Positions 1 through 64,000 of a stretch of 64,000 nt of DNA are shown here, in pieces. The position numbers were made by a program, and so were the translations under genes. The notes under the pieces are model-generated. The model had not been told where the DNA came from. It worked only from the letters and a program-made list of their open reading frames with translations, and made no database searches. Source of the DNA: Pseudomonas sp. BSw22131 (GTDB lineage Bacteria; Pseudomonadota; Gammaproteobacteria; Pseudomonadales; Pseudomonadaceae); contig NZ_CP113949.1 of the NCBI RefSeq assembly GCF_026810445.1, forward strand, positions 1,674,001 to 1,738,000, written 5' to 3'. The number at the start of each line of letters is the position of its first letter. The first letter of the stretch is position 1.

Positions 1-837
1 GCGACCATCATCAACGGTTTGCTGCTCTTCGGGCTCCCGCGATGGGGCGATGGGGTGATCCCGATTGCCGAGACATTGTGGTGGATCGACGTGGTGATGT
101 CGGTGGCCTGTGGTGTGTTGATTCCATTCATGATGTTTACCCGCCAGCAGCACAGCATCGACCAGATGACCGCCGTCTGGTTGTTACCAGTGGTCGCCGC
201 GGAAGTCGCAGCGGTCAGCGGCGGCCTGCTGGTGCCGCATCTGGCTCAGACTCACGCGCAGTTCAGCGTGCTGATTGCCAGTTACGTGCTGTGGGGGTTT
301 TCAGTGCCGGTGGCCTTCAGCATCCTGACCATCCTGTTGCTGCGCATGGCATTGCACAAATTGCCACATGAAAGCATGGCGGCGTCGAGTTGGCTGGCAT
401 TGGGCCCGATCAGCACCGGAGCGCTGGGGTTGATGGTGCTGGGCGCCGACTCCTCGAGCGTTTTGGCCGCAAACGGATTGCCTGGCGTGGGCGAGATTGC
501 AGCCGGGTTGGGCCTGATCGGCGGCATCATCTTGTGGGGTGTCGGCGTCTGGTGGCTGCTGATGGCCGTGCTGATCACTCTGCGTTATCTGCGCGACGGC
601 ATCCCGTTCAACCTGGGCTGGTGGGGTTTCACCTTTCCGCTTGGCGTATTTGCGTTGACTACCCTGAAACTCGGCGTCGTGCTGAATCTGGGTTTCTTCG
701 TCGTCATGGGCACGGTGCTGGTGGGGTGCCTGGCAGGTTTGTGGTCACTGATCATGAGCCGTACGCTGGCCGGTGCGTACCGGGGCACGTTGTTCGTGTC
801 GCCCTGCATCGCGAAATTGCACTGCGCGACGCTTTAG
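1..837 (+). CDS. TDT family (TehA/SLAC1-like) anion channel or exporter, 5' end missing
   Basis: The reading frame is open from base 1, so the N-terminus lies outside the window. The visible 278 residues form about eight hydrophobic helices with short loops, no soluble domain, and family-like segments such as SLIMSRTLAGAYRG near the end. TDT proteins (TehA, SLAC1, Mae1, SSU1) are ten-helix channels or exporters for tellurite, nitrate/chloride, dicarboxylates or sulfite in the inner membrane. The substrate cannot be assigned from sequence. A complete member would be about 330-390 residues, so roughly two helices are missing. It is followed by 160 bp without a gene before the MFS-acyltransferase gene, so it is probably transcribed separately. 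Confidence 0.75.
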   Translation, partial: ATIINGLLLFGLPRWGDGVIPIAETLWWIDVVMSVACGVLIPFMMFTRQQHSIDQMTAVWLLPVVAAEVAAVSGGLLVPHLAQTHAQFSVLIASYVLWGFSVPVAFSILTILLLRMALHKLPHESMAASSWLALGPISTGALGLMVLGADSSSVLAANGLPGVGEIAAGLGLIGGIILWGVGVWWLLMAVLITLRYLRDGIPFNLGWWGFTFPLGVFALTTLKLGVVLNLGFFVVMGTVLVGCLAGLWSLIMSRTLAGAYRGTLFVSPCIAKLHCATL

Positions 838-998
838 AGGCCAATCCACGGGATTCGCGCAGGGCAGTTCGGACGAAGTTGGCAGTGAGTGCGTCTGCCT
901 ATCGACAACCTCGTCGTCAGCGTCTTCAATATGCGTCGAAAAGGATTTCAATCGATGCATTCTCCCGCCAGCCCTGGCGCCCTTAAGGATCAAGCTTG

Positions 999-2870
999 AT
1001 GAGTCAGTCGCAATTCAGTTTGTTAAGCAAGCGGCGCTTTCTGCCGTTTTTCGTGACGCAGTCCCTCGGTGCGTTCAACGACAACATCTTCAAGCAATCG
1101 CTGATCCTCGCCATTCTTTACAAGCTCGCCATCGACGGTGACCGCTCGATCTACGTCAACCTCTGCGCGATGCTGTTCATCCTTCCGTTCTTTTTGTTCT
1201 CGGCGCTGGCCGGTCAGTTCGGTGAGAAGTACCCCAAGGACAAACTGATCCGCCTGATCAAGTTGCTTGAAATCGTCATCATGGTGGTCGGCGCCGTTGG
1301 TTTTCTGTCCAGTCATCTGTCGCTGATGCTGGTGGCGCTGTTCGCCATGGGTACGCATTCGGCGCTGTTCGGACCGGTCAAATACTCAATCCTGCCGCAG
1401 CACCTGCACGAGAACGAACTAGTGGGCGGGAACGGCCTGGTCGAGATGGGCACTTTCCTGGCCATTCTTGCGGGCACCATCGGCGCCGGGATCATGATGT
1501 CCGCCACCCATTACGCACCTATCGTCGCCGCTGCCATGGTGCTGATCGCCTGTCTGGGGTATCTCGCCAGTCGCAGCATTCCACCGGCGGCGGCTGCCTC
1601 GCCGGACATCCGCGTCAACTGGAACATCTTCAGCCAGTCCTGGGCCACCCTCAAACTTGGTCTGGGCCAGACCAAAGCCGTGTCGCGCTCAATCGTCGGC
1701 AACTCATGGTTCTGGTTTGTCGGGGCGATTTACCTGACGCAAATCCCGGCCTACGCCAAAGACTGGATGTACGGCGACGAAACCGTGGTCACGCTGATCC
1801 TCACGGTATTTTCCATTGGCATTGCAGCGGGCTCGATGCTGTGCGAGCGCCTGTCCGGGCACAAGGTCGAGATCGGTCTGGTGCCGTTTGGCTCGATGGG
1901 TCTGACGGTGTTCGGATTGTTGCTCTGGTGGCATTCGGGCGGGTTCCCGCAGAACGTTCAGGCCAACGACTGGCTTGCCATCCTGTCTATGGGGCAAGCG
2001 TGGTGGGTACTGTTCGACATCCTCGGGATCGGTATTTTCGGTGGTTTCTATATCGTGCCGCTGTACGCACTGATCCAGTCCCGAACCGCAGAAAAAGAGC
2101 GCTCGCGGGTGATCGCGTCGAACAACATCCTCAATGCGCTGTTCATGGTGGTGTCGGCGATCGTCTCGATCATCTTCCTCAGCGTAGCCAAGCTGTCGAT
2201 TCCGCAGCTGTTCCTCGTGGTGTCGCTGATGAACATCGCGGTCAATGCATACATCTTCAAGATCGTCCCCGAGTTCACCATGCGCTTCATGATCTGGCTG
2301 CTGAGCCATTCCATGTACCGCGTCGAGCACCGGGATCTGCAGCAAATCCCGGACGAAGGGGCTGCCTTGCTGGTGTGCAATCATGTGTCGTTCGTTGACG
2401 CGTTATTGATCGCAGGGTCGGTGCGCCGTCCAATCCGCTTCGTCATGTACTACAAGATCTACAACCTGCCGGTCCTCAACTTCGTCTTCCGCACTGCGGG
2501 CGCGATCCCGATTGCCGGAAGGAATGAAGACCTTGCGACGTACGACAAAGCGTTCAAGCGCATCGCCGATTACCTGAAAGACGGAGAGCTGGTGTGCATT
2601 TTCCCTGAGGGAAAACTCACCACCAGCGGCGAGATCGACGAGTTCAAAGGCGGCATGGCGCGCATCCTCCAAGAGACCAGCGTCCCGGTGATCCCGCTGG
2701 CGCTGCAAGGGTTGTGGGGCAGCTTCTTCAGCCGTGATCCGAACAAAGGCGTGTTTCGACGATTGTGGTCCCACGTGACGTTGGTCGCGGGTGCGCCGAT
2801 CTCAGGCGAAGACTCGGCACCAGCATTGGTGCGCGAGCGAGTGATGGCATTGCGCGGCGCCGTGCGATGA
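999..2870 (+). CDS. MFS lysophospholipid transporter-like / 1-acyl-glycerol-3-phosphate acyltransferase fusion
   Basis: A 623-residue inner-membrane fusion. Residues 1 to about 415 form a 12-helix MFS domain beginning FLPFFVTQSLGAFNDN, typical of LplT-like lysophospholipid flippases. From about residue 425 a PlsC-type acyltransferase follows, with the HX4D motif NHVSFVD (461-467) and the FPEG acceptor motif (535-538). This is the LplT-Aas arrangement without the acyl-ACP synthetase domain that E. coli Aas carries. The inferred role is to bring lysophospholipid inward and reacylate it. ATG at 999 is preferred over the TTG at 996 because AAGGA lies at 985-989. It ends just before a REP pair. 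Confidence 0.85.
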   Translation: MSQSQFSLLSKRRFLPFFVTQSLGAFNDNIFKQSLILAILYKLAIDGDRSIYVNLCAMLFILPFFLFSALAGQFGEKYPKDKLIRLIKLLEIVIMVVGAVGFLSSHLSLMLVALFAMGTHSALFGPVKYSILPQHLHENELVGGNGLVEMGTFLAILAGTIGAGIMMSATHYAPIVAAAMVLIACLGYLASRSIPPAAAASPDIRVNWNIFSQSWATLKLGLGQTKAVSRSIVGNSWFWFVGAIYLTQIPAYAKDWMYGDETVVTLILTVFSIGIAAGSMLCERLSGHKVEIGLVPFGSMGLTVFGLLLWWHSGGFPQNVQANDWLAILSMGQAWWVLFDILGIGIFGGFYIVPLYALIQSRTAEKERSRVIASNNILNALFMVVSAIVSIIFLSVAKLSIPQLFLVVSLMNIAVNAYIFKIVPEFTMRFMIWLLSHSMYRVEHRDLQQIPDEGAALLVCNHVSFVDALLIAGSVRRPIRFVMYYKIYNLPVLNFVFRTAGAIPIAGRNEDLATYDKAFKRIADYLKDGELVCIFPEGKLTTSGEIDEFKGGMARILQETSVPVIPLALQGLWGSFFSRDPNKGVFRRLWSHVTLVAGAPISGEDSAPALVRERVMALRGAVR

Positions 2871-2884
2871 CCGACTAGCGGCTC

Positions 2885-2962
2885 TGTAGGAGCCAACGTG
2901 TTGGCGAGGCGTGCGCTGCGTCGTGCCTATTACGCTGCCTCGCGAACACGTTCGCTCCTACA
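2885..2962. repeat. REP-type inverted repeat pair between convergent genes
   Basis: Two imperfect palindromic arms of the Pseudomonas type TGTAGGAGC-N-GTTNGCGAGGC face each other, with CTCCTACA closing the right side. They lie between the convergent acyltransferase fusion and BASS genes and could form a bidirectional hairpin. Confidence 0.8.
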
Positions 2963-2974
2963 GGGTTTCGGTCA

Positions 2975-3937
2975 TCAGCTCACGACCGGTTTGTCTTCAG
3001 TTACCACGACTTCTGGCTCCATCTTTCTGAAGTACGTCGAGAGTAGCGCCCCCGAGATGTTGTGCCACACGCTAAAGAGCGCGCTGGGCACGGCGGCAAG
3101 TGGCGAAAAATGCGCGCTGGCCAATGCAGCGCCCAGGCCTGAGTTCTGCATGCCGACTTCCAGCGACAACGATTTGCGCTGGGCCAGCGGCAGCTTGAAC
3201 ACCTTGCCGGTGAAGTAGCCAAGCAAAAAGCCGAAGCTGTTGTGCAGGATCACCACGGCCATGATCAGCAGGCCGGATTCGGCGATTTTTGCCTGACTGG
3301 CAGCGACCACTGCGCAGACAATCATCACGATACTGACCACCGAGATCAGTGGCAGCACGTCCACCGCTATGCTCACCCGCTTGCCCAGCAAACGTTGTGC
3401 GATGACGCCCAGGACAATGGGCAACATCACCAGTTGCAGGATCGACCAGAACATCTCCATGAAAGACACCGGCAACCACGCCGACGCCAGCAGCCAGATC
3501 AAGGCCGGGGTCAGCAACGGCGCGAGGAGGGTGGTGACAGCCGCGATGGCGACGGACAGCGCAAGGTCGCCTTTGGCCAGCCAGGTCATGACGTTGGACG
3601 AGGTACCGCTCGGGCAGCAGCCGACCAGAATCACGCCGACGGCAATTTCGGGTGGCAGTTGAAACAACTGGCACAGCAACCATGCCACGCCAGGCATGAT
3701 CACGAAATGCGCGATCACACCAAGGGCCACACGCCATGGGTGGCGCGCGACCTCGGAAAAATCGTCGAGCTTGAGGGTCAACCCCATGCCGAACATGACC
3801 AGCCCGAGCAGCGGCACGATCAGGGGTTTGAGACCGATGAACCAGGTCGGGAACAAGAAGGCCAGAACGGCGAACAGCAGCACCCAGTACGCGAAGGTGT
3901 TACCGACAAAACGACTCAATGCAGCCATCGCACGCAT
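2975..3937 (-). CDS. Bile acid:sodium symporter (BASS) family transporter
   Basis: A 320-residue, roughly ten-helix membrane protein of the BASS/ASBT family. Family-like segments include GLVMFGMGLTLKLDDF near residue 50, the CCPSGTSSNVMTWLAKGD loop that matches the crossover region binding sodium in this fold, and the late segment EVGMQNSGLGAALA. Bacterial members import organic acids such as pantoate or ketopantoate and bile-like anions with sodium; the substrate here is unknown. The ATG at 3937 is preceded by GAGAGGAGC at good spacing. It is a single gene bounded by REP repeats on both sides. Confidence 0.88.
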   Translation of the reverse strand: MRAMAALSRFVGNTFAYWVLLFAVLAFLFPTWFIGLKPLIVPLLGLVMFGMGLTLKLDDFSEVARHPWRVALGVIAHFVIMPGVAWLLCQLFQLPPEIAVGVILVGCCPSGTSSNVMTWLAKGDLALSVAIAAVTTLLAPLLTPALIWLLASAWLPVSFMEMFWSILQLVMLPIVLGVIAQRLLGKRVSIAVDVLPLISVVSIVMIVCAVVAASQAKIAESGLLIMAVVILHNSFGFLLGYFTGKVFKLPLAQRKSLSLEVGMQNSGLGAALASAHFSPLAAVPSALFSVWHNISGALLSTYFRKMEPEVVVTEDKPVVS

Positions 3938-3979
3938 GGCTTGCTCCTCTCTTATTAGGCTGGGGTGGATGCACGTTTG

Positions 3980-4068
3980 TGTAGGAGCGCGCTTGCCCGC
4001 GATTGCGGTGTGTCAGGCATTGCATCCGTGTCTGGCGATATGCAATCGCGGGCAAGCGCGCTCCTACA
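3980..4068. repeat. REP inverted pair (GAGCGCGCTTGCCCGCGAT class)
   Basis: The arm TGTAGGAGCGCGCTTGCCCG is mirrored by CGGGCAAGCGCGCTCCTACA about 50 bp on. The arms match over about 24 bases. It lies between the divergently read ends of the BASS and rdgC regions. Confidence 0.9.
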
Positions 4069-4082
4069 AATAGCGGCTTGGG

Positions 4083-5003
4083 TTAGATCCCCTGAGGAAT
4101 CTCTTCGCCGCCCAACGCTTCCATCAACTGCGGCAGGAATTCGCCGAAGGTCAACATCATCAGCGTGAAGCTCGCGTCTTGCTGGCCCAGTGCGTCGTCG
4201 CCGCCGTTTTGCTCGGCTTCATCCTGCAGCAGGTCTTCGAACTTCAGGCGCTTGACTGTCAGTTTGTCGTCCAGCACGAAGGACAGCTTGTCCTGCCACG
4301 CCAGCGACAGTTGAGTCACGACCTTGCCGGTGCTCAGGTGCAGCTGGATTTCTTCACTGGTCAGGTCCTGACGCTTGCACTTCACAATGCCGCCGTCTTC
4401 GTGGGTGTCGCGTAGCTCGCACTCGTCGAGTACGAAGAAATGCTCGGCGGTTTGCCCGGTCTTGACCCAGTCGGTCATGACCGCAGTCGGCGCGGTCTTC
4501 ACGGTGATCGGGCGCACCGGCAGCGAGCCTACTACTTCACGCAGGGTGGAGAGCAGGTCTTCGGCACGTTTAGGGCTGGCCGAGTTGACCAGCACCAGGC
4601 CTTGTTTCGGCGCGATGGCAGCGAAGGCTACGGAGCGGCGAATGAACGCACGAGGCAGGAACGCCTGGATGATTTCATCCTTGAGCTGATCGCGTTCCTT
4701 CTTGTAGACCTTGCGCATTTGCTCGGCTTCGATCTCTTCGATCTTCTCTTTTAGCGCGTCGTTGACAACGCTGCCCGGCAAAATGCGTTCCTCTTTACGC
4801 GCTGCGATCAGCATGAAGTCGCCGCTGACATGAACCAGTGGGGCGTCTTCGCCTTTGCCAAACGGGGCAACGAAACCGTAAGTGGTCAACTCCTGGCTGG
4901 CACAAGCGCGGGCGGGTTTGGTCGCCAGTGCGGTTTCCAGCGCTTGGGCGTCAAATGGCAAGTCTTGGGTCAGGCGATACACAAGCAGGTTTTTGAACCA
5001 CAT
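4083..5003 (-). CDS. rdgC: Recombination-associated protein RdgC
   Basis: A 306-residue protein with the typical RdgC start [18 protein letters not shown] and length. RdgC forms a ring-shaped dimer around duplex DNA and limits RecA filament formation; it is nucleoid associated. The frame stays open upstream to 5027, but the ATG at 5003 is chosen because AAGGAGAG sits about nine bases before it and because homologues start MWFKN. The internal part carries [26 protein letters not shown], split here as [13 protein letters not shown] and [13 protein letters not shown], and the end is the acidic tail [12 protein letters not shown]. It is read away from the tRNA promoter. Confidence 0.95.
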
Positions 5004-5113
5004 GGGGTGAATCTCTCCTTTATACAAAGTGGGGCATTATTCGCTGCTAAAACCCTGCGGCCAACCCTGCTCTAACCCTTTGGAACGATTATAAAAATTA
5101 TTTAAAAAAGTGC

Positions 5114-5142
5114 TTGCCAGAGGTAGGGTCGCTCCGTAGAAT
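5114..5142 (+). promoter_or_regulatory. Strong sigma-70 promoter for the tRNA operon
   Basis: TTGCCA at 5114-5119 and TAGAAT at 5137-5142 are separated by exactly 17 bp. The start region that follows is GC-rich (gcgcgcc at 5144-5150), the discriminator type found in stringently controlled stable-RNA promoters. The first tRNA begins 21 bp after the -10 box. Confidence 0.8.
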
Positions 5143-5163
5143 GCGCGCCACACCGAGAGTGAA

Positions 5164-5239
5164 GGGTGATTAGCTCAGCTGGGAGAGCAGCTGCCTTACA
5201 AGCAGCGGGTCGGCGGTTCGATCCCGTCATCACCCACCA
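5164..5239 (+). tRNA. tRNA-Val (anticodon TAC)
   Basis: A 76-nt cloverleaf. The acceptor arm GGGTGAT pairs with ATCACCC, the D arm is TAGCTCAGCTGGGAGAGC, the anticodon arm CTGCC-TTACAAG-CAG contains TAC, the T arm contains GGTTCGATCC, and CCA is encoded. It decodes GUA and related valine codons. It is co-transcribed with tRNA-Asp 19 bp downstream. Confidence 0.97.
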
Positions 5240-5258
5240 ATCCTTCTCAGTGTTACGC

Positions 5259-5335
5259 GCAGCGGTAGTTCAGTCGGTTAGAATACCGGCCTGTCACGCC
5301 GGGGGTCGCGGGTTCGAGTCCCGTCCGCTGCGCCA
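5259..5335 (+). tRNA. tRNA-Asp (anticodon GTC)
   Basis: A 77-nt cloverleaf. The acceptor arm GCAGCGG pairs with CCGCTGC, followed by discriminator G and encoded CCA. The anticodon loop CTGTCAC contains GTC, and the T arm is GCGGGTTCGAGTCCCGT. It is the second gene of the tRNA operon and lies 42 bp before its terminator. Confidence 0.97.
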
Positions 5336-5377
5336 TATTTAGCTTCAAGGCCCTTGAACTCCTTGAAGCAACGAAGA

Positions 5378-5402
5378 AAGCGACCTTAGGGTCGCTTTTT
5401 TT
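5378..5402 (+). terminator. Rho-independent terminator of the tRNA operon
   Basis: The stem AAGCGACC / GGTCGCTT closes a TTA loop and runs into seven T. A second hairpin, GCTTCAAGG / CCTTGAAGC, lies just upstream at 5342-5369. Confidence 0.88.
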
Positions 5403-5566
5403 ATGCCTGTCATTCGGACTGTCCGCACCGGGACCGAGCTTTATCGGTATTCCAGCGTGCCGTGATCACAATCGGTGATCACCCCATCAAAAATCAAAAT
5501 TGGACGCACCTCCTTATTCAGGTTGAAGTGGCTCATCGTCATTTCACGTCGGGAGCACCTCCAGCC

Positions 5567-6340
5567 ATGCAAAACGTCTCTGACACCTTGCGCCTCGATG
5601 GGCGTCTGGCGCTGATCACCGGCTCCAGCGGCGGCATCGGACTGGCGCTTGCGCGGGGTCTGGGTCAAGCCGGCGCCCGTGTGGTGTTGAACGGTCGCAA
5701 TCGAGACACGCTTCAAGCCGCCGCCGATCTGCTCAAAGAGGAGGGCCTGGATGTTCACACTCAGGCGTTCGATGTCACCGATGGCGCGGCGATCAGGGCA
5801 GGCGTAGAGCAGATCGAATCGCGCATCGGGCCCCTCGATATTCTGGTCAACAATGCCGGCATGCAGCGCCGGGGCCCGCTCGAAGATTACGCAGAAGCGC
5901 ATTGGCATGAGCTGATGCGGACCAACCTCGACAGCGCTTTTCTCGTTGGCCAAGCCGTTGCGCGGGGCATGATCGACCGCAAACGCGGCAAAATCATCAA
6001 TATCTGTTCAGTGCAAAGTGAGTTGGGCCGCCCCGGCATCGCACCCTATGCGGCAAGCAAAGGCGCGTTGAAGATGCTGACCAAGGGCATGGCCATTGAT
6101 TGGGGCCCGTACGGTTTGAACGTCAACGGTATCGGCCCTGGCTATTTCAAGACTGAGCTTAATGCAGCGCTGGTGGCCAACACTGAATTCAGTGAGTGGC
6201 TGGAAAAGCGCACCCCAAGCCGACGCTGGGGCGAGGTGGCAGAACTCGCGGGCGCGGCGGTGTTCCTGGCGTCTGACGCCGCGAGTTTCGTCAACGGCCA
6301 TATCCTTTATGTCGACGGCGGCATCACTGCCTCGTTGTGA
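5567..6340 (+). CDS. idnO: SDR oxidoreductase, gluconate 5-dehydrogenase-like (IdnO)
   Basis: A 257-residue classical short-chain dehydrogenase. It shows the TGSSGGIG nucleotide-binding motif (18-25), NNAG (95-98), and the catalytic set S148-Y161-K165 (YAASK). Overall resemblance is to IdnO/Gno, which reduces 5-ketogluconate to gluconate with NADPH in the cytosol. The neighbouring L-idonate dehydrogenase-like gene supports this, since the pair makes the idonate to 5-ketogluconate to gluconate route. ATG at 5567 is chosen because the fold starts there; the frame is open upstream to 5462 but that part is not family-like. GGGAG precedes the start. The next gene begins 14 bp downstream, so this is an operon. 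Confidence 0.82.
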   Translation: MQNVSDTLRLDGRLALITGSSGGIGLALARGLGQAGARVVLNGRNRDTLQAAADLLKEEGLDVHTQAFDVTDGAAIRAGVEQIESRIGPLDILVNNAGMQRRGPLEDYAEAHWHELMRTNLDSAFLVGQAVARGMIDRKRGKIINICSVQSELGRPGIAPYAASKGALKMLTKGMAIDWGPYGLNVNGIGPGYFKTELNAALVANTEFSEWLEKRTPSRRWGEVAELAGAAVFLASDAASFVNGHILYVDGGITASL

Positions 6341-6354
6341 TTGCGGAGACCTTC

Positions 6355-7401
6355 ATGCAAGCCATTGTTTGCCACGCGTCCAAAGACCTGCGCGTTGATC
6401 CACAGGAAGAACCCGCTGAACTGTCGCCCGGCCAGATGCGGGTGCGTGTTGCTCGCGGCGGGATCTGCGGGTCGGACCTTCATTATTACCAGCACGGCGG
6501 ATTCGGGGCGGTGCGTCTCAAAGAGCCTATGGTGCTGGGGCACGAGATTTCGGCGGTAATCGAAGCGGTTGGCGACCCGACGGGTGATTTCAGGATAGGC
6601 CAGCGCATCTCCGTTTCGCCATCACGCCCTTGCGGTGGCTGCAAGTTCTGCCACAAAGGCCAACCCAACCATTGCCTGAACATGCGCTTCTACGGCAGCG
6701 CGATGCCGTTTCCGCATGTGCAGGGTGCGTTTCGCGAATCATTGGTGATCGACGCCAGTCAGGCCCACGTATTGGCCGACCACGTCAGTCTGGCCGAAGG
6801 CGCGTTGGCTGAGCCGTTATCGGTGGGCTTGCACGCCATTCAGCGGGCGGGGCCGGTGTTCGGCAAGCGTGTGCTGGTGACCGGTTGCGGGCCTATCGGC
6901 AATCTGTTGATTGGCAGTTTGCGTGCAGCGGGCGCCGCGCAGATCGTCGCCGTGGACCTGGCTGACAATGCGCTGGAGTGCGCCCGAAAAATGGGCGCCA
7001 GCGTGACTCACAACACTCGGCAAACGCCGGATGCACTACAGCAATACAGCGCTGAAAAAGGCTATTTCGACGTGATGTTTGAAGTCTCGGGCAGTGCCCA
7101 GGCGTTGCGCGATGGCCTGGCCTGCGTTGCACCGCGCGGCGTAGTGGTCACGGTGGGGCTGGGCGGCGATGTGTCGATCCCGCTGAACGTGTTGGTGAGC
7201 AAGGAAATCGACCTGCGCGGCACGTTCCGCTTCCACCCCGAGTTCGCCCAGGCTGTGGATTTGCTCAATCGTCGGGTGATCGACGTTTTGCCGGTGATCT
7301 CCCACACAGTGCCGTTCAAAGACGCGGTGCAGGCGTTCGATCTGGCCGGGGACAAAACCCAGGCGATGAAGGTGGTGCTCGACTTCGGCGTGCCAGACTG
7401 A
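6355..7401 (+). CDS. idnD: Zinc-dependent L-idonate 5-dehydrogenase-like alcohol dehydrogenase (IdnD)
   Basis: A 348-residue medium-chain dehydrogenase. Catalytic zinc ligands are C38 (GGICGSDLHYY) and H63-E64 (GHE). The structural zinc site has C93, C96, C99 and C107 (CGGCKFC...NHC), and the Rossmann segment VLVTGCGPIGNLL follows. The family oxidises L-idonate or related sugar acids to the 5-keto form with NAD(P). With idnO it would move sugar acids into gluconate metabolism. The start at 6355 has GGAG eight bases before it; an in-frame ATG at 6337 overlaps the idnO stop and is less likely. No kinase or transporter of an idn operon is nearby. Confidence 0.82.
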   Translation: MQAIVCHASKDLRVDPQEEPAELSPGQMRVRVARGGICGSDLHYYQHGGFGAVRLKEPMVLGHEISAVIEAVGDPTGDFRIGQRISVSPSRPCGGCKFCHKGQPNHCLNMRFYGSAMPFPHVQGAFRESLVIDASQAHVLADHVSLAEGALAEPLSVGLHAIQRAGPVFGKRVLVTGCGPIGNLLIGSLRAAGAAQIVAVDLADNALECARKMGASVTHNTRQTPDALQQYSAEKGYFDVMFEVSGSAQALRDGLACVAPRGVVVTVGLGGDVSIPLNVLVSKEIDLRGTFRFHPEFAQAVDLLNRRVIDVLPVISHTVPFKDAVQAFDLAGDKTQAMKVVLDFGVPD

Positions 7402-7419
7402 GTCGCGCAGTTCTTCACC

Positions 7420-7443
7420 CAACGCCCGCTTTTGTGGGCGTTG
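7420..7443 (+). terminator. Possible terminator hairpin after idnD
   Basis: A perfect 8-bp stem CAACGCCC / GGGCGTTG encloses GCTTTTGT. There is no T-run after it, so termination is only suggested. It lies between the convergent idnD and nirD genes. Confidence 0.4.
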
Positions 7444-7507
7444 ACGAGCCAGAGTGAGGCCGCGATGCGGTCTGTCAGACTTACCGCATCGCAGCCTTTT
7501 GTCTGGG

Positions 7508-7885
7508 TCAGGTCAAATCAATCTCCACCACATTCCCTGCCAACCGAACCGCCCAGGTACGAAGGCGCAGGGCAGCGTCTTCCAGGCAAATGCCGTCTTG
7601 CAGTCGGTAATGCTGTTTATACAGCGGGGAGGCGATGACCAGATCCCCCGACAGACTGCCGATGATCCCGCGGCCGATAACGTTGGCGCCCGACACCGGA
7701 TCGCGGTTGTCCACGGCAAACAACTGAGCGGTCCCGCCCGCGTCGATCACCTGAAACAGCGCCACCTGAGTCGTGCCCACCAGCGCCACCACACCGGAAT
7801 TGGGCACCAGATCCTGGCGGGCGCACACCGCGCGCCAGGCCGGTGCCTGAACGTTGTCAATCATCACAGCGTTGGCGTGGTTCAT
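7508..7885 (-). CDS. nirD: Assimilatory nitrite reductase small subunit NirD
   Basis: A 125-residue Rieske-fold protein. It has the NirD signature near FAVDNRDPVSGANVIGRG, then SPLYKQHYRLQDGICLED, and lacks the Cys/His cluster ligands of true Rieske proteins, as NirD normally does. It is the accessory subunit of cytosolic NADH-dependent nitrite reductase (nitrite to ammonium, six electrons). The start overlaps the nirB stop as ATGA (7885-7882), so translation is coupled to nirB. It is the last gene of the operon. Confidence 0.94.
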   Translation of the reverse strand: MNHANAVMIDNVQAPAWRAVCARQDLVPNSGVVALVGTTQVALFQVIDAGGTAQLFAVDNRDPVSGANVIGRGIIGSLSGDLVIASPLYKQHYRLQDGICLEDAALRLRTWAVRLAGNVVEIDLT

Positions 7886-10443
7886 TGTGCAATCTCCTCG
7901 ACGGCAATCAGGTTGAGTTCGTTGGCGCGTGCAGGACGACGCTGGCTGCGTTCCTTGACGAACTGGATGTCCGGGTCACCGCGCTTGTCGTTGACGAAGG
8001 TGCGGAAGCGCTTGAGTTTTTCAGGGTCTTGCAGGGCATTTGCCCATTCACATTCGTAGCGCTCGACCACCAGTTGCATCTGCGCTTCGAGTTCTCCTGC
8101 CAGGCCCAGGCTGTCGTCGATCACCACCGCTTTCAGGTAGTCCAGCCCGCCTTCCAGGCCTTCGCGCCAGACTGAGGTGCGCTGCAACTTGTCGGCGGTG
8201 CGTATGTAGAACATCAGCACGCGGTCGATGTAGCGAATCAGCGTCTCGTCGTCCAGATCGGTGGCAAACAGTTCGGCGTGGCGCGGACGCATGCCGCCGT
8301 TGCCGCACACGTAAAGATTCCAGCCGTTCTCGGTGGCAATCACGCCGATGTCCTTGCTCTGCGCTTCAGCGCATTCGCGGGTGCAGCCGGAGACTGCGAA
8401 CTTGAGTTTGTGCGGCGAGCGCAGGCCCTTGTAGCGATCCTCGATGCTCAGCGCCATTTGCACGCTGTCCTGCACGCCGTAACGGCACCAGGTGCTGCCA
8501 ACGCAGGACTTCACGGTGCGCGTCGATTTACCGTACGCATGGCCGGTCTCGAAACCGGCGGCAATCAGCTCGCTCCAGATATCCGGCAGCTCATGCAATT
8601 GCGCGCCGAACAGGTCGATGCGCTGGCCGCCGGTGATCTTGGTGTAGAGGTCGTATTTTTTCGCTACCGCGCCAATGGCGATCAAGCCGTCAGGCGTGAT
8701 TTCGCCCGCCGGAATACGCGGCACCACCGAGTAGGTGCCGTTCTTCTGCATGTTGGCCATGAACGTGTCGTTGGTGTCCTGCAACGGCACCAGCTTAGAG
8801 TCCATGATCGGCCGGTTCCAGCACGACGCGAGGATCGAGCCAATCGCTGGTTTGCAGATGTCGCAGCCCACATGCCCTTTGCCGTGGCGAGCGAGCATAT
8901 CGTCGAAGGTTTCGATGCCTTCTACGCGCACCATCGCGTACAGCTCTTGCCGCGTGTAGCTGAAGTGTTCGCACAGACTTTTATCGACCGCGACGCCGCG
9001 TGCAATTAGCTCATGTTCGAAGACTTGTTTGAGTAACCCGGCGCAACCGCCGCAACCGGTGCAGGCTTTGGTCTTGGCTTTCAACCCGCCAAGGTCAGTG
9101 CAGCCGCCATCGATGGCCGAGCAAATCGCGCCTTTGCTGACGTTATGGCAGGAGCAAATGGTTGCCGTGTCAGGCAACGCGTCAGCGCCCAGCGTTGGCG
9201 CGCCTTCGCTGAGCGGCATGATCAGGCTCGACGGATCGGCTGGCAGCTTGATGCCGTTTTGCACGTATTGCAGCAGCGTGTCGTAGTAGCTGTTGTCGCC
9301 CACCAGCACCGCGCCGAGCACGTGCTTGCCGTCGGCCGACACCACCAGGCGGCGATAGCTGCCGCTGGCTTCATCAATGAAGCGGTAGCTGCGAGAGCCC
9401 GTCAGCGCGCCGTGGGCATCGCCGATGGACCCGACGTCAACGCCCAGCAGTTTGAGCTTGGTCGACATGTCGGCGCCGAAGAACGGTTCGGCCTCCAGTT
9501 CGCACAGTTGCGCGGCCACGTTACGGGCCATTTGGTAACCGGGCGCAACCAGACCGAACACGCTGCCATTCCAGGCTGCGCATTCGCCAATAGCGAAAAT
9601 ATCGGAGTCGCTGGTGCGGCAGTGTTCGTCAATCGCGATGCCGCCCCGAGGCCCCAGTTCCAGCTCGCATTGGCGGGCGAGGGCGTCTTGCGGACGAATA
9701 CCGGCTGAGAACAGCACCAGGTCGGTTTCAAGAAACTCGTCACCGGCAAAATTCATGCGATAGCGGTACTCCTCGCCCGGCGTGATCGACTGCGTGGCGC
9801 GTGACAAATGAACGCCCACGCCCAGCGCTTCGATGCGTGACTTCAAGGCTGCACCGCCGAAATCGTCCAGCTGCACCGGCATCAAGCGGGGCGCAAATTC
9901 CACCACATGCGCTTCCAGGCCCAGCGACTTCAGCGCGTTGGCCGCTTCCAGACCGAGCAGGCCGCCGCCGACGACCACGCCGCGCCTGGCGTTTTTGGCT
10001 GCCGCCTGGATGGTGTCGAGGTCGTCGAGAGTGCGATAGACCAGGCGTGAATCCCCGGATGCGCCTTCAATCGGCGGCACGAACGGGTAAGAGCCGGTCG
10101 CCAGCACCAGTTTGTCGAACGCAAAGCAGCCGTTGGCAGTGATCACTTCACGTCGTGCGCGGTTGATCTCCAGCACCGGGACGCCCAAATGCACCGTCAG
10201 CCCGCTCTGTTGATAGAGATCGGCGTCACACATGGCCAGGGACTCGGCGTCGCGGCCACCGAAATACTCGGACAGATGCACCCGGTCGTAGGCGCGCTGG
10301 CGCTCTTCGCCGAACACATGAATGCGATAGCGATCCAGTGCGCCGTCGGCAATCAATTGCGCGACGCATTGGTGGCCGACCATGCCGTTACCGATGACTA
10401 TCAGGGTGGGCATATCTTCAAGAGGGGCGACTGTGGTGTTCAT
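7882..10443 (-). CDS. nirB: Assimilatory nitrite reductase large subunit NirB
   Basis: An 853-residue cytosolic enzyme. The N-terminal FAD/NAD(P)H module opens with LIVIGNGMVGHQ. A BFD-type [2Fe-2S] domain follows with C430, C432, C461 and C464. The C-terminal ferredoxin-like and siroheme/4Fe-4S halves carry C647, C653, C687 and C691 (CVGSTWC and CTREC). It reduces nitrite to ammonium. The start is placed at 10443 (MNTTVAPL...) because upstream codons run into the leader terminator and are not family-like. GGGA lies in the Shine-Dalgarno zone. The 200-nt leader has a sigma-54 promoter and an ANTAR-type antiterminator. Confidence 0.96.
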   Translation of the reverse strand: MNTTVAPLEDMPTLIVIGNGMVGHQCVAQLIADGALDRYRIHVFGEERQRAYDRVHLSEYFGGRDAESLAMCDADLYQQSGLTVHLGVPVLEINRARREVITANGCFAFDKLVLATGSYPFVPPIEGASGDSRLVYRTLDDLDTIQAAAKNARRGVVVGGGLLGLEAANALKSLGLEAHVVEFAPRLMPVQLDDFGGAALKSRIEALGVGVHLSRATQSITPGEEYRYRMNFAGDEFLETDLVLFSAGIRPQDALARQCELELGPRGGIAIDEHCRTSDSDIFAIGECAAWNGSVFGLVAPGYQMARNVAAQLCELEAEPFFGADMSTKLKLLGVDVGSIGDAHGALTGSRSYRFIDEASGSYRRLVVSADGKHVLGAVLVGDNSYYDTLLQYVQNGIKLPADPSSLIMPLSEGAPTLGADALPDTATICSCHNVSKGAICSAIDGGCTDLGGLKAKTKACTGCGGCAGLLKQVFEHELIARGVAVDKSLCEHFSYTRQELYAMVRVEGIETFDDMLARHGKGHVGCDICKPAIGSILASCWNRPIMDSKLVPLQDTNDTFMANMQKNGTYSVVPRIPAGEITPDGLIAIGAVAKKYDLYTKITGGQRIDLFGAQLHELPDIWSELIAAGFETGHAYGKSTRTVKSCVGSTWCRYGVQDSVQMALSIEDRYKGLRSPHKLKFAVSGCTRECAEAQSKDIGVIATENGWNLYVCGNGGMRPRHAELFATDLDDETLIRYIDRVLMFYIRTADKLQRTSVWREGLEGGLDYLKAVVIDDSLGLAGELEAQMQLVVERYECEWANALQDPEKLKRFRTFVNDKRGDPDIQFVKERSQRRPARANELNLIAVEEIAQ

Positions 10444-10483
10444 AGCAAGTCCCGGCCAAAGCCAATTCAGGTTTTTTGAAAGC

Positions 10484-10524
10484 AAAAAAAAGGCGCCCGG
10501 AACCTTTCGGTTCCAGGCGCCTTT
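10484..10524 (-). terminator. Leader terminator (attenuator) of nirBD
   Basis: On the minus strand AGGCGCCTGGAACC (from 10522) pairs with GGTTCCGGGCGCCT (to 10491) around a GAAA tetraloop. The stem is 14 bp including one T-G pair, followed by eight T. It lies 41 nt upstream of nirB, so it would stop transcription before the gene unless antitermination occurs. Confidence 0.88.
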
Positions 10525-10529
10525 GCCTG
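10514..10529 (-). promoter_or_regulatory. ANTAR-target hairpin P2 in nirB leader
   Basis: The minus-strand stem CAGGC / GCCTG has the six-base loop AAAGGC. ANTAR proteins such as NasT/NasR bind paired hairpins with hexaloops having A at position 1 and G at position 4, and this loop fits. The hairpin uses the same bases as the 5' arm of the leader terminator, so the two structures exclude each other. Confidence 0.8.
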
Positions 10530-10537
10530 TTCTTTGT

Positions 10538-10580
10538 GGTTGCTGCGACCCCGCCGGAGTGCGGAGGTGTCGGCGCAACC
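10538..10580 (-). other. Extra hairpin between P1 and P2 in nirB leader
   Basis: GGTTGC (10580-10575) pairs with GCAACC (10543-10538), with partly paired bases inside. It separates the two ANTAR hairpins and may bring them together. The nas leader has no equivalent. Confidence 0.5.
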
Positions 10581-10590
10581 TGCTGAGCCT

Positions 10591-10610
10591 GGCGATCGTC
10601 GTTGACCGTC
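10591..10610 (-). promoter_or_regulatory. ANTAR-target hairpin P1 in nirB leader
   Basis: The minus-strand stem CGGTC / GATCG (one G-T pair) closes the hexaloop AACGAC, with an A-C mismatch and a further G-C pair below. A at loop position 1 and G at position 4 match the ANTAR rule. Confidence 0.72.
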
Positions 10611-10654
10611 TTGGCTGCCAACCGTGCATTCAGGCTGGACTTGTGTGGATCAAA

Positions 10655-10669
10655 GCAAGGGGTGTGCCA
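10655..10669 (-). promoter_or_regulatory. Sigma-54 (RpoN) promoter of nirBD
   Basis: The minus strand reads TGGCAC-N5-TTGC, an exact match to the -24/-12 consensus. The predicted start is near 10643, giving a leader of about 200 nt. It implies activation by NtrC or a similar enhancer-binding protein under nitrogen limitation. I did not find a clear NtrC dyad in the 283 bp between the two sigma-54 promoters, which otherwise hold nothing I recognise. Confidence 0.88.
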
Positions 10670-10952
10670 GCGGGTGGTTGGGTGCGTATGGAGGGAGGTT
10701 TTTCGAGGTTGGCTGCTCGATAAATGCTGGGTGCGAGGCGGGTTGGCAGGCGCCAATCGGCTCTGATTGACCACTAAAGAGACTGGCCATCCCTTGATAA
10801 GCAAGGCGCGAAAAAAGTGCGTGAATGGTCATCGGCGCTTCATTGTGAGGCCAAATCTATTGCCGTCGGCCCAGACCAAACCTCGCTCCAACAGGTTCAT
10901 CAGCTCCGCTTGTAGCTTAAAGCTTGAAGCTTGCCGCCTAACGCAGCCCCTC

Positions 10953-10967
10953 TGGCCCATCCCTTGC
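10953..10967 (+). promoter_or_regulatory. Sigma-54 (RpoN) promoter of the nitrate reductase gene
   Basis: TGGCCC-N5-TTGC matches the -24/-12 sigma-54 element with one consensus change (A to C). The predicted start is near 10979, four bases before the first ANTAR hairpin, giving a leader of about 108 nt. Confidence 0.8.
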
Positions 10968-10982
10968 AACACCTCAGCCATA

Positions 10983-11002
10983 GGTGATCAACGCCGATTA
11001 CC
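10983..11002 (+). promoter_or_regulatory. ANTAR-target hairpin P1 in nitrate reductase leader
   Basis: GGTGATC pairs with GATTACC (7 bp, one G-T) around the hexaloop AACGCC, with A at position 1 and G at position 4 as ANTAR proteins require. It sits at the predicted 5' end of the transcript. Confidence 0.82.
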
Positions 11003-11007
11003 CTCTT

Positions 11008-11025
11008 CACGACAAAGGCGCCGTG
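11008..11025 (+). promoter_or_regulatory. ANTAR-target hairpin P2 in nitrate reductase leader
   Basis: CACGAC / GCCGTG (one A-C mismatch) closes the loop AAAGGC, identical to the P2 loop of the nirB leader. Its 3' half is part of the 5' arm of the terminator that follows, so P2 and terminator compete. Confidence 0.78.
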
Positions 11026-11069
11026 TGCTCCCCGTTTTCGGACGGAGGAGAACAGGGCGCCTTTTTTTT
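11016..11069 (+). terminator. Leader terminator (attenuator) of the nitrate reductase gene
   Basis: AGGCGCC (11016-11022) pairs with GGCGCCT (11056-11062). The helix continues through TGT/ACA and CTCC/GGAG with single mismatches and ends in eight T, only 17 nt before the start codon. Confidence 0.85.
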
Positions 11070-11086
11070 GGTTTCGGGAAATGGAT

Positions 11087-14000
11087 ATGGCGAGTCGAAG
11101 CGTTTCAAGCGTGTGTCCTTATTGCGGTGTGGGCTGCGGGATTGTCATGCAGGTGGAAAACAACCGCGTCATTAAAGTGAGCGGTGACAAGACGCACCCC
11201 ACCAATCGCGGGCGTCTGTGCACCAAGGGCAGCACGTGCGCCCAACCGCTGACCGAGTCCGGGCGGATGGAGTCAGCGTACGTGCGCGATGCGCGTCATC
11301 AGGAGCCGGTGCGGGCGGGGATCGATCACGCCATCAGCGAAACCGCTCGCCGTTTGCGCGCGATCATCGACACCCACGGCCCGGATGCTTTGGCGTTTTA
11401 TGTGTCGGGGCAAATGTCGCTGGAAGCGCAGTACCTCGCCAGCAAGCTTGCCAAGGGCTTCGTGCGCACGGCGCATGTCGAATCCAATTCGCGACTGTGC
11501 ATGGCAAGCGCTGGCAGCGGCTACAAACTGTCGCTTGGCGCTGACGGACCGCCAGGCTCCTACGAAGATTTCGACAAGGCCGACGTGTTCTTCGTGATCG
11601 GCGCGAACATGGCCGACTGTCACCCGATTCTCTTCCTGCGCATGATGGATCGGGTCAAGGCCGACGCGCAGTTGATCGTCGTCGACCCAAGGCGCAACAC
11701 CACGGCCGACAAGGCCAGTCTGTTCATGCAGATCAAACCCGGTACAGACCTGGCCCTGCTCAACGGCCTGCTTTATCTGCTGATGGAGAACGGCCATACC
11801 GACCCTGCATTTATAGCCTCGTTTACAGAAGGCTGGGACGCGATGCCGGCGTTTCTGGGCGACTACACTCCCGACAAAGTCGCGCAGATAACCGGGCTGG
11901 CCGAAGCCGATATTCGTCAGGCCGCCAAGATGATCGGTCAGGCCCGCGACTGGATGAGCTGCTGGACCATGGGCCTGAACCAGAGCACCCACGGCACCTG
12001 GAACACCAACGCGTTATGCAATCTGCATTTGGCGACAGGCGCCATTTGTCGCCCCGGCAGCGGCCCGTTTTCACTCACCGGGCAACCGAATGCCATGGGC
12101 GGAAGGGAAATGGGCTACATGGGCCCAGGACTTCCCGGACAGCGCTCCACGCTGGTGGCCGAGGATCGATCCTTTATAGAAGCGATGTGGGGCGTGCCGG
12201 CGGGCACCCTGCGAACCGAGTCCGGCAATGGCACCGTGGCGATGTTCGAGCAGATGCGCGATGGCGACATCAAAGCGTGCTGGATCATCTGCACCAACCC
12301 GGTGGCGTCGGTCCCCAACCGACAAACCGTAATCGAAGGCTTGCAGGCAGCCGAGCTGGTGATCACGCAGGATGCGTTTCTCGACACCGAAACCAACCGC
12401 TACGCCGATATTCTGTTGCCCGGCGCACTGTGGGCGGAGGGCGACGGCGTGATGATCAACTCCGAGCGCACCCTGACGCTCACGCAAAAAGCGGTGGACG
12501 CGCCCGGTGAAAGCCTGCCGGACTGGCAGTTGATTGCTCGGGTCGCCTGCGAAATGGGTTACGCCGACGCGTTCACGTATGCGTCGGCCAGCGAGGTGTT
12601 CGAGGAGATCAAGCGCGCCTGGAACCCCAGGACCGGCTATGACATTCGCGGCGCCAGCCATGCGCGGCTTCGCGAACGACCGCTGCAATGGCCGATTGCC
12701 GCTGACGATTCAGACGAACGCAATCCGATTCGTTACCTCAATGATGGAGTCAGCCAAGCGCTGACAGTTGCGTCAGACGGAAGTCGTCCTGCCGTAGTAT
12801 TTCCAACCGCCAGCGGTAAGGCGGTGTTCTTGCCGCGCCCGCATTTGTCCCCGGCAGAAATGCCCAGCGAAGACTTCCCGTTCGTGCTCAATACCGGTCG
12901 GGTGCAGCACCAGTGGCATACGCTGACCAAGACCGGGAAGGTTCCGACACTCAACAAGCTCAATCCCGGGCCTTTCATCGAGCTGCATCCCAAAGATGCG
13001 GCAGCGCTTGGCATCAAGGACAAGGACGCCGTAGAAGTACGTTCGGTGCGCGGCCGTGCGGTGTTGCCTGCTGTGGTGACAGATCGGGTACGCCCCGGAA
13101 ATTGCTTCGCGCCGTTTCACTGGAACGATGTGTTCGGCGACAACCTGGCGATTAACGCGGTCACCAGCGATGCGGTGGATCCTGTGTCGTTTCAGCCGGA
13201 GTTCAAGTTTTGCGCAGTGGCGTTGCAACGGGTCGAGCTGATAGCCCATCGCTTCTTTGAAACCACGTCCGCTGCCGAGGTAGCGTTACCGCCCGAGGGT
13301 AAACCGGGGCTGACGTTGCTCTGGGCTTCGCAAACCGGCAACGCCCAATCCCTGGCCGAACGTTTCGGCAGCCGTTTGCGGAACGCCGGCATTGCCATTG
13401 ATGTGCGCGCGATGGACAGCTTCCCGGCTGCGCAACTGGCGCAAGTGGATAATTTGGCGCTCATCAGCAGCACCTTCGGTGATGGGGAGTCGCCGGACAA
13501 CGGGCAGAGTTTTTGGCAGTCGCTGAGCCAACACGACGCCCCGCTCGAAAACCTTCGCTACGCGGTGTTGGCGTTGGGCGACCCGAGTTACGACCGCTTT
13601 TGCCAGCACGGTAAAAACCTTGATCAGCGCCTCGAAAGCCTCGGCGCTTGCGCTTTGTTGCCTCGTGTCGATTGCGATCCGGAATTCGAGGAGCCCGCGG
13701 ATGCCTGGTTCAAGGCGCTGCAACAGGCGCTGGCCCTTGATGTGCCTGATGTGGTTGGAGTTGAGGGTGTGTCGGCGGTGAGGCTGCACACCCGTTCGCT
13801 TCCATTTTCATCTGGCTTGTCGATCAATCGACGCCTGAACACCGAGGGCACGCAAAAGGACACCCGGCAGTTCGCGCTGGCGCTGGGTGATTCGGGCTTG
13901 CACTACGAGGCTGGCGATGCCCTTGGCGTGTGGCCGCGTAACTGTCCGGAACTGGTCAACGAGTTGCTCGACCTGACAGGTCTTGACCCCGAGCACCTGG

Positions 14001-14890
14001 TAACGATTGAAAAATACGGCGACGTGCCGCTGGGCGAAGCCTTGGCTGGGCATTTCGAGATCGCCAGGCCGCATTTCGACACGTTGCAGTTCATCGCCGA
14101 ACGCGGCGGCAGTCCTGAGCTGAAAATACTGTTGGGCGACACTTATAAAGGTGAGCTGAAAGACTGGTTGTGGGGGCGGCAGTTGGCGGACGTGCTCCAG
14201 GCATTTCCGATGCGTTGCAGCGCTGAAGATCTGCTGGCCTCACTCAAGCCCCTGCAGCCACGCTCGTACTCCATCGCTTCGAGTTCCAAAGCGCATCCGC
14301 ATGAGGTTCATTTGACCGTCTCAACGGTGCGCTATGGCAAGCGCAAAGGTGTGTCTTCGACGTTCCTCGCTGACCGCGCCGAGCAGTGCGAGGTGCCGAT
14401 TTTCCTTCAGCCGTCCAAACATTTTCGCGTACCCGGCGACGGCGATGTGCCGATGATCATGATCGGACCGGGCACCGGCGTGGCGCCGTTTCGCGGGTTT
14501 CTTCAGGAGCGCAGGGCGCGTGGCGATGGCGGCAAGAACTGGCTGTTCTTCGGCGAGCAACATGCGGCGACCGATTTTTATTACCGCGATGAGTTACAGG
14601 CCATGCAGCAAGACGGCCTGTTGACCCATCTGAGCCTGGCGTTCTCACGGGATCAGGGTGAAAAGATTTACGTGCAGCATCGTATCGAGCAGCAGGGCGC
14701 CGAACTGTGGCGCTGGTTGCAGGAAGGCGCGCAGGTGTATGTCTGCGGCGACGCGGTGCACATGGCCAAGGACGTGGATCTGGCGTTACGGCAGGTCATT
14801 GCGCAGCATGGCGGATTGAGCGAAGAGGCCGCGGCAGGCCATTTGCGCCTTCTGACTGAGCAGAAGCGTTATCTGCGGGATGTTTATTAA
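11087..14890 (+). CDS. Bifunctional assimilatory nitrate reductase / CysJ-like flavoprotein
   Basis: A 1267-residue fusion. Residues 1 to about 720 are a molybdopterin-guanine-dinucleotide nitrate reductase (NasA/NasC type) with a 4Fe-4S site at C10, C13, C17 and C45. From about 743 a flavodoxin domain (SQTGNAQS), then a CysJ/P450-reductase-like FAD and NADPH module with RSYS at 1059-1062 and GPGTGVAPF from 1127. It would take electrons from NAD(P)H through FAD and FMN to Mo-bis-MGD and reduce nitrate to nitrite in the cytosol, replacing a separate reductase subunit. The start at 11087 is preferred over ATG 11081 because GGGAA sits at 11076-11080. No nitrate transporter or nasST is in the window. 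Confidence 0.93.
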   Translation: MASRSVSSVCPYCGVGCGIVMQVENNRVIKVSGDKTHPTNRGRLCTKGSTCAQPLTESGRMESAYVRDARHQEPVRAGIDHAISETARRLRAIIDTHGPDALAFYVSGQMSLEAQYLASKLAKGFVRTAHVESNSRLCMASAGSGYKLSLGADGPPGSYEDFDKADVFFVIGANMADCHPILFLRMMDRVKADAQLIVVDPRRNTTADKASLFMQIKPGTDLALLNGLLYLLMENGHTDPAFIASFTEGWDAMPAFLGDYTPDKVAQITGLAEADIRQAAKMIGQARDWMSCWTMGLNQSTHGTWNTNALCNLHLATGAICRPGSGPFSLTGQPNAMGGREMGYMGPGLPGQRSTLVAEDRSFIEAMWGVPAGTLRTESGNGTVAMFEQMRDGDIKACWIICTNPVASVPNRQTVIEGLQAAELVITQDAFLDTETNRYADILLPGALWAEGDGVMINSERTLTLTQKAVDAPGESLPDWQLIARVACEMGYADAFTYASASEVFEEIKRAWNPRTGYDIRGASHARLRERPLQWPIAADDSDERNPIRYLNDGVSQALTVASDGSRPAVVFPTASGKAVFLPRPHLSPAEMPSEDFPFVLNTGRVQHQWHTLTKTGKVPTLNKLNPGPFIELHPKDAAALGIKDKDAVEVRSVRGRAVLPAVVTDRVRPGNCFAPFHWNDVFGDNLAINAVTSDAVDPVSFQPEFKFCAVALQRVELIAHRFFETTSAAEVALPPEGKPGLTLLWASQTGNAQSLAERFGSRLRNAGIAIDVRAMDSFPAAQLAQVDNLALISSTFGDGESPDNGQSFWQSLSQHDAPLENLRYAVLALGDPSYDRFCQHGKNLDQRLESLGACALLPRVDCDPEFEEPADAWFKALQQALALDVPDVVGVEGVSAVRLHTRSLPFSSGLSINRRLNTEGTQKDTRQFALALGDSGLHYEAGDALGVWPRNCPELVNELLDLTGLDPEHLVTIEKYGDVPLGEALAGHFEIARPHFDTLQFIAERGGSPELKILLGDTYKGELKDWLWGRQLADVLQAFPMRCSAEDLLASLKPLQPRSYSIASSSKAHPHEVHLTVSTVRYGKRKGVSSTFLADRAEQCEVPIFLQPSKHFRVPGDGDVPMIMIGPGTGVAPFRGFLQERRARGDGGKNWLFFGEQHAATDFYYRDELQAMQQDGLLTHLSLAFSRDQGEKIYVQHRIEQQGAELWRWLQEGAQVYVCGDAVHMAKDVDLALRQVIAQHGGLSEEAAAGHLRLLTEQKRYLRDVY

Positions 14891-14909
14891 TGCGAGCGCG
14901 TAATGACCT

Positions 14910-14984
14910 CCAGGAGCGAACTTGTTCGCGAGGCAATTCTCGCGTCTGGAGTGCAGATCGTCTCGCCAACAAGTTGGCTCCACA
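14910..14984. repeat. REP-type inverted pair
   Basis: The arm CCAGGAGCGAACTTGTTCGC is mirrored by CCAACAAGTTGGCTCC. It lies just past the nitrate reductase stop and may act as its 3' end. Confidence 0.8.
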
Positions 14985-15181
14985 GAGTTTTCAGGGCTTC
15001 ACCGTTACCGCCACTGTCTGAACCCCGACTGAACGACTTTCTCGATCAAACAAGAAAACCTTTGGATACCTGAACTTATCTACCTTTTCTCCCTCTCATG
15101 CCGGTAGCCATTGATCGCGGCGGCCTGATAAGCTCGCGGCTTTACTCGTTTGCCCTATTGGCGCATGAACAAGGAATTAGC

Positions 15182-15967
15182 ATGAAACAGCATCGGTTGG
15201 CAGCGGCGATAGCCCTGGTCGGTCTGGTACTCGCAGGTTGCGACAAGCAAGCCAGCACCGTCGAGCTGAAAACTCCGGCGCAAAAAGCCTCCTACGGTAT
15301 CGGTCTGAACATGGGCAAAAGCCTGGCTCAGGAAGGTATGGACGATCTGGATTCCAAAGCGGTAGCGCTGGGTATCGAAGACGCCGTTGGCAAGAAAGAA
15401 CAGAAACTCAAAGACGACGAACTGGTAGCAGCGTTCGGCGATCTGCAAAAGCGTGCTGAAGAGCGCATGGCCAAGATGAGCGAAGAGTCGGCAACTGCTG
15501 GCAAGAAGTTCCTCGAAGAAAACGGCAAGCGTAAGGAAGTCACCACCACGGCTTCCGGTCTGCAATACGAAATCATCAAGAAAGCTGATGGCCCTCAGCC
15601 TAAGCCAACCGACGTTGTGACCGTTCACTACGAAGGCAAGCTGACTGACGGCAAAGTGTTCGACAGCTCGGTTGAGCGCGGTAGCCCGATTGATCTGCCC
15701 GTCAGCGGTGTGATTCCGGGTTGGGTCGAAGGCCTGCAACTGATGCACGTAGGCGAGAAGGTCAAACTCTACATTCCTAGCGATCTGGCTTACGGCGCGC
15801 AAAGCCCAAGCCCGATGATCCCGGCCAACTCGGTGCTGGTATTCGACCTGGAGCTGCTGGGCATCAAAGACCCTGCCGCCGCCGCCAACGAAGCCGCAGC
15901 AGGTGCTGCAGCAACGGACGACGAAGAAGAAGAGACTGCACCGGCCAAACCAGCCGCCAAGAAATAA
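15182..15967 (+). CDS. FKBP-type peptidyl-prolyl isomerase, lipoprotein (Mip/FkpA-like)
   Basis: A 261-residue protein with a lipoprotein signal (MKQHRLAAAIALVGLVLAGC, lipobox LAGC at about residue 20). Residues about 35-135 form the helical dimerisation domain (KASYGIGLNMGKSLAQEG), and about 140-235 the FKBP domain (VTVHYEGKLTDGKVFDSS, GWVEGLQLM, LAYGA). The tail is rich in Ala, Asp and Glu. It would catalyse proline isomerisation in the periplasm while anchored to the outer membrane. The frame extends upstream to 15098, but the ATG at 15182 has AAGGAA and a correct signal peptide. A strong terminator follows. Confidence 0.93.
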   Translation: MKQHRLAAAIALVGLVLAGCDKQASTVELKTPAQKASYGIGLNMGKSLAQEGMDDLDSKAVALGIEDAVGKKEQKLKDDELVAAFGDLQKRAEERMAKMSEESATAGKKFLEENGKRKEVTTTASGLQYEIIKKADGPQPKPTDVVTVHYEGKLTDGKVFDSSVERGSPIDLPVSGVIPGWVEGLQLMHVGEKVKLYIPSDLAYGAQSPSPMIPANSVLVFDLELLGIKDPAAAANEAAAGAAATDDEEEETAPAKPAAKK

Positions 15968-15990
15968 TCGACACGTCGATTAGCACTTGA

Positions 15991-16021
15991 AAAAAATGCC
16001 CCGTTTTTCGGGGCATTTTTG
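15991..16021 (+). terminator. Rho-independent terminator after the FKBP gene
   Basis: The stem AAAATGCCCCG / CGGGGCATTTT closes a TTTTT loop and gives T-runs on both strands. Confidence 0.93.
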
Positions 16022-16277
16022 TGTCTGCCGTAATCAAACCGAACGGAGTCAGACGAGCAGAGTCCCAATACCGTCCGGGGCGTGATCGACTCCGTATCGG
16101 CTCTGTTGGATTGTTCGACGATTCGACAAGCCTCGCTGATTTGACGTTTGGCTAGTTCCGGCAGGGGGCCAAGTCAACGCTTTTTTGCGTTTTTTTATGT
16201 GAGTAAAAAACGTGCGATTTGAGCCAAGCCCCGGTAGAACGGGCGTTTCAGGGCCAAATACCGGCTCTGTTCACAAG

Positions 16278-16302
16278 GTTATCCACAACTTGTGTGGATA
16301 AC
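16278..16302. promoter_or_regulatory. Inverted pair of perfect DnaA boxes
   Basis: TTATCCACA at 16279-16287 faces its reverse complement TGTGGATAA at 16293-16301, both exact consensus DnaA boxes, within a perfect 10-bp dyad with a 5-bp spacer. It lies 77 bp upstream of the YkvA-like gene. No AT-rich unwinding region or further boxes indicate an origin. The rest of the 357-bp gap (16022-16378) shows nothing else I recognise. Confidence 0.6.
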
Positions 16303-16378
16303 ATTCTGTGTGTGCGTGGTACATGTTTATGTACTTGGGTTTGTTGACGGCTTATTTTTCTAGCCGCTTGGAGTAAGC

Positions 16379-16831
16379 ATGAAAGCACCCTGGAATTTTC
16401 TGCGTTACCTGCCAATGGCGAGTCGCTTGATGGCGGCCGGTCGTTTACCGGCCTTACTCTTCGCCGTGGCGCGCAAAGGCGCCGGTGAAGGCAATCGGCT
16501 AGGCAAGCTCAAGGATGACTTGAAACTCCTGCAGGCGTTGTGCCTGGCGTACTGGCGCGGTCAGTACCGTGCGATCAGCCCGAAGGCGATCTTGTCGGTC
16601 GTCGCGGGGCTGATGTATTTCCTCAGCCCTCTGGATGCGATCCCGGACTGGATTCCAGGGCTCGGCATGCTGGATGACATCGCCGTGCTGGCCTGGGTGA
16701 TGAAAAGCCTTGAAGTCGAACTCAGTGCGTTCCGTGTATGGCGAGAAAAGCAAAGCCCTGAAAAACTGGCCGTGGTTGAGCGTCTGCCTGCCAGTCCAAA
16801 GCTGCTTGAACAGGAAAAATCCACGGATTGA
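16379..16831 (+). CDS. YkvA/DUF1232 family membrane protein
   Basis: A 150-residue protein. The DUF1232 core is the stretch around VVAGLMYFLSPLDAIPDW (about residues 75-100), with the conserved SPLDAIPD motif before a second hydrophobic helix. The family is widespread and of unknown function. The N-terminus is basic and weakly hydrophobic with no clear signal. GGAG precedes ATG 16379. In P. aeruginosa I recall a similar gene lying between the FKBP and HTH genes, as here. Confidence 0.85.
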   Translation: MKAPWNFLRYLPMASRLMAAGRLPALLFAVARKGAGEGNRLGKLKDDLKLLQALCLAYWRGQYRAISPKAILSVVAGLMYFLSPLDAIPDWIPGLGMLDDIAVLAWVMKSLEVELSAFRVWREKQSPEKLAVVERLPASPKLLEQEKSTD

Positions 16832-16842
16832 GCCGTTACCTT

Positions 16843-16872
16843 CTGTAGGCGCGAATGAATTCGCTCCTACAG
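16843..16872. repeat. Single REP hairpin
   Basis: CTGTAGGCGCGAATG and its mirror ATTCGCTCCTACAG form one compact palindrome 3' of the YkvA-like gene. Confidence 0.75.
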
Positions 16873-16964
16873 AGATGGGTGAACCAACTTGCGTCAATCC
16901 ACTGCTAAGATGCGGCGATAGAAAAAGCCTACACGCGATAATTTGCCGTCTTACAGGGGGTTGC

Positions 16965-17315
16965 ATGGATCTTCAGGTCATTTCTCGTGATGGAGAGCCA
17001 GAATATGCGGTATTACCGTGGGCTCAATACCAGGCGCTGATACGCGCTGCCGGTATTTCTTCAGGACACGACACTGAACGTACGGCGCAGCCAGCCGCTG
17101 CCACAGCGACGGTTGCTGACGATTTGCCAGGGCTCGATCAGTTGGGGCCCTTGCGTCAAGGCAAAGGCCTGGAAGTGGCGCAACTGGCCAGGACTGTCGG
17201 CATCAGCCCGTCTTACCTTGAGCTGATCGAAAGCGGCACTCGGCTGCCCGACGCTGCCATTCTTCGCAGCCTGGCCTGGGAACTGGGTGTCGCGGGCTGG
17301 CGAGGTGAGTCATGA
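16965..17315 (+). CDS. XRE-type helix-turn-helix protein
   Basis: A 116-residue protein. The N-terminal 30 residues (VISRDGEPEYAVLPWAQYQA) resemble the start of Phd/RelB-like antitoxins. An Ala/Thr-rich linker follows, then a Cro/CI-type HTH (GLEVAQLARTVGISPSYLEL). It is probably a DNA-binding regulator. GGGGG at 16956-16960 supports ATG 16965; the frame continues upstream but without family-like sequence. Its stop overlaps the next start (ATGA), so the two are co-translated. The target is unknown. Confidence 0.75.
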   Translation: MDLQVISRDGEPEYAVLPWAQYQALIRAAGISSGHDTERTAQPAAATATVADDLPGLDQLGPLRQGKGLEVAQLARTVGISPSYLELIESGTRLPDAAILRSLAWELGVAGWRGES

Positions 17316-17677
17316 GTGTCAGAATCAGCCGTCAGCAGTGGGAAGCACTGGTAGGTGAACTGGACGTGGCGCGACGCCAGCGACATTTGTTGACCTACCG
17401 GGCGTTGCTCGAACGCCTCCAGCTCCCCACCCCCGCGATGCTGACCCTGACCGCAGCCCTGGAACATCTCGCTGCCATCGATGCAAAATCCGAACAGCCC
17501 TTGCGCAGCTCGCTGGTGATCAGCCAAGGGGCAAGCCGTCTGCCGCGCACCGGCTTCTTCGAGTGCGCCGAGCGTCTGGGTCGTTTTTCCGGCCCTTCCG
17601 ATGGTGTTGCCGCAGCCTCGTGGCATGCCTCGGAAGTGGTGCGGGTGTTTGAGTACGAGTATTTGCCGCAGGCGTGA
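17312..17677 (+). CDS. Conserved hypothetical protein coupled to the HTH gene
   Basis: A 121-residue soluble, Leu- and Ala-rich protein starting MSVRISRQQWEALVGELDVA. I recognise no domain. The ATG overlaps the HTH gene stop by four bases, so the proteins are made together and may act together. The sequence is helical at the N-terminus (residues 5-60) and has an FFECAERLGRF segment near residue 82. A toxin-antitoxin role is possible from gene order alone, but no toxin fold is seen, and the pair appears to be core rather than mobile. Confidence 0.7.
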   Translation: MSVRISRQQWEALVGELDVARRQRHLLTYRALLERLQLPTPAMLTLTAALEHLAAIDAKSEQPLRSSLVISQGASRLPRTGFFECAERLGRFSGPSDGVAAASWHASEVVRVFEYEYLPQA

Positions 17678-17690
17678 GCGCCTCAGACAG

Positions 17691-17778
17691 GTAAGAGCGC
17701 GCTTGCCCGCGATCACGGTTTGTGTGGCAGGAACTCCGCCTCTGACACACCGTAATCGCGGGCAAGCGCGCTCCTACA
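17691..17778. repeat. REP inverted pair
   Basis: GAGCGCGCTTGCCCGCGAT is mirrored by ATCGCGGGCAAGCGCGCTCC. It lies between the convergent HTH-pair operon and the EAL-GGDEF gene. Confidence 0.9.
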
Positions 17779-17789
17779 GGTGCATGCGT

Positions 17790-19574
17790 TCAGCTTGAGG
17801 CTTGCAGCTTAGAGCTTGCAGCTATCTCCAGCGTATCAATCACATGAATACTCGCGCCGAGGATGTCTTTGGCGTGATGCTTGGCCTGTGACGCCAATTC
17901 TGCCAACTGACTTGCATCGAGCACCGTGCAGGCCTGTGGGTGCAGGTGCACGACCCCGATAGACAGCGACAACAGCGCAAACTCCTGCCGTTGTCCCTGG
18001 CGGTTAAGCGCCACGAAGCAGCCCGCCGCCAGATGCTCCGCACGATAAAAACGCCGGCATTGATTCTGGAAGTCCTCCAGCAACGTATTCAGGCGTTTTC
18101 TCCAATCCTCCGAACCCAACACCATCAGAAAATCATCGCCGCCAATGTGGCCGACGAAATCACGGCTGGGGTCAATCCGGTCGCTCAGACACTGGGCCAG
18201 ACACAGCAACACTTCATCACCGCGACCGTAGCCATAGATATCGTTGAACGGCTTGAAGCTGTCGATATCAACGTAGCAAATCATCGATTCGCGACCCTGC
18301 TGCAATAGCCGCGTCAGGCATTGCTGGATCGGCACGTTGCCGGGGAGCAGGGTCAACGGGTTGGCATGGCGTGCCTGCTGAATCTTCAGCTCGGTGATCA
18401 GTTTCAGCACATCGATCACACGGCCCAGACCCAAGTAGGCGCCGCTCTGCGTGATGATGAAATCCTCCTCGATCCGCTGCCTCGCGCGGCTGGTGATCAG
18501 GCGGCTGACTTGCTGCAGCGACTGGGTCAGTTCGACGGCCAGAAAGTCATCGCTCATCAGTCGGCTTATAGGTTTGCGCGCATAAATCTCGGTGGCGAAC
18601 GGTTGTAGCAGGACATCCGACAGCGAATGCCGGTGCACGATGCCGATGGGACGTTGCTCCTCATCCAGTACCGCCAGTGAGTTCAGGTTAGCCTGTTTGC
18701 GAAAGGCCTCCAGTACGCTGGCCGTGGGGGTGCTTTGCAGCACAGAGCATTGTTCATTGAGCAGAGCGCTCAGGTCGGAGCCTTCGTCAGTGAGGCTTGC
18801 GCTACTGGCATCGGACTTGGGCAGCATGGCGCGGGCGTCACGCGGCGGGTGCTCCTGCGGGCGACACAACAGATAGCCCTGCACCAGGTCGACACCCATG
18901 TCGATCAGCACTTCCAGCTCTTCGCCCAGTTCAATGCCTTCAGCGATTACCTTGGCCCGAGAGGCTTTCGCCATTTGCAGCATGGAGCCGACGAACTCGC
19001 GTTTGACGGCGTCCTGATGAATGCCGTCGATGAAGTGCCGGTCAATCTTCACGTAATCCGGGCGCAGTTCAGACCACAACCGCAGGCTCGAATAACCGGC
19101 GCCAAGGTCGTCGAGCGCGATGGAAAACCCCATGTCGCGATAATGGTGCAACGCGTTATAGAGAAGACCAAAGTCGTCGGTTGGGGTTTGCTCGGTCAGC
19201 TCGATCACCACGCGGCTGGGCGGGATGCCATAACTGTCCAGCAATTGAAGGGTACGGCCTGGCGGGTGTGAAGGCTCAAGCAGTGATTCGGGCGAGATGT
19301 TCAGGAACAGCTTGCCGTCGAGCTGTTGTTGACTGAAACGGCGACAGGCCGAGTCGCGACAGGCCAGCTCCAGTTCACTCAATTTCCCGGCCTGACGTGC
19401 GACCGCGAACAGGCTGACCGGCGAGTGCAGCGAACTGTTGGAGGGGCCGCGCGTGAGGGCTTCGTAGCCCAGAATGCGGCGCTCGGACAGCGACACAATC
19501 GGTTGAAACAAGCTGTGCAATTCGCCTTGAGCCAGGATCGAACTCAGTGCGCTCAGCTGTTCAGTGACGGTCAT
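17790..19574 (-). CDS. EAL-CBS-GGDEF cyclic-di-GMP signalling protein
   Basis: A 594-residue cytosolic protein without membrane helices. The EAL domain (about 10-245) has EALTR (38-42), NISPESLL, ELTEQ, DDLGAGYSSL and KIDRHFI, so the metal and catalytic residues look intact and phosphodiesterase activity is likely. A CBS pair occupies about 280-400. The GGDEF domain ends with GGDDF (478-482), a variant still seen in active cyclases. I see no RxxD inhibitory site before it. CBS domains usually sense adenosyl nucleotides. The ATG at 19574 is chosen because the family begins there. In P. aeruginosa I recall PA3258 with this architecture next to prc. Confidence 0.9.
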   Translation of the reverse strand: MTVTEQLSALSSILAQGELHSLFQPIVSLSERRILGYEALTRGPSNSSLHSPVSLFAVARQAGKLSELELACRDSACRRFSQQQLDGKLFLNISPESLLEPSHPPGRTLQLLDSYGIPPSRVVIELTEQTPTDDFGLLYNALHHYRDMGFSIALDDLGAGYSSLRLWSELRPDYVKIDRHFIDGIHQDAVKREFVGSMLQMAKASRAKVIAEGIELGEELEVLIDMGVDLVQGYLLCRPQEHPPRDARAMLPKSDASSASLTDEGSDLSALLNEQCSVLQSTPTASVLEAFRKQANLNSLAVLDEEQRPIGIVHRHSLSDVLLQPFATEIYARKPISRLMSDDFLAVELTQSLQQVSRLITSRARQRIEEDFIITQSGAYLGLGRVIDVLKLITELKIQQARHANPLTLLPGNVPIQQCLTRLLQQGRESMICYVDIDSFKPFNDIYGYGRGDEVLLCLAQCLSDRIDPSRDFVGHIGGDDFLMVLGSEDWRKRLNTLLEDFQNQCRRFYRAEHLAAGCFVALNRQGQRQEFALLSLSIGVVHLHPQACTVLDASQLAELASQAKHHAKDILGASIHVIDTLEIAASSKLQASS

Positions 19575-19719
19575 GGCAATCTCGAGGCAAGAAAAAGGGG
19601 CTCGGCGTACGGCACCAAGCCCCATATTTCACGACAGATTCATGACTGTTTGATGACCGTTGCCAGTGGTTGGCCACCTGTGTCATCAAGTTTCATCTGA
19701 CGACACAGGCCTCACGGTC

Positions 19720-21798
19720 TTACTTCTTCGCGACGCTGCCGCTCATGCCCAGATAGTCGATGAGAATACGCCCGGTTTCTGACAGATAAGCGTCGTCCTC
19801 GGGTTTGGTCTTATCGTCTTCAGCCGGCAATGCGTCTTCGTCTTCTTTCTTCAACTCTTTGAGCGGCTCTTCACCCTTGGCCTTGCGGCGGATGTTTTCC
19901 ATGCTCAACTGCTGACTCTCGATGTCAGCGTGCTCGCTGCGACGTTCGCTTTCATTGAGGCTGACGGTCTTTTCGGCCATCAGCTTCTTGGCCAGGGCGA
20001 GTTTGTTTTCGATGAACACGAACTCGGCGTCTTTGGCGGATCGCACGTCGTGGCGCGACTGCAACTGCGCCAGGAACGGTTTGAACGGATCGGCCGCAGG
20101 TTTGATCGCAGGCTTGATGGTGTCGTAGGTCATCGCTTCCGGCAGGGCGCTTTCACCGATTTCCTTGGTGTCGATAATGGACGGATAGGCGATATCAGGC
20201 AGCACGCCCTGATGCTGAGTGCTCTGGCCGGAGACGCGGTAGAACTTGGCGAGCGTCAGTTTCAGTTCGCCGTGGTTCAGCGGCTGAATGGTCTGCACGG
20301 TGCCTTTGCCGAAGGTCTGGCCGCCGATGATCAACGCGCGGTGGTAGTCCTGCATGGCGCCGGCAAAAATCTCCGAAGCCGAAGCTGAAAGACGGTTCAC
20401 CAACAACGCCATCGGGCCTTTGTAGAACGCACCGCTGTTTTCGTCTTCCAGCACATCGACCTTGCCGTCGGCGTTACGCACCAGAACGGTCGGGCCTTTG
20501 TCGATGAACAGACTGGTCAGCTCGGTGGCTTCCTGCAACGAACCACCGCCGTTGTTACGCAGGTCGATGACCACGCCGTCGACTTTCTCGGACTGCAATT
20601 CGGTCAGCAGCTTCTTGACGTCGCGGGTCGTGCTCTTGTACTCGGGATCGCCGGCGCGGTAGGCCTTGAAGTCCAGGTAGAAAGCAGGGATCTCGATGAC
20701 GCCCAGCTTGTAGTCTTTGCCATCCTGCTTGAGGTGCAGGATCGACTTCTTCGCCGCTTGCTCTTCAAGCTTCACGGCTTCGCGGGTGATCGACACGATC
20801 TTGGTGGTCTGGTCGCTCGGCGCATTGCTGGCCGGGACGATTTCCAGACGCACGACCGAGCCCTTCGGACCGCGAATCAGTTTGACCACTTCATCCAGAC
20901 GCCAGCCGATCACGTCGACCATCTCTTTGTCGCCCTGGGCGACGCCGATGATCTTGTCGGCGGTCGCCACTTGCTTGGTCTTGGCGGCGGGGCCGGCCGG
21001 AACCAGACGGACGATCTTGACGTTATCGTTGTCGCTTTGCAGGACAGCGCCGATCCCTTCAAGGGAAAGGCTCATGTTGATGTCGAAGTTTTCCGCGCTG
21101 TCAGGCGACAGGTAGTTGGTGTGCGGATCGTAGGACATCGCGAAGGTGTTCAGGTAAGCCTGGAACACGTCCTCGCTGCGGGTCTGGCCCAGACGCGCGA
21201 GTTGGTTCTTGTAGCGCTTGGTCAGGGTTTCCTGAATCTTCGCCGGGTCTTTGCCGGCGATCTTCAAGCGCAGGACTTCGTCCTTGACGCGCTTGCGCCA
21301 CAGGTCGTCGAGTTCGGCTTCGTTTTTGGCCCACGGTGCGTCCTTGCGATCAACCAGCAAGGTTTCCTGAGTGTTCAGGTCGATTTTGTCGACGCCCTTG
21401 CTCAGCTGCGCCAAGGCGAAATCCAGACGCGACTTGATGCGGTCCAGATAACGCTTGTAGATGGTAAAGCCCGGAGCCAGGTCGCCGCTCTTGAGGAAGT
21501 CGTCGAACTGGAAGCGCCACTTGTCGAACTCGGCGATGTCGCTGGCGAGGAAGTAGCTTCGTGCAGGGTCGAGCAGTTTCAGGTAGCTCTGGTAAATGAT
21601 TTCAGAGCGTTTGTCGTCCAGAGGCGGCTTGCTGTAGTGGTGGCGCTTGAGCAGTTCCACCACATTGAGGCTGGCTATCACCTCGTCGCGGTCGGGTTGA
21701 AGATTATCCCAGCTGTTGGCAGCAAAGGTGTTGGCGGACATTGGCAAAACACTGAGGCCAATGAGCAATGCAAGTGTGCTGGGCAAAAATTGCTTCAT
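19720..21798 (-). CDS. prc: Tail-specific carboxy-terminal protease Prc
   Basis: A 692-residue periplasmic S41 protease. It has a signal peptide (MKQFLPSTLALLIGLSVLP... cut near FAANS), a long N-terminal domain (DUF3340-like start SWDNLQPDRDEVIASLNVVE), a PDZ domain around 240-330, and the catalytic dyad S475 (SASASEIF) and K498 (GQTFGKGTVQ). It degrades proteins with nonpolar C-termini; in Pseudomonas Prc (AlgO) also acts on truncated MucA. Length matches E. coli Prc (682). Upstream in-frame starts (21831, 21885) lack a better ribosome site. It is divergent from the quinone oxidoreductase gene. Confidence 0.95.
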   Translation of the reverse strand: MKQFLPSTLALLIGLSVLPMSANTFAANSWDNLQPDRDEVIASLNVVELLKRHHYSKPPLDDKRSEIIYQSYLKLLDPARSYFLASDIAEFDKWRFQFDDFLKSGDLAPGFTIYKRYLDRIKSRLDFALAQLSKGVDKIDLNTQETLLVDRKDAPWAKNEAELDDLWRKRVKDEVLRLKIAGKDPAKIQETLTKRYKNQLARLGQTRSEDVFQAYLNTFAMSYDPHTNYLSPDSAENFDINMSLSLEGIGAVLQSDNDNVKIVRLVPAGPAAKTKQVATADKIIGVAQGDKEMVDVIGWRLDEVVKLIRGPKGSVVRLEIVPASNAPSDQTTKIVSITREAVKLEEQAAKKSILHLKQDGKDYKLGVIEIPAFYLDFKAYRAGDPEYKSTTRDVKKLLTELQSEKVDGVVIDLRNNGGGSLQEATELTSLFIDKGPTVLVRNADGKVDVLEDENSGAFYKGPMALLVNRLSASASEIFAGAMQDYHRALIIGGQTFGKGTVQTIQPLNHGELKLTLAKFYRVSGQSTQHQGVLPDIAYPSIIDTKEIGESALPEAMTYDTIKPAIKPAADPFKPFLAQLQSRHDVRSAKDAEFVFIENKLALAKKLMAEKTVSLNESERRSEHADIESQQLSMENIRRKAKGEEPLKELKKEDEDALPAEDDKTKPEDDAYLSETGRILIDYLGMSGSVAKK

Positions 21799-21946
21799 GC
21801 TGATTCGACGCGGGGACAATTGATAACGCATATTAGGCCGTCTTGGAAGTCGCCGGTTCCAGCGGAACCCGGTCGCATAATGCAAAAAGCCCGAATGCCT
21901 ATAAAGAGCACATCGGACTCAGTCGAGAACTCACTATGGAGGCACC

Positions 21947-22909
21947 GTGAAAGCATTGCAAGGCGTTGAAGGTCAAGTGGAATGGGTCGAACAGCCATCG
22001 CCGACGCTTGACGTCGGTCAGGTTCGCATCAAGGTGGCGGCAGCGGGGCTCAACCGGGCCGATTTGCTTCAGCGAGCCGGCAAGTACCCGCCGCCCCCAG
22101 GGGTGACTGAAACCCTGGGGCTGGAGTGTTCCGGCATCATCGCCGAAGTGGGGCCGGGCACTGCCTGGCAGGTCGGAGATCGTGTCTGTGCGCTGCTGGC
22201 CGGCGGGGCGATGGCCGAAGAAGTGGTGGTCGACGCCCGGCATGTGCTGCCGGTGCCCGAGGGCATTTCGCTGCACGAAGCGGCGGCCATTCCCGAGGTG
22301 TACGCCACCGCCTGGCTGAATCTGTTCCAGCTGGCCGGCCTCAAGCCCGGCGAAAAAGTGTTGCTGCATGCCGGGGCAAGTGGAGTTGGTTCAGCTGCCA
22401 TTCAGCTGTGCAAGGCATTTGGCAACCCGGTCTGGGTCACCGTGGGCTCGGCGGAGCGGCTGGCGTACTGCGAAGCGCTCGGCGCCCAGGGCGGTGTGCT
22501 GCGCAACGAAAACCTCGATGCGCTGAATGACTTCGCGCCTTTTAACGTCATCCTTGACCCGGTGGGCGCCAACTACGCCGCGCTGAACCTGAAGGTGCTC
22601 GGGGTGGACGGTCGTCTGGTGCTGATCGGGCTGATGGGCGGAAGCAAGTCCGAGCTGGATTTCGCAAAGGTGCTGGGCAAGCGCATCCATATTCTGGGTT
22701 CGACCCTGCGCAGCCGCGACGACCAGTTCAAGGCCGACCTGCTCAGCGATCTGGGGCAGCACGTCATGCCGCTGTTCACCGAAGGCCGCCTGAAGCCGCA
22801 GCTGGCGCGCAGCTTTCCGATCAGGGAAGCGGAAGCTGCGTACGCGGAGCTGGCGACCAATCAGGTGTCGGGCAAAGTCATCCTAGTCATTGACCCCGCG
22901 CTGCACTGA
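21947..22909 (+). CDS. NAD(P)H quinone oxidoreductase (PIG3/zinc-independent MDR type)
   Basis: A 320-residue medium-chain dehydrogenase/reductase. It has the quinone-reductase segment AAAGLNRADLLQRAG (about 31-45), LECSGIIAEVGPG, and the nucleotide site HAGASGVGSAAIQL (about 143-156). The zinc ligands of alcohol dehydrogenases are absent, as in the PIG3/QOR group. It probably reduces quinones or enones with NADPH in the cytosol. The start is GTG at 21947, supported by GGAGG at 21938-21942. A hairpin GGCCGGG / CCCGGCC at 22919-22956 may end the transcript. Confidence 0.9.
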   Translation: MKALQGVEGQVEWVEQPSPTLDVGQVRIKVAAAGLNRADLLQRAGKYPPPPGVTETLGLECSGIIAEVGPGTAWQVGDRVCALLAGGAMAEEVVVDARHVLPVPEGISLHEAAAIPEVYATAWLNLFQLAGLKPGEKVLLHAGASGVGSAAIQLCKAFGNPVWVTVGSAERLAYCEALGAQGGVLRNENLDALNDFAPFNVILDPVGANYAALNLKVLGVDGRLVLIGLMGGSKSELDFAKVLGKRIHILGSTLRSRDDQFKADLLSDLGQHVMPLFTEGRLKPQLARSFPIREAEAAYAELATNQVSGKVILVIDPALH

Positions 22910-23008
22910 TCTGCCCACAGGCCGGGTATCGCTGCCTCTGAGCGACCCCCCGGCCTTGCCTGTCCTATCCAATAACCTTCGTCGGCATTACCGACGAACG
23001 GTCGAAGA

Positions 23009-23028
23009 ACCTGTCATAAGTGACAGTA
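23009..23028 (+). promoter_or_regulatory. Shared dyad, lux-box-like, upstream of the first beta-module gene
   Basis: ACCTGTCATAAGTGACAGTA. The CTGTCA / TGACAG arms fit the CT-N12-AG rule of LuxR-family boxes. The same dyad with the same flanks, AC before and TA after, lies upstream of the two giant genes at 34759 and 39393. Here it ends 126 bp before the start codon. Confidence 0.6.
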
Positions 23029-23154
23029 TCCAGCGCTCACAAACAGGCGCTTAATCAATCGCAGATACGCACCGAACAGCCATTGCGCTGTGCACTTGAA
23101 GAGTGGCTTCGAGCGGGTTCCGCCGGCCTGATTTCAGACTCAAGGATGATGTCG

Positions 23155-25194
23155 ATGAATAGCACATTCAGAGCAGACAGCGGCGCCCTCAACGGTGGCA
23201 GTTGGCGCATTGATGATGAGTTTCCGCTGCCCGTCGTGCCGGCCATCCTCGAGGATGAGCTGGGACAGGAAGAGGTCGGCGGGTTGCTGCCTCGAACTGC
23301 GCTGGAACGAGACCTGCAGGTGACTATTCCCGCCTGGCCATTCACACCCAATTTTCCCAACGTCGTGGTGCTGTCGTGGCGGGTCGCCGGTGCTCCATTT
23401 GTTGAAGTAGACCGCTTCACCTTCCAGCCCCCGATCGCTCCCGGGGATAAAACCGTCCAGGTACGTCAGGCGTTGCTGATGGAAGGTACCTACGAGCTCT
23501 CCTACAAGATTTCGGTGGTGAATAACCCGTCGCCGGAGTCACTGAAGAAAGTCGTCACGGTGGATCTATCGCCGCCCGGTGCCGGTCAGAAACCGCTGCC
23601 GGTGGTCTTTCCGAGTGAGCTGGCCGGTGTGATCTCCGACGAGTACTTGACCAGCGAAGGCGCGGTCGAGTGTTCGGTACCCTCTTACTTCGGCGCCAAG
23701 GCCAAAGACGTGGCGATCTGGTTCTGGAGCGACACCAATCCACCGCCGGACGGGGAAATCGACCAGGGTGAGGTGATTTTCAGTCAGGATGAGATTGACG
23801 ACGGCCTGTTGTTCATATCCGTTCCCGAGCAGGTGATCAGGGCGTCAGGTCAGGGCTCCCGGTACGTGTACTACCTCTTGCGGGATCTGGCGGGAAACAT
23901 CAGCGCGCGCTCGGAGCTTTCACCCATCACGGTGGACCTGACGCCGCCGCCGGAAAACCTCCAGCCGGTGCGAGTACCACTGTCGACCCGCTGTCTGATC
24001 GATCGCCAGCATGCACGCGAAGGTGCGACCAACGAAGGCGGCGTCACGGTAGAGATCGATCAATACGACAATGCGGCCCCAGAGCACCGGGTAATTATCA
24101 ACTGGGACGGCACCGAGCTTGCCGAAGTGCCTGTCGATCCGTCCGGATTCCCGCTGCGCGCGTTCGTGCCGTGGACCGTATTGACCGCCAGAGGGCTTGG
24201 CCCACTGAGCGTCCAGGTCGATTATGAGGTGCGTCGTGGAACCTTGGTCACGCCTTCTCCGGGACCTGTCTCTGTGCCGGTTGACTTCACCCTGGCCGGG
24301 CAGGATCACGCCAATGCTCCGGCATTATTGAACGTCACCCTGGAGAAACCCGAGGTGCGTGGCCAAAACTCCGATACGTCCAACACGCTAACGGGGGCGG
24401 ACGTCGGTCTGGATGCCACGGCGACTTTGGCCCTTTATCAAAACCCCCATCCCGGCGAGCGACTGGCGCTGTTTTGGGGGAGTGCGGCCGCACCGGTCGC
24501 CGAGTACACCGTTAAAGCCGGGGACCTGGTCGGTCAATCGATAGCCTTCGTCATTCCTTGGTCAGCCATAGAACCGGAGCTGATCAACCCCGCGCTGGGA
24601 CTCTTCTATGTGACCGATAACGGCGTCAACCAACAGTTGTCCAGGACAACTGACGTCAACGTGAACATTGAGGTCATCGAGGATCTGCTGGAGCCTTCTT
24701 TCCCCCATGCCGATATTTACGGCTATCTCAATTGCTGTGCCGTACCCAGGTTGTGGGAGGGCGTGACGGTGAGGGTTCCCGGCGATGCCCGGTTTGCAGC
24801 GGGCGACCGTATCGAGCTCAGCTGGCAAGGATGCAAGAACCTCAACGGCACCGATCCGATCACGGGTGTTACCGCGACGTTTTCCAGAACATTGAGCGCT
24901 GTTGATGCGAGCAACGGATATGACCAGATCGTGCTGCCGTTCGAGACACTCATCGCGCCAATGGAAGACAACGGATCTGCCACGGCCCAGTACACGCTTC
25001 ATAAAGCCAGCGGGACGGTGGGGCGCTCATACATGGATTTTGTCAAGATCACGCGACTGATGCCGGATGGGAAGTTATGCGGTCCCGGCAACGATCTGTG
25101 TGCAGAGACGTCGCAGTCTCAAGCTGAAGGGCCCGTTGTGGAAACGATTTGGGCAAGGATGATCAACGCGGCAGTGCGCCGTTTTCGCAAGTAA
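23155..25194 (+). CDS. Large modular beta-sandwich protein A (unknown function)
   Basis: A 679-residue acidic protein I do not recognise as a named family. It is built of about five Ig-like modules with repeated patterns of the type VTIPAW...VLSWRVAG...YELSYKISV, ending YLNCCAVPRLWEGVTV and a basic tail AAVRRFRK. It has no Sec signal, no lipobox and no membrane helix. ATG 23155 is preferred among four close starts because AAGGA at 23142-23146 is spaced eight bases from it. The next gene (657 aa) is its paralogue with the same module order, 87 bp downstream, so the pair is a tandem duplication. Location in the cell is unknown; an adhesin or structural role is inference only. Confidence 0.75.
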   Translation: MNSTFRADSGALNGGSWRIDDEFPLPVVPAILEDELGQEEVGGLLPRTALERDLQVTIPAWPFTPNFPNVVVLSWRVAGAPFVEVDRFTFQPPIAPGDKTVQVRQALLMEGTYELSYKISVVNNPSPESLKKVVTVDLSPPGAGQKPLPVVFPSELAGVISDEYLTSEGAVECSVPSYFGAKAKDVAIWFWSDTNPPPDGEIDQGEVIFSQDEIDDGLLFISVPEQVIRASGQGSRYVYYLLRDLAGNISARSELSPITVDLTPPPENLQPVRVPLSTRCLIDRQHAREGATNEGGVTVEIDQYDNAAPEHRVIINWDGTELAEVPVDPSGFPLRAFVPWTVLTARGLGPLSVQVDYEVRRGTLVTPSPGPVSVPVDFTLAGQDHANAPALLNVTLEKPEVRGQNSDTSNTLTGADVGLDATATLALYQNPHPGERLALFWGSAAAPVAEYTVKAGDLVGQSIAFVIPWSAIEPELINPALGLFYVTDNGVNQQLSRTTDVNVNIEVIEDLLEPSFPHADIYGYLNCCAVPRLWEGVTVRVPGDARFAAGDRIELSWQGCKNLNGTDPITGVTATFSRTLSAVDASNGYDQIVLPFETLIAPMEDNGSATAQYTLHKASGTVGRSYMDFVKITRLMPDGKLCGPGNDLCAETSQSQAEGPVVETIWARMINAAVRRFRK

Positions 25195-25281
25195 CCCCGA
25201 TGTCAACGACACGTGGCAGATGAACGTCGGCTGGTGCAGTACGTAGCCAATGGACTGAAGGCCACTCAAGGAGGAAGTAGC

Positions 25282-27255
25282 ATGAATACCCCGAACACGC
25301 TCCCGAAAGTCAAAAAGGGCCAGCAGGCACGCGACGACTTTCAGTTGTTTCGCAGAAGTCTACAACTGGCGGTACCTGGGCCGACGCTTCATGCGGATAA
25401 CCCGTTGCTGCCGCCCACTGCTGACGATACCGAGAACCAGTTGCCGCACCAGTTTCAAGGTACGGTGCTGAAAGTCGAAATCCCGGCGTTTGACGTGGTA
25501 TCTGATCCGAACCGACCAGGCATGGTTTATCTCAAGTGGGATGGCATACGGCAGCGCCTCAGCCAGTACCCGTTCACGACGCCGCTGGACACGCGTGTGT
25601 TCCCTATTCAGCTCACCTTGCCCGCAGAGGCCACACTTTCGGCTGGACGCCACACGCTTACTTATGAAGTCAGTATTGGCGGAAATCCAGTGGGATCGAC
25701 GCCACTGCCGATCTATATCGATCAGGTCGCACCCAACTTCGGACAAGAGGCTGCACGGGTCACATTGCCCCCAGAGGTCGAAGCCGACGGCATTACCAAG
25801 GAATACCTTGATGCCAATGGTAAGGTCACCGTGACGGTGCCCGAGTACAACGACAAAAAAATCGGCGACGAGATATCCGTGTATTACGGAAGCAACCCTC
25901 AGACCGCATTGTTGGTAGGCACCTTCACAAGGCCCGACACCACGACGCCGGTGACAGTGGATTTGACCACCGCGCAGATCGGAACGTCGGAAGGCGACAA
26001 ATTGCTGTTCTACCGTCTGCGGGACAGAGTCGGCAACCTTGGCCCTGAATCGTCATACAAGCCCGTCCTCGTCACATTGAGTGCCGCGCCGATAGGGCTC
26101 AAACCGCTGACGGTGCCTTTGGCCGCTGACGGCGACGTCGACATCGCTGACGCCAACGTGGGGGTACAGGTGCAGATTGAGGCGTACACCAACTTTGTCG
26201 CTGGCGATCAAGCGGTTGTCACCTGGGGCGGCAAATTACTGGGCGCGGTGCCCGTCACGCAGTCGGGGCCGACATTCGTAACCGTCCCTTTTGCAGTATT
26301 GCTGGACGGCAACCGGGGGCCGAAAACGGTCGCTGTGACTTACCTGATTAAACGGGGGCAGAAAGAATATCCCGAGCCTTCTTCTGTTGATGTCGACGTG
26401 GATCTGCGCACACCCGGGCCGACGAACCCGGACGAACCTGACCCGGTGAATCCCGATCTGGCGCTGATTACGGTGCAGGCGGCCGTCACTGCTGAGGCCA
26501 ATACGGTGAAGCCCGCAGACGCGGGGCAGCCGGCGACAGCTTCCGTGGTGATTTATGAAAACTCTAAGGCGGATGACGTGGTGCAGCTGTACTGGAATAA
26601 CGTGGCAGTGCCTGATTCCGGAGACTCTACCATTCCTGGCGGGACATACGTGGTGACTGGGCAGGAGGCTGTGGGTTTCATCATGGAGTTTGCCATTCCA
26701 TGGGCGACCATCGAGGCACAAGGCAATGGCAGTGCGCTGCCGGTGCGCTATTCGATCGCACACCCGGCCGTCAACGATGCCGTTGTCTACTCTGAAGATC
26801 AGCCGGTTGAAGTGTCCGTGCAGACAGTGAAACTGCCCGCCGTATTGTTTCTAAACCTCGACCAGGACTTCGGTTACCTCAACTGCGGTTCATTGAGAAG
26901 TGTCAGCCCTCAAGGCTGGGTTGTGGAGATAAGTGTCGCGGGAGGGGAGCCACGTCTGGCGGATCAGCAACTGACGTTCAACTACGCCGGGCTCAACGAT
27001 GCAACGCAGGCCAACGTAACGTTCGCGTTCACGTTTACCCCAACCATTGAACAGGCCACCAACGGCTTCCTGGTGTACTTGCCTTACGATCCACCCCTGA
27101 TCGAAACCCGCGACGGGCCGGGCAGTATTACGTACACCGCGAATGTCGACGGGTTTCCTGTCACCTCAGATCCCCACAGCGTGATTGTGTTCATGGCGAC
27201 GGCCGGGGCGGGTGCTCCGACGTGCGAGTTGTCAGCCAGAACCGTCCGTCGCTGA
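25282..27255 (+). CDS. Large modular beta-sandwich protein B, tandem paralogue of A
   Basis: A 657-residue protein. It matches protein A module by module: EIPAF...VYLKWDGI...LTYEVSI, then ITKEYLDANGKVTVTVPEY against ISDEYLTSEGAVECSVPSY in A, then LFYRLRDRVGNLGPES against YYLLRDLAGNISARS, and near the end GYLNCGSLR against GYLNCCAVP. A Pro-rich linker (TPGPTNPDEPDPVNPD) separates modules near residue 400. No export signal is visible. AAGGAGGAA at 25268-25276 makes ATG 25282 a strong start; in-frame sequence from 25213 is less likely. A GGCGTCT/AGACGCC terminator follows. Function unknown. Confidence 0.78.
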   Translation: MNTPNTLPKVKKGQQARDDFQLFRRSLQLAVPGPTLHADNPLLPPTADDTENQLPHQFQGTVLKVEIPAFDVVSDPNRPGMVYLKWDGIRQRLSQYPFTTPLDTRVFPIQLTLPAEATLSAGRHTLTYEVSIGGNPVGSTPLPIYIDQVAPNFGQEAARVTLPPEVEADGITKEYLDANGKVTVTVPEYNDKKIGDEISVYYGSNPQTALLVGTFTRPDTTTPVTVDLTTAQIGTSEGDKLLFYRLRDRVGNLGPESSYKPVLVTLSAAPIGLKPLTVPLAADGDVDIADANVGVQVQIEAYTNFVAGDQAVVTWGGKLLGAVPVTQSGPTFVTVPFAVLLDGNRGPKTVAVTYLIKRGQKEYPEPSSVDVDVDLRTPGPTNPDEPDPVNPDLALITVQAAVTAEANTVKPADAGQPATASVVIYENSKADDVVQLYWNNVAVPDSGDSTIPGGTYVVTGQEAVGFIMEFAIPWATIEAQGNGSALPVRYSIAHPAVNDAVVYSEDQPVEVSVQTVKLPAVLFLNLDQDFGYLNCGSLRSVSPQGWVVEISVAGGEPRLADQQLTFNYAGLNDATQANVTFAFTFTPTIEQATNGFLVYLPYDPPLIETRDGPGSITYTANVDGFPVTSDPHSVIVFMATAGAGAPTCELSARTVRR

Positions 27256-27266
27256 GGGCATAACTT

Positions 27267-27296
27267 AAAGGGGGGCGTCTCAGACGCCTCTCCTTT
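27267..27296 (+). terminator. Terminator after the A-B pair
   Basis: The stem AAAGGGGGGCGTCT / AGACGCCTCTCCTTT (core GGCGTCT-C-AGACGCC) ends in T-rich sequence, 11 bp after the protein B stop. Confidence 0.7.
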
Positions 27297-27560
27297 ATCG
27301 AGGGTCTGGTTCCAGCATTCTCATAGTCCAAGGGGCCTATTCTGCGCGCCGTTATTTCGAATCAATCCAACTTGGCAGGTTTGATTGACAGTACTTCTAA
27401 CTGTCAGCTCACTATCAAAGTTGTACACCTTAAGTCGCCGTAGGAATCGCCCTACACGTTGGTCGGATGCGTCCTGCATAGTATTCCGAACATGCTCTAT
27501 ACAGTCCCGCTCCCGGCGAATACGCCAGTCTTTGCATCTCCATTCAGTGGACGCGAGCTC
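27297..27560. other. Region upstream of the autotransporter gene
   Basis: 264 bp, more AT-rich than its neighbours. It contains the dyad TGACAGT-N7-ACTGTCA at 27387-27407, whose half-sites are the same as in the shared lux-box-like dyad but with the arms swapped. No gene or clear sigma-70 promoter is seen. Confidence 0.45.
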
Positions 27561-30212
27561 ATGAACGCTAAAAAGCAACTCCGTAAGTCAAAGTTCTTCA
27601 ACCCTCCTTTTTTTAACGGTTCCCCCGCCGGGCGTACATCTTGGGCCGCCATGCTGAGTGCGTTTCCGGCCTTGCTGTTCGCACCTGTCTCATTTGCAGC
27701 GCTGGTGGAGAATGGCGCAGTGCTGAACATTAATGCATCCACGCCTGTCGATGATTACGCAGTGAGAGATGCCGGCAGTACCTTGAATGCTTCGAACGCG
27801 TTGGCCCGTTCGATTTCACTGAGCGACGGCGCGACGCTCAACTTTGTCAACAGCAGCGTGCAATCGCCGGATGACGGTGTCGTGGTTACCGCAAGCACTG
27901 CAACCATCACCAACAGTACGATCGTTGGCGATTATGTGGGCTTGTCGGTGAACAGACCGATTGGCACAACGGTCGGGTCGCAAGTGCAAGTGACCGGCGG
28001 CGCGCTGCAGGGCGGCGAGGTGGGGGCGCAAGTCACGGGAGCCAGCCGCTTGCAGCTGAGCGGGGTTCAGGTAACAGGTACAAACTCAGGCAGTGTCGGG
28101 CTGAACATCTTCGGTGGCGACGTAGTGGCGAACAATGGTACGACCATCAAGGGCGCCGAGCACGGCGTGTACATGATAAGCGACGCTCAAGGGGTGGGTG
28201 ATAGCGTTCTGGTACTCGATAACGCTTCTGCCGAGGGCACCAATGGTGCCGCCATTCTGGTCGATGGCCTGGGCAGCGGTCTGGTCGCCAACCTGAGTCT
28301 GCTTAATGGCACAACCCTCACGGGTGGCAACGGCAACGCCCTGGAAATTGCGAACACGGCGACGGCGAACGTGCTGCTGCAGAACAGTGAAGTGACCGGT
28401 AACTTCGCTATCTCCAACGGCAGCATTGCCAACCTGACCTTTGATAATGGCCGGCTGATCGGTAACGTTACGGCGGACGCCACCAGCAGCGGTAACTTGG
28501 TGCTGAACAATGGCTCGGCGCTCACGGGTGATGTCACTGGAATTGATACGGTCAATCTGAATGCGAGTTCCATTACCGGGAGCGTGACCTCGGCCAGCAA
28601 CGCCGGTGTGGTTTCGCTGGCTAACGGCTCACTGCTTGAAGGTAACGTAACCAGTGACAACGTCAGCCTGAATGCCAGTCAGATGAAGGGCGACATCACT
28701 TCGATCGGCAGTGCAGGCGTCGTGTCGCTCGTCGGCAGTTCGGCGCTTGAAGGTAATATCAGCAGCGATAACGTCAGCCTTGATGCCAGTTCGATGTCCG
28801 GCGATATCACCTCCAGTGCCGGCGTTGTTTCGCTGACCAACAACTCGGTGTTCACCGGCAACTTGATCAACGTCGACAGCACCACCCTCGCAGGGTCTTC
28901 CACCTGGGATATGGTGGGTTCTAATACCCTCAACTCACTTGCAGTGAATGACAGTACGGTGCGGTTTGGCGCGACCAACGCGTTCTATCAGCTCAACGTT
29001 GGCACGCTGTCGGGTAACGGCACCTTCATCATGGATGCCGATTACCTCACCAACGAGCACGACCTGCTCAACGTTACCGGTTCTGCAACGGGCAGCCATA
29101 CCTTGCTGATCGCAGGTTCGGGCGTCGATCCGACTTCACCGCAGCCCTTGACCGTCGTGCAGACCGGGGGCGGTAACGCGACGTTCTCGCTGGCGGGCGA
29201 TGGTGCGGTGGACGTGGGGACCTATTCCTATCAGTTGGCGTCGGCCAGCAACGGCGCGGGTGGAACCGACTGGTTTCTCGACCCGGGCACGGCGACGATC
29301 AGCCCTGGCACGCGCTCTGTACTGGCGCTGTTCAATACCGCGCCGACGGTCTGGTACGGCGAGCTGACGTCGCTGCGCAGTCGCATGGGCGAGTTGCGAT
29401 TCAACGGCGGCAAGGCGGGCGGCTGGGTGCGCACCTATGGCAATAAATACAACGTCGATGAAGCCTCGGGTGTCGGTTATCAGCAGACGCAGCAGGGCGT
29501 GTCGCTGGGTGCCGATGCCCCGTTGCCGGTGGGCGACGGGCAGTGGCTGGTGGGTGTGCTGGCCGGGCACAGTAAATCCGACCTTGACCTCAGCCGCGGT
29601 ACCTCGGGCACGGTCAACAGTTATTACGCCGGGATTTACACCACCTGGATGGATCAGGCCAGCGGTTACTATTTCGACGGTGTCTTGAAGTTCAACCGCT
29701 TCCGCAACGACTCGAAGGTCAGCATCAGCGATGGCACCCGTGCCAAGGGCGATTACGACAACTCAGGCGCAGGTGGCTCGGTGGAGTTTGGTCGACACAT
29801 CAAGCTGAACGACGGCTATTTCATCGAACCGTACAGCCAGTTGTCTGCGGTGGTGATTCAAGGCAAGGATTACGAGCTGAACAACGACATGCGTGCCGAA
29901 GGCGATCGCACCCGCTCGCTGCTGGGCAAGGTGGGGATGACGGCAGGCCGCAACTTCGTAATGAGCGACGGCAAAGTGTTGCAACCGTATGTGCGGGTGG
30001 CGGGCGTGCATGAGTTCGCGAAGAACAACGAAGTTCAGGTCAACAACAACGTGTTCAACAACGACTTGTCCGGCTCGCGGGGTGAGTTGGGTGCGGGGAT
30101 TGCCGTGGCGTTTTCCGACAGCCTGCAGCTGCATGCTGACTTCGATTACGCCAATGGCGAGCAGATTGAACAGCCATTCGGGGCGAATGTGGGGTTGCGG
30201 TATAGCTGGTAA
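27561..30212 (+). CDS. Autotransporter (type Va) with pertactin-like passenger
   Basis: An 883-residue secreted protein. It has a long basic signal peptide (about 50 residues, ending near LFAPVSFAA). The beta-helix passenger (about 52-600) is rich in Asn, Ser and Gly with short repeats of the type DNVSLNASSMSGDITS and AGVVSL. The C-terminal barrel (about 620-883) starts near TAPTVWYGELTSLRSRMGEL and ends in an aromatic residue (GLRYSW). It would sit on the outer membrane with the passenger outside; no protease or lipase motif is seen, so adhesion or autoaggregation is the likely role. The ribosome site before 27561 is weak; an upstream in-frame ATG at 27492 has none. It lies within the accessory block. 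Confidence 0.87.
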   Translation: MNAKKQLRKSKFFNPPFFNGSPAGRTSWAAMLSAFPALLFAPVSFAALVENGAVLNINASTPVDDYAVRDAGSTLNASNALARSISLSDGATLNFVNSSVQSPDDGVVVTASTATITNSTIVGDYVGLSVNRPIGTTVGSQVQVTGGALQGGEVGAQVTGASRLQLSGVQVTGTNSGSVGLNIFGGDVVANNGTTIKGAEHGVYMISDAQGVGDSVLVLDNASAEGTNGAAILVDGLGSGLVANLSLLNGTTLTGGNGNALEIANTATANVLLQNSEVTGNFAISNGSIANLTFDNGRLIGNVTADATSSGNLVLNNGSALTGDVTGIDTVNLNASSITGSVTSASNAGVVSLANGSLLEGNVTSDNVSLNASQMKGDITSIGSAGVVSLVGSSALEGNISSDNVSLDASSMSGDITSSAGVVSLTNNSVFTGNLINVDSTTLAGSSTWDMVGSNTLNSLAVNDSTVRFGATNAFYQLNVGTLSGNGTFIMDADYLTNEHDLLNVTGSATGSHTLLIAGSGVDPTSPQPLTVVQTGGGNATFSLAGDGAVDVGTYSYQLASASNGAGGTDWFLDPGTATISPGTRSVLALFNTAPTVWYGELTSLRSRMGELRFNGGKAGGWVRTYGNKYNVDEASGVGYQQTQQGVSLGADAPLPVGDGQWLVGVLAGHSKSDLDLSRGTSGTVNSYYAGIYTTWMDQASGYYFDGVLKFNRFRNDSKVSISDGTRAKGDYDNSGAGGSVEFGRHIKLNDGYFIEPYSQLSAVVIQGKDYELNNDMRAEGDRTRSLLGKVGMTAGRNFVMSDGKVLQPYVRVAGVHEFAKNNEVQVNNNVFNNDLSGSRGELGAGIAVAFSDSLQLHADFDYANGEQIEQPFGANVGLRYSW

Positions 30213-30221
30213 TGAAAAGGG

Positions 30222-30248
30222 CTCGCCCCGTCTTGTTGACGGGGCGAG
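30222..30248. terminator. Bidirectional hairpin between convergent genes
   Basis: A perfect 11-bp stem CTCGCCCCGTC / GACGGGGCGAG with loop TTGTT lies between the autotransporter stop and the stop of giant protein C. No long T-run follows on either strand. Confidence 0.6.
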
Positions 30249-30256
30249 TAGAGGCT

Positions 30257-33200
30257 CTAGATCGCTACGATGTTACAGAAACTGCCCACGTTTTCATACT
30301 TTATCGACCCGGTACCTTGTGCCCCTGTTACCAGGTTTTTGGTGTAGTTCATATAGAACCCGGGGGCGCTGGTACTCGACCAATAGGATCCGTTGCCCAT
30401 GGGAAACCTATTTCCATACTGGCTCCAAATACTGTTCAGCACATCAAGGGGAGGTATTCCGAGTCCCCGTGATGCAGCGGTTTTCTGCCCCCCTTTGAAG
30501 GTGTCGTTCCCCAAGCCATAAACCATGGTTACATTTGAAACTGTCACGTTGTAGCTGCCTGTGCGACCTTGCCCATCCTGCACAGTGATAGTTGCGACGC
30601 CGTTCGATACCGAATTGATACGGCCATCTTTATTAACTTGTACCTTTGTGTCATTGCTGGATGAGTAAGTGTAAGGTGGCACACCGCTGCTGGGAATCCT
30701 GACCAGAGTAGTGCCTGCCGGCCACCTCAAAGGTTCATGGCCTGGATAACCTGCCATACCCCAAAGCGCGCCATTCAGCGACACGGGCGTCGAATCCAGC
30801 ACAAAATCCGGTACCGGTGATACCACGGTGAAGTTGCGAGTATCCGACGAAGGATTGTCGGCATATCTACCCACGGCATTGATGCCGTGGATACCCAGTG
30901 CCACGCTCACCGACAAGCTCCAGCTTCCCGTACCCCCTACCACCGTCGTCCCCCTGGAAGCGAAGTAGTCGAAGACCTCAACCTGCGCGTTCGCCGCTGC
31001 CGTACCCGACGCCGTCACTGTGGTTTCGGCGGTGGTGCCTCCCTGAGCGATCTCTCCCTTGGAATCCCGCACGCTTAATGTTGGCGCCGTTGCAGCCTGA
31101 ACATTGAATGTCCATGCCGACGACACTGGATTGCTCGCGTACAACGCTTTTGCGGTCAGGCGATGGGCGCCGACCGACAGGCCGCTGACAGACCGTGACC
31201 AGTTGCCGCTGTTGCTCACGCTGGCAGTACCTCTGGACGAGGCACCGTCGAACACCTCCACGGATTGACCGATCGAGGCCATGCCCGACGCGGTGACCGT
31301 ATTGGCGTAGGTTGAACCGCCATTGATCACCGGCGTTCCATCGGGTTCTGCAACCTTAGTGATGGTCGGGGTCACCAAGGCTGTGATGGTGAAGTTACGC
31401 ACCGGTGATTCCGGGTAGTTTGCGTAGTCGGCTTTGGCTTTCATCTTATGGGCGGCGACGTTCAGGCCGGTCAGGGGCAATGTCCATTGTCCGGCCGCAT
31501 TGGCGCTGACTTTGCCGAGGCTCGCCATACCGTCGAAGATCTCGACCTGCAGGTTCGCACTGGCACTTCCCGTCAGCACTACATCGGTGGCCACGGTAAA
31601 TCCGTCGGGCGGAATCTCGACGTTTTTCGAGTCTTTGATGCTGGTGATTTTTGGGGTAACGGCAGCCGCGACGATCACTGTCCAGATCGCTGATTCAGGC
31701 AGCGTTCCATACAACGCTTTAGCTTTGAGTGGATGCGAGGCCACCGCGAGGCCGGAAAGGGTCAACGACCAGGTGCCCGCGCTGTTTGTCCGCGCCGTAC
31801 CTTTGGAGGTCTTGTCGTCGAACAGTTCGATCTGCTGATCGGGACTGCCTTGGCCGGACACCGTGACGCTGGTCTCGACGGTCGATCCGCCGTTGCTGAT
31901 CGGCCCGTTGGAGCCCAGCACCTGAGTGATGGTCGGCGTCAGGTTGGCGACCACCTCAAAGCCACGGGGCGGTGAAACCATTCCGCTTCCATCAAGGGCG
32001 TTGGCCTTCAGACTATAGTTTTTAACGGTCAATCCCGTCAGGGAACCGCTCCAGGTGCCGCTGCTGTTGGCTATCACCGTCGCCAGGCGCGTGCTGCCAT
32101 CAAGGATTTCCAGCTCGGCTTCAACGGTGGAGGTGCCGCTGATGCTCAAAGCGGTATCGAACGTGGTGCCGCCGTCAGCCACCTCACCCTTGCTGTCCTT
32201 GATACTGACGATTTGCGGATTGACCCAGTCTTGATGCAGCTTGAAGGTGTACACCGTACGCGGAAACTGGACGGCGGCGCTTTCGCTGGCAGTGCCGTCG
32301 AAGGCGACGTTGCAGATCACCACAAGGCGAGTGTCCTGCCCGAGCTTCTCCAGTTCAGTGCGCAAAGCGCTTTCAGACAGGCCGGCACTCGCCTGGCCGC
32401 TGGTCAGCGGAGCACCGTCCAGCAGCGTAATCGAGTAGACGCCGCCGCCACTGGTTTCCCCCTCAAGCCGCAGCCATACACGCTGGCCCTCGAGGATGAA
32501 GGGCCATTTGGCAACGGTTGCCGTGCCGTTGCCGGTGAAGGTTGCCAGGTTAAGGGTCATCGTCTGGCTGTTGGCCTGGGTGATGACGGGGTGCGGCAGG
32601 TCCTTGTCGGGGTCACCGAACGGCAGCACTGGCAGGCGCAACATCTCGGACTGCTTTCCTGCGGTGTAGCGTTTGACGCGATAGTACACGCTCACCTCGC
32701 GCCCGATGTTGGCGCCGATCACGGTGGCGGGCACCGTGAACTCGACTTGCCCGTTGGCGCTGCCGGGTTTTTCCTGATCAGCGGGCGTGCCGATGCCCGT
32801 GCTGCCCAGCCAGACCAACGTGACGAGATCTTGTGCCTCCATGCTGGCGTAGCTCACCCGTACGGTCGCGCCCGCCAGCGCATTCATGGGGTCAAGTACC
32901 CCGGCGCTGGCCTGCACCACGGTAGGGGCGGGCAGTTCGCCGATGAGTTTGCCGATTACCAGATCCAGCGTTGCCGAGTACTGAAACGTGCCGGTGGCGC
33001 CGCGCTCAAGGGTGTACAGCACCCTTACTTCATCATTGATGTTGGGCTCGACCAACGACCGGGGAATGGTGAAGTCGAGCGGTTTGCCGGCAATGGCAGT
33101 GGTGATGGGGATCCAGTCGCTGCCGCTGCCCTCCAGCGGATGGCCGAGCCAATACCAGGTCAGCGTATCGCCGGCAACCGTACCGGGGTAATTGACCCGT

Positions 33201-34759
33201 AGCGTGACATCACCGCGGTTCACCTCGGGGTCGAGCACGCCGTTCACTGCTTCAACGATGATCGGCGCGGGCAGTTCCGCCACGTGCTGGCCGACTCTGA
33301 CGAGCAAGTGCTCCGATACCCGCACATCAAACACCTGCCAGGCGTCATTGGAGACCCGATAGCTGACGTCGAGTGTGCCGTTTTCAAGCAACGCGATGTG
33401 TTCGCCCATCACAGGGATATACACGACGTTGTCTACTTCGTTCGCCGTCACGATGTGCTGGGTTTCATACAGATAGGGCGCGCCATCAACTCGGGTGCCC
33501 AGCCAGTCCAGATTAATCAGATCGCCGTTGGCCATGCCGGCGTAAACCGGGATCTCTACATGGGCGCGTTCTTCAAGCGGGTCGAGTACATCGCCGATCA
33601 GTTCCAGAATGCGCGGAATCTCCAGCGGTGCCACTCCGGTAATCCGCACGGCTGCCCGTTTCGACGACTGTGGCGGGGCACCGTTGGCTTTGGTCAGGAC
33701 ATAAGAGGCCTGAGCGGTTCCGTTGATCATCTGACGCACGAGTGCATTTGGCACGGTAGTGTCATAGATTGCCGGGATATTCGTTATGGTGACCGATTGG
33801 CGGTGCTCCAGCGGGGCGTCTGCCGCCGTGGTGCCGAGCCAGGTCATGGTAACCGTGTCGCCGAGCTCGAACGGGTCTGCGGCGACAGAGATTTTCACCG
33901 TGACGTTCGCGCTGCCCAGATTGCCCAGGTCGATCTCGCCGTTGATAGCCTCCTGAATGATCGGTGCCGGCAGCTTCCAGCCGCCGGCGTCTACCGGCAC
34001 GAAGGTCTGCAGCGACCATTCTTCGGAGAAATTCCAGACCTCGTCGTACACCTGATAATGAACGAGCAGGTCGTCGGCATCGCCTGCCGCGAGTATGGCG
34101 GCCTGGTCAACCGTGATAACTACAGGATCATTGCCTGCTGCCTCCTGTTCAGTGATCGGCCGACTGATCGACACCACGCCCCAGCGCAACTCGACGGTGT
34201 CGCGCGCGGCGCGCCCCGGGTAGGTGGCGATGGTCACTGGGATGCCATCCTTGGCCCACTGGGCATCAACGCCGTTGTCAATAACGTCCTGGGGCAGTTG
34301 CGGCGCCGCGAGTTCCGAGTGGCCAGGCAGGTGCGGATCTTTGTCCTTGCCTGCCGGCCGGTCGAGTTTGACCCGCAGGCGCAACGGTACGGATTCGTCT
34401 GTCTTGCCCGAGCTGGCGTGGGTCAGGCTGTAGAAGACTTTTTCAGCCCAGTCGGGGTGGATCGAATCAGTTGGCAGATAGAAAAACATGCGTTTGTCGA
34501 TGTCGACGTCAGTGACGTCGCGCCCGCCCACGGACAGGCCGTCCCAATAGATGTCGACACGGTCGCCCACCTGCATGCGCAGCCAGGGGTCGAGGACAGT
34601 GAGCAAACCGCTCAGGTTGTCTTCGACCATGCTGATGTTGACCCCACCGTCGCCGTCTACGACGGGGGTGACCAGGCCGGCGATCAACACAGGACGCAAC
34701 GCGAGCGTTGAGTAGTCGCGATTCAGTGGGGGGAAGAGCGTGCGTGAGTAGCGTTTCAT
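30257..34759 (-). CDS. Giant modular protein C: beta modules, five Ig-like repeats, BID2-like domain, lectin-like tip
   Basis: A 1500-residue protein. Residues about 260-840 hold five modules opening with motifs like ELPAPIIVEAVNGVLDP. Residues about 846-1310 hold five Ig-like repeats of roughly 92 residues (opening TPTITKV...NGGST, with VEVFDG and AKALYA motifs). About 1325-1410 resembles a bacterial Ig2 (BID2) domain (TKVQVNKDGRINSVSNGVAT). The last 90 residues contain SYWSST and resemble the lectin-like tip of intimin-type adhesins. Stalk-plus-tip layout suggests an adhesin, yet there is no Sec signal, no type I secretion repeat and no partner porin nearby. AAGGAAG precedes ATG 34759. Its N-terminal half is paralogous to protein D. 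Confidence 0.78.
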   Translation of the reverse strand: MKRYSRTLFPPLNRDYSTLALRPVLIAGLVTPVVDGDGGVNISMVEDNLSGLLTVLDPWLRMQVGDRVDIYWDGLSVGGRDVTDVDIDKRMFFYLPTDSIHPDWAEKVFYSLTHASSGKTDESVPLRLRVKLDRPAGKDKDPHLPGHSELAAPQLPQDVIDNGVDAQWAKDGIPVTIATYPGRAARDTVELRWGVVSISRPITEQEAAGNDPVVITVDQAAILAAGDADDLLVHYQVYDEVWNFSEEWSLQTFVPVDAGGWKLPAPIIQEAINGEIDLGNLGSANVTVKISVAADPFELGDTVTMTWLGTTAADAPLEHRQSVTITNIPAIYDTTVPNALVRQMINGTAQASYVLTKANGAPPQSSKRAAVRITGVAPLEIPRILELIGDVLDPLEERAHVEIPVYAGMANGDLINLDWLGTRVDGAPYLYETQHIVTANEVDNVVYIPVMGEHIALLENGTLDVSYRVSNDAWQVFDVRVSEHLLVRVGQHVAELPAPIIVEAVNGVLDPEVNRGDVTLRVNYPGTVAGDTLTWYWLGHPLEGSGSDWIPITTAIAGKPLDFTIPRSLVEPNINDEVRVLYTLERGATGTFQYSATLDLVIGKLIGELPAPTVVQASAGVLDPMNALAGATVRVSYASMEAQDLVTLVWLGSTGIGTPADQEKPGSANGQVEFTVPATVIGANIGREVSVYYRVKRYTAGKQSEMLRLPVLPFGDPDKDLPHPVITQANSQTMTLNLATFTGNGTATVAKWPFILEGQRVWLRLEGETSGGGVYSITLLDGAPLTSGQASAGLSESALRTELEKLGQDTRLVVICNVAFDGTASESAAVQFPRTVYTFKLHQDWVNPQIVSIKDSKGEVADGGTTFDTALSISGTSTVEAELEILDGSTRLATVIANSSGTWSGSLTGLTVKNYSLKANALDGSGMVSPPRGFEVVANLTPTITQVLGSNGPISNGGSTVETSVTVSGQGSPDQQIELFDDKTSKGTARTNSAGTWSLTLSGLAVASHPLKAKALYGTLPESAIWTVIVAAAVTPKITSIKDSKNVEIPPDGFTVATDVVLTGSASANLQVEIFDGMASLGKVSANAAGQWTLPLTGLNVAAHKMKAKADYANYPESPVRNFTITALVTPTITKVAEPDGTPVINGGSTYANTVTASGMASIGQSVEVFDGASSRGTASVSNSGNWSRSVSGLSVGAHRLTAKALYASNPVSSAWTFNVQAATAPTLSVRDSKGEIAQGGTTAETTVTASGTAAANAQVEVFDYFASRGTTVVGGTGSWSLSVSVALGIHGINAVGRYADNPSSDTRNFTVVSPVPDFVLDSTPVSLNGALWGMAGYPGHEPLRWPAGTTLVRIPSSGVPPYTYSSSNDTKVQVNKDGRINSVSNGVATITVQDGQGRTGSYNVTVSNVTMVYGLGNDTFKGGQKTAASRGLGIPPLDVLNSIWSQYGNRFPMGNGSYWSSTSAPGFYMNYTKNLVTGAQGTGSIKYENVGSFCNIVAI

Positions 34760-35385
34760 GGTGAGCTTCCTTGTCGGGTTGTGTCCTGAGTCAACTGCCA
34801 GCTGCGCTGCTGCATGTCGGAGGTCATGGCTGCGGAGTGGGCTACTTGAACCGACGCAACCACCATGCTGCAGGGTATTCCGGGTTACCAAGGGCTTTGG
34901 GCGCCCTGTCGTTTGGAGAAGGATAGTTCGGCGACGTGGCCCTGGTGGGTTGACTGCTGTCGATGAATGCCAGCGTTATTGGGCGCTGTATCGGGGATTC
35001 TGGCTACTGTCAGAAATGACAGGTCTGGTCAAAAAGCGATCGGTTTGGGTCACCGCTTATCGGATGCTCGTAGGGCTGTTGATCACCGGAACGTCGCCGG
35101 CGTAGCGCGTCCACGACGCTTTGAATTGCGCCAGTGTGAGGGCTGCGAAGCCGGTATTGGCAGTGAGAAGGTGAACCACTCTGATGCCGCTCACCGTCAG
35201 CGAGTAACGGCGGGTGGCCCACGAGCTGTCTGTGGAAATGATGACGGGACGTTCGGGTCGGTGCCGGGGTCGAGGAAGCCGTCCTGCGCCTCCTCGACCT
35301 CGGGTTTGCCCCAGCTAGCTATCGCTCGGCTGCGTTGTTTTTTTTCGATGGTGCGGCTGGCACTCAGCGCGCGGCCTCTCGAAGC
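34760..35385. other. Non-coding spacer between giant genes C and D
   Basis: 626 bp. It holds the shared lux-box-like dyad at 35005-35024. Short frames are present but none has a ribosome site or family-like sequence. A run of nine T at 35338-35346 on the plus strand has no clear stem. Nothing else is recognised. Confidence 0.5.
35005..35024 (-). promoter_or_regulatory. Shared dyad, lux-box-like, upstream of giant gene C
   Basis: The minus strand reads ACCTGTCATTTCTGACAGTA, 245 bp upstream of the start of C. Similarity to the copy before gene D continues downstream (CAGTAG-YCA, then CCCCGAT / CCCGAT), so a whole promoter segment may have been duplicated. Confidence 0.6.
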
Positions 35386-38300
35386 CTATGTGGCCTGGTA
35401 GGAGAGCTTCCCGCGTACAAGGCTTTGTATGGCGCTGCTATCGCCACCGCCCGAGGTACTGGGCCACGTCACCACCCTGCCGTCGGACGTGAGTGCCACA
35501 AAGCATTGGCTATTGGCATAGACCGCCTGCACATCGCGCAGCTCGGTAACCACGGTGCTGGTATCGCCGCCGAGTTTCGCATCGCCCCAGGCAACCACAG
35601 TCCCGTTGCGACGCAGCGCGGCGAAAGCCATGCCGCTGCCGACAACCTGAACGATATCGTCAAGCGAGGCGATGTCCTGAGGGATGATCCCGCCATGAGT
35701 GGCCAGCCCCCACGCAACTACGTGACCATTACCGCGACGGGCCGCGAATGCTAGCCAGGTGGAACTGACCTCGATGATATCGGTCAGCGACTTGATGTCT
35801 TCAGGCACAACGCCGCCATACGTCGCGTCACCCCACGCCCTCACTTGCCCGTTTTTCGTGATCAAGGAAAACGCAAATGTGGTGCTGCATCCCAGTTCGG
35901 CAATATTGGTCAACGCGGCGATGACGGGAGGCACTGTCCCACCGTTTGCAGCGGTGCCCCAGGCAACGACGCGGCCGTTGCTGCGCATGGCAGCGAAGGC
36001 TGCGGAATTACCGGAAACCTCGATGATGTCGGTCAGGCTCGCAATATCATCAGGCACAGTGCCGCCCTCTGTAGCGACTCCCCACGCTACGACCTGACCG
36101 TTGTTTCGGATCGCGGCAAATGCGAGACGACCCCCGACAATTTGGGAGATGTCGGTCAGCGCGGATATCTCCGCAGGTACGGTCCCGCCCGCACCAGCAA
36201 GGCCCCACGCGACCAGATTTCCGGCCGTTTTTATCCCGGCAAATGCCACACTGTTGCTGGCAATATGAATGAAGTCCGCAGCAGAAGTGCCGGGCTTAGG
36301 TACAGCGAGGCTGCCGCCCTCAGCGGCATTGCCCCAGACCACGACATAACCGTTCAGGCGTCGAGCGGCGTAAGCGCTGCGGGTGCAGCTGACTTCGACG
36401 ATGTCGTCCATGGCGATGATCGATGAAGGAATCTGTGCTCCATATGCAGCGTTGCCCCAGCCGATCACGTCACCGGTGTCTAGATGGGCAACCAGGGCCC
36501 CTTGATTGGTGACGCTATCACCGCTTCCGACAACATTGTTCGGGTTAAGGGCTGCCATGTCATCGCTGGTGCGAATACGCAAGACCCGGTCCGGGTGTTT
36601 GTCACGGAAGCTGGTGCCCTGAGTCCAGCTCGCGCCATCGCCTTCGTATTGCCATTGTGGCGAGAGCGCAGCGCCGGTCGTGGCGTTGAAGGCACTGATA
36701 CGCCGCGGTGTCGCCGAGGCCCGGTAACTGGCGCGATTGAATCGCGCGCCCATGATGTTCAGCTTGCCTGCGCCGATATCAATCTTGACGTCATAGACAG
36801 CGTCGGGTGATGGGCCTTCAGTGGCCCCGCTTGCCCGCTTCACCGTGTAATTCAAGGTCACGCTGTATCCAGCGTTGGCCGCAACCGTTGCATAGGCGAC
36901 GTCGAATGTCATCACGCCGGCAGCGGTGGCCTGCTGGACAAACGATACGCTGCTGTTACCCGATTGGCCCATCCAGGTGAGGGTGACTTCATCCCTCACG
37001 GCAAGCTGCGCGCCAATGCCGATGGTCACATGAGCGCCGTTGAGCACGTTATTGGGGTCCAGCTTCGAGCCGACCGCTTCCACGATGCTCGGCGCAGACA
37101 ACGGCAGAGCGGTGGAGCCCTGCACGCTGAACGTCAGGAGCAGTGAAGGTTTTTCGTCGCCTTGCATTGGGATCACGGTGTAACTCACCGTGACGTTGCC
37201 ATCCACGCTTTTGCGAACCTCTGCGAGCGTCACAGAAAAGCTCACATCTTTCCCGACCGCAGCGCCCGTGATGTTCTTGTTGGCTGTATAGGCCGGTGTG
37301 CCCTTATCGTCTTTCCAGTTAATCGTGACGACGTCACCCGATTCCATGCCCTCCCAGTGCGGGACGACGATCTGCGCTCCGGAGGGGACTTCCTCAATCT
37401 CAAGGATGCCGTCCTCACTGCCTGGCACAGAGGGAGCGACCAGCAGAGGCTGTTGCCCGGCACCCACCGTGAACCCCATCACCTCGGAGTCGCTGCGGCG
37501 TCCGCTCGCACGAATCACCCAGTACGAGGCCTCAACGGTGCCGCCGTCGTTGGCCGAAATGTCATCTGGATACAGGTCGAACACGACGGGTTTGTTCAGG
37601 GTAAACGAGGTGATTTTCAGCGAGTCCTCCACATCGCCGTTGACGCTGCCACGCCACAGGTAATGCACGTCATCGCCTATGGCCATGTCAGGATAAATCC
37701 GCACGGTAAGGGTTGTTGCGCCGTAGGCGGGATCTATCGCCTCATTCACCACGCCTGCAACTACTGGGGCTGGCAGCTCGGCACGGGCCTCGCCCACTTT
37801 CAGCAGCGTGGCGCGGGCGGATTCGCGGTTGACGATCGTGCCGTCTACGTCTTTGGCCAATATGAAATACAACCCGAGTGTGCCGCCCTCGATGGCTTTG
37901 AGGTGCGTACCCGGTACGGTGAAATTGATCGGAGCCTTGGCGGTGGCCTCCCGGCTGGTGATGTTATGCGGGTTCAATTCCGGGTCGTAGATGGTGAGGT
38001 CAGGCCGGGTGCCGACCCATTTCAGAATCAGTTGGTCCCCCGCCGCCATGCTGTCATCCCACGGGATCTGCACAACGGTGCTTGGGAGGGCTGGATCGAT
38101 CGCGCCTTGCGCGGCATCAAGCGCAACTGGCGCGGCCATACGCACGGCCTCACCGACCACACTGATGAAGGCCCCTCTGGACTTCGACTCGGTGCTGTCC
38201 AGATGGATCAAGCGATAGGAGAACACCGCCTGGGTTTGAGCCAGTTGCCGGACGACGGCGTTAGGTATTTCCGCCTCGAAGACATGCGGCAGGCGGTCGA

Positions 38301-39393
38301 TCGTAATCTCCGCCGCTTCATAGCTGACCGGATCGCCTTCGGCTGTAGTGCCCGTCAACTTCACCAGGATCTTGTCGCCCATGACAAAGTCGGCCCTGAG
38401 CGCCCCAAGGCGCGAGAACGTCTCTTTGCCCATCGACGCTTGCAATCGTGCAGCCTGTTCCGGCGTCAACGACTGACTGAGTTGCTCCAGCATCGCGCGA
38501 GTCGTGGCCGCTACGATCTGTACCGTCACTGGGCCGCCCGCCAGCGTGTCCAGGTCCAGGACGTTGCTGAGTGCTTCCTTGACGAACGGAGAGCCCAGCC
38601 GCGAGTTGCCGGTGTCAACCACAATACGGATCTCGGCGGCCCAGTCTTCGGACCGGTTATCCACCATGTCGTAGACCTCAAACGTCACGGCCAGGCCGTT
38701 TGCGCCTGAGTCTCCTCCCGCAAGAATCACCGCTTTATCGACCGTGATCTCGACCGATTGGTCCACTTCCCCAGCGGTCACTTTGTGGTGCACAAACTCC
38801 CCGCCCCAGGAGAGCTTGATATCGTCCCCTGCGGCCATGTAAGGATAAGGCTCAATGGTGACCGGCACGCCTGCCTCGGCGTCCGTGTCATCTACACCAT
38901 CGTTGATAATCTGCTGAGGCAGCGTCAGTTTCAGCGCTGAATGACCAGGGGCTTCACCGTTCTGATCCTGCCCGCCGGGGCGATCGAGTTTGACCAGTAC
39001 ATCGGTTCCAGCGGAGATTTCGGCGCTCTGGCTCAAACGCGTCACGCGGTACTGCAGGGTGTGATTGCCGGAGGTGAGGCGCTCGGACTCGATAAAGGCG
39101 GTCACCCGCAGTCCGACCTCCGCCGCCTCGATGAACTCTGTCGTGACCACCTTGTTATCGAGCAACACCACTACACTGTCGCCCTGGCCCATGGCTGACC
39201 ATGCCGGAATGTACAGCTGCAAGCCATTCTGCGGAAAGTTGTCCAGTGCGGCGCCGTGGTTGATGCCCCATAACGTCTTGCCTGGCTCAGCCGGTGGCTC
39301 GGGGAGAGGGCCCACGGCACCGGGTATTTCCAGGTCGAGGAGTGAGTTGGGGCCAATGGAGCGGTGAGACGAGTCTTGCGGGGATGAGGTCAT
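35386..39393 (-). CDS. Giant modular protein D: beta modules plus RCC1-like propeller
   Basis: A 1335-residue protein. The N-terminal half matches protein C: VKLDRPGGQDQNGEAPGHSA here against VKLDRPAGKDKDPHLPGHSE in C, then INDGVDDTDAEAGVPVTIEPYP against IDNGVDAQWAKDGIPVTIATYP with the same spacing, then KAVILAGGD against QAAILAAGD. Five modules open with motifs like ELPAPVVAGVVNEAIDP. From about residue 973 to the end, nine repeats of about 45 residues of the type GQVVAWGVATEGGTVPDDIA form an RCC1-like beta-propeller in place of the Ig repeats of C. No export signal is seen. AGGAGT precedes ATG 39393. The role is unknown; RCC1-like repeats in bacteria are usually in surface or toxin-like proteins. 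Confidence 0.78.
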   Translation of the reverse strand: MTSSPQDSSHRSIGPNSLLDLEIPGAVGPLPEPPAEPGKTLWGINHGAALDNFPQNGLQLYIPAWSAMGQGDSVVVLLDNKVVTTEFIEAAEVGLRVTAFIESERLTSGNHTLQYRVTRLSQSAEISAGTDVLVKLDRPGGQDQNGEAPGHSALKLTLPQQIINDGVDDTDAEAGVPVTIEPYPYMAAGDDIKLSWGGEFVHHKVTAGEVDQSVEITVDKAVILAGGDSGANGLAVTFEVYDMVDNRSEDWAAEIRIVVDTGNSRLGSPFVKEALSNVLDLDTLAGGPVTVQIVAATTRAMLEQLSQSLTPEQAARLQASMGKETFSRLGALRADFVMGDKILVKLTGTTAEGDPVSYEAAEITIDRLPHVFEAEIPNAVVRQLAQTQAVFSYRLIHLDSTESKSRGAFISVVGEAVRMAAPVALDAAQGAIDPALPSTVVQIPWDDSMAAGDQLILKWVGTRPDLTIYDPELNPHNITSREATAKAPINFTVPGTHLKAIEGGTLGLYFILAKDVDGTIVNRESARATLLKVGEARAELPAPVVAGVVNEAIDPAYGATTLTVRIYPDMAIGDDVHYLWRGSVNGDVEDSLKITSFTLNKPVVFDLYPDDISANDGGTVEASYWVIRASGRRSDSEVMGFTVGAGQQPLLVAPSVPGSEDGILEIEEVPSGAQIVVPHWEGMESGDVVTINWKDDKGTPAYTANKNITGAAVGKDVSFSVTLAEVRKSVDGNVTVSYTVIPMQGDEKPSLLLTFSVQGSTALPLSAPSIVEAVGSKLDPNNVLNGAHVTIGIGAQLAVRDEVTLTWMGQSGNSSVSFVQQATAAGVMTFDVAYATVAANAGYSVTLNYTVKRASGATEGPSPDAVYDVKIDIGAGKLNIMGARFNRASYRASATPRRISAFNATTGAALSPQWQYEGDGASWTQGTSFRDKHPDRVLRIRTSDDMAALNPNNVVGSGDSVTNQGALVAHLDTGDVIGWGNAAYGAQIPSSIIAMDDIVEVSCTRSAYAARRLNGYVVVWGNAAEGGSLAVPKPGTSAADFIHIASNSVAFAGIKTAGNLVAWGLAGAGGTVPAEISALTDISQIVGGRLAFAAIRNNGQVVAWGVATEGGTVPDDIASLTDIIEVSGNSAAFAAMRSNGRVVAWGTAANGGTVPPVIAALTNIAELGCSTTFAFSLITKNGQVRAWGDATYGGVVPEDIKSLTDIIEVSSTWLAFAARRGNGHVVAWGLATHGGIIPQDIASLDDIVQVVGSGMAFAALRRNGTVVAWGDAKLGGDTSTVVTELRDVQAVYANSQCFVALTSDGRVVTWPSTSGGGDSSAIQSLVRGKLSYQAT

Positions 39394-39454
39394 GGCGGTG
39401 ACTCCTGTCGATGGGTTCCAGGAGTCATTGAGCGCCGGATCGGGAGAATTGACT

Positions 39455-39474
39455 ACTGTCACAAATGACAGGTT
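39455..39474 (-). promoter_or_regulatory. Shared dyad, lux-box-like, upstream of giant gene D
   Basis: The minus strand reads ACCTGTCATTTGTGACAGTA, 61 bp upstream of the start of D. CT-N12-AG spacing is kept, and CTGTCA / TGACAG is a perfect palindrome. Confidence 0.62.
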
Positions 39475-39573
39475 TTGCTGCCTTTGGTCGGCTTTAAACT
39501 GAGGTGGAGCATGGCCTCGCGCGCCGACAAAGTCGGCTTTAAATAGCCGTCTGTTTCGCCGCTCAGCAGGGGG

Positions 39574-40227
39574 CTATTTCCAGCTGTGAATGGGCCAGCC
39601 AGCTGCTTGTGCCGCCTCGCGCAGCATGGGGTCAGGGTTCACCGCGTGGGGGAAATCCACCTTCTGCAGCAGCGGCAGATCATTGCGTGAGTCCGAATAG
39701 AAACTCGCACCCTCCAGGTTCTCGCCTTCCTGATCCAGCCATGCCATCAAGCGGGTGATCTTGCCTTCGCGGTAGGTGAGCACGCCGGTGGTCTTGCCGG
39801 TGTAAACGCCGTGGGCGACTTCCAGGTCGATGGCCAGCACTTCATCAACGCCGATGCGCTCGGCAATCGGCTTGACCAGGTGCACGCCCGATGCGGAGAT
39901 GATCAGAATGCGATCACCGGCCGCGCGGTGCTCGGCGATGGCCTTGGTGGCGTCACTGAAAATGATCGGCTCGATGTAATCCTCAACCCAGGGCCCCACC
40001 AGAAAATCCACTTCCTCCGGCGTGCGCCCGACCATCGGGTCTAGGCTGAACGCCATGTAATCTTCCATGGCCAGCTCGCCCTTGCCGTAGGCGTCCATCA
40101 GGTCGTGGTCCTTCTTCATGAACCACTCGGGATCGACCCAGCCCAGCCGCCCCATCTGCTCGCTCCACAGACTGGAACAGTCGCCGTGTATCAGGGTTTC
40201 GTCCAGATCGAAAATTGCTAAAGCCAT
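39574..40227 (-). CDS. HAD-IB family phosphatase (SerB-like)
   Basis: A 217-residue cytosolic HAD hydrolase. Motif I is FDLDETL (residues 6-12) with the D-x-D-E-T form, motif II is the Ser of IISASG near residue 110, and motif IV is SDSRNDLPLL near residue 180. A helical cap lies between motifs I and II. The family hydrolyses small phosphoesters such as phosphoserine or histidinol phosphate; the substrate is unknown. It follows the ABC ATPase gene in the same direction after a REP pair, so it may join that organophosphate system. AGAGGAC precedes ATG 40227. Confidence 0.88.
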   Translation of the reverse strand: MALAIFDLDETLIHGDCSSLWSEQMGRLGWVDPEWFMKKDHDLMDAYGKGELAMEDYMAFSLDPMVGRTPEEVDFLVGPWVEDYIEPIIFSDATKAIAEHRAAGDRILIISASGVHLVKPIAERIGVDEVLAIDLEVAHGVYTGKTTGVLTYREGKITRLMAWLDQEGENLEGASFYSDSRNDLPLLQKVDFPHAVNPDPMLREAAQAAGWPIHSWK

Positions 40228-40265
40228 TAAAGCTGTCCTCTTTTTTGATACTTACGCAGTGCCCT

Positions 40266-40352
40266 TGTAGGAGCGCTTGCCCGCGAATGCGTTGGATCAA
40301 GCGGCATCTAAGGCGCTGACCCACCCCATTCGCGGGCAAGCGCGCTCCTACA
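40266..40352. repeat. REP inverted pair
   Basis: TGTAGGAGCG-CTTGCCCGCGAAT is mirrored by ATTCGCGGGCAAGCGCGCTCC. It lies between the ABC ATPase and HAD genes and may reduce read-through. Confidence 0.9.
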
Positions 40353-40367
40353 GGGTTGGCGTCGAGT

Positions 40368-41357
40368 TCATGCCACTTCACACAACGCCGACGCTTCAAT
40401 GTGCAGGGTGACGCGCTGGCCCTTCGGGTGCAAGTCGCTGGCCGAGCGGTTGAGCACGTCCACCACCAGTTCCACGCCTCGGGCTTCGACGCGATAGCGG
40501 ATCACGTTGCCCAGCAGGCTGTGGCTGCGCACTTCACCTTCCAGCGAGCCGGTCAGGCTCAGTTGAATGGCTTCCGGGCGAATCGCCACGCGGCTGTTGA
40601 TCGGGCGCTGCATCAGGCGGCTGGCGGCGTCCGCCTCCAGCAGGTTGTAGTTGCCGATGAAGCCGGCGGCGAACGCATCGACCGGCGCGGTGTAGAGGGT
40701 TTCAGCGTCGCCGCTTTGCACGATCCGGCCCTGATTCATCAGGAAAATCCGGTCAGACATGGTCAGCGCTTCTTCCTGATCGTGGGTCACGAAAATCGTC
40801 GTCAGACCCAGCTCCTGCTGAATCGCGCGGATCTGCTCGCGCAGGTGCTTGCGGATGCGCGCATCGAGTGCCGACAGCGGCTCGTCGAGCAACAACAGGC
40901 GAGGGCGCGTCACCAGCGAGCGCGCCAGTGCCACACGCTGGCACTGGCCGCCGGACAACTGATGCGGATAGCGCTTGGCGTAGTCGCCCAGTTCCACCAG
41001 CTTCAAGACCTCGGCCACGCGTTGCTGGCTTTCATCGGCGTTGACCTTCTGCATGCGCAGGCCGAAGGCAACGTTCTGCTCCACGTTCATGTTCGGGAAC
41101 AGCGCGTAACTCTGGAACACCATGCCGATGCCGCGCTTCTGTGGCGACACGGGAACCAGGTCCTTGCCATCCAGAAAGATGCGTCCGCTGGTGACCGATG
41201 TCAGGCCGGCGATGCAGCGCAGCAGGGTGGATTTGCCGCAGCCGGACGGGCCGAGCAGGGTGACGAATTCGCCTTTGTGGATCACGCAGTTGATATCGCT
41301 GAAGACGGCTGTGCTGGCGTAGTTCTTTTGCAGGTTTTCAACACTGACGAAGCTCAT
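40368..41357 (-). CDS. ABC importer ATP-binding protein
   Basis: A 329-residue ATPase. Walker A is GPSGCGKST (36-44), the signature LSGGQ is near residue 134, Walker B is LLLLDEP near 155, and a switch His follows in FVTHDQEE. The C-terminal 90 residues form a TOBE domain as in spermidine, iron and phosphonate importers (FbpC/PotA group). It would power uptake with the two permeases upstream. Its start is one base after the permease stop, so translation is coupled. It is the last gene of the transporter operon. Confidence 0.92.
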   Translation of the reverse strand: MSFVSVENLQKNYASTAVFSDINCVIHKGEFVTLLGPSGCGKSTLLRCIAGLTSVTSGRIFLDGKDLVPVSPQKRGIGMVFQSYALFPNMNVEQNVAFGLRMQKVNADESQQRVAEVLKLVELGDYAKRYPHQLSGGQCQRVALARSLVTRPRLLLLDEPLSALDARIRKHLREQIRAIQQELGLTTIFVTHDQEEALTMSDRIFLMNQGRIVQSGDAETLYTAPVDAFAAGFIGNYNLLEADAASRLMQRPINSRVAIRPEAIQLSLTGSLEGEVRSHSLLGNVIRYRVEARGVELVVDVLNRSASDLHPKGQRVTLHIEASALCEVA

Positions 41358-41358
41358 A

Positions 41359-42156
41359 TCAGTCGTTGTCCTTGTTCAGTCGGTTGGCGGCCCAGGTCAG
41401 CAGCAGCACGAAGAGGAAATAGGAGATCACCAGCGCGCTGTTGAAGTGGCCGCTGCTGTTGCGCATGTTGTTCAGGTAAACCTGCAAGGTCTCGTAACGG
41501 GTGCCGACCAGCAGATTGGCGAACACGAACTCGCCGAACAGGAACGAGAACGACAGCAGCAGGGCGATCATCAGGCCCTTGCGCAGGTTCGGCAGCACCA
41601 CCAGAAACGCGGCCTGAAAGGTATTGGCGCCAAGCAATTGAGCCGCGTCCATCAGGTCCACCAAATTGATCGCCTGCAGGTTGTTGGTGATCGCCCGGTA
41701 CATGAACGGCAACGCGACGGTGAAGTAACAGCCGATCAGAATCCACGGCGTCCCGACCATCGCCATCGGCCCCGAGCCATAGAGCTGCAACAGCCCGACC
41801 GAAGACACCACGGGCGGCACGGCGAAGGGCAGCAGGATCAGGATGTTCATCACGCTGTCGAGTTTCGGAAAGTGGTAATGCACAACGAACAGCAGCGGCA
41901 GTACCAGCACCACCGACAGAATCAGTGCGCCCACGCAGACCAGCAGTGATTGACCAAAAGCGATGAGAAAACGCGGATCACTCCACAGAGCCACGTACCA
42001 TTTGAACGTGAGACCGCTGGGCAGGATCGTCGCCGACCAACTGGTGGCGAGGGAATAGACGAACGTCCCGAGCAGCGGCGCCAGCAGAATCAGAAACAGG
42101 ATGTACACCACGATGCGGTGGTAGAGCCCGGCCGGGCCTTGTTCAGCGCGAGACAT
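41359..42156 (-). CDS. ABC importer permease 2 (BPD type)
   Basis: A 265-residue inner-membrane protein with about six helices. The binding-protein-dependent transport motif is near AITNNLQAINLVDLMDAAQL (EAA-loop-like, about residues 155-190). It starts 14 bases inside the end of the other permease gene and stops one base before the ATPase. It resembles PotC/FbpB-like subunits of the same importer class. Confidence 0.9.
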   Translation of the reverse strand: MSRAEQGPAGLYHRIVVYILFLILLAPLLGTFVYSLATSWSATILPSGLTFKWYVALWSDPRFLIAFGQSLLVCVGALILSVVLVLPLLFVVHYHFPKLDSVMNILILLPFAVPPVVSSVGLLQLYGSGPMAMVGTPWILIGCYFTVALPFMYRAITNNLQAINLVDLMDAAQLLGANTFQAAFLVVLPNLRKGLMIALLLSFSFLFGEFVFANLLVGTRYETLQVYLNNMRNSSGHFNSALVISYFLFVLLLTWAANRLNKDND

Positions 42157-42985
42157 GGTAGCTCCTCTTCAACAGCCATTGATGGACGACAGTCACCAGC
42201 GTCATCAGGCCAACCAGAATCATCGCCAGTGCACTGGCCATGTTCGGGTCCAGCGTGATGTCGCCGGCCACCATTGCCGCGATCCGGATGGGCAACACGT
42301 TGAAGTTGCCGGTGGTCAGCGCGTAGACCGTGGCGTAGGCGCCAAGGGCGTTGGCCAGCAGGATCACGAACGTGCCGAGCAGGGCAGGTGTCAGCACCGG
42401 CAGGCCGATGTGACGCCAGAAATCCCAGGTGCTGGCGCCCAGCAGCGACGCCGATTCGCGCCAGTCTTCACGCAGTGCGTCAAACGCCGGGTACAGCAGC
42501 AGCACGCCGAGCGGGATCTGGAAATAGGTGTAGAGAATGATCAGGCCGGTCTTGGAGTACAGGTTGAAGTCATCGATGATCCCGGCCTGTTTGAGAATCA
42601 GCGTCAGCGTGCCGTTGAAGCCCAGCAGAATGATGAAAGCAAAGGCCAGCGGCACGCCGGAGAAGTTACTGGTCATGTTGGCGAACGCGCTGACGAAGTC
42701 GCGCAGCCGCGAAGGCACTTTGCGCAGCGAGTAGCTGCCCAGAATAGCGATGAAGATACCGATCACGCTCGACCAGAAACTGATCTCCAGGCTGTACTGG
42801 ATCGCCTGACGATAGAAGCGCGAGTCGAACGCTTTGATGAAGTTTTCCAGGCCCCAGCCGGCGTCGGAATGCAGGCTGTTGATCGCGACCCAGGCCAGCG
42901 GTGCGATCTGGAAAATAATGAAGAATATGGCGAACGGCAGCAGGCACAGCAGCCCCAGCCACTTGCCCCGACTTTGTGAGTTCAC
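42143..42985 (-). CDS. ABC importer permease 1 (BPD type)
   Basis: A 280-residue permease with six predicted helices and an EAA-loop segment around ESASLLGASTWDFWRHIGLP. The GTG start at 42985 overlaps the stop of the phosphohydrolase gene as GTGA and has GGGAGA before it. The open frame runs further upstream to 43051, inside the other gene, and is not family-like. It pairs with permease 2 to form the transmembrane pathway. Confidence 0.9.
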   Translation of the reverse strand: MNSQSRGKWLGLLCLLPFAIFFIIFQIAPLAWVAINSLHSDAGWGLENFIKAFDSRFYRQAIQYSLEISFWSSVIGIFIAILGSYSLRKVPSRLRDFVSAFANMTSNFSGVPLAFAFIILLGFNGTLTLILKQAGIIDDFNLYSKTGLIILYTYFQIPLGVLLLYPAFDALREDWRESASLLGASTWDFWRHIGLPVLTPALLGTFVILLANALGAYATVYALTTGNFNVLPIRIAAMVAGDITLDPNMASALAMILVGLMTLVTVVHQWLLKRSYHVSR

Positions 42986-43788
42986 TTGAGCATCTCCCTG
43001 CAGACGGGCTTGTCGTGGGGCACACCGAGCAGTTCGCAGACGGTGCCGCACAGATCGGTTTGTTTGGGTTGAGCGTCGGGATTGAGGGTGAACGCGTCGC
43101 CCATCACGAACAGCGGCACCTCGCGTTCTTCCGGCAGGATGCCGTTGTGGGAGCGGTCGTTGTTCATGCCGTGATCGGCGGTCACCAGCACTTGATAACC
43201 GGCGTCGAGCCAGCGTTGCAGGTATTGGGCCAGGATGATGTCGGCCGTGCGCGCACTGTTGCGGTATTGCGGGGTGTCGAGGCCGTGCTTGTGCCCGGCG
43301 TCGTCGATGTTCATGGGGTGAACGAACAGAAAGTTTGGTTCATGGCGCACGCGCAGATGCTCGGCGTCATCGAACAGGTGGGAGTCGGGGTAGTGATCGA
43401 CGTAATAGAAGTGCCCGTGCTGAATCGGCAGTTCCGGGGCGTCGGTGTGGCGATCTCGCGCTGCGATGAACGGCGAACGGTTATACAACTCGCTGACCCA
43501 GTGATAGGCCGCAGCGGCGGTGGTCAGGCCTGCGTCTTTGGCGTAGTGAAACACGCTGCGCTGGGTGGACAGGCGTGACACCTGGTTGTGCACGATGCCG
43601 CTGTCGATGGGCGCAACGCCGGTCAGAATGCATTCGTACAGTGGGCGGGACAACGAAGGCAGCTCGCACTCGATTCTGTACAGCGCAGCGCGGCCAGCAT
43701 TGCTGTAGGCCAGCAGATGCCCCATCGCATGCTGGGCAACGCTGTAGCTCAAGCCGTCCAGCAGGATCAGGATGACGTTGTGTTTCAT
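42982..43788 (-). CDS. Alkaline phosphatase-superfamily phosphohydrolase
   Basis: A 268-residue protein of the nucleotide pyrophosphatase/phosphodiesterase branch. The N-terminal metal Asp is in VILILLDGLS (residue 11); later ligands fit HPMNIDDAGHKHG and TADHGMNND near residues 160 and 205. There is no signal peptide, so it acts in the cytosol. Being embedded between the binding protein and permease genes, it probably cleaves the imported phosphoester or phosphonate. GGAG precedes ATG 43788. The substrate is unknown. Confidence 0.85.
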   Translation of the reverse strand: MKHNVILILLDGLSYSVAQHAMGHLLAYSNAGRAALYRIECELPSLSRPLYECILTGVAPIDSGIVHNQVSRLSTQRSVFHYAKDAGLTTAAAAYHWVSELYNRSPFIAARDRHTDAPELPIQHGHFYYVDHYPDSHLFDDAEHLRVRHEPNFLFVHPMNIDDAGHKHGLDTPQYRNSARTADIILAQYLQRWLDAGYQVLVTADHGMNNDRSHNGILPEEREVPLFVMGDAFTLNPDAQPKQTDLCGTVCELLGVPHDKPVCREMLK

Positions 43789-43857
43789 GTGCCGCTCCGG
43801 GGTACTTGAATTCGATGTGCAAGCGAGGCCTGGCAGTGATCTGCTTTTGATTCTGGC

Positions 43858-43998
43858 CGCAGGCCGTGGGAGTCCAGCTTGCTGACGATCTGCCGCGAAG
43901 CGTTAGTAAGCCAGACACCCTGGCAGTGTCAGGTGTTTTGCATGTTCAGGTTAGGCTGCCGGTTCCCGGCAGATCGTCAGCAAGCTGAACTCCTGCGC
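43858..43998. repeat. BIME-like repeat with perfect 21-bp arms
   Basis: The 21 bases at 43875-43895 (beginning CAGCTTGCTGACGATC) recur as an exact reverse complement at 43967-43987. Outer bases (CGCAGG...GGAGT against ACTCCTGCG) extend the match with small gaps. It lies between the binding-protein gene and the phosphohydrolase gene and could fold into a long hairpin in the operon mRNA. Confidence 0.85.
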
Positions 43999-44037
43999 CC
44001 TCCGGGCAGAAGCGGAACTTCGGTGTTTCGCAAGAGT

Positions 44038-44060
44038 TGGCGCTTCATCCTTGAAGCGCC
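44038..44060 (-). terminator. Hairpin after the binding-protein gene
   Basis: A perfect 9-bp stem GGCGCTTCA / TGAAGCGCC encloses a 4-base loop, 10 bp past the stop of the binding-protein gene. With the 43858-43998 repeat it may partly terminate or protect the mRNA, giving more binding protein than permease. Confidence 0.55.
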
Positions 44061-44069
44061 AGCCGGGCA

Positions 44070-45137
44070 TCACTGCATTTCGACGATGACTTGCTCGTTC
44101 CATTGCTGAGGCAGGGCTTTGGAGGTCTTTTCCCATGCGGCCGGGTCTTTGATCGGGGTCACGCCTTTGTACTGCTCGTTAGGCAGCAGTTGTTTTTGAA
44201 CGTCTTCCGGCAGCTTCAAGTGCTCGGCACGAATCGGACGAGCGTTGCCACGCGCCAGATTGGTCTGGCCGGCATCACTGAAGATGTATTCGCGCGTCAG
44301 CTTGGCCGCGTTCGGGTGCTTGGCGTATTTGTTGATGATGGTGGTGTAACCGGAGATCACGGAGCCGTCGGACGGGATCAGCACCACGTAATCATCGGGG
44401 TTGGCCATCTTGGCCTTGTAGCTCAGGCCGTTGAAGTCCCAGACGATCCCGACTTCCACTTCACCTTTTTCCATGGTCTGGATGGTCGGGTTGTTGATGC
44501 CCAGGCGTTTCTGTTTAGCCAGTTCCGTGAACAGCTGCAGGCCGGGCGCGATATTGGTTTCGTCGCCTTTCATGGCAATCGCAGCGGCCAGGACGCCGTT
44601 GGCTGCCTGGGCTGCGGTGCTCACGTCACCGATGGTGACTTTGTATTTGCCAGACTTGAGGTCGGCCCATTTGGTTGGGACTTCAGAGCCGTGCAGCAGC
44701 TTCTTGTTGACGATAAACGCGATGGTGCCGGTATAGGCCAGTGCCCAGTGACCGTCTTTGTCCTTCGCCCAATCCGGGACCTGGTCCCAAGTGCTTGGCT
44801 TGTACGGTTGAGTCACGCCTTTTGCAGTGGCAATCGGGCCAAACGCTGCACCGACGTCACCAATATCGGCGCTGGCGTTGTCTTTTTCCGCATCGAACTT
44901 GGCCACTTCCTGGGCCGAGCTCATGTCGGTGTCCATGTGCTTGATGCCGTATTTGGCGGTCAGGTCAGACCAGGTGCCTTTCCAGTTGGCCCAGTCATCG
45001 GGCATCCCGACACTGTTGACCGCGCCTTCGGTCTTGGCTGCGGCTTCCAGAGTTTTCAGGTCAGCGTCCGCGGCCATGGCCGATGTGCTCAGCGCAATGG
45101 CCGAACCCAGGAGTGATGCCAGCAAAAGGTGTTTCAT
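44070..45137 (-). CDS. ABC importer periplasmic substrate-binding protein
   Basis: A 355-residue protein with a signal peptide (MKHLLLASLLGSAIALSTS, cut near AMAAD) and a two-lobed family 1/6 solute-binding fold (SVGMPDDWANWKG; VGIVWDFNGLSYKA). It resembles iron or 2-aminoethylphosphonate-type binding proteins. It delivers substrate to the two permeases. ATG 45137 has AAGGAGC before it; the frame starts at 45155 but without a ribosome site. It is the first gene of the operon, divergent from a GntR regulator. The phosphohydrolase, HAD gene and UTRA regulator suggest an organophosphate substrate; this is inference. Confidence 0.88.
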   Translation of the reverse strand: MKHLLLASLLGSAIALSTSAMAADADLKTLEAAAKTEGAVNSVGMPDDWANWKGTWSDLTAKYGIKHMDTDMSSAQEVAKFDAEKDNASADIGDVGAAFGPIATAKGVTQPYKPSTWDQVPDWAKDKDGHWALAYTGTIAFIVNKKLLHGSEVPTKWADLKSGKYKVTIGDVSTAAQAANGVLAAAIAMKGDETNIAPGLQLFTELAKQKRLGINNPTIQTMEKGEVEVGIVWDFNGLSYKAKMANPDDYVVLIPSDGSVISGYTTIINKYAKHPNAAKLTREYIFSDAGQTNLARGNARPIRAEHLKLPEDVQKQLLPNEQYKGVTPIKDPAAWEKTSKALPQQWNEQVIVEMQ

Positions 45138-45193
45138 TCGAAGCTCCTTGTGCACTTCTCGACGAATTCTTAGAAGTGATCGTTGCGGGTAGG

Positions 45194-45207
45194 TTGGTCT
45201 AGGTCAG
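45194..45207. promoter_or_regulatory. Candidate GntR/UTRA operator before the importer operon
   Basis: TTGGTCTAGGTCAG resembles the TGGTCTAGACCA operator of HutC/DasR-type UTRA regulators, with two changes in the right half. It lies 57 bp upstream of the binding-protein start. Confidence 0.45.
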
Positions 45208-45471
45208 CAATACCTGAGCCAAGTTAGGCCTGTTGGATGACATTTTCGTGTCTGGACCGACTCTTGCTGGAGCAAGCCATAGCTCCGCAGATCGCTGTGA
45301 AATGAGCGTAGACCATGCTCAACCGCTTGATCTGCAAGGGTCTGACGATTTGCTTAGCGCCGGCGCAGCAGCGGCCTCGGCGTGGAATGTCACGCAACGG
45401 TCATCTACGCTGCCTAGGCTCTGGAGCACTGAAACGGGCCATTCAGCAAGCGACACTGCCCTTAAATAGCG

Positions 45472-45485
45472 CTGGTCTAGTCCAG
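45472..45485. promoter_or_regulatory. Candidate autoregulatory operator of the GntR gene
   Basis: CTGGTCTAGTCCAG is a palindrome with one mismatched pair and matches the TGGTCTAGACCA class. It ends 12 bp before the regulator start codon, where binding would block expression. Confidence 0.55.
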
Positions 45486-45497
45486 ATAGGTAACGCA

Positions 45498-46217
45498 ATG
45501 CGCGAAGAAATGCCCCGAGCGGTGACGACCATCTGCAACGCGCTGCAAGAGCAGATCGAACACGGCCTGTTGCCGCCGGGCAGCAAGTTGCCGGCTGAGC
45601 GCAAGTTGAGCGAGGTCTTCGATACGACACGCATTACTTTGCGCGAGGCGCTGGTGCAGCTCGAGGCTCAGGGCCTGATCTACCGCGAGGAGCGCCGTGG
45701 CTGGTTCATCTCGCCGCCGCGACTGGCCTATGACCTGATGCGCCGCAGCCACTTTCACGCGATGGTTCAGGCTCAAGGCCGAGTGCCCGCGACCCAGGTG
45801 ATTTCCGCGCGGCTGCAACCGGCCTCGGCGGTCATCTGCGGGCTGCTGCAACTGTCGGCGCTGTCCAGCGTGATCCAGATTTGCCGCGCGCGACGCATTG
45901 ATCAGCGTCTGGTGCTGTATGTGGAGCACTACCTCAACCCCGAATACTTCCCGCAGATCCTCGAATTCGACCTCAACCAGTCACTGACAGAGCTTTATGC
46001 AGGCCGTTATGGCATTCGTTACGGTCAGGTGCGTTTCGAGATGGTGCCGACGTCGTTACCCATTGATGCAGCTGCTGCGCTGAAGGTGTCGATTGGTAGC
46101 CCCGGTTTGCGCATCGCCCGGGTCAATCACGACCAGCAGGGCCGTTTGATCGATTGCGATCTGGAGTATTGGCGGCATGATGCGATTCATGTAAGTGCGG
46201 TGGTGGGGGAGATTTAA
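45498..46217 (+). CDS. GntR/HutC-family regulator with UTRA domain
   Basis: A 239-residue repressor-type protein. The N-terminal winged helix (LLPPGSKLPAERKLSEVFDT, TRITLREALVQLEAQGLIY) spans about 15-75, and a UTRA ligand domain spans about 95-235 (LYVEHYLNPEYFP, DCDLEYWRHDAIH). It is divergent from the ABC operon and probably represses it until the ligand, likely the imported compound or its product, binds. The ATG at 45498 is chosen by the usual family length and start MREEMPRAV; the frame extends to 45315 without family-like sequence. AGG at 45488-45490 is a weak ribosome site. Confidence 0.88.
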   Translation: MREEMPRAVTTICNALQEQIEHGLLPPGSKLPAERKLSEVFDTTRITLREALVQLEAQGLIYREERRGWFISPPRLAYDLMRRSHFHAMVQAQGRVPATQVISARLQPASAVICGLLQLSALSSVIQICRARRIDQRLVLYVEHYLNPEYFPQILEFDLNQSLTELYAGRYGIRYGQVRFEMVPTSLPIDAAAALKVSIGSPGLRIARVNHDQQGRLIDCDLEYWRHDAIHVSAVVGEI

Positions 46218-46232
46218 AGTCGCTGACATCGC

Positions 46233-46321
46233 TATAGGAGCGCGCTTGCCCGCGATCGCTGTGTGTCAGTTTACGCATTCGATACTGACCCACCGCCATC
46301 GCGGGCAAGCGCGCTCCTACA
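46233..46321. repeat. REP inverted pair
   Basis: GAGCGCGCTTGCCCGCGATCG is split by about 45 bp from its mirror ATCGCGGGCAAGCGCGCTCC. It separates the convergent GntR and MscS genes. Confidence 0.9.
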
Positions 46322-46333
46322 ATGAGAGTGTGT

Positions 46334-48523
46334 TCAGCCCGCCGAATCGTTCTTGTTTGAGCGAACCCCGGTCACGCTTCCGCCACTGGTGCTGACCTGC
46401 ACGTTCAGTCGTGGCGTTGCCAGGTCCATGCCCGATTCATCCAGATAGCGTTTTAGGGACATATTGAACGCCCGTGACACTTCCCACTGCTTGATCGGCG
46501 CCGTCTTGAAGCGGGCACGCAAAATGGCGTTGCCTGACTCGAAGCTTTCCACCCCTTGAATCTCCAGCGGCGACCAGATATTGCGGCGCTGTAGCGGGTC
46601 GGCACGCATCTTTTGACCGACATCGCGAATCATCTTCAGCGCATCATCGATGGTCATGCTCGATGGGATGGCGATACGGAAAATAGCGTAGCCGAACTCC
46701 CGTGAATAATTCTGAATGCTCTTGATCTCGCTGAACGGAATGGTGTGCACGATGCCGTCGATGTCGCGTAGCCGGACTGTGCGAATCGTCAGCCCTTCGA
46801 CGGTACCCAGATGCCCGCCAACGTCCACGTAATCGTCGATGGCCAGCGAGTCTTCGATGATGATGAACAGCCCGGTGATCAGGTCCGCCACCAGCGATTG
46901 CGCACCAAAGCCAATCGCCAGACCGATCACGCCGGCGCCCGCCAGCAGCGGCGTCACGTTCATGCCCATGTTGGCCAGCGCGACGATCAGCGCAATGATG
47001 AAAATCGTCACGAACAGCACGTTGCGAATCAACGGCATCATCGTCTGCGCACGGGCGTTGGCTAAACCTTTGCGCGAGCGGGTGAGGGCGTGATGGATGG
47101 CGGTGTCGCTGATGATCCAGATCAGCCAGGCAAACATCAGCGTGGCGGCCAGACCGATCAGCCGGATGCTGATGTCGTGGCCTTCGCCATCGGCAAAGCG
47201 GATCAACGACAATCCCCAGACCCGCAGCCCCAGCTCGATGAACACCAGCCATACCAAGAGGTGCGCCACGGTGTAGAAAAAGTGCTTCAAACGGTCCGAA
47301 TACAGAGCGTGACGTTTGTGACCGTGGGCAGGTTTTTGCGAATGCCGCCGCACCAGCCCGTTGATCACCATGCACAAAATCAGCAGCACGGTGCAGATCA
47401 GAGCCTGGCGCAACGCGGTGCTGGTGTCGCCGGCAGAGAAGAATGTCGCGAACAACGACACCGCCACCAGCACCAGAGCAGGCAAGTACCAGAAGTTGCC
47501 GATAACGTCGATGCTGTCACTCAGCGCATGGCGCTTCAGGCGGCGGGACAGCGGCTGATTGCGGATGAGGTGGGCGATGGGGCGGCGGAAGCGGATGACG
47601 AACAACCCGCTAGATGCGGCGGCCATGACGTTGGCCAGGGTCGCCGCGGTGTGCGCCAGATGGACGCCGAGGCTGGCCACCAGCCGCGGATCGCTGAGCG
47701 CTTCACCGAACGCTGCAAAACTGCCAATCCACCACAGCGGTCGAAAGGCCTGATGGCGCAGGATGTACAGCGCCTGATGCCGATGCGGGCCATCGAGCAA
47801 TGAGAACGCAATCACGCAGATGGCTGAAAACAGTGTGCCGACCACCAGCGCATAGGCCAGCACCATGGCCAGGTCCCGGCCCAGCGACGGTGGCAGCGAG
47901 TAACTCAGGTAAATGGTGAAGATAAGCGCCACGAGCCATGGGCCCAATTTACGCAGTGCAAAACGCAGCATGTCCCAGGGGCGCGGGTGTTGGGGAAGCT
48001 CTTCGGACAGCCCGAAGCGCAATCGCACTTTATGCCCGAGCCAGATCAACGCGGCGGCCGACAGGCTCCAGAGCGCCAATACCACGGCAAAGCTGAAGAT
48101 GATGGGCCACCATTGATTGGCAGGCAGCATCAGAGCCATCAGCTCGTCCTGCGCCATACCGACCTCATACGACCAACGACTGAGCGGGCTGTCTTCGCCG
48201 GTGAATTGGCTTTCCAGCTCGGCGAACGAACTCCCGATCAAGCCCAGCACGCCTTGCTCGGCGGTGGGTTGCGCCTTCTTCGTGGCGTCCCGAAGTTTCT
48301 TCAGATCGCTCAGCAATCGGGCACGCTGCTGGTCGTTCTCCAGTGAGGTGATGACCTCGTCCAGCGACTGACCGAGCGGCTCCTGTGCCTGTGGTTGAGT
48401 TTTTTCTGCGCTGCCCAACAGCCCCGGCAAACCTGCCGCCTGTGTCAACGCGACAGGGAGCAGCGCCAACAGCGCAATCAGCAGCAGGCGGGACAAAACA
48501 AGCAGGCGGGCGGGAGCAATCAC
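46334..48523 (-). CDS. Large MscS-family mechanosensitive channel (YbiO-like)
   Basis: A 729-residue inner-membrane protein. It has a signal peptide (GTG start; LLLIALLALLPVALTQAAG), a periplasmic coiled segment (about 45-110), about eight to ten helices, and the MscS core near the end: the pore helix around LLAGAGVIGLAIGFGAQSLV and the beta domain IEDSLAIDDYVDVGG, then a C-terminal cage domain. It opens under membrane tension and releases solutes during osmotic downshock. Length matches E. coli YbiO (741). GAGG lies upstream of GTG 48523 at long spacing. Confidence 0.92.
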   Translation of the reverse strand: MIAPARLLVLSRLLLIALLALLPVALTQAAGLPGLLGSAEKTQPQAQEPLGQSLDEVITSLENDQQRARLLSDLKKLRDATKKAQPTAEQGVLGLIGSSFAELESQFTGEDSPLSRWSYEVGMAQDELMALMLPANQWWPIIFSFAVVLALWSLSAAALIWLGHKVRLRFGLSEELPQHPRPWDMLRFALRKLGPWLVALIFTIYLSYSLPPSLGRDLAMVLAYALVVGTLFSAICVIAFSLLDGPHRHQALYILRHQAFRPLWWIGSFAAFGEALSDPRLVASLGVHLAHTAATLANVMAAASSGLFVIRFRRPIAHLIRNQPLSRRLKRHALSDSIDVIGNFWYLPALVLVAVSLFATFFSAGDTSTALRQALICTVLLILCMVINGLVRRHSQKPAHGHKRHALYSDRLKHFFYTVAHLLVWLVFIELGLRVWGLSLIRFADGEGHDISIRLIGLAATLMFAWLIWIISDTAIHHALTRSRKGLANARAQTMMPLIRNVLFVTIFIIALIVALANMGMNVTPLLAGAGVIGLAIGFGAQSLVADLITGLFIIIEDSLAIDDYVDVGGHLGTVEGLTIRTVRLRDIDGIVHTIPFSEIKSIQNYSREFGYAIFRIAIPSSMTIDDALKMIRDVGQKMRADPLQRRNIWSPLEIQGVESFESGNAILRARFKTAPIKQWEVSRAFNMSLKRYLDESGMDLATPRLNVQVSTSGGSVTGVRSNKNDSAG

Positions 48524-48706
48524 CGGGCAATCAACCTCGAATCGGCAGGCGTCCGATACAGCCAGCGCCAGTGGGCTGGCGCCTCAGACAGGGGCGTCTG
48601 AGTTTACGAGCGGTGTCCTGCCTTGGCGAGCGGCAATTTTGGCGCAGGCTCGCGGTTGGCGAAGGCGCGGCGACTCAGGTGAGTTTTCCGAGAATCTTGA
48701 CGCTCC

Positions 48707-48892
48707 TGCAGGAGCCAGCTTGTTGGCGAGGCGGCGTCACGGGTTGAATCAATCCTGACGCCCCGCGAATGAATTCGCGTCTACAGATCAAAACGCGCAT
48801 CCAGAAATGCGCCGGTCCTGTAGCCAACTTGTTGGCGAAGCAGACGATGCGTTGTGCCATACATGCCGCCTCGCGAACAAGTTCGCTCCTAC
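48707..48892. repeat. Cluster of four REP arms in the MscS-aminopeptidase gap
   Basis: Two inverted pairs: 48707-48785 (CAGGAGCCAGCTTGTTGGCG with GCGAATGAATTCGCGTCTAC) and 48816-48892 (CTGTAGCCAACTTGTTGGCG with CGCGAACAAGTTCGCTCCTA). They fill most of the 386-bp gap 48524-48909, which shows no gene. Confidence 0.8.
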
Positions 48893-48909
48893 CGGTGCTG
48901 TGTCAACCG

Positions 48910-50199
48910 CTACGGCAGCTCGACGCACGCATAAAACGCGGTCAGTACCTTCACCAGATGGGACAGATCCTGGCTGCCCGCCAACTCACGAATCGAGTGC
49001 ATGGCGAACGTAGGCAAACCGATGTCGACCGTGCGCACCCCAAGATGGCTGGCGGTAATCGGGCCGATGGTCGAGCCACAGCCCATGTCGCTGCGGACCA
49101 CGAAGCTTTGCACAGGCACTTCTTCAGCCATGCACAAATGCCGGAAGAAACCGGCCGTTTCGCTGTTGGTGGCGTAGCGCTGGTTGCTGTTGACCTTGAT
49201 CACCGGGCCTGCGTTGAGCTTGGGGCCGTGGTTGCCGTCGTGTTTGTCGGCGTAGTTCGGATGCACGCCGTGGGCGTTGTCGGCCGAGACCAGCAGTGAC
49301 TTCTGAATGGTGCGCACGTACTCGTCGCCGTCCGGCAGCAGCCGTTGCAGGATTTGCTCAAGCATCGGGCCGTCAGCACCGCATGCCGAAGACGAACCCA
49401 CTTCTTCATGGTCGGTGCAGATCAGCAGGCAGGTTTCTTCGGTCTCGGCGTTGAGCAACGCTTGCAGGCCGGCGAAGCACGACAGCAGGTTGTCCAGACG
49501 CGCCCCGGCGATGAAGTCGCCATTCAGTCCGACCACGGCCGCGCTTTGTGTGTCGTAGAAGCTCAGCTCGTAATCGAGCACCACGTCTGCGTTCAGGCCG
49601 TGTTCGCGGGCAAGTTGATCGGTGAGCAATGCGCGAAAGTCAGCGCGCTCGTCACCGGCCACTTGCGCCAGGATCGGCGGCAACTCGGTCTGTGCATTGA
49701 TTGCCCAGCCCTCGTTGGCGGTGCGATTGAGGTGAATCGCGAGGTTGGGGATGACCGCAATCGGCAGTTTGAAGTCGATGAGCTGGCTTTCGACCTTGCC
49801 ATCGCGGCGGTAGGTGACACGTCCTGCCAGCGACAGATCCCGGTCGAACCATGGGGCGAGCAAGGCGCCGCCATAGACTTCGACGCCCAGTTGCCAGAAA
49901 CCCTGACGCTGCAGTTCGGGTTGCGGCTTGACCCGCAGGCACGGGCTGTCGGTGTGGGCGCCGACCAGTCGGATACCGCCGCTCAGGGCTGACAAACGGC
50001 CCAGTTTGAAGGCGACGATGGATGAGTCGTTGCGGGTGACGTAATAGCGACCGCCCGCTTCGGTGGTCCAGGTCTCACGTTCGTTCAGGCGCTGATAACC
50101 GGCGCCTTCGAGGCGCTGAACGAGGCTTGCGGTGGCATGAAAGGGGGTGGGAGAGGCCTTGAGGAAATCGATCAGGCCTTGGTTCAACTCTTCGCGCAT
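48910..50199 (-). CDS. apeB: M18 family aminopeptidase
   Basis: A 429-residue cytosolic di-zinc peptidase. Metal and catalytic residues fit GAHTDSP (His near 82), RLDNLLS (Asp near 236), TDHEEVGS (Glu-Glu near 267-268), and MHSIRELAG (His near 402). The family removes N-terminal Asp/Glu or other residues; length and sequence match bacterial ApeB. GGAG precedes ATG 50199. As I recall, the P. aeruginosa homologue also lies next to rluA-minEDC; here an IS and repeats separate them. Confidence 0.92.
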
Positions 50200-50311
50200 A
50201 AGCTACTCCAGACAGCGATGGGCGCGAGTTTACAGGCCAATGGCTGTTGGGGCGAGTGGCCTCGAGGGTGTCAGGTTGCGGCGTATCCAAAAGCCCGGCA
50301 TGGCGCAAAAC

Positions 50312-50340
50312 CTGTAGGAGCGAATTCATTCGCGAGAGGC
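50312..50340. repeat. Single REP hairpin in a duplicated flank
   Basis: CTGTAGGAGCGAATTCATTC followed by GCGAGAGG. The surrounding text (GGCGTATCC, CCCGGCA, CAAAACCTGTAGGAG) recurs at 52338-52446 on the other side of the IS, so the IS sits between related repeats. Confidence 0.7.
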
Positions 50341-50530
50341 TGGTGTGGCTGGCGTTTTTTTTATGCGCTAGCCAATGCATCTTGGCTAACTGACGTTTTG
50401 ATTATTGGGTGTATATCCGTTAGCTCGGGTGCTGCTGATATTGGTTTCGCTCTTACCCCCGGTGTCAGGATAGTTGTCGCCTCTCCGGTTTTTCCTAAAA
50501 AAGTATATCGGGGGCGGAAAGAGACTGGTC

Positions 50531-51034
50531 GTGCCGTACTATTCACCTGAACGCAGAGCCGCATTACTCAAGATGCTGCTTCACCCGCTGAACCTGTCGA
50601 TGGCCGAGGTTTCCCGGCGCGAAGGGGTCAGCGAAATGTCTTTGTCCAACTGGCGCAAACAGCTCAGTTCTGAAGGAAGTGCAGTGTCCGAAAACAAGTC
50701 GCTGACCGAGAACTGGTCAGCCGAAACCAAGTTTGCTGTCGTGCTTGAAGCCGCCGGTTTGTCCGAGATCGACCTGGGTGAATACTGCCGCCGCAAAGGC
50801 CTTTATCCCGAGCAAATCACGGCTTGGCGACAAGCTTTTATCACCGGCCAGAAATCGACCAAAGTCCAGCAGAAAGAAGACCGCGAGCAAGCTCGTAAAG
50901 ACAAGAAACGCATCCAGGAACTTGAGCGCGAACTGCGCCGCAAAGACAAGGCGCTCGCTGAAACAGCCGCGTTATTGGTGCTGCGAAAAAAGCTCAACGA
51001 CTACTGGGGAACGACCGACGACGAGGCCAACTAA
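50531..51034 (+). CDS. IS3-family transposase OrfA
   Basis: A 167-residue protein starting (GTG) VPYYSPERRAALLKMLL, a form usual for this transposase group. An HTH follows (SMAEVSRREGVSEMSLSNW, about 22-40) and a coiled coil near the end (KKRIQELERELRRKDKALAE) that mediates multimer formation. It binds the IS ends. The frame is open from 50474 inside the left repeat, so the start is uncertain. GGAAAGAG lies before GTG 50531. Confidence 0.85.
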   Translation: MPYYSPERRAALLKMLLHPLNLSMAEVSRREGVSEMSLSNWRKQLSSEGSAVSENKSLTENWSAETKFAVVLEAAGLSEIDLGEYCRRKGLYPEQITAWRQAFITGQKSTKVQQKEDREQARKDKKRIQELERELRRKDKALAETAALLVLRKKLNDYWGTTDDEAN

Positions 51035-51060
51035 CGTCTCTGCCAGAGCGGCAGTTACTC

Positions 51061-52086
51061 GTGGCCTGGCTGGGCGAAGCGGTCGCGGCGGGAGCCAGAA
51101 AAATCAGGGCCTGTCGGGAAGTTGGTCTGTCGCTGCGCACCTTGCAACGGTGGACTCAAACAGACGCTATCCAGACCGACGCCCGTACGACGGTCACACG
51201 GCCAACGCCACGAAATGCGCTGACCGAGGCAGAGCGACAGGCCATTGTGACGCTGTGTAACAGCCCGCAGTATGCCCACTTGCCGCCAAGCCAGATCGTG
51301 CCGCGACTGGCCGACCAAGCCTGTTATCTGGCGTCGGAGTCGACGTTTTATCGCGTCTTGCGCGCAGCGGGCCAGCAGCAACATCGAGGCCGTAGCCTGC
51401 GGCCCAGAAGACACGCAGCACCGACAACACACGCAGCCAACGCACCCAATCAGGTGTGGTCGTGGGACATCACGTATCTGCCGTCGCCGGTACGCGGCAA
51501 GTATTACTACCTCTATCTGATCGAGGATATTTACAGCCGCAAGGCCGTGGGCTGGGAGGTCTACGACGTGGAGAGCGGCGAGAAAGCCGCCGCACTGCTG
51601 CAACGCAGCGTGATAGGCGAGCAGTGTTTACGCGAACCGCTGGTGCTGCACTCGGACAACGGTGCACCGATGAAGTCGGTGACACTGCTGAGCAAAATGT
51701 ACGACCTGGGCATCACCCCGTCACGTGGCCGACCGCGTGTCAGCAACGACAATCCGTACTCGGAGTCGCTGTTTAGAACCCTGAAATACTGCCCGCAATG
51801 GCCGCAGGATGGTTTTGCCAGTTTGGATGCTGCTCGGGCTTGGGTGAGGGGTTTTATGCGCTGGTACAACAACGAGCACCGACATAGCCGCATCCGGTTC
51901 GTCACACCGGCTGAGCGGCATCGAGGACTGGATCATCAGGTCTTGGCCCAGCGACATGAGCTGTACGAACGAGCGAAGGAAAACAAACCGGAGCGTTGGT
52001 CAGGTCGGACGCGTAACTGGAAGCCGATTGGCACCGTGCTGCTGAATCCGGATCGAGAGCAACAGGTCGAGAAAAGAGCAGCATAG
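51061..52086 (+). CDS. IS3-family transposase OrfB (integrase core)
   Basis: A 341-residue rve/DDE integrase, apparently intact. The triad fits WSWDITYL (D), HSDNGAP (D) and NPYSESLFRTLK (E). The frame is open upstream of the GTG start, with LPERQLLVAWLGE in phase and overlapping the end of orfA, so it may be made by frameshift or coupled re-initiation. It cuts and joins the IS ends. Confidence 0.9.
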   Translation: MAWLGEAVAAGARKIRACREVGLSLRTLQRWTQTDAIQTDARTTVTRPTPRNALTEAERQAIVTLCNSPQYAHLPPSQIVPRLADQACYLASESTFYRVLRAAGQQQHRGRSLRPRRHAAPTTHAANAPNQVWSWDITYLPSPVRGKYYYLYLIEDIYSRKAVGWEVYDVESGEKAAALLQRSVIGEQCLREPLVLHSDNGAPMKSVTLLSKMYDLGITPSRGRPRVSNDNPYSESLFRTLKYCPQWPQDGFASLDAARAWVRGFMRWYNNEHRHSRIRFVTPAERHRGLDHQVLAQRHELYERAKENKPERWSGRTRNWKPIGTVLLNPDREQQVEKRAA

Positions 52087-52124
52087 TTAGACGGTGACGC
52101 GACAACTACCTTGAAAAACGCCGC

Positions 52125-52615
52125 TTACAGCGAGTCACTTTTGCCAAACGCCGCAAAAGTAACCAAAAGGTCTTGCTCCCGTGTCCGGCCCGACTTCGTC
52201 GGGTTCCCTCACTCCGGCATTGCTCCGGGGACACGCCGCCATCGGCCATCCATGGCCGGGGGCGGCTAGCGCGGCATCCATGCCGCGCTGTCCCCTGCGC
52301 AACGCCTGCGTTCGGCCTTCCAAAGTCGCACTTTGCGGCGTATCCGAAGGCTCGGCACGACACAAAACCTATACGCATTTTTGTCTATCACTCAAAAGCC
52401 CGGCACGACACAAAACCTGTAGGAGCGAATTCATTCGCGAGAGGCCGGTGTGGTTTTAACAAAGCCCGACCCAGCGCCCAAAGCAGAAAAGCGAATGCCC
52501 TTGATCTTCACTCACGCCAGCCCAAACACCACAAATCGCGACCTGGGTGCAGGCCAAACCGGGAGCAAAAGCGGTTTGGTTACTTTTGGTGCTTTTCAAA
52601 AGTGACTCGCTGTAA
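52125..52615. repeat. MITE-like element with about 40-bp inverted ends
   Basis: The left end TTACAGCGAGTCACTTTTG...AAAAGTAACC (52125-52164) is mirrored by GGTTACTTTTG...CAAAAGTGACTCGCTGTAA (52578-52615). The inside holds no gene; it has a CGGCACGACACAAAACCT direct repeat at about 52354 and 52401 and a REP arm. The IS right end lies 9 bp away. The remaining gap 52616-52802 contains one more REP arm at 52729-52759. Confidence 0.65.
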
Positions 52616-52802
52616 AAGCGAAACTGATATCAGCAGCACTCTAGATAACGGATATACACACAATAAACAGGGAATGAGTGAGAACGAAAACCCGTTGGCT
52701 GGCGCTCAGAAACAGCAACGCCGAAACAGGCCTCTCGCGAATGAATTCGCTCCTACAGGTTTTGCGCCTGACCGATATCGGCGCGCCAACAAAAAACCAT
52801 CA

Positions 52803-53438
52803 TCAAAACGGCGCAGGACACTCAAACCGCAGTCGCTCGCCTGACACCGGATGGGTAAAGCTCAACATCGCCGCGTGCAGGCACAACCGCGGATACGCCG
52901 CCAGCGCCTCCGGATGCGCATACAGCCCGTCACCCAGCAACGGATGCCCAATCGACAACATATGAACGCGCAACTGGTGCGAACGCCCGGTAATCGGCGT
53001 CAACTCTACGCGGCAATGGGTACCGAACCGCTCCAGCACCTTCCAGAACGTCAACGCATGCTTGCCGAAGTCATGATCCACCACATGACGCGGCTTGGTC
53101 GGCGGGTCATACCTCAACGGCAGATCAATACTGCCGCTGTCCAGCGTCGGCTGTCCCCAGCACAGCGCGGTGTAGGCCTTTTCAGTTTCGCGATCATGAA
53201 ACTGCCGCGACAACTCGCGATGAGTGTCCGCGTCACGCGCCAGCAGAATGATCCCCGACGTTTCCCAATCCAGACGATGAACGATCCGCGCCTCGGGATA
53301 GCCGTTTTCCTGCAGACGGGTAATCAGGCAGTCCTTGTTGTCGTCGGCTCGACCGGGCACTGACAACAACAGCGTAGGTTTATCGACCACCAGAACGGCT
53401 TCGTCCTGGTGAATGATGCGGATGTTCGACAACGGCAT
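52803..53438 (-). CDS. rluA: Pseudouridine synthase RluA
   Basis: A 211-residue enzyme with the catalytic motif HRLDWETSG (Asp near residue 57), RSHQLRVHM and GDGLYAHPEA, at the RluA length (219 in E. coli). It makes pseudouridine in 23S rRNA (U746) and several tRNAs (U32). It lacks the S4 domain of RluC/RluD. It follows minE by 99 bp in the same direction and is probably co-transcribed. GAGG precedes ATG 53438. Confidence 0.92.
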   Translation of the reverse strand: MPLSNIRIIHQDEAVLVVDKPTLLLSVPGRADDNKDCLITRLQENGYPEARIVHRLDWETSGIILLARDADTHRELSRQFHDRETEKAYTALCWGQPTLDSGSIDLPLRYDPPTKPRHVVDHDFGKHALTFWKVLERFGTHCRVELTPITGRSHQLRVHMLSIGHPLLGDGLYAHPEALAAYPRLCLHAAMLSFTHPVSGERLRFECPAPF

Positions 53439-53537
53439 GTAACGGCCTCAAAGCGTGAACGCTAGAAACGCCAACGGCGGTACCCGGCGCGACTCCTTTG
53501 GGAGAAACACCGGATACCGCCGCGGGCTACCGCCGGA

Positions 53538-53792
53538 TCAACGATCTGGCAGGGTGATGTTGAGTTCGAGGATCGAGCAGCTGCCTTGGTTTTCCAGGGC
53601 GACATGCACTTGATCGTTCTCGATGTTGACGTATTTACGGATCACTTCCACCAGCTCTTTTTGCAGGGCAGGCAGGTAATCCGGAGTGCTGCGTTGGCCG
53701 CGTTCGTGCGCCACGATGATCTGTAGACGCTCTTTCGCGACCGACGCGGTGCTTACCTTTTTGGTGGCACGAAAGAAGTCAAAAATATTCAT
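53538..53792 (-). CDS. minE: Cell division topological specificity factor MinE
   Basis: An 84-residue protein with the anti-MinCD helix ([15 protein letters not shown], about 17-31) and the topological specificity domain ([16 protein letters not shown]). It stimulates MinD ATPase and drives pole-to-pole oscillation. Its ATG shares one base with the minD stop (TAATG), so translation is coupled. Confidence 0.96.
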
Positions 53793-54604
53793 TAATTACC
53801 CCCGAACAGGCGTTCGAAAAATCCTTTTTTCTGTACGTCCAGGAAACGGTGCTCTTTTTCCTTGCCCAGCAAGCGATCAACCGCATCGCTGTAAGCCTGG
53901 CCAGCGTCGCTCTGGTCATCGAGGATCACCGGAACACCCTGGTTGGAAGCCTTGAGCACCGCCTGGGATTCTGGAATCACGCCCAGCAGTGTTACTGCGA
54001 GGATTTCCTTGACGTCTTCAACGCCCAGCATCTCGCCCTTGCTCACGCGCTCGGGGTTGTAGCGGGTCAGCAGCAAGTGTTCTTTGATTGGGTCTTCGCC
54101 ACGCTCGGCGCGACGGGATTTGCTGGCCAGCAGGCCCAGCATGCGGTCGGAGTCACGTACCGATGACACTTCAGGGTTGGTCACGACGATGGCTTCGTCA
54201 GCGAAATACATCGCCAGGTGAGCGCCTGTCTCGATGCCGGCAGGGGAGTCGCAGACGACGTACTCGAAGGTTTCCTTGAGTTCCATCAGGACTTTTTCGA
54301 CGCCTTCTTTGGTCAGCGCGTCCTTGTCACGGGTCTGGCTGGCGGCCAGCACGTACAGACCCTCGATCTTCTTGTCTTTGATCAACGCCTGTTGCAGATT
54401 GGCTTCGCCATTGACCACGTTGACGAAGTCGTAAACAACGCGCCGCTCGCAACCCATGATCAGGTCAAGGTTACGCAAACCCACGTCGAAGTCGACGATG
54501 ACTGTTTTGTGGCCACGCAATGCGAGGCCGGTGCCGATGGCGGCGCTGGTGGTGGTCTTGCCCACACCACCCTTGCCGGATGTAACCACGAGAATCTTGG
54601 CCAA
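53792..54604 (-). CDS. minD: Septum-site determining ATPase MinD
   Basis: A 270-residue ParA/MinD ATPase. The deviant Walker A is GKGGVGKTT (10-18), Walker B-like VIVDFDVGL follows, and the C-terminal amphipathic membrane helix [11 protein letters not shown] is intact. It recruits MinC to the membrane and positions the division site at midcell. It lies 186 bp after minC; this gap shows no terminator or gene. Confidence 0.97.
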
Positions 54605-54790
54605 GGTGAATCACCCCTAGAGGAAAAGGAACAGTTTGTTCCTGAAGAGCCCCTCGTGACGCAGCGGTGTTCGAGCAAGGGTGGCAACGAAGGGCATTAT
54701 CGGGAAAACAAAAAATTTTCCGTTACTCCCTGTTCCTTTGCATCGTTTTCGCGACGAATCAGAGTGGCTTTGAAAATGGCGCAGTATCCG

Positions 54791-55534
54791 TTAAAGACGG
54801 GTGATGTTCAACACGTCGCCGGACAGACTCACCTGCACCCCGGCACCCCACAGCGGATCTCTGCGCAAGTCTTCGGAAACCTTGTATTGGCCTGCAATGG
54901 AGACCAGTTCGGCGACCATTTGCTGGCAGAAAATCCGCGCTTTGGTATCGCCTTTGATCCCCGCCAGTGCCCGACCCCGCATAGGGCCATAGACATGGAT
55001 ATTGCCATCGGCGAGAAGTTCCGCCCCCGGACTTACCGACGAAATGACCACCAGGTCTGAACCCTGCGCATAAATCTGCTGCCCGCCACGTACGGGCGCG
55101 GTGATGATCTTGGTCGGTTTGATCAGCGGCTCTGGCGGTTTTTCGATGATGACCGGCGGTTTCTTCACTTCGCTTTCGACTTCAAGGGGCCGCTCACGGG
55201 CGCCTGATGGCGGCAGTACGGGCAAGTCGATGGCGATAGCGGCAGCGATGTCCTCTATCCGGTTGGCGCGGATGGCCAGCGTGCGCAGTCCATGCTGGCG
55301 GCACACGCGCATCAGGGCCGGCAGGTCGATTGCGCCTTCGTTGGCCGGGAGCTTGTCCAGTGCCAGCACCAGCGGGGTATTACTGAAGAAGTTCGGGGCC
55401 TGGGCGACTTTCGCCGCCAACTGGCGGTCCAGCGCTTCAAGATTATTGCGTGCCAGCTCAAGCACAGTGATGGCAAGCATGCTGCCCTTGAGCTGGAACA
55501 CGTGATCCTGGTCTTGCGATTCGATTTGGCTCAT
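54791..55534 (-). CDS. minC: Septum formation inhibitor MinC
   Basis: A 247-residue FtsZ assembly inhibitor. The N-terminal FtsZ-binding domain ([19 protein letters not shown]) is followed by a Pro-rich linker and the C-terminal beta-helix domain ([32 protein letters not shown]) that dimerises and binds MinD. The start at 55534 ([14 protein letters not shown]) matches homologues; the frame extends to 55609. It is divergent from the acyltransferase gene. Confidence 0.95.
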
Positions 55535-55678
55535 GTCGGCATACAGCGGCTTGTCGCTAAAAGTGCCGAGACTTATAGCGAGAACGCCCGCGAGTCGCAA
55601 GCGAGCCACGACCTATCTTGCGCAACCCTTTCGTCATAACGATGTAGAATGCCCGCCTTTGTCCTGACGGAAGCTGTA

Positions 55679-56611
55679 ATGGATCGCCCGCGTTTTCGAG
55701 CTTATTTTCTTCACCCTCGCTTCTGGCCGCTATGGCTCGGGCTGGGCCTGCTCTGGCTGACCGTTCAATTGCCGTTTCGCGTTTTGCTGGTAGTGGGCCG
55801 GCTGATCGGCGCGATGATGTACCGCTTTGCCACCGACCGTCGCGTGATTGCCGCGCGCAACCTGCAGCTGTGTTTTCCGCACGTGAGCAAGGCTGAGCGC
55901 AAGCGCCTGCTCAAGGCAAACTTCGCGTCGACGGGGATCGCGTTCTTCGAGATGGCCATGAGTTGGTGGTGGTCCAGAGAGCGGCTGGCACGCCTGGCGC
56001 ACATCGAAGGCATCGAGCACCTCAAGCAGGCGCATGCCAGCGGGCAGGGCGTGATTCTCATGGCGCTGCACTTCACCACGCTGGAAATCGGCGCCGCGTT
56101 GCTCGGTCAGCAGCACACGATTGACGGCATGTACCGCGAACACAAAAATCCACTGTTTGACTTCGTTCAGCGTCGCGGCCGCGAGCGACATAATCTGGAT
56201 TCGCTGGCGGTTGAGCGCGAAGACGTGCGCGGCATGCTCAAGCTGCTGCGCGCCGGGCGGGGGATCTGGTACGCGCCTGATCAGGACTACGGCGCCAAAC
56301 AAAGCATCTTCGTCCCGTTGTTCGGCATTCAGGCCGCCACCGTGACCGCCACCAGCAAGTTCGCCAAGCTGGGTCGCGCTCTGGTAGTGCCGTTCACCCA
56401 AGAGCGTCTGGCAGATGGCAGTGGCTACCGGCTGGTAGTTCATGCCCCATTAGCGGATTTTCCCGGTGAAAGCGACGAGGCCGATTGCCTGCGGATCAAT
56501 CAGTGGGTAGAGCACGCAGTCGCGGCATGTCCCGAGCAATACCTCTGGGCGCATCGTCGTTTCAAAAGCCGCCCGCCGGGAGAGCCGAAGCTGTACCCCA
56601 AGCGCGGCTGA
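55679..56611 (+). CDS. Lipid A lauroyl/myristoyl acyltransferase (LpxL/HtrB family)
   Basis: A 310-residue inner-membrane enzyme with one N-terminal membrane helix (about 15-45). The HX4E catalytic motif HFTTLE is near residue 130, followed by YREHKNPLFD and WYAPDQDYG. It adds a secondary acyl chain to lipid A. Start ATG 55679 with GGAAG; the frame extends upstream to 55649 without support. Its minC neighbour is as I recall in P. aeruginosa (PA3242). Which chain it transfers cannot be read from sequence. Confidence 0.92.
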   Translation: MDRPRFRAYFLHPRFWPLWLGLGLLWLTVQLPFRVLLVVGRLIGAMMYRFATDRRVIAARNLQLCFPHVSKAERKRLLKANFASTGIAFFEMAMSWWWSRERLARLAHIEGIEHLKQAHASGQGVILMALHFTTLEIGAALLGQQHTIDGMYREHKNPLFDFVQRRGRERHNLDSLAVEREDVRGMLKLLRAGRGIWYAPDQDYGAKQSIFVPLFGIQAATVTATSKFAKLGRALVVPFTQERLADGSGYRLVVHAPLADFPGESDEADCLRINQWVEHAVAACPEQYLWAHRRFKSRPPGEPKLYPKRG

Positions 56612-56629
56612 AGGGCCAGACGCAACTAT

Positions 56630-56718
56630 TGCAGGAGCGCGCTTGCCCGCGATTAGGTTGGTTCAGTCCATACATCTATGTCGGATGAAAGATCTTTCGC
56701 GGGCAAGCGCGCTCCTAC
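56630..56718. repeat. REP inverted pair
   Basis: CAGGAGCGCGCTTGCCCGCG is mirrored by CGCGGGCAAGCGCGCTCCTA between the convergent acyltransferase and pirin genes. Confidence 0.9.
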
Positions 56719-56727
56719 AAGTGGAAG

Positions 56728-57582
56728 TCAAGCAGTCAACCGATCATCCCGAAAATCGCGCAACGCCTGTTCGATCTCTTCTCGGGTATTCATCACGAAC
56801 GGTCCGTACTGCACGATAGGCTCACCCAGCGGCTTGCCTGCGATCAGCAACACCCGGGCGCCTGATTCACTGTGCAACTGCACTTCACCACTTTCCGAGA
56901 GCCGCGCCATTCGGCGCGTCCCGATCTTCTGCGGCTGGCCCGCCACTTCCAGCTCGCCTTCATACACATACAGCAGCACCCGATGCCCCTCAGGCACCTT
57001 CGGGATGATGGTGCTGCCCGCTGGCATGTGAAAGTCGAAATACTGAGGTTCGGTGTCCGGGCGCTGCACGGCGCCAGCTTGCTGGACATGACCATCGTCG
57101 AAATGGCCGGCGATCACTACCACTTTGACGCCCGCTGACGTGGTCAGGCGGGGGATGCGCTCAGGCTGGATATCGTCGTAACCGGGATCGCTCAGTTTGG
57201 TTTTGCCCGGCAGATTTACCCAAAGCTGGAAGCCACGCAGGGTGCCTTCTTCCTGCTCGGGCATTTCGCTGTGAATAACCCCGCGCGCCGCCGTCATCCA
57301 CTGCACGCCGCCGCCCTGCAACAGGCCGACATTACCCATGTGGTCCTCGTGGCGCATACGGCCTTCGAGCATGTAAGTCACTGTCTCGAAACCGCGGTGT
57401 GGGTGGGGAGGGAAGCCAGCGATGTAGTCGTCAGGCTTGTCGGAGCCGAACTCATCGAGCATCAGAAACGGATCGAACTGCTCAACGCCGGGGCCGCCGA
57501 ACACTCGGGTCAGTTGTACGCCTGCGCCATCGGACGTGGGCTGCCCGGTCTGGATGGACAGAACTTTGCGTAATTGAGTCAT
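56728..57582 (-). CDS. Pirin family protein
   Basis: A 284-residue bicupin. The metal site fits PPHPHRGFETVTY (His near 59, 61) and IHSEMPEQE (His near 103, Glu near 105), and the second cupin begins near residue 180. Some members act as quercetin dioxygenases; others bind regulators such as pyruvate dehydrogenase. The substrate here is unknown. GGAG precedes ATG 57582. Confidence 0.92.
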   Translation of the reverse strand: MTQLRKVLSIQTGQPTSDGAGVQLTRVFGGPGVEQFDPFLMLDEFGSDKPDDYIAGFPPHPHRGFETVTYMLEGRMRHEDHMGNVGLLQGGGVQWMTAARGVIHSEMPEQEEGTLRGFQLWVNLPGKTKLSDPGYDDIQPERIPRLTTSAGVKVVVIAGHFDDGHVQQAGAVQRPDTEPQYFDFHMPAGSTIIPKVPEGHRVLLYVYEGELEVAGQPQKIGTRRMARLSESGEVQLHSESGARVLLIAGKPLGEPIVQYGPFVMNTREEIEQALRDFRDDRLTA

Positions 57583-57690
57583 GGGAAGGCAACTCCAGAA
57601 CAGGTATGAGTGCGGGCTATGCTATGCCTGTTCAGGTGATGAATGGGTGGGTTTTTTGCGGGGTATTGATCGATTTGGTTGATCTGAACT

Positions 57691-57779
57691 GGAGGAGTGC
57701 GCTTGCCCGCGATAGGGGTTTGGCAGGCGATGTATTTACTAAAGGCATACCGCAATCGCCGGGCAAGCGCGCTCCTGCA
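57691..57779. repeat. REP inverted pair
   Basis: GGAGTGCGCTTGCCCGCGAT and its mirror GGGCAAGCGCGCTCCT differ by two bases. It lies between the pirin gene promoter side and the mlaA terminator. Confidence 0.85.
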
Positions 57780-57783
57780 AGAA

Positions 57784-57823
57784 CAAAAACGGCCCAACGA
57801 ATCACTTCGATGGGCCGTTTTTT
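57784..57823 (-). terminator. Rho-independent terminator of the hydrolase-mlaA operon
   Basis: AAAACGGCCCA / TGGGCCGTTTT forms an 11-bp stem with T-runs on both strands, 13 bp past the mlaA stop. Confidence 0.9.
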
Positions 57824-57835
57824 CAAGCGATCCCC

Positions 57836-58639
57836 TTACTCGGAAATCTGCAACTTGCGCGCTTCGGTGTACACGTAGCGGACTTTCTCGTATTCGAACG
57901 GCGAGTTCATCTGGCCATACCGGAAGCTGGTGTTGTAGCGGCGATCGATCGCACGCAGCAGGTAGATTTCCGGGTGGTCTTCACTGACCTGAGACACGTT
58001 CAGGAAGTTGATCTGTGACTCGGCAGTGAAGTCGAACAACAGGCCACCGGTGTCACGAAAGTTGGACGGCCCGAGAATCGGCAACACGAAGTACGGCCCG
58101 GCTGGCACCCCATAGAAGCCCAGGGTTTGGCCGAAGTCTTCGCTCTGGCGTGGCAAGCCCATCCAGGTCGCCGGGTCCCACAGCCCGGCGATGCCGAGGG
58201 TGGTGTTGACCAGCAGACGCCCGGTGGTTTCCATCGAGCGCTTACCTTTGAACTGCAGCAGGCTGTTCAACAGGTTAGGCACATCGCCCAGGTTGTTGAA
58301 GAAGTTGCTGACGCCTGTTCGCAAGAAGCTTGGGGTCACGTACTTGTAGCCGTTGACCACCGGCAGGAACACCCACTCATCAAAGCGGTAGTTGAAGTGG
58401 TAGACCCGGCGGTTCCAGGATTCGAGCGGGTCGTACACATTCAACGCGTTGAGCGTGGCGCGTTCGAACTCACGCTGATCAAGCCCCGGGTTGAATTTCA
58501 GCGACTTCAACGGCTCGGTGAAACCGTCCGAAGTCTCAAGTCGCTTGACTGGCGTTGCCTGGGAAATAATCGGCGCGTCGGCCGCATGAACCGCGCCTGC
58601 CAAGAGCAGCGCAGCAAGAAGAACGAGACGTTTAGCCAC
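57836..58639 (-). CDS. mlaA: Phospholipid transport protein MlaA (VacJ), without a lipobox
   Basis: A 267-residue MlaA-fold protein with family motifs YDPLESWNRRVYHFN (about 69-83), FFNNLGDVPNLLNSLLQ, TTLGIAGLWDPA, SEDFGQTLGFYGV and GPSNFRDTGG. MlaA removes mislocalised phospholipid from the outer leaflet of the outer membrane with a porin and MlaC. The signal peptide (LLAALLLAGAVHAADAP) looks like a signal peptidase I type; no Cys follows it, unlike E. coli MlaA. The GTG start at 58639 overlaps the hydrolase gene by 8 bp and has GGAG. Confidence 0.93.
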   Translation of the reverse strand: MAKRLVLLAALLLAGAVHAADAPIISQATPVKRLETSDGFTEPLKSLKFNPGLDQREFERATLNALNVYDPLESWNRRVYHFNYRFDEWVFLPVVNGYKYVTPSFLRTGVSNFFNNLGDVPNLLNSLLQFKGKRSMETTGRLLVNTTLGIAGLWDPATWMGLPRQSEDFGQTLGFYGVPAGPYFVLPILGPSNFRDTGGLLFDFTAESQINFLNVSQVSEDHPEIYLLRAIDRRYNTSFRYGQMNSPFEYEKVRYVYTEARKLQISE

Positions 58640-59930
58640 GGAAAAACTCCAGCATGGCGTCGGAGTTGACGCGGTAGTTCAGGTTGCCGCAATGACCGCC
58701 GTACGGATAAACAGTCAGGCGATCGCCAAAAGTCTTGCGCAGGAAACCGAGGTCGCCCGGGCCGAGGATCACGTCGTCAGCGTTGTGCATGACCGCGATT
58801 TTCTTGCTGGTGGCCAGGTAATCCTTGAGTGCGTAAAGGCTCACTTGATCGACCAGTTGCAGCAGGCTGCCACCGTCGGTGCGCGCGCGCCACATCGGAA
58901 TCACTTGTTCGGTCACGTAGCAATCGAAGTCGCATTGCAGGGCACGCTTGAGGAACGGCGTCAGGCTGGTGCCTTCAGTGATCGGGGTTTTCGGTGGCGT
59001 GATCAGGCCACGACGGTTGATCAGGTCCGAGGTAAACGCGATATCGGCTGCCGAGAAACGGAACGAGGTGCCGATGAGCATCGCCATCTGTTCGTTCGAC
59101 AAGTGCTGCTTGGACTGTTGGAAGTCGTAGAGCAGGGCGTCGTTGAGGTCGATGTAGCCTTTCTGGCGGAAGTAACGGGTCAATTTGGCCAGTACCAATT
59201 CATAGAATGTGGTGCTGTTGTTGATGCCTTTCACTTCGGTCTGGACCATTTTGTCCAGGTTGGTGATCGAGGTGTACAAGTTGACCGGCGGGTTGATCAG
59301 CAGCACTTTCTTGAAGTTGAAACTGCGACGGGTTTCGTCCAGATGGCTGACGAATGCAGCGTCCAGTGCGCCGAGGCTGTAACCGGTCAGGTAGTAGTCG
59401 GTGATCTGCAGCTTGGTCTGTTGGGCGCGAACGGCCTGCATCACGCGATACAAGTCTTCAGCGTCTTGCTGGGTCACACCTGGCGTTGCGAAACGTGAGG
59501 CAGCGCTCATGAAGTCGTAGCTGGTTGGCGATGACAGTTGTACGACGTGGTAACCGGCGCCGTAATACAGTTTTTTCAGGAATTCATTGAGCGTGCTGTT
59601 GTAAGGCGCGCCAGTGCCTGCGATCAAAAAGATCAGCGGGGCAGGGTGATCCTGTTTGGCAAGACGATAATGCAGTTTTTTAACGGCCCAGAAGTTGTCG
59701 GGAAGCGTGAACTCGCGTTCCGGGCGCATGGTCAGGCTGTAGTCGTCCTGATCGATGTCTGCGTCATCTGGCACTTTGCTGCGCAGATCCGGCGGAGTCG
59801 TGGCGATGGTCGCTTCGAACGGGTTGGTCAAAGGAAAGCCATAACTGGACGGGTCGACATCGACCGCCATCACGGACGCACTCAAAAAGAGGCCGCCGAT
59901 GACGGCGGCGAAGCGTAGAAAACGAAGCAT
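58632..59930 (-). CDS. Exported alpha/beta hydrolase, co-transcribed with mlaA
   Basis: A 432-residue protein with a signal peptide (FLRFAAVIGGLFLSASVMA). The nucleophile elbow is GYSLG near residue 190, after the oxyanion segment FLIAGTGAPYNS. The acid fits HNADDVILGPGD and the catalytic His GGHCGNLNYR near the end. It is probably a periplasmic or outer-membrane serine esterase or lipase-like enzyme; the substrate is unknown. The overlap with mlaA suggests a role in envelope lipid handling (inference). AAGGGA precedes ATG 59930; the upstream open frame to 60044 is not family-like. Confidence 0.85.
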   Translation of the reverse strand: MLRFLRFAAVIGGLFLSASVMAVDVDPSSYGFPLTNPFEATIATTPPDLRSKVPDDADIDQDDYSLTMRPEREFTLPDNFWAVKKLHYRLAKQDHPAPLIFLIAGTGAPYNSTLNEFLKKLYYGAGYHVVQLSSPTSYDFMSAASRFATPGVTQQDAEDLYRVMQAVRAQQTKLQITDYYLTGYSLGALDAAFVSHLDETRRSFNFKKVLLINPPVNLYTSITNLDKMVQTEVKGINNSTTFYELVLAKLTRYFRQKGYIDLNDALLYDFQQSKQHLSNEQMAMLIGTSFRFSAADIAFTSDLINRRGLITPPKTPITEGTSLTPFLKRALQCDFDCYVTEQVIPMWRARTDGGSLLQLVDQVSLYALKDYLATSKKIAVMHNADDVILGPGDLGFLRKTFGDRLTVYPYGGHCGNLNYRVNSDAMLEFFRG

Positions 59931-60153
59931 GACTAAATCCCTTGGGAAAGAAGTGCAGTTGAAATATCGCAGGCTATGACACGGGTGTAGTGCCAAAGTG
60001 CCGCTCTGGCAAGTCAGTTGTGCAAAGCCTTGGCGACAATACACGTTCTAGCGGTTTTGGCGTGTACCCTTGTGCGTCAAAATCGCACTGTTTTTGTATT
60101 TTTTTCTCACAGCTTATGCTGTCGGCTGTTTTCCCCTGCTCTGGAGTTTTTTC

Positions 60154-60528
60154 GTGTCTCGTCGTCTTCCGCTTATTGTGCTGTGCGTTGTGCTGGCTGT
60201 TTGGCTGGCGTTGAGTTACGGCCTGCGCTATGGGCTGATGGAAGATGTGCAGTGGGTTGGCATTTGTACCGATGAGGCGATGAATTGGGAGTGTGAGCTG
60301 CGCGCCAATCTTGGGCTGCTGATTCATTTTCAGGTGTTCGGGTGGGCCGCGCTGATCGCGTCGGTGGTGGCGTTCGTGATTCCGCACCGTACGGGCCGCG
60401 CTCTGGCGGTGGTCGGGCTGTTGTTGGGGATCCTCGCGCTGGTCTTGTACACCGCAAGTCTTGCGGTGTTTGCCGTGGTGATTGCCGGATTGAGACTGGT
60501 ACGCGCCGGTAAAACCGCACCCCTGTAG
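60154..60528 (+). CDS. Small membrane protein of unknown function
   Basis: A 124-residue protein with three hydrophobic helices (about 5-25, 58-80, 87-115). A short Cys-containing periplasmic loop VGICTDEAMNWECE separates helices 1 and 2, with Cys at about 44 and 53 that could form a disulfide. I recognise no family. GTG 60154 has GGAG eight bases upstream. Its TAG stop is supplied by the first bases of a REP repeat (CTGTAGG). Confidence 0.72.
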   Translation: MSRRLPLIVLCVVLAVWLALSYGLRYGLMEDVQWVGICTDEAMNWECELRANLGLLIHFQVFGWAALIASVVAFVIPHRTGRALAVVGLLLGILALVLYTASLAVFAVVIAGLRLVRAGKTAPL

Positions 60529-60603
60529 GCGCCAATTCATTCGCGCGGCGGCGGGATTGGTTCAACTCTCAAGGCCGTCCTGCCAACACGTTGGCTCCTG
60601 CAG
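60523..60603. repeat. REP-type inverted pair overlapping a stop codon
   Basis: CTGTAGGCGCCAATTCATTC on the left and CCAACACGTTGGCTCCTGCAG on the right. The left arm contains the TAG stop of the small membrane protein. Confidence 0.78.
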
Positions 60604-60639
60604 AATCAATCGGGGGCGCACTTCAAATCCCAGACAGCA

Positions 60640-60996
60640 TAAAGGGGAGCCTGGGCTCCCCTTTAAATCGTTTCACGTGCTCTTTTTTATTATTGTAGGG
60701 CGGCCTGTTATTGTTTTTGGCGACCAGTCCCTTTAAAGCTTTTGGTGATCCCCATTCGGGATACAAGAGCAAACGTATTTTTTTGAGCGCTGACCTGCTT
60801 TGATCAATCGATCCAACCGTGCTGGGCGCTACCTGAGGTAGTTTTATTGTTCTCTGCCTGGTTGCGGGGTCAACCCCCGGTAAAGCACTTCCACTCCAAA
60901 AAAATCTGTTAGCTGCGTCTCTGTGCCGTTGTTCTTGTTATGTCAGAGCCGATTCATCTTATTTTTATTGGGTTACCGCTTTTTATTCTTGTTATG
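60640..60996 (-). ncRNA. CrcZ/CrcX/CrcY-type small RNA that sequesters the Hfq-Crc repressor
   Basis: About 357 nt on the minus strand. It carries at least five A-rich Hfq/Crc motifs of the AAnAAnAA kind: ATAACAAGAATAAA near 60985, CCCAATAAAAATAAG near 60965, ATAACAAGAACAA near 60935, GAACAATAAAAC near 60850, AAAAACAATAACA near 60710 and TACAATAATAAAA near 60690. It ends in the GC hairpin AAAGGGGAGC / GCTCCCCTTT (60641-60664). A sigma-54 promoter lies at the predicted 5' end. In Pseudomonas such RNAs, made through CbrAB and RpoN, bind Hfq-Crc and lift catabolite repression. The region has no coding sequence. CrcX or CrcY is more likely than CrcZ, because cbrB and pcnB are not adjacent. Confidence 0.85.
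60641..60664 (-). terminator. Terminator of the Crc-type sRNA
   Basis: A perfect 10-bp stem AAAGGGGAGC / GCTCCCCTTT with a CCAG/CTGG loop and a short T-run, at the expected 3' end of the RNA. Confidence 0.8.
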
Positions 60997-61007
60997 CAGG
61001 AGATATA

Positions 61008-61022
61008 GCAGGGTGCGTGCCA
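61008..61022 (-). promoter_or_regulatory. Sigma-54 promoter of the Crc-type sRNA
   Basis: The minus strand reads TGGCAC-N5-CTGC, matching the -24/-12 consensus except for one T to C. The predicted start is about 60996, which places the first CA motif at the 5' end, as in CrcZ. Confidence 0.83.
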
Positions 61023-61103
61023 ACTTTTACAAATCCTTTAAAATCAATACGTTGGAGATTTCGTTCATTTGAGGAGCCGTGTTCAGACGGTTTTTTGTTT
61101 CCG

Positions 61104-61144
61104 TGTTACCCGCTTAATGGGCGTCTGTTCATCAAGCGGTAACA
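61104..61144. promoter_or_regulatory. CbrB-like enhancer dyad
   Basis: TGTTAC (61104-61109) and GTAACA (61139-61144) lie in arms that match further (CCGCTT / AAGCGG, one extra C). CbrB sites are described as TGTTAC-N12-16-GTAACA; here the gap is 29 bases. The dyad lies 80-120 bp upstream of the -24 box, a normal distance for an enhancer-binding protein. Confidence 0.55.
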
Positions 61145-61186
61145 CAATGTATCCGTTGAGCCGCACACTCGGTTACACAGCGTCGG

Positions 61187-62755
61187 TCACGCGCCCCTGC
61201 TCACGGCGTTGGGTTGTTGAAGGCTGCGCCAGAGCGCCAGGCTCATCAGCACACTGACTAACGCCCACGTCCATGCCTGCGGGTTGGCCACACCTTCGCG
61301 AAACAGCTGCGCGATGACACCACACCCGACTATCAACGCCAGCAAGGTGATTTCCCGGCGCGGCGCGGCAACCGGTCGAACCAGATAAAACAACGCAGGC
61401 AGCAAGATAGTTGCGGTCGGGAAGCTGCGGTAACGCGGATCGAATACCATGGCCAGCATCATCACCGCTGCCGCAAAGCCGGACGCGCACAGCCACCAGC
61501 CTGCGCGTGATTCCAGCCAGTTGAAGGCCTTGCCGCGCCAGCCCTGGCGTGCAGACAACGTCAGCGCAACGTGCGCCATCACCACCAGATTGAGCGCAAC
61601 CAGCAAGCCCGCCCAAACATATTCGCCCGAGAAACGACTGGTTACCCTGGCCAACTCACCCCAGGCGCCGATGCAGCACGCACCCAATGCTGCCGTTAAA
61701 GGAAGAAGCAACGCACTGCGCGTCTTTTCTACACGGCCTGCAAAAATCAGGGTCAGCAGGCTCATGCCGACACTGAAGGCCAGCCACAACGGCCAATGCG
61801 GCAAGTTCGATACGGGCCCGGCCAGCACGCCTTTGTCCTGACGATCGGCATCGAACAAGCCCCAATACCCGCCGACTGCGCCTTCGGCTGCGCGCTTCCA
61901 TGGCTGGTCGAACGCCTCGATCAGGTTGTAATGCCAGCCGTTCTGTTCAGCCATGGCGACGAAACCGCGAATGAACTTCGCCTCATTGACGCGACTGGGC
62001 AGCGCGGTTTCCCGCTGGCGGCCTTCGCTCGGCCAGCCGGTTTCGCCGATCAGGACGTCCTTGGGCGCGAACCGTGCGCCGAAGGTTTGCCGAATCTGCG
62101 CGACATGCGCCAGCGCGTCATCAATACCTTTAGGGTCATCTTCCCAGTAAGGCAGCAGATGGATCGTCAGGAAATCCACCGCGGGCGCGACTTCCGGGTA
62201 CTGCAGCCAGAATTCCCAGACGTCTGCGTACGTCACCGGTTGCTTGACCTGAGCCTTGACCTGACGAATCAGCGTAGCCAGTTGCGCGCCGGTCAACTCT
62301 TTGCGCAGTAACACTTCGTTGCCGACGATCACGGCGCTGACCACGTCCGGGTTGGCGTTGGCCTCTTCGATCAGGGTGTTGATCTCTTTTGCGGTGTCCA
62401 CCGGATTGCTGTTGACCCACGCGCCGAGCATCACTTTCAGGCCGTGCTTGCGGGCCAGGGCCGGAATCGCTTCCAGGCCAGTCATCGAGTAGGTGCGGAT
62501 GCATTCAAAGCGGGTTGCCAGCAGCGCCAGATCGGCATCCATGCGCTCCGGGCGCAACTTGAAGGGCTGGTCGAACGGGGACTGATCCTTATCGAATGGC
62601 GTATAGGACGCGCATTGCAGCTTGTGGGTCGGTGTGGCGGCGTCCGGCAAAATGACCGGTTTACCGATGCCGAACCAATAAATACACAGGGCGAAAATCG
62701 CAAATACACAGGCAAACACATAGATGACGACAGGGGAGCGGGAATGGGCGGGCAT
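61187..62755 (-). CDS. GH17 glucan-processing membrane protein
   Basis: A 522-residue protein. An N-terminal helix (about 10-30) is followed by a glycoside hydrolase family 17 domain (about 45-315). The acid/base Glu is in VIVGNEVLLR (near 148) and the nucleophile Glu in LIGETGWPS (near 240). About six membrane helices fill the C-terminal 200 residues. Related proteins act on beta-1,3 or beta-1,6-glucans or add branches to cyclic glucans. The active site would face the periplasm. No ndvB-like synthase is nearby. The start at 62755 gives a normal membrane anchor; the ribosome site is weak. Confidence 0.88.
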   Translation of the reverse strand: MPAHSRSPVVIYVFACVFAIFALCIYWFGIGKPVILPDAATPTHKLQCASYTPFDKDQSPFDQPFKLRPERMDADLALLATRFECIRTYSMTGLEAIPALARKHGLKVMLGAWVNSNPVDTAKEINTLIEEANANPDVVSAVIVGNEVLLRKELTGAQLATLIRQVKAQVKQPVTYADVWEFWLQYPEVAPAVDFLTIHLLPYWEDDPKGIDDALAHVAQIRQTFGARFAPKDVLIGETGWPSEGRQRETALPSRVNEAKFIRGFVAMAEQNGWHYNLIEAFDQPWKRAAEGAVGGYWGLFDADRQDKGVLAGPVSNLPHWPLWLAFSVGMSLLTLIFAGRVEKTRSALLLPLTAALGACCIGAWGELARVTSRFSGEYVWAGLLVALNLVVMAHVALTLSARQGWRGKAFNWLESRAGWWLCASGFAAAVMMLAMVFDPRYRSFPTATILLPALFYLVRPVAAPRREITLLALIVGCGVIAQLFREGVANPQAWTWALVSVLMSLALWRSLQQPNAVSRGA

Positions 62756-62862
62756 GGTCAGGCCGAAGTGGGGCGGGAGGCGGGCATATTAGCATCGGTA
62801 ACACTGCCCTGTAGGAGCGCGTTTGTACTGGTCCAGTTTTTTTGGACCATTACGTAGGAGTA

Positions 62863-63706
62863 TTAGGCCGCCAGCTTTTCGAAAATAGCAGGCGGCAGGT
62901 TCTTTGCGGCAGTGTGGCAACGACGATGGTTGTAGTGTGCAATAAAATCCATCACGTCCCGCTCTGCCTCAAAGTGATTGGTGTAACCATTTTCAGGTGA
63001 CCAGTCGTGCTTCTGTGATCTGAAATAACGCTCCACCACGGCGTTGTCCCAGCAGTTTCCGCGTCTACTCATGCTTTGCACGATCTTCTTCTCCCTCAGA
63101 TAGGCCACAAATCGATCAGCGGTGTACTGACATCCCTGGTCCGAGTGAAAAACCAGTTCCGGGGAAGGCCTGCGCATCCCCACTGCCAACCTCAATGCCC
63201 GCAACGACAGCTCGGTATCGGCTGTTCTCGAAAACGCCCAGCCAACGATTCTGCGTGAGAAAAGATCCATCACGACCGCCAGGTACAACCAACTGCCCCC
63301 GACCCTTATGTACGTGATATCGCCCGCCCAAAATGTATTAGGCCGTGCTGGGTTGAAGCGGCGCTTGAGCACATTCGGCGCAACACTGGACGGCTTTGTC
63401 ACACGACGATAATGCTTGTACTGCGCTTTACGCCTGACCAGCCCGAGGCTCTTCATCAAACCGCGCATGCGATGGCGCCCGATTACGAAACCCTCGATCT
63501 TCAGCGCTTTGGCAAAGCCGGCTGCCCAACGCGCCACGGTGGTCTTTGTGCAAACCACGGATTTTGATTTCAAGCTGTCGATCAATGCGCCTTGGAGGCT
63601 TGGGGCGGCGCAGGGCGTAATAGGTGCTGCGGGGCACACCCAGCACACGACATTTGTGGCGAACCGATAAACTTGTCCCGCGCCCTCGATCATGGTCTTC
63701 GGCCAA
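62863..63706 (-). pseudogene. IS3-family transposase OrfB, frameshifted
   Basis: The N-terminal part (VRHKCRVLGVPRSTYYALRR, then LHKDHRGALGSR) is in one frame and the rest (AKALKIEGFVIGRHRMRGL to the end) in another. The join is at a run of three A (63514-63516, plus strand), where one extra base relative to the expected CGG-CTT-GCC-AAA sequence shifts the frame. The integrase core is otherwise complete: FWAGDITYIRV (D), HSDQGCQY (D) and NAVVERYFRSQ (E). It is probably inactive unless the shift is a sequencing error or is bypassed. Confidence 0.8.
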
Positions 63707-63983
63707 ACAGCACCTTTAGATGAGAGGGCAACTGCTTTTTTAGGACATCATTTTCGGCCTCCAGCAGCGCATCTGGCCTGCAACGAACGATCAGATCCTG
63801 ATCTTGCGGGCGTGCGGTTTGCGCCGCTCCTATCTGCTCCTTGCGCCATCGCCAAACCCATCGCCGCAGTGCAGTGGGCCCAACGCCTGTCTGCTCGCAT
63901 GCCTTGGGTATTGAGTATTTCATCTCGACGACCAAGCGTATTGCCTCGGCCTTTTCTTCAGCGCTGACGACCCGAAATCCCAT
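63690..63983 (-). CDS. IS3-family transposase OrfA
   Basis: A 97-residue protein with an HTH (SIPKACEQTGVGPTALRRW, about 24-42) and an acidic leucine-rich segment ALLEAENDVLKKQ near the end. The mRNA has A6G (CTAAAAAAG) at the KK codons, the slippery site type used by IS3 elements for -1 frameshifting into orfB. It binds the IS ends. Confidence 0.85.
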   Translation of the reverse strand: MGFRVVSAEEKAEAIRLVVEMKYSIPKACEQTGVGPTALRRWVWRWRKEQIGAAQTARPQDQDLIVRCRPDALLEAENDVLKKQLPSHLKVLFGRRP

Positions 63984-64000
63984 GATGCTTCCTTAGGTTG

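Follow-up and report, generated by a model that had tools for sequence, protein, structure and literature searches.

The small RNAs CrcZ, CrcY and CrcX are regarded as sponges for the Hfq-Crc repressor, active once the preferred carbon source is exhausted. In Filiatrault et al. (2013), crcX was reportedly considered unique to P. syringae. The genomic location of crcX was not found in the available sections of the literature on this RNA. CrcX of P. syringae pv. tomato DC3000 is, like the RNA presented here, a member of the family additional to crcZ and crcY, and the available sections of two papers report it as dependent on RpoN and CbrB (PMC8657755, PMC8871633). In the same partial sources, crcZ and crcX of P. 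syringae are described as RpoN-regulated with CbrB as activator, and CrcZ and CrcY of other species as CbrB/RpoN-driven decoys of Hfq-Crc (PMC8657755, PMC8871633, PMC5429807). The CbrB consensus, as published in the section available of PMC8871633, is TGTTAC-N12-14-GTAACA-N15-19-GTAACA.

The locus lies in a stretch of 64,000 nucleotides of Pseudomonas sp. BSw22131, which was analysed as a whole and is referred to as the window. A gap of 658 bp separates the stop codon of a small membrane-protein gene (60528) from that of a GH17-domain gene (61187). On the minus strand, this gap contains a full-length match to the Rfam CrcZ model RF01675 (60995–60609; model positions 1–398 of 398; 297.1 bits for a cut-off of 95; E 3.2e-82), the extent of which, 60609–60995, delimits a crcX-type small RNA gene. 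The match extends to 60609, beyond a terminator-type hairpin (60641–60664, minus strand), and the 3′ end of the RNA is probably this hairpin, near 60641. Read by eye, the U-run of the hairpin is short and inside the stem. A search of a plasmid collection returned no match.

The RNA contains six AANAANAA clusters, given here with their starts first: AACAAGAATAAAAA (60993–60980), AATAAAAATAA (60969–60959), AACAAGAACAA (60939–60929), AACAATAA (60851–60844), AAAAACAATAA (60718–60708) and AATAATAAAAA (60694–60684), all on the minus strand. The fourth is kept in 21 of 26 crcX copies and each of the others in all 26. In 2000 dinucleotide-preserving shuffles, the number of clusters averaged 1.01 (sd 0.89) and reached 5 at most, and none was found on the opposite strand of the RNA. 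With a variant of the motif in which a pyrimidine is obligatory, other 387-nt stretches of the window contain two clusters at most; one extra cluster is located at 61099, upstream of the predicted start.

A sigma-54 type −24/−12 promoter core, GG-N10-GC, is found at 61008–61021 on the minus strand as TTGGCACG-N4-CTGCT, a string that occurs once in the window when both strands are counted. From the positions of GG (61020–61021) and GC (61008–61009), transcription is predicted to start at about 60996, 3 nt ahead of the first CA cluster. A GG-N10-GC core is present within 40 nt upstream of 26 of 26 crcX, 42 of 42 crcY and 49 of 49 crcZ copies, and of seven of the eight other copies. Between the upstream site and the promoter, an IHF-type site, AATCAATACGTTG, is located at 61042–61054 on the plus strand, as identified with the IHF consensus. 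Such matches occur in the spacers of 18 of 26 crcX, 23 of 42 crcY and 5 of 49 crcZ copies, and 0.004–0.007 are expected by chance per mononucleotide-shuffled sequence. By covariance-model score, CA motifs and sigma-54 promoter, the RNA belongs to the CrcZ/CrcY/CrcX family (RF01675). A sequence-only reading had proposed exactly such an RNA in the 658-bp gap, with five or six Hfq/Crc-type motifs on the minus strand, a terminator hairpin, and a −24/−12 promoter whose start coincides with the first motif; these proposals held, the number of motifs being six, above the count in every shuffle.

Two other RNA families were matched in the window. A narK RNA match (10954–11024, plus strand, 61.3 bits) is located just upstream of a 1269-residue fusion of molybdopterin oxidoreductase and flavodoxin reductase (11081–14890), which is probably an assimilatory nitrate reductase. 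A partial TwoAYGGAY match (52229–52293, minus strand, 49.2 bits for a cut-off of 43) lies between two reading frames that by eye resemble a transposase and a pseudouridine synthase.

Further upstream of the promoter, a candidate CbrB-type site, TGTTAC-N29-GTAACA-N2-GAAACA, occupies 61096–61144 on the minus strand, with TGTTAC at 61144–61139, GTAACA at 61109–61104 and GAAACA at 61101–61096. The TGTTAC/GTAACA dyad of the sequence-only reading is therefore present, with a spacing of 29 nt, and the site also includes GAAACA. It is the only TGTTAC-N25–33-GTAACA pair of the window, and TGTTAC-N25–31-GTAACA-N2-GAAACA is found at two places only in the genome, before crcX and before crcY. Among the family copies collected, TGTTAC-N27–31-GTAACA-N2-GAAACA precedes 21 of 26 crcX, 30 of 42 crcY and 2 of 8 other copies, and no crcZ copy out of 49; the exact pattern is thus absent from five crcX copies. 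TGTTAC-N12–16-GTAACA precedes 46 of 49 crcZ copies and none of the 26 crcX or 42 crcY copies. crcX and crcY hence share one form of upstream site, mostly TGTTAC-N29-GTAACA-N2-GAAACA, unlike that of crcZ. The resemblance to a CbrB site that had been noted in the letters is borne out: candidate subsites of the F1 and R types are present in the crcX/crcY spacing, but the spacing of the full published three-subsite consensus is absent upstream of the RNA.

The subsites of crcY were dissected in P. putida. According to the available part of that study, substitution of F1 had the largest effect and that of R2 a milder one, and substitution of R1 or of an extra GTAACA, R′, had no effect on expression; R′ is centred at −112 in the paper's own counting (PMC6296734). 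In the window copy, GTAACA is centred at −110.5 and TGTTAC at −145.5. By position, the GTAACA half of the dyad thus corresponds to R′ as described in that part of the study, and GAAACA may be R2, an assignment made by the present analysis.

The genome (5,739,290 bases, one contig) has three family matches. The first (C1:1012501–1012896) is located between the genes of a sigma-54-activator response regulator and of PcnB, with a histidine kinase gene beyond the regulator, and is crcZ. Kinase and regulator are called CbrA and CbrB here by position and domains, as no library model names them. The second (C1:2725109–2725515) is found between a hydroxymethylglutaryl-CoA lyase (mvaB-like) gene and an acyl-CoA-dehydrogenase-like gene and is of the crcY type, the place beside mvaB being that of crcY. 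The third is the window copy. As the cbrB-pcnB and mvaB sites are both occupied by other copies, the window copy can be neither the crcZ nor the crcY of its own genome. It is a third copy apart from those two, in the P. syringae/P. lutea lineage, and is of the crcX type, CrcX being preferred to CrcY because the crcY-type copy sits elsewhere. The sequence-only reading was right that the context is not cbrB-pcnB; its designation as the second copy, CrcX or CrcY, was right as to crcX and has to be amended to one of three. The window copy is 72.3% identical to the crcY-type copy, with which it shares six CA clusters, the sigma-54 core and the form of the upstream site; it differs from it in place. 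CrcY is otherwise described from P. putida and A. vinelandii. Identity to crcZ is 69.8%; the two belong to the same Rfam family and both have six CA clusters and a sigma-54 core, but they differ in place and in the spacing of the upstream site. The partners of the family are all encoded in this genome: Hfq, RpoN, the CbrA/CbrB-like pair of kinase and sigma-54 activator beside crcZ, and Crc, for which the best solved matches are 2myi (deposited as exodeoxyribonuclease III) and 4jg3 (catabolite repression control protein).

The distribution of the family was surveyed in an even sample of 219 genomes of the genus Pseudomonas. At least one match was found in all of them; by hand count, one match is listed in 22 genomes, two in 170, three in 25 and four in 2. 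In 22 of the 27 genomes with at least three listed matches, one copy is located, as in the window, upstream of a pair formed by a gene for a 432-residue protein and mlaA. In the other five (G064, G092, G096, G160 and G212) the extra copies are elsewhere. The four listed matches of G092 are two full copies and two fragments, side by side. At the crcY place, G096 (L211) and G064 (L220) each have two adjacent copies, and the extra copies of G160 and G212 fall near the crcY of their own genome in the RNA tree. From these pairs and near-crcY extras, crcY seems to have been duplicated more than once within the genus. Contexts were counted in 24 other genomes of the genus. Besides G001, which has crcZ and one copy in another place, the 17 two-copy genomes have crcZ and a crcY-type copy; four genomes have crcZ alone, and G020 and G018 have three copies, as has G022. 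Elsewhere among the two-copy genomes of the 219, a crcX without crcY could have been missed.

Type X was assigned by the adjoining 432-residue/mlaA pair, and that all X copies lie there is consequently true by definition. Independent support for the type comes from two trees, one of the CbrB and PcnB proteins and one of the RNAs. In the protein tree of 47 genomes, 21 crcX carriers form one clade with a support of 100; the 22nd carrier, G220, is outside the tree, as no cbrB was matched on its contig. None of the sampled members of the clade is without crcX, a statement about a sample in which genomes with at least three matches are over-represented, so that losses could be missed. For the set of RNA loci, 19 short loci gave way to longer versions from the same place; with L029 removed and two rows merged with the named loci that they duplicated, 125 rows were left. 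The midpoint-rooted tree comprises 123 RNAs, L151 and L183 being left out. Of the crcZ copies, 47 of 48 form one clade. The crcX copies, 20 crcY copies and two others of the same lineage form another, with a support of 100, within which 25 of 26 crcX copies group together with a weak support of 67, the UMAB-08 crcX copy falling on the crcY side (93). On this sequence evidence, the origin of crcX is close to crcY and lies in the ancestor of a single clade.

According to the part available of PMC10974278, P. graminis WP8, UASWS1507 and DSM 11363 are in the P. lutea subgroup and GR12-2 is in the P. caspiana branch. With the filing of strains known to that extent, the crcX-carrying clade includes strains of both the P. 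lutea and the P. caspiana branches. By CbrB and PcnB identity (94.6–95.5%), the genome of the window is nearest to G161, G020, G095, G193, G191 and G081, from which it probably belongs to a species of the P. lutea branch, and not to P. syringae in the strict sense. DC3000, in contrast, is a P. syringae strain, and orthology of the window copy with the DC3000 crcX is suggested by the clade, rather than by a comparison of sequence or neighbourhood.

Four genes frame the RNA. The GH17-domain gene (61187–62755, minus strand; PF00332, 38.6 bits for a cut-off of 28.2) is on one side. On the other are the membrane-protein gene (60157–60528, plus strand, a reading frame whose start is not fixed), the gene for the 432-residue protein (58632–59930, minus strand), which adjoins every copy typed as crcX, and mlaA (57836–58639, minus strand; PF04333, 227.1 bits). 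Neither the membrane protein nor the 432-residue protein has a Pfam or NCBIfam match. As the RNA gene follows the GH17 gene in the same orientation and is convergent with the membrane-protein gene, it might be conceived as a local regulator tied to one of these neighbours, instead of a global decoy. This is hardly credible in view of the distribution of the genes. Among the best 80 of at least 581 relatives of the GH17 locus, in which the RNA was sought by nhmmer with a profile of oriented cores, it is present at 6 and absent from 74, 71 of which also match the membrane-protein, 432-residue and mlaA genes. Conversely, of the 26 distinct crcX sequences, 12 have GH17 alongside, and for the other 14 neither GH17 nor the membrane protein is matched in about 4 kb of flank. 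The RNA as a functional partner of GH17 was rejected on these two counts. The "glucan" gene beside which the sequence-only reading had placed the RNA does adjoin it, but as an incidental neighbour, since 74 of those best 80 loci are without the RNA.

The distance between the GH17 and membrane-protein genes, measured from tblastn ends, has a median of 107 bp at the 71 crc-free loci (again among the best 80 of at least 581), including artefacts, as 8 of the 71 distances come out below zero and 5 are longer than 1 kb; it is 525–707 bp at the six crcX loci and 658 bp in the window. In the simplest reading, a crcY-like unit would have been copied together with its upstream site into the gap between the GH17 and membrane-protein genes in an ancestor, and some members of the clade would later have lost these two genes or had them displaced. 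Other material was observed around this gap. The GH17 start is preceded, at a distance of 107 bp, by the end of an IS3-type transposase pair (rve integrase core and HTH_Tnp_1; 62863–63983, minus strand). Five crc-free loci among the best 80 of at least 581 have a gap of more than 1 kb before the membrane-protein gene. At L054, the distance from the GH17 gene to the gene for the 432-residue protein is long, and the gap contains a 357-residue reading frame (L054:5573–6646, minus strand) that resembles an RHS core by eye and has no Pfam match. The GH17/membrane-protein gap may take up insertions repeatedly.

The conservation of the crcX copies bears on another explanation. With two further family members in the genome, the window copy could be a silent or decaying extra crcY copy that has kept the look of the family and lost its importance, and truncated copies do exist elsewhere, such as the crcY-site copy of G203 (290 nt, at a contig end) and those in pieces in G092. 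Yet the mean pairwise identity of the 26 crcX copies is 0.776 over the RNA and 0.483 over the spacer from the upstream site to the promoter, but 0.227 in the downstream flank and 0.266 in the flank upstream of the site. The RNA is thus well kept over a divergent clade and the flanks are not. Five of the six CA blocks are found in all 26 copies, the promoter core and upstream site are intact in the window copy, and the carriers form a clade in which, within the limits of sampling stated above, crcX is always present. A silent or decaying copy is therefore quite improbable. The window copy is very probably a crcX-type gene for a CbrB/RpoN-driven decoy RNA of Hfq-Crc.

The features of the RNA other than the CA clusters were also compared. 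The consensus fold of the 26 crcX copies has 76 pairs, 14 of which, including pairs of the terminator-type hairpin, show at least one two-sided change; the covariation term is small (−2.68 out of −70.39 kcal/mol). Across the RNAs of the three subtypes, the stretch that is near-invariant over the greatest length, CGUUUGCUCUUG, is not a CA motif. In the window RNA, the near-invariant non-CA element CGTTTGCTCTTG is at 60764–60775 on the minus strand and corresponds to the longest run of columns with a conservation of at least 0.93 among 123 family RNAs. An exact 11-mer of it is found in 42 of 42 crcY, 41 of 48 crcZ and 25 of 26 crcX copies, and in five of the seven others. It is unpaired in the Rfam consensus. 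In the predicted fold of the window RNA, CGTTTGCTCTTG pairs with AAGAGCA (60678–60684, minus strand), the central pairs having a predicted probability of about 0.95, and this helix appears in the consensus fold as well. Among the 26 copies, compensatory changes on both sides are absent from all seven of its pairs, and the pairing is broken in several exceptional sequences among the 123. An antisense target was sought through the complement of the conserved element: a 14-mer with at most one mismatch matched the three crc genes only, so that no target was found by that route.

The role of CGTTTGCTCTTG lies outside what the decoy model explains. It is conceivable, if rather doubtful, that the family does work beyond that of a decoy, CGUUUGCUCUUG being functional and crcX and crcY forming a separately tuned branch of the switch. 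CGUUUGCUCUUG may then be a pairing seed or a site for another protein, or may pair over a long distance with AAGAGCA, ahead of the terminator, in a helix that would govern the display of the CA motifs.

By analogy with the studied members of the family, the decoy would operate as follows. When the preferred carbon source is low, CbrA/CbrB and RpoN, probably with IHF, would switch on the gene and give a transcript of about 350 nt that begins near 60996 and ends at the hairpin near 60641. The six CA motifs would bind Hfq, and Crc would stabilise the complex, so that the repressor would be drawn off the mRNAs that carry CA motifs. The crcX RNA would act in parallel with the crcZ and crcY of the same genome. 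Transcription, dependence on CbrB/RpoN and titration of Hfq-Crc are all ascribed to the window copy from these studied relatives.

The locus is best regarded as a further member of a known RNA family, presumably with the ordinary function. The genome gains an intact-looking global regulator, and crcX would acquire a place, a single intergenic gap in one clade, and a history as a crcY-like unit that has an upstream site of its own. The position of the gap would mark the point at which an additional copy became established in one branch of Pseudomonas. Points of interest are the conserved non-CA element and the form of upstream site shared by crcX and crcY; with the latter, whether the copies may be tuned differently or may simply be redundant becomes testable.
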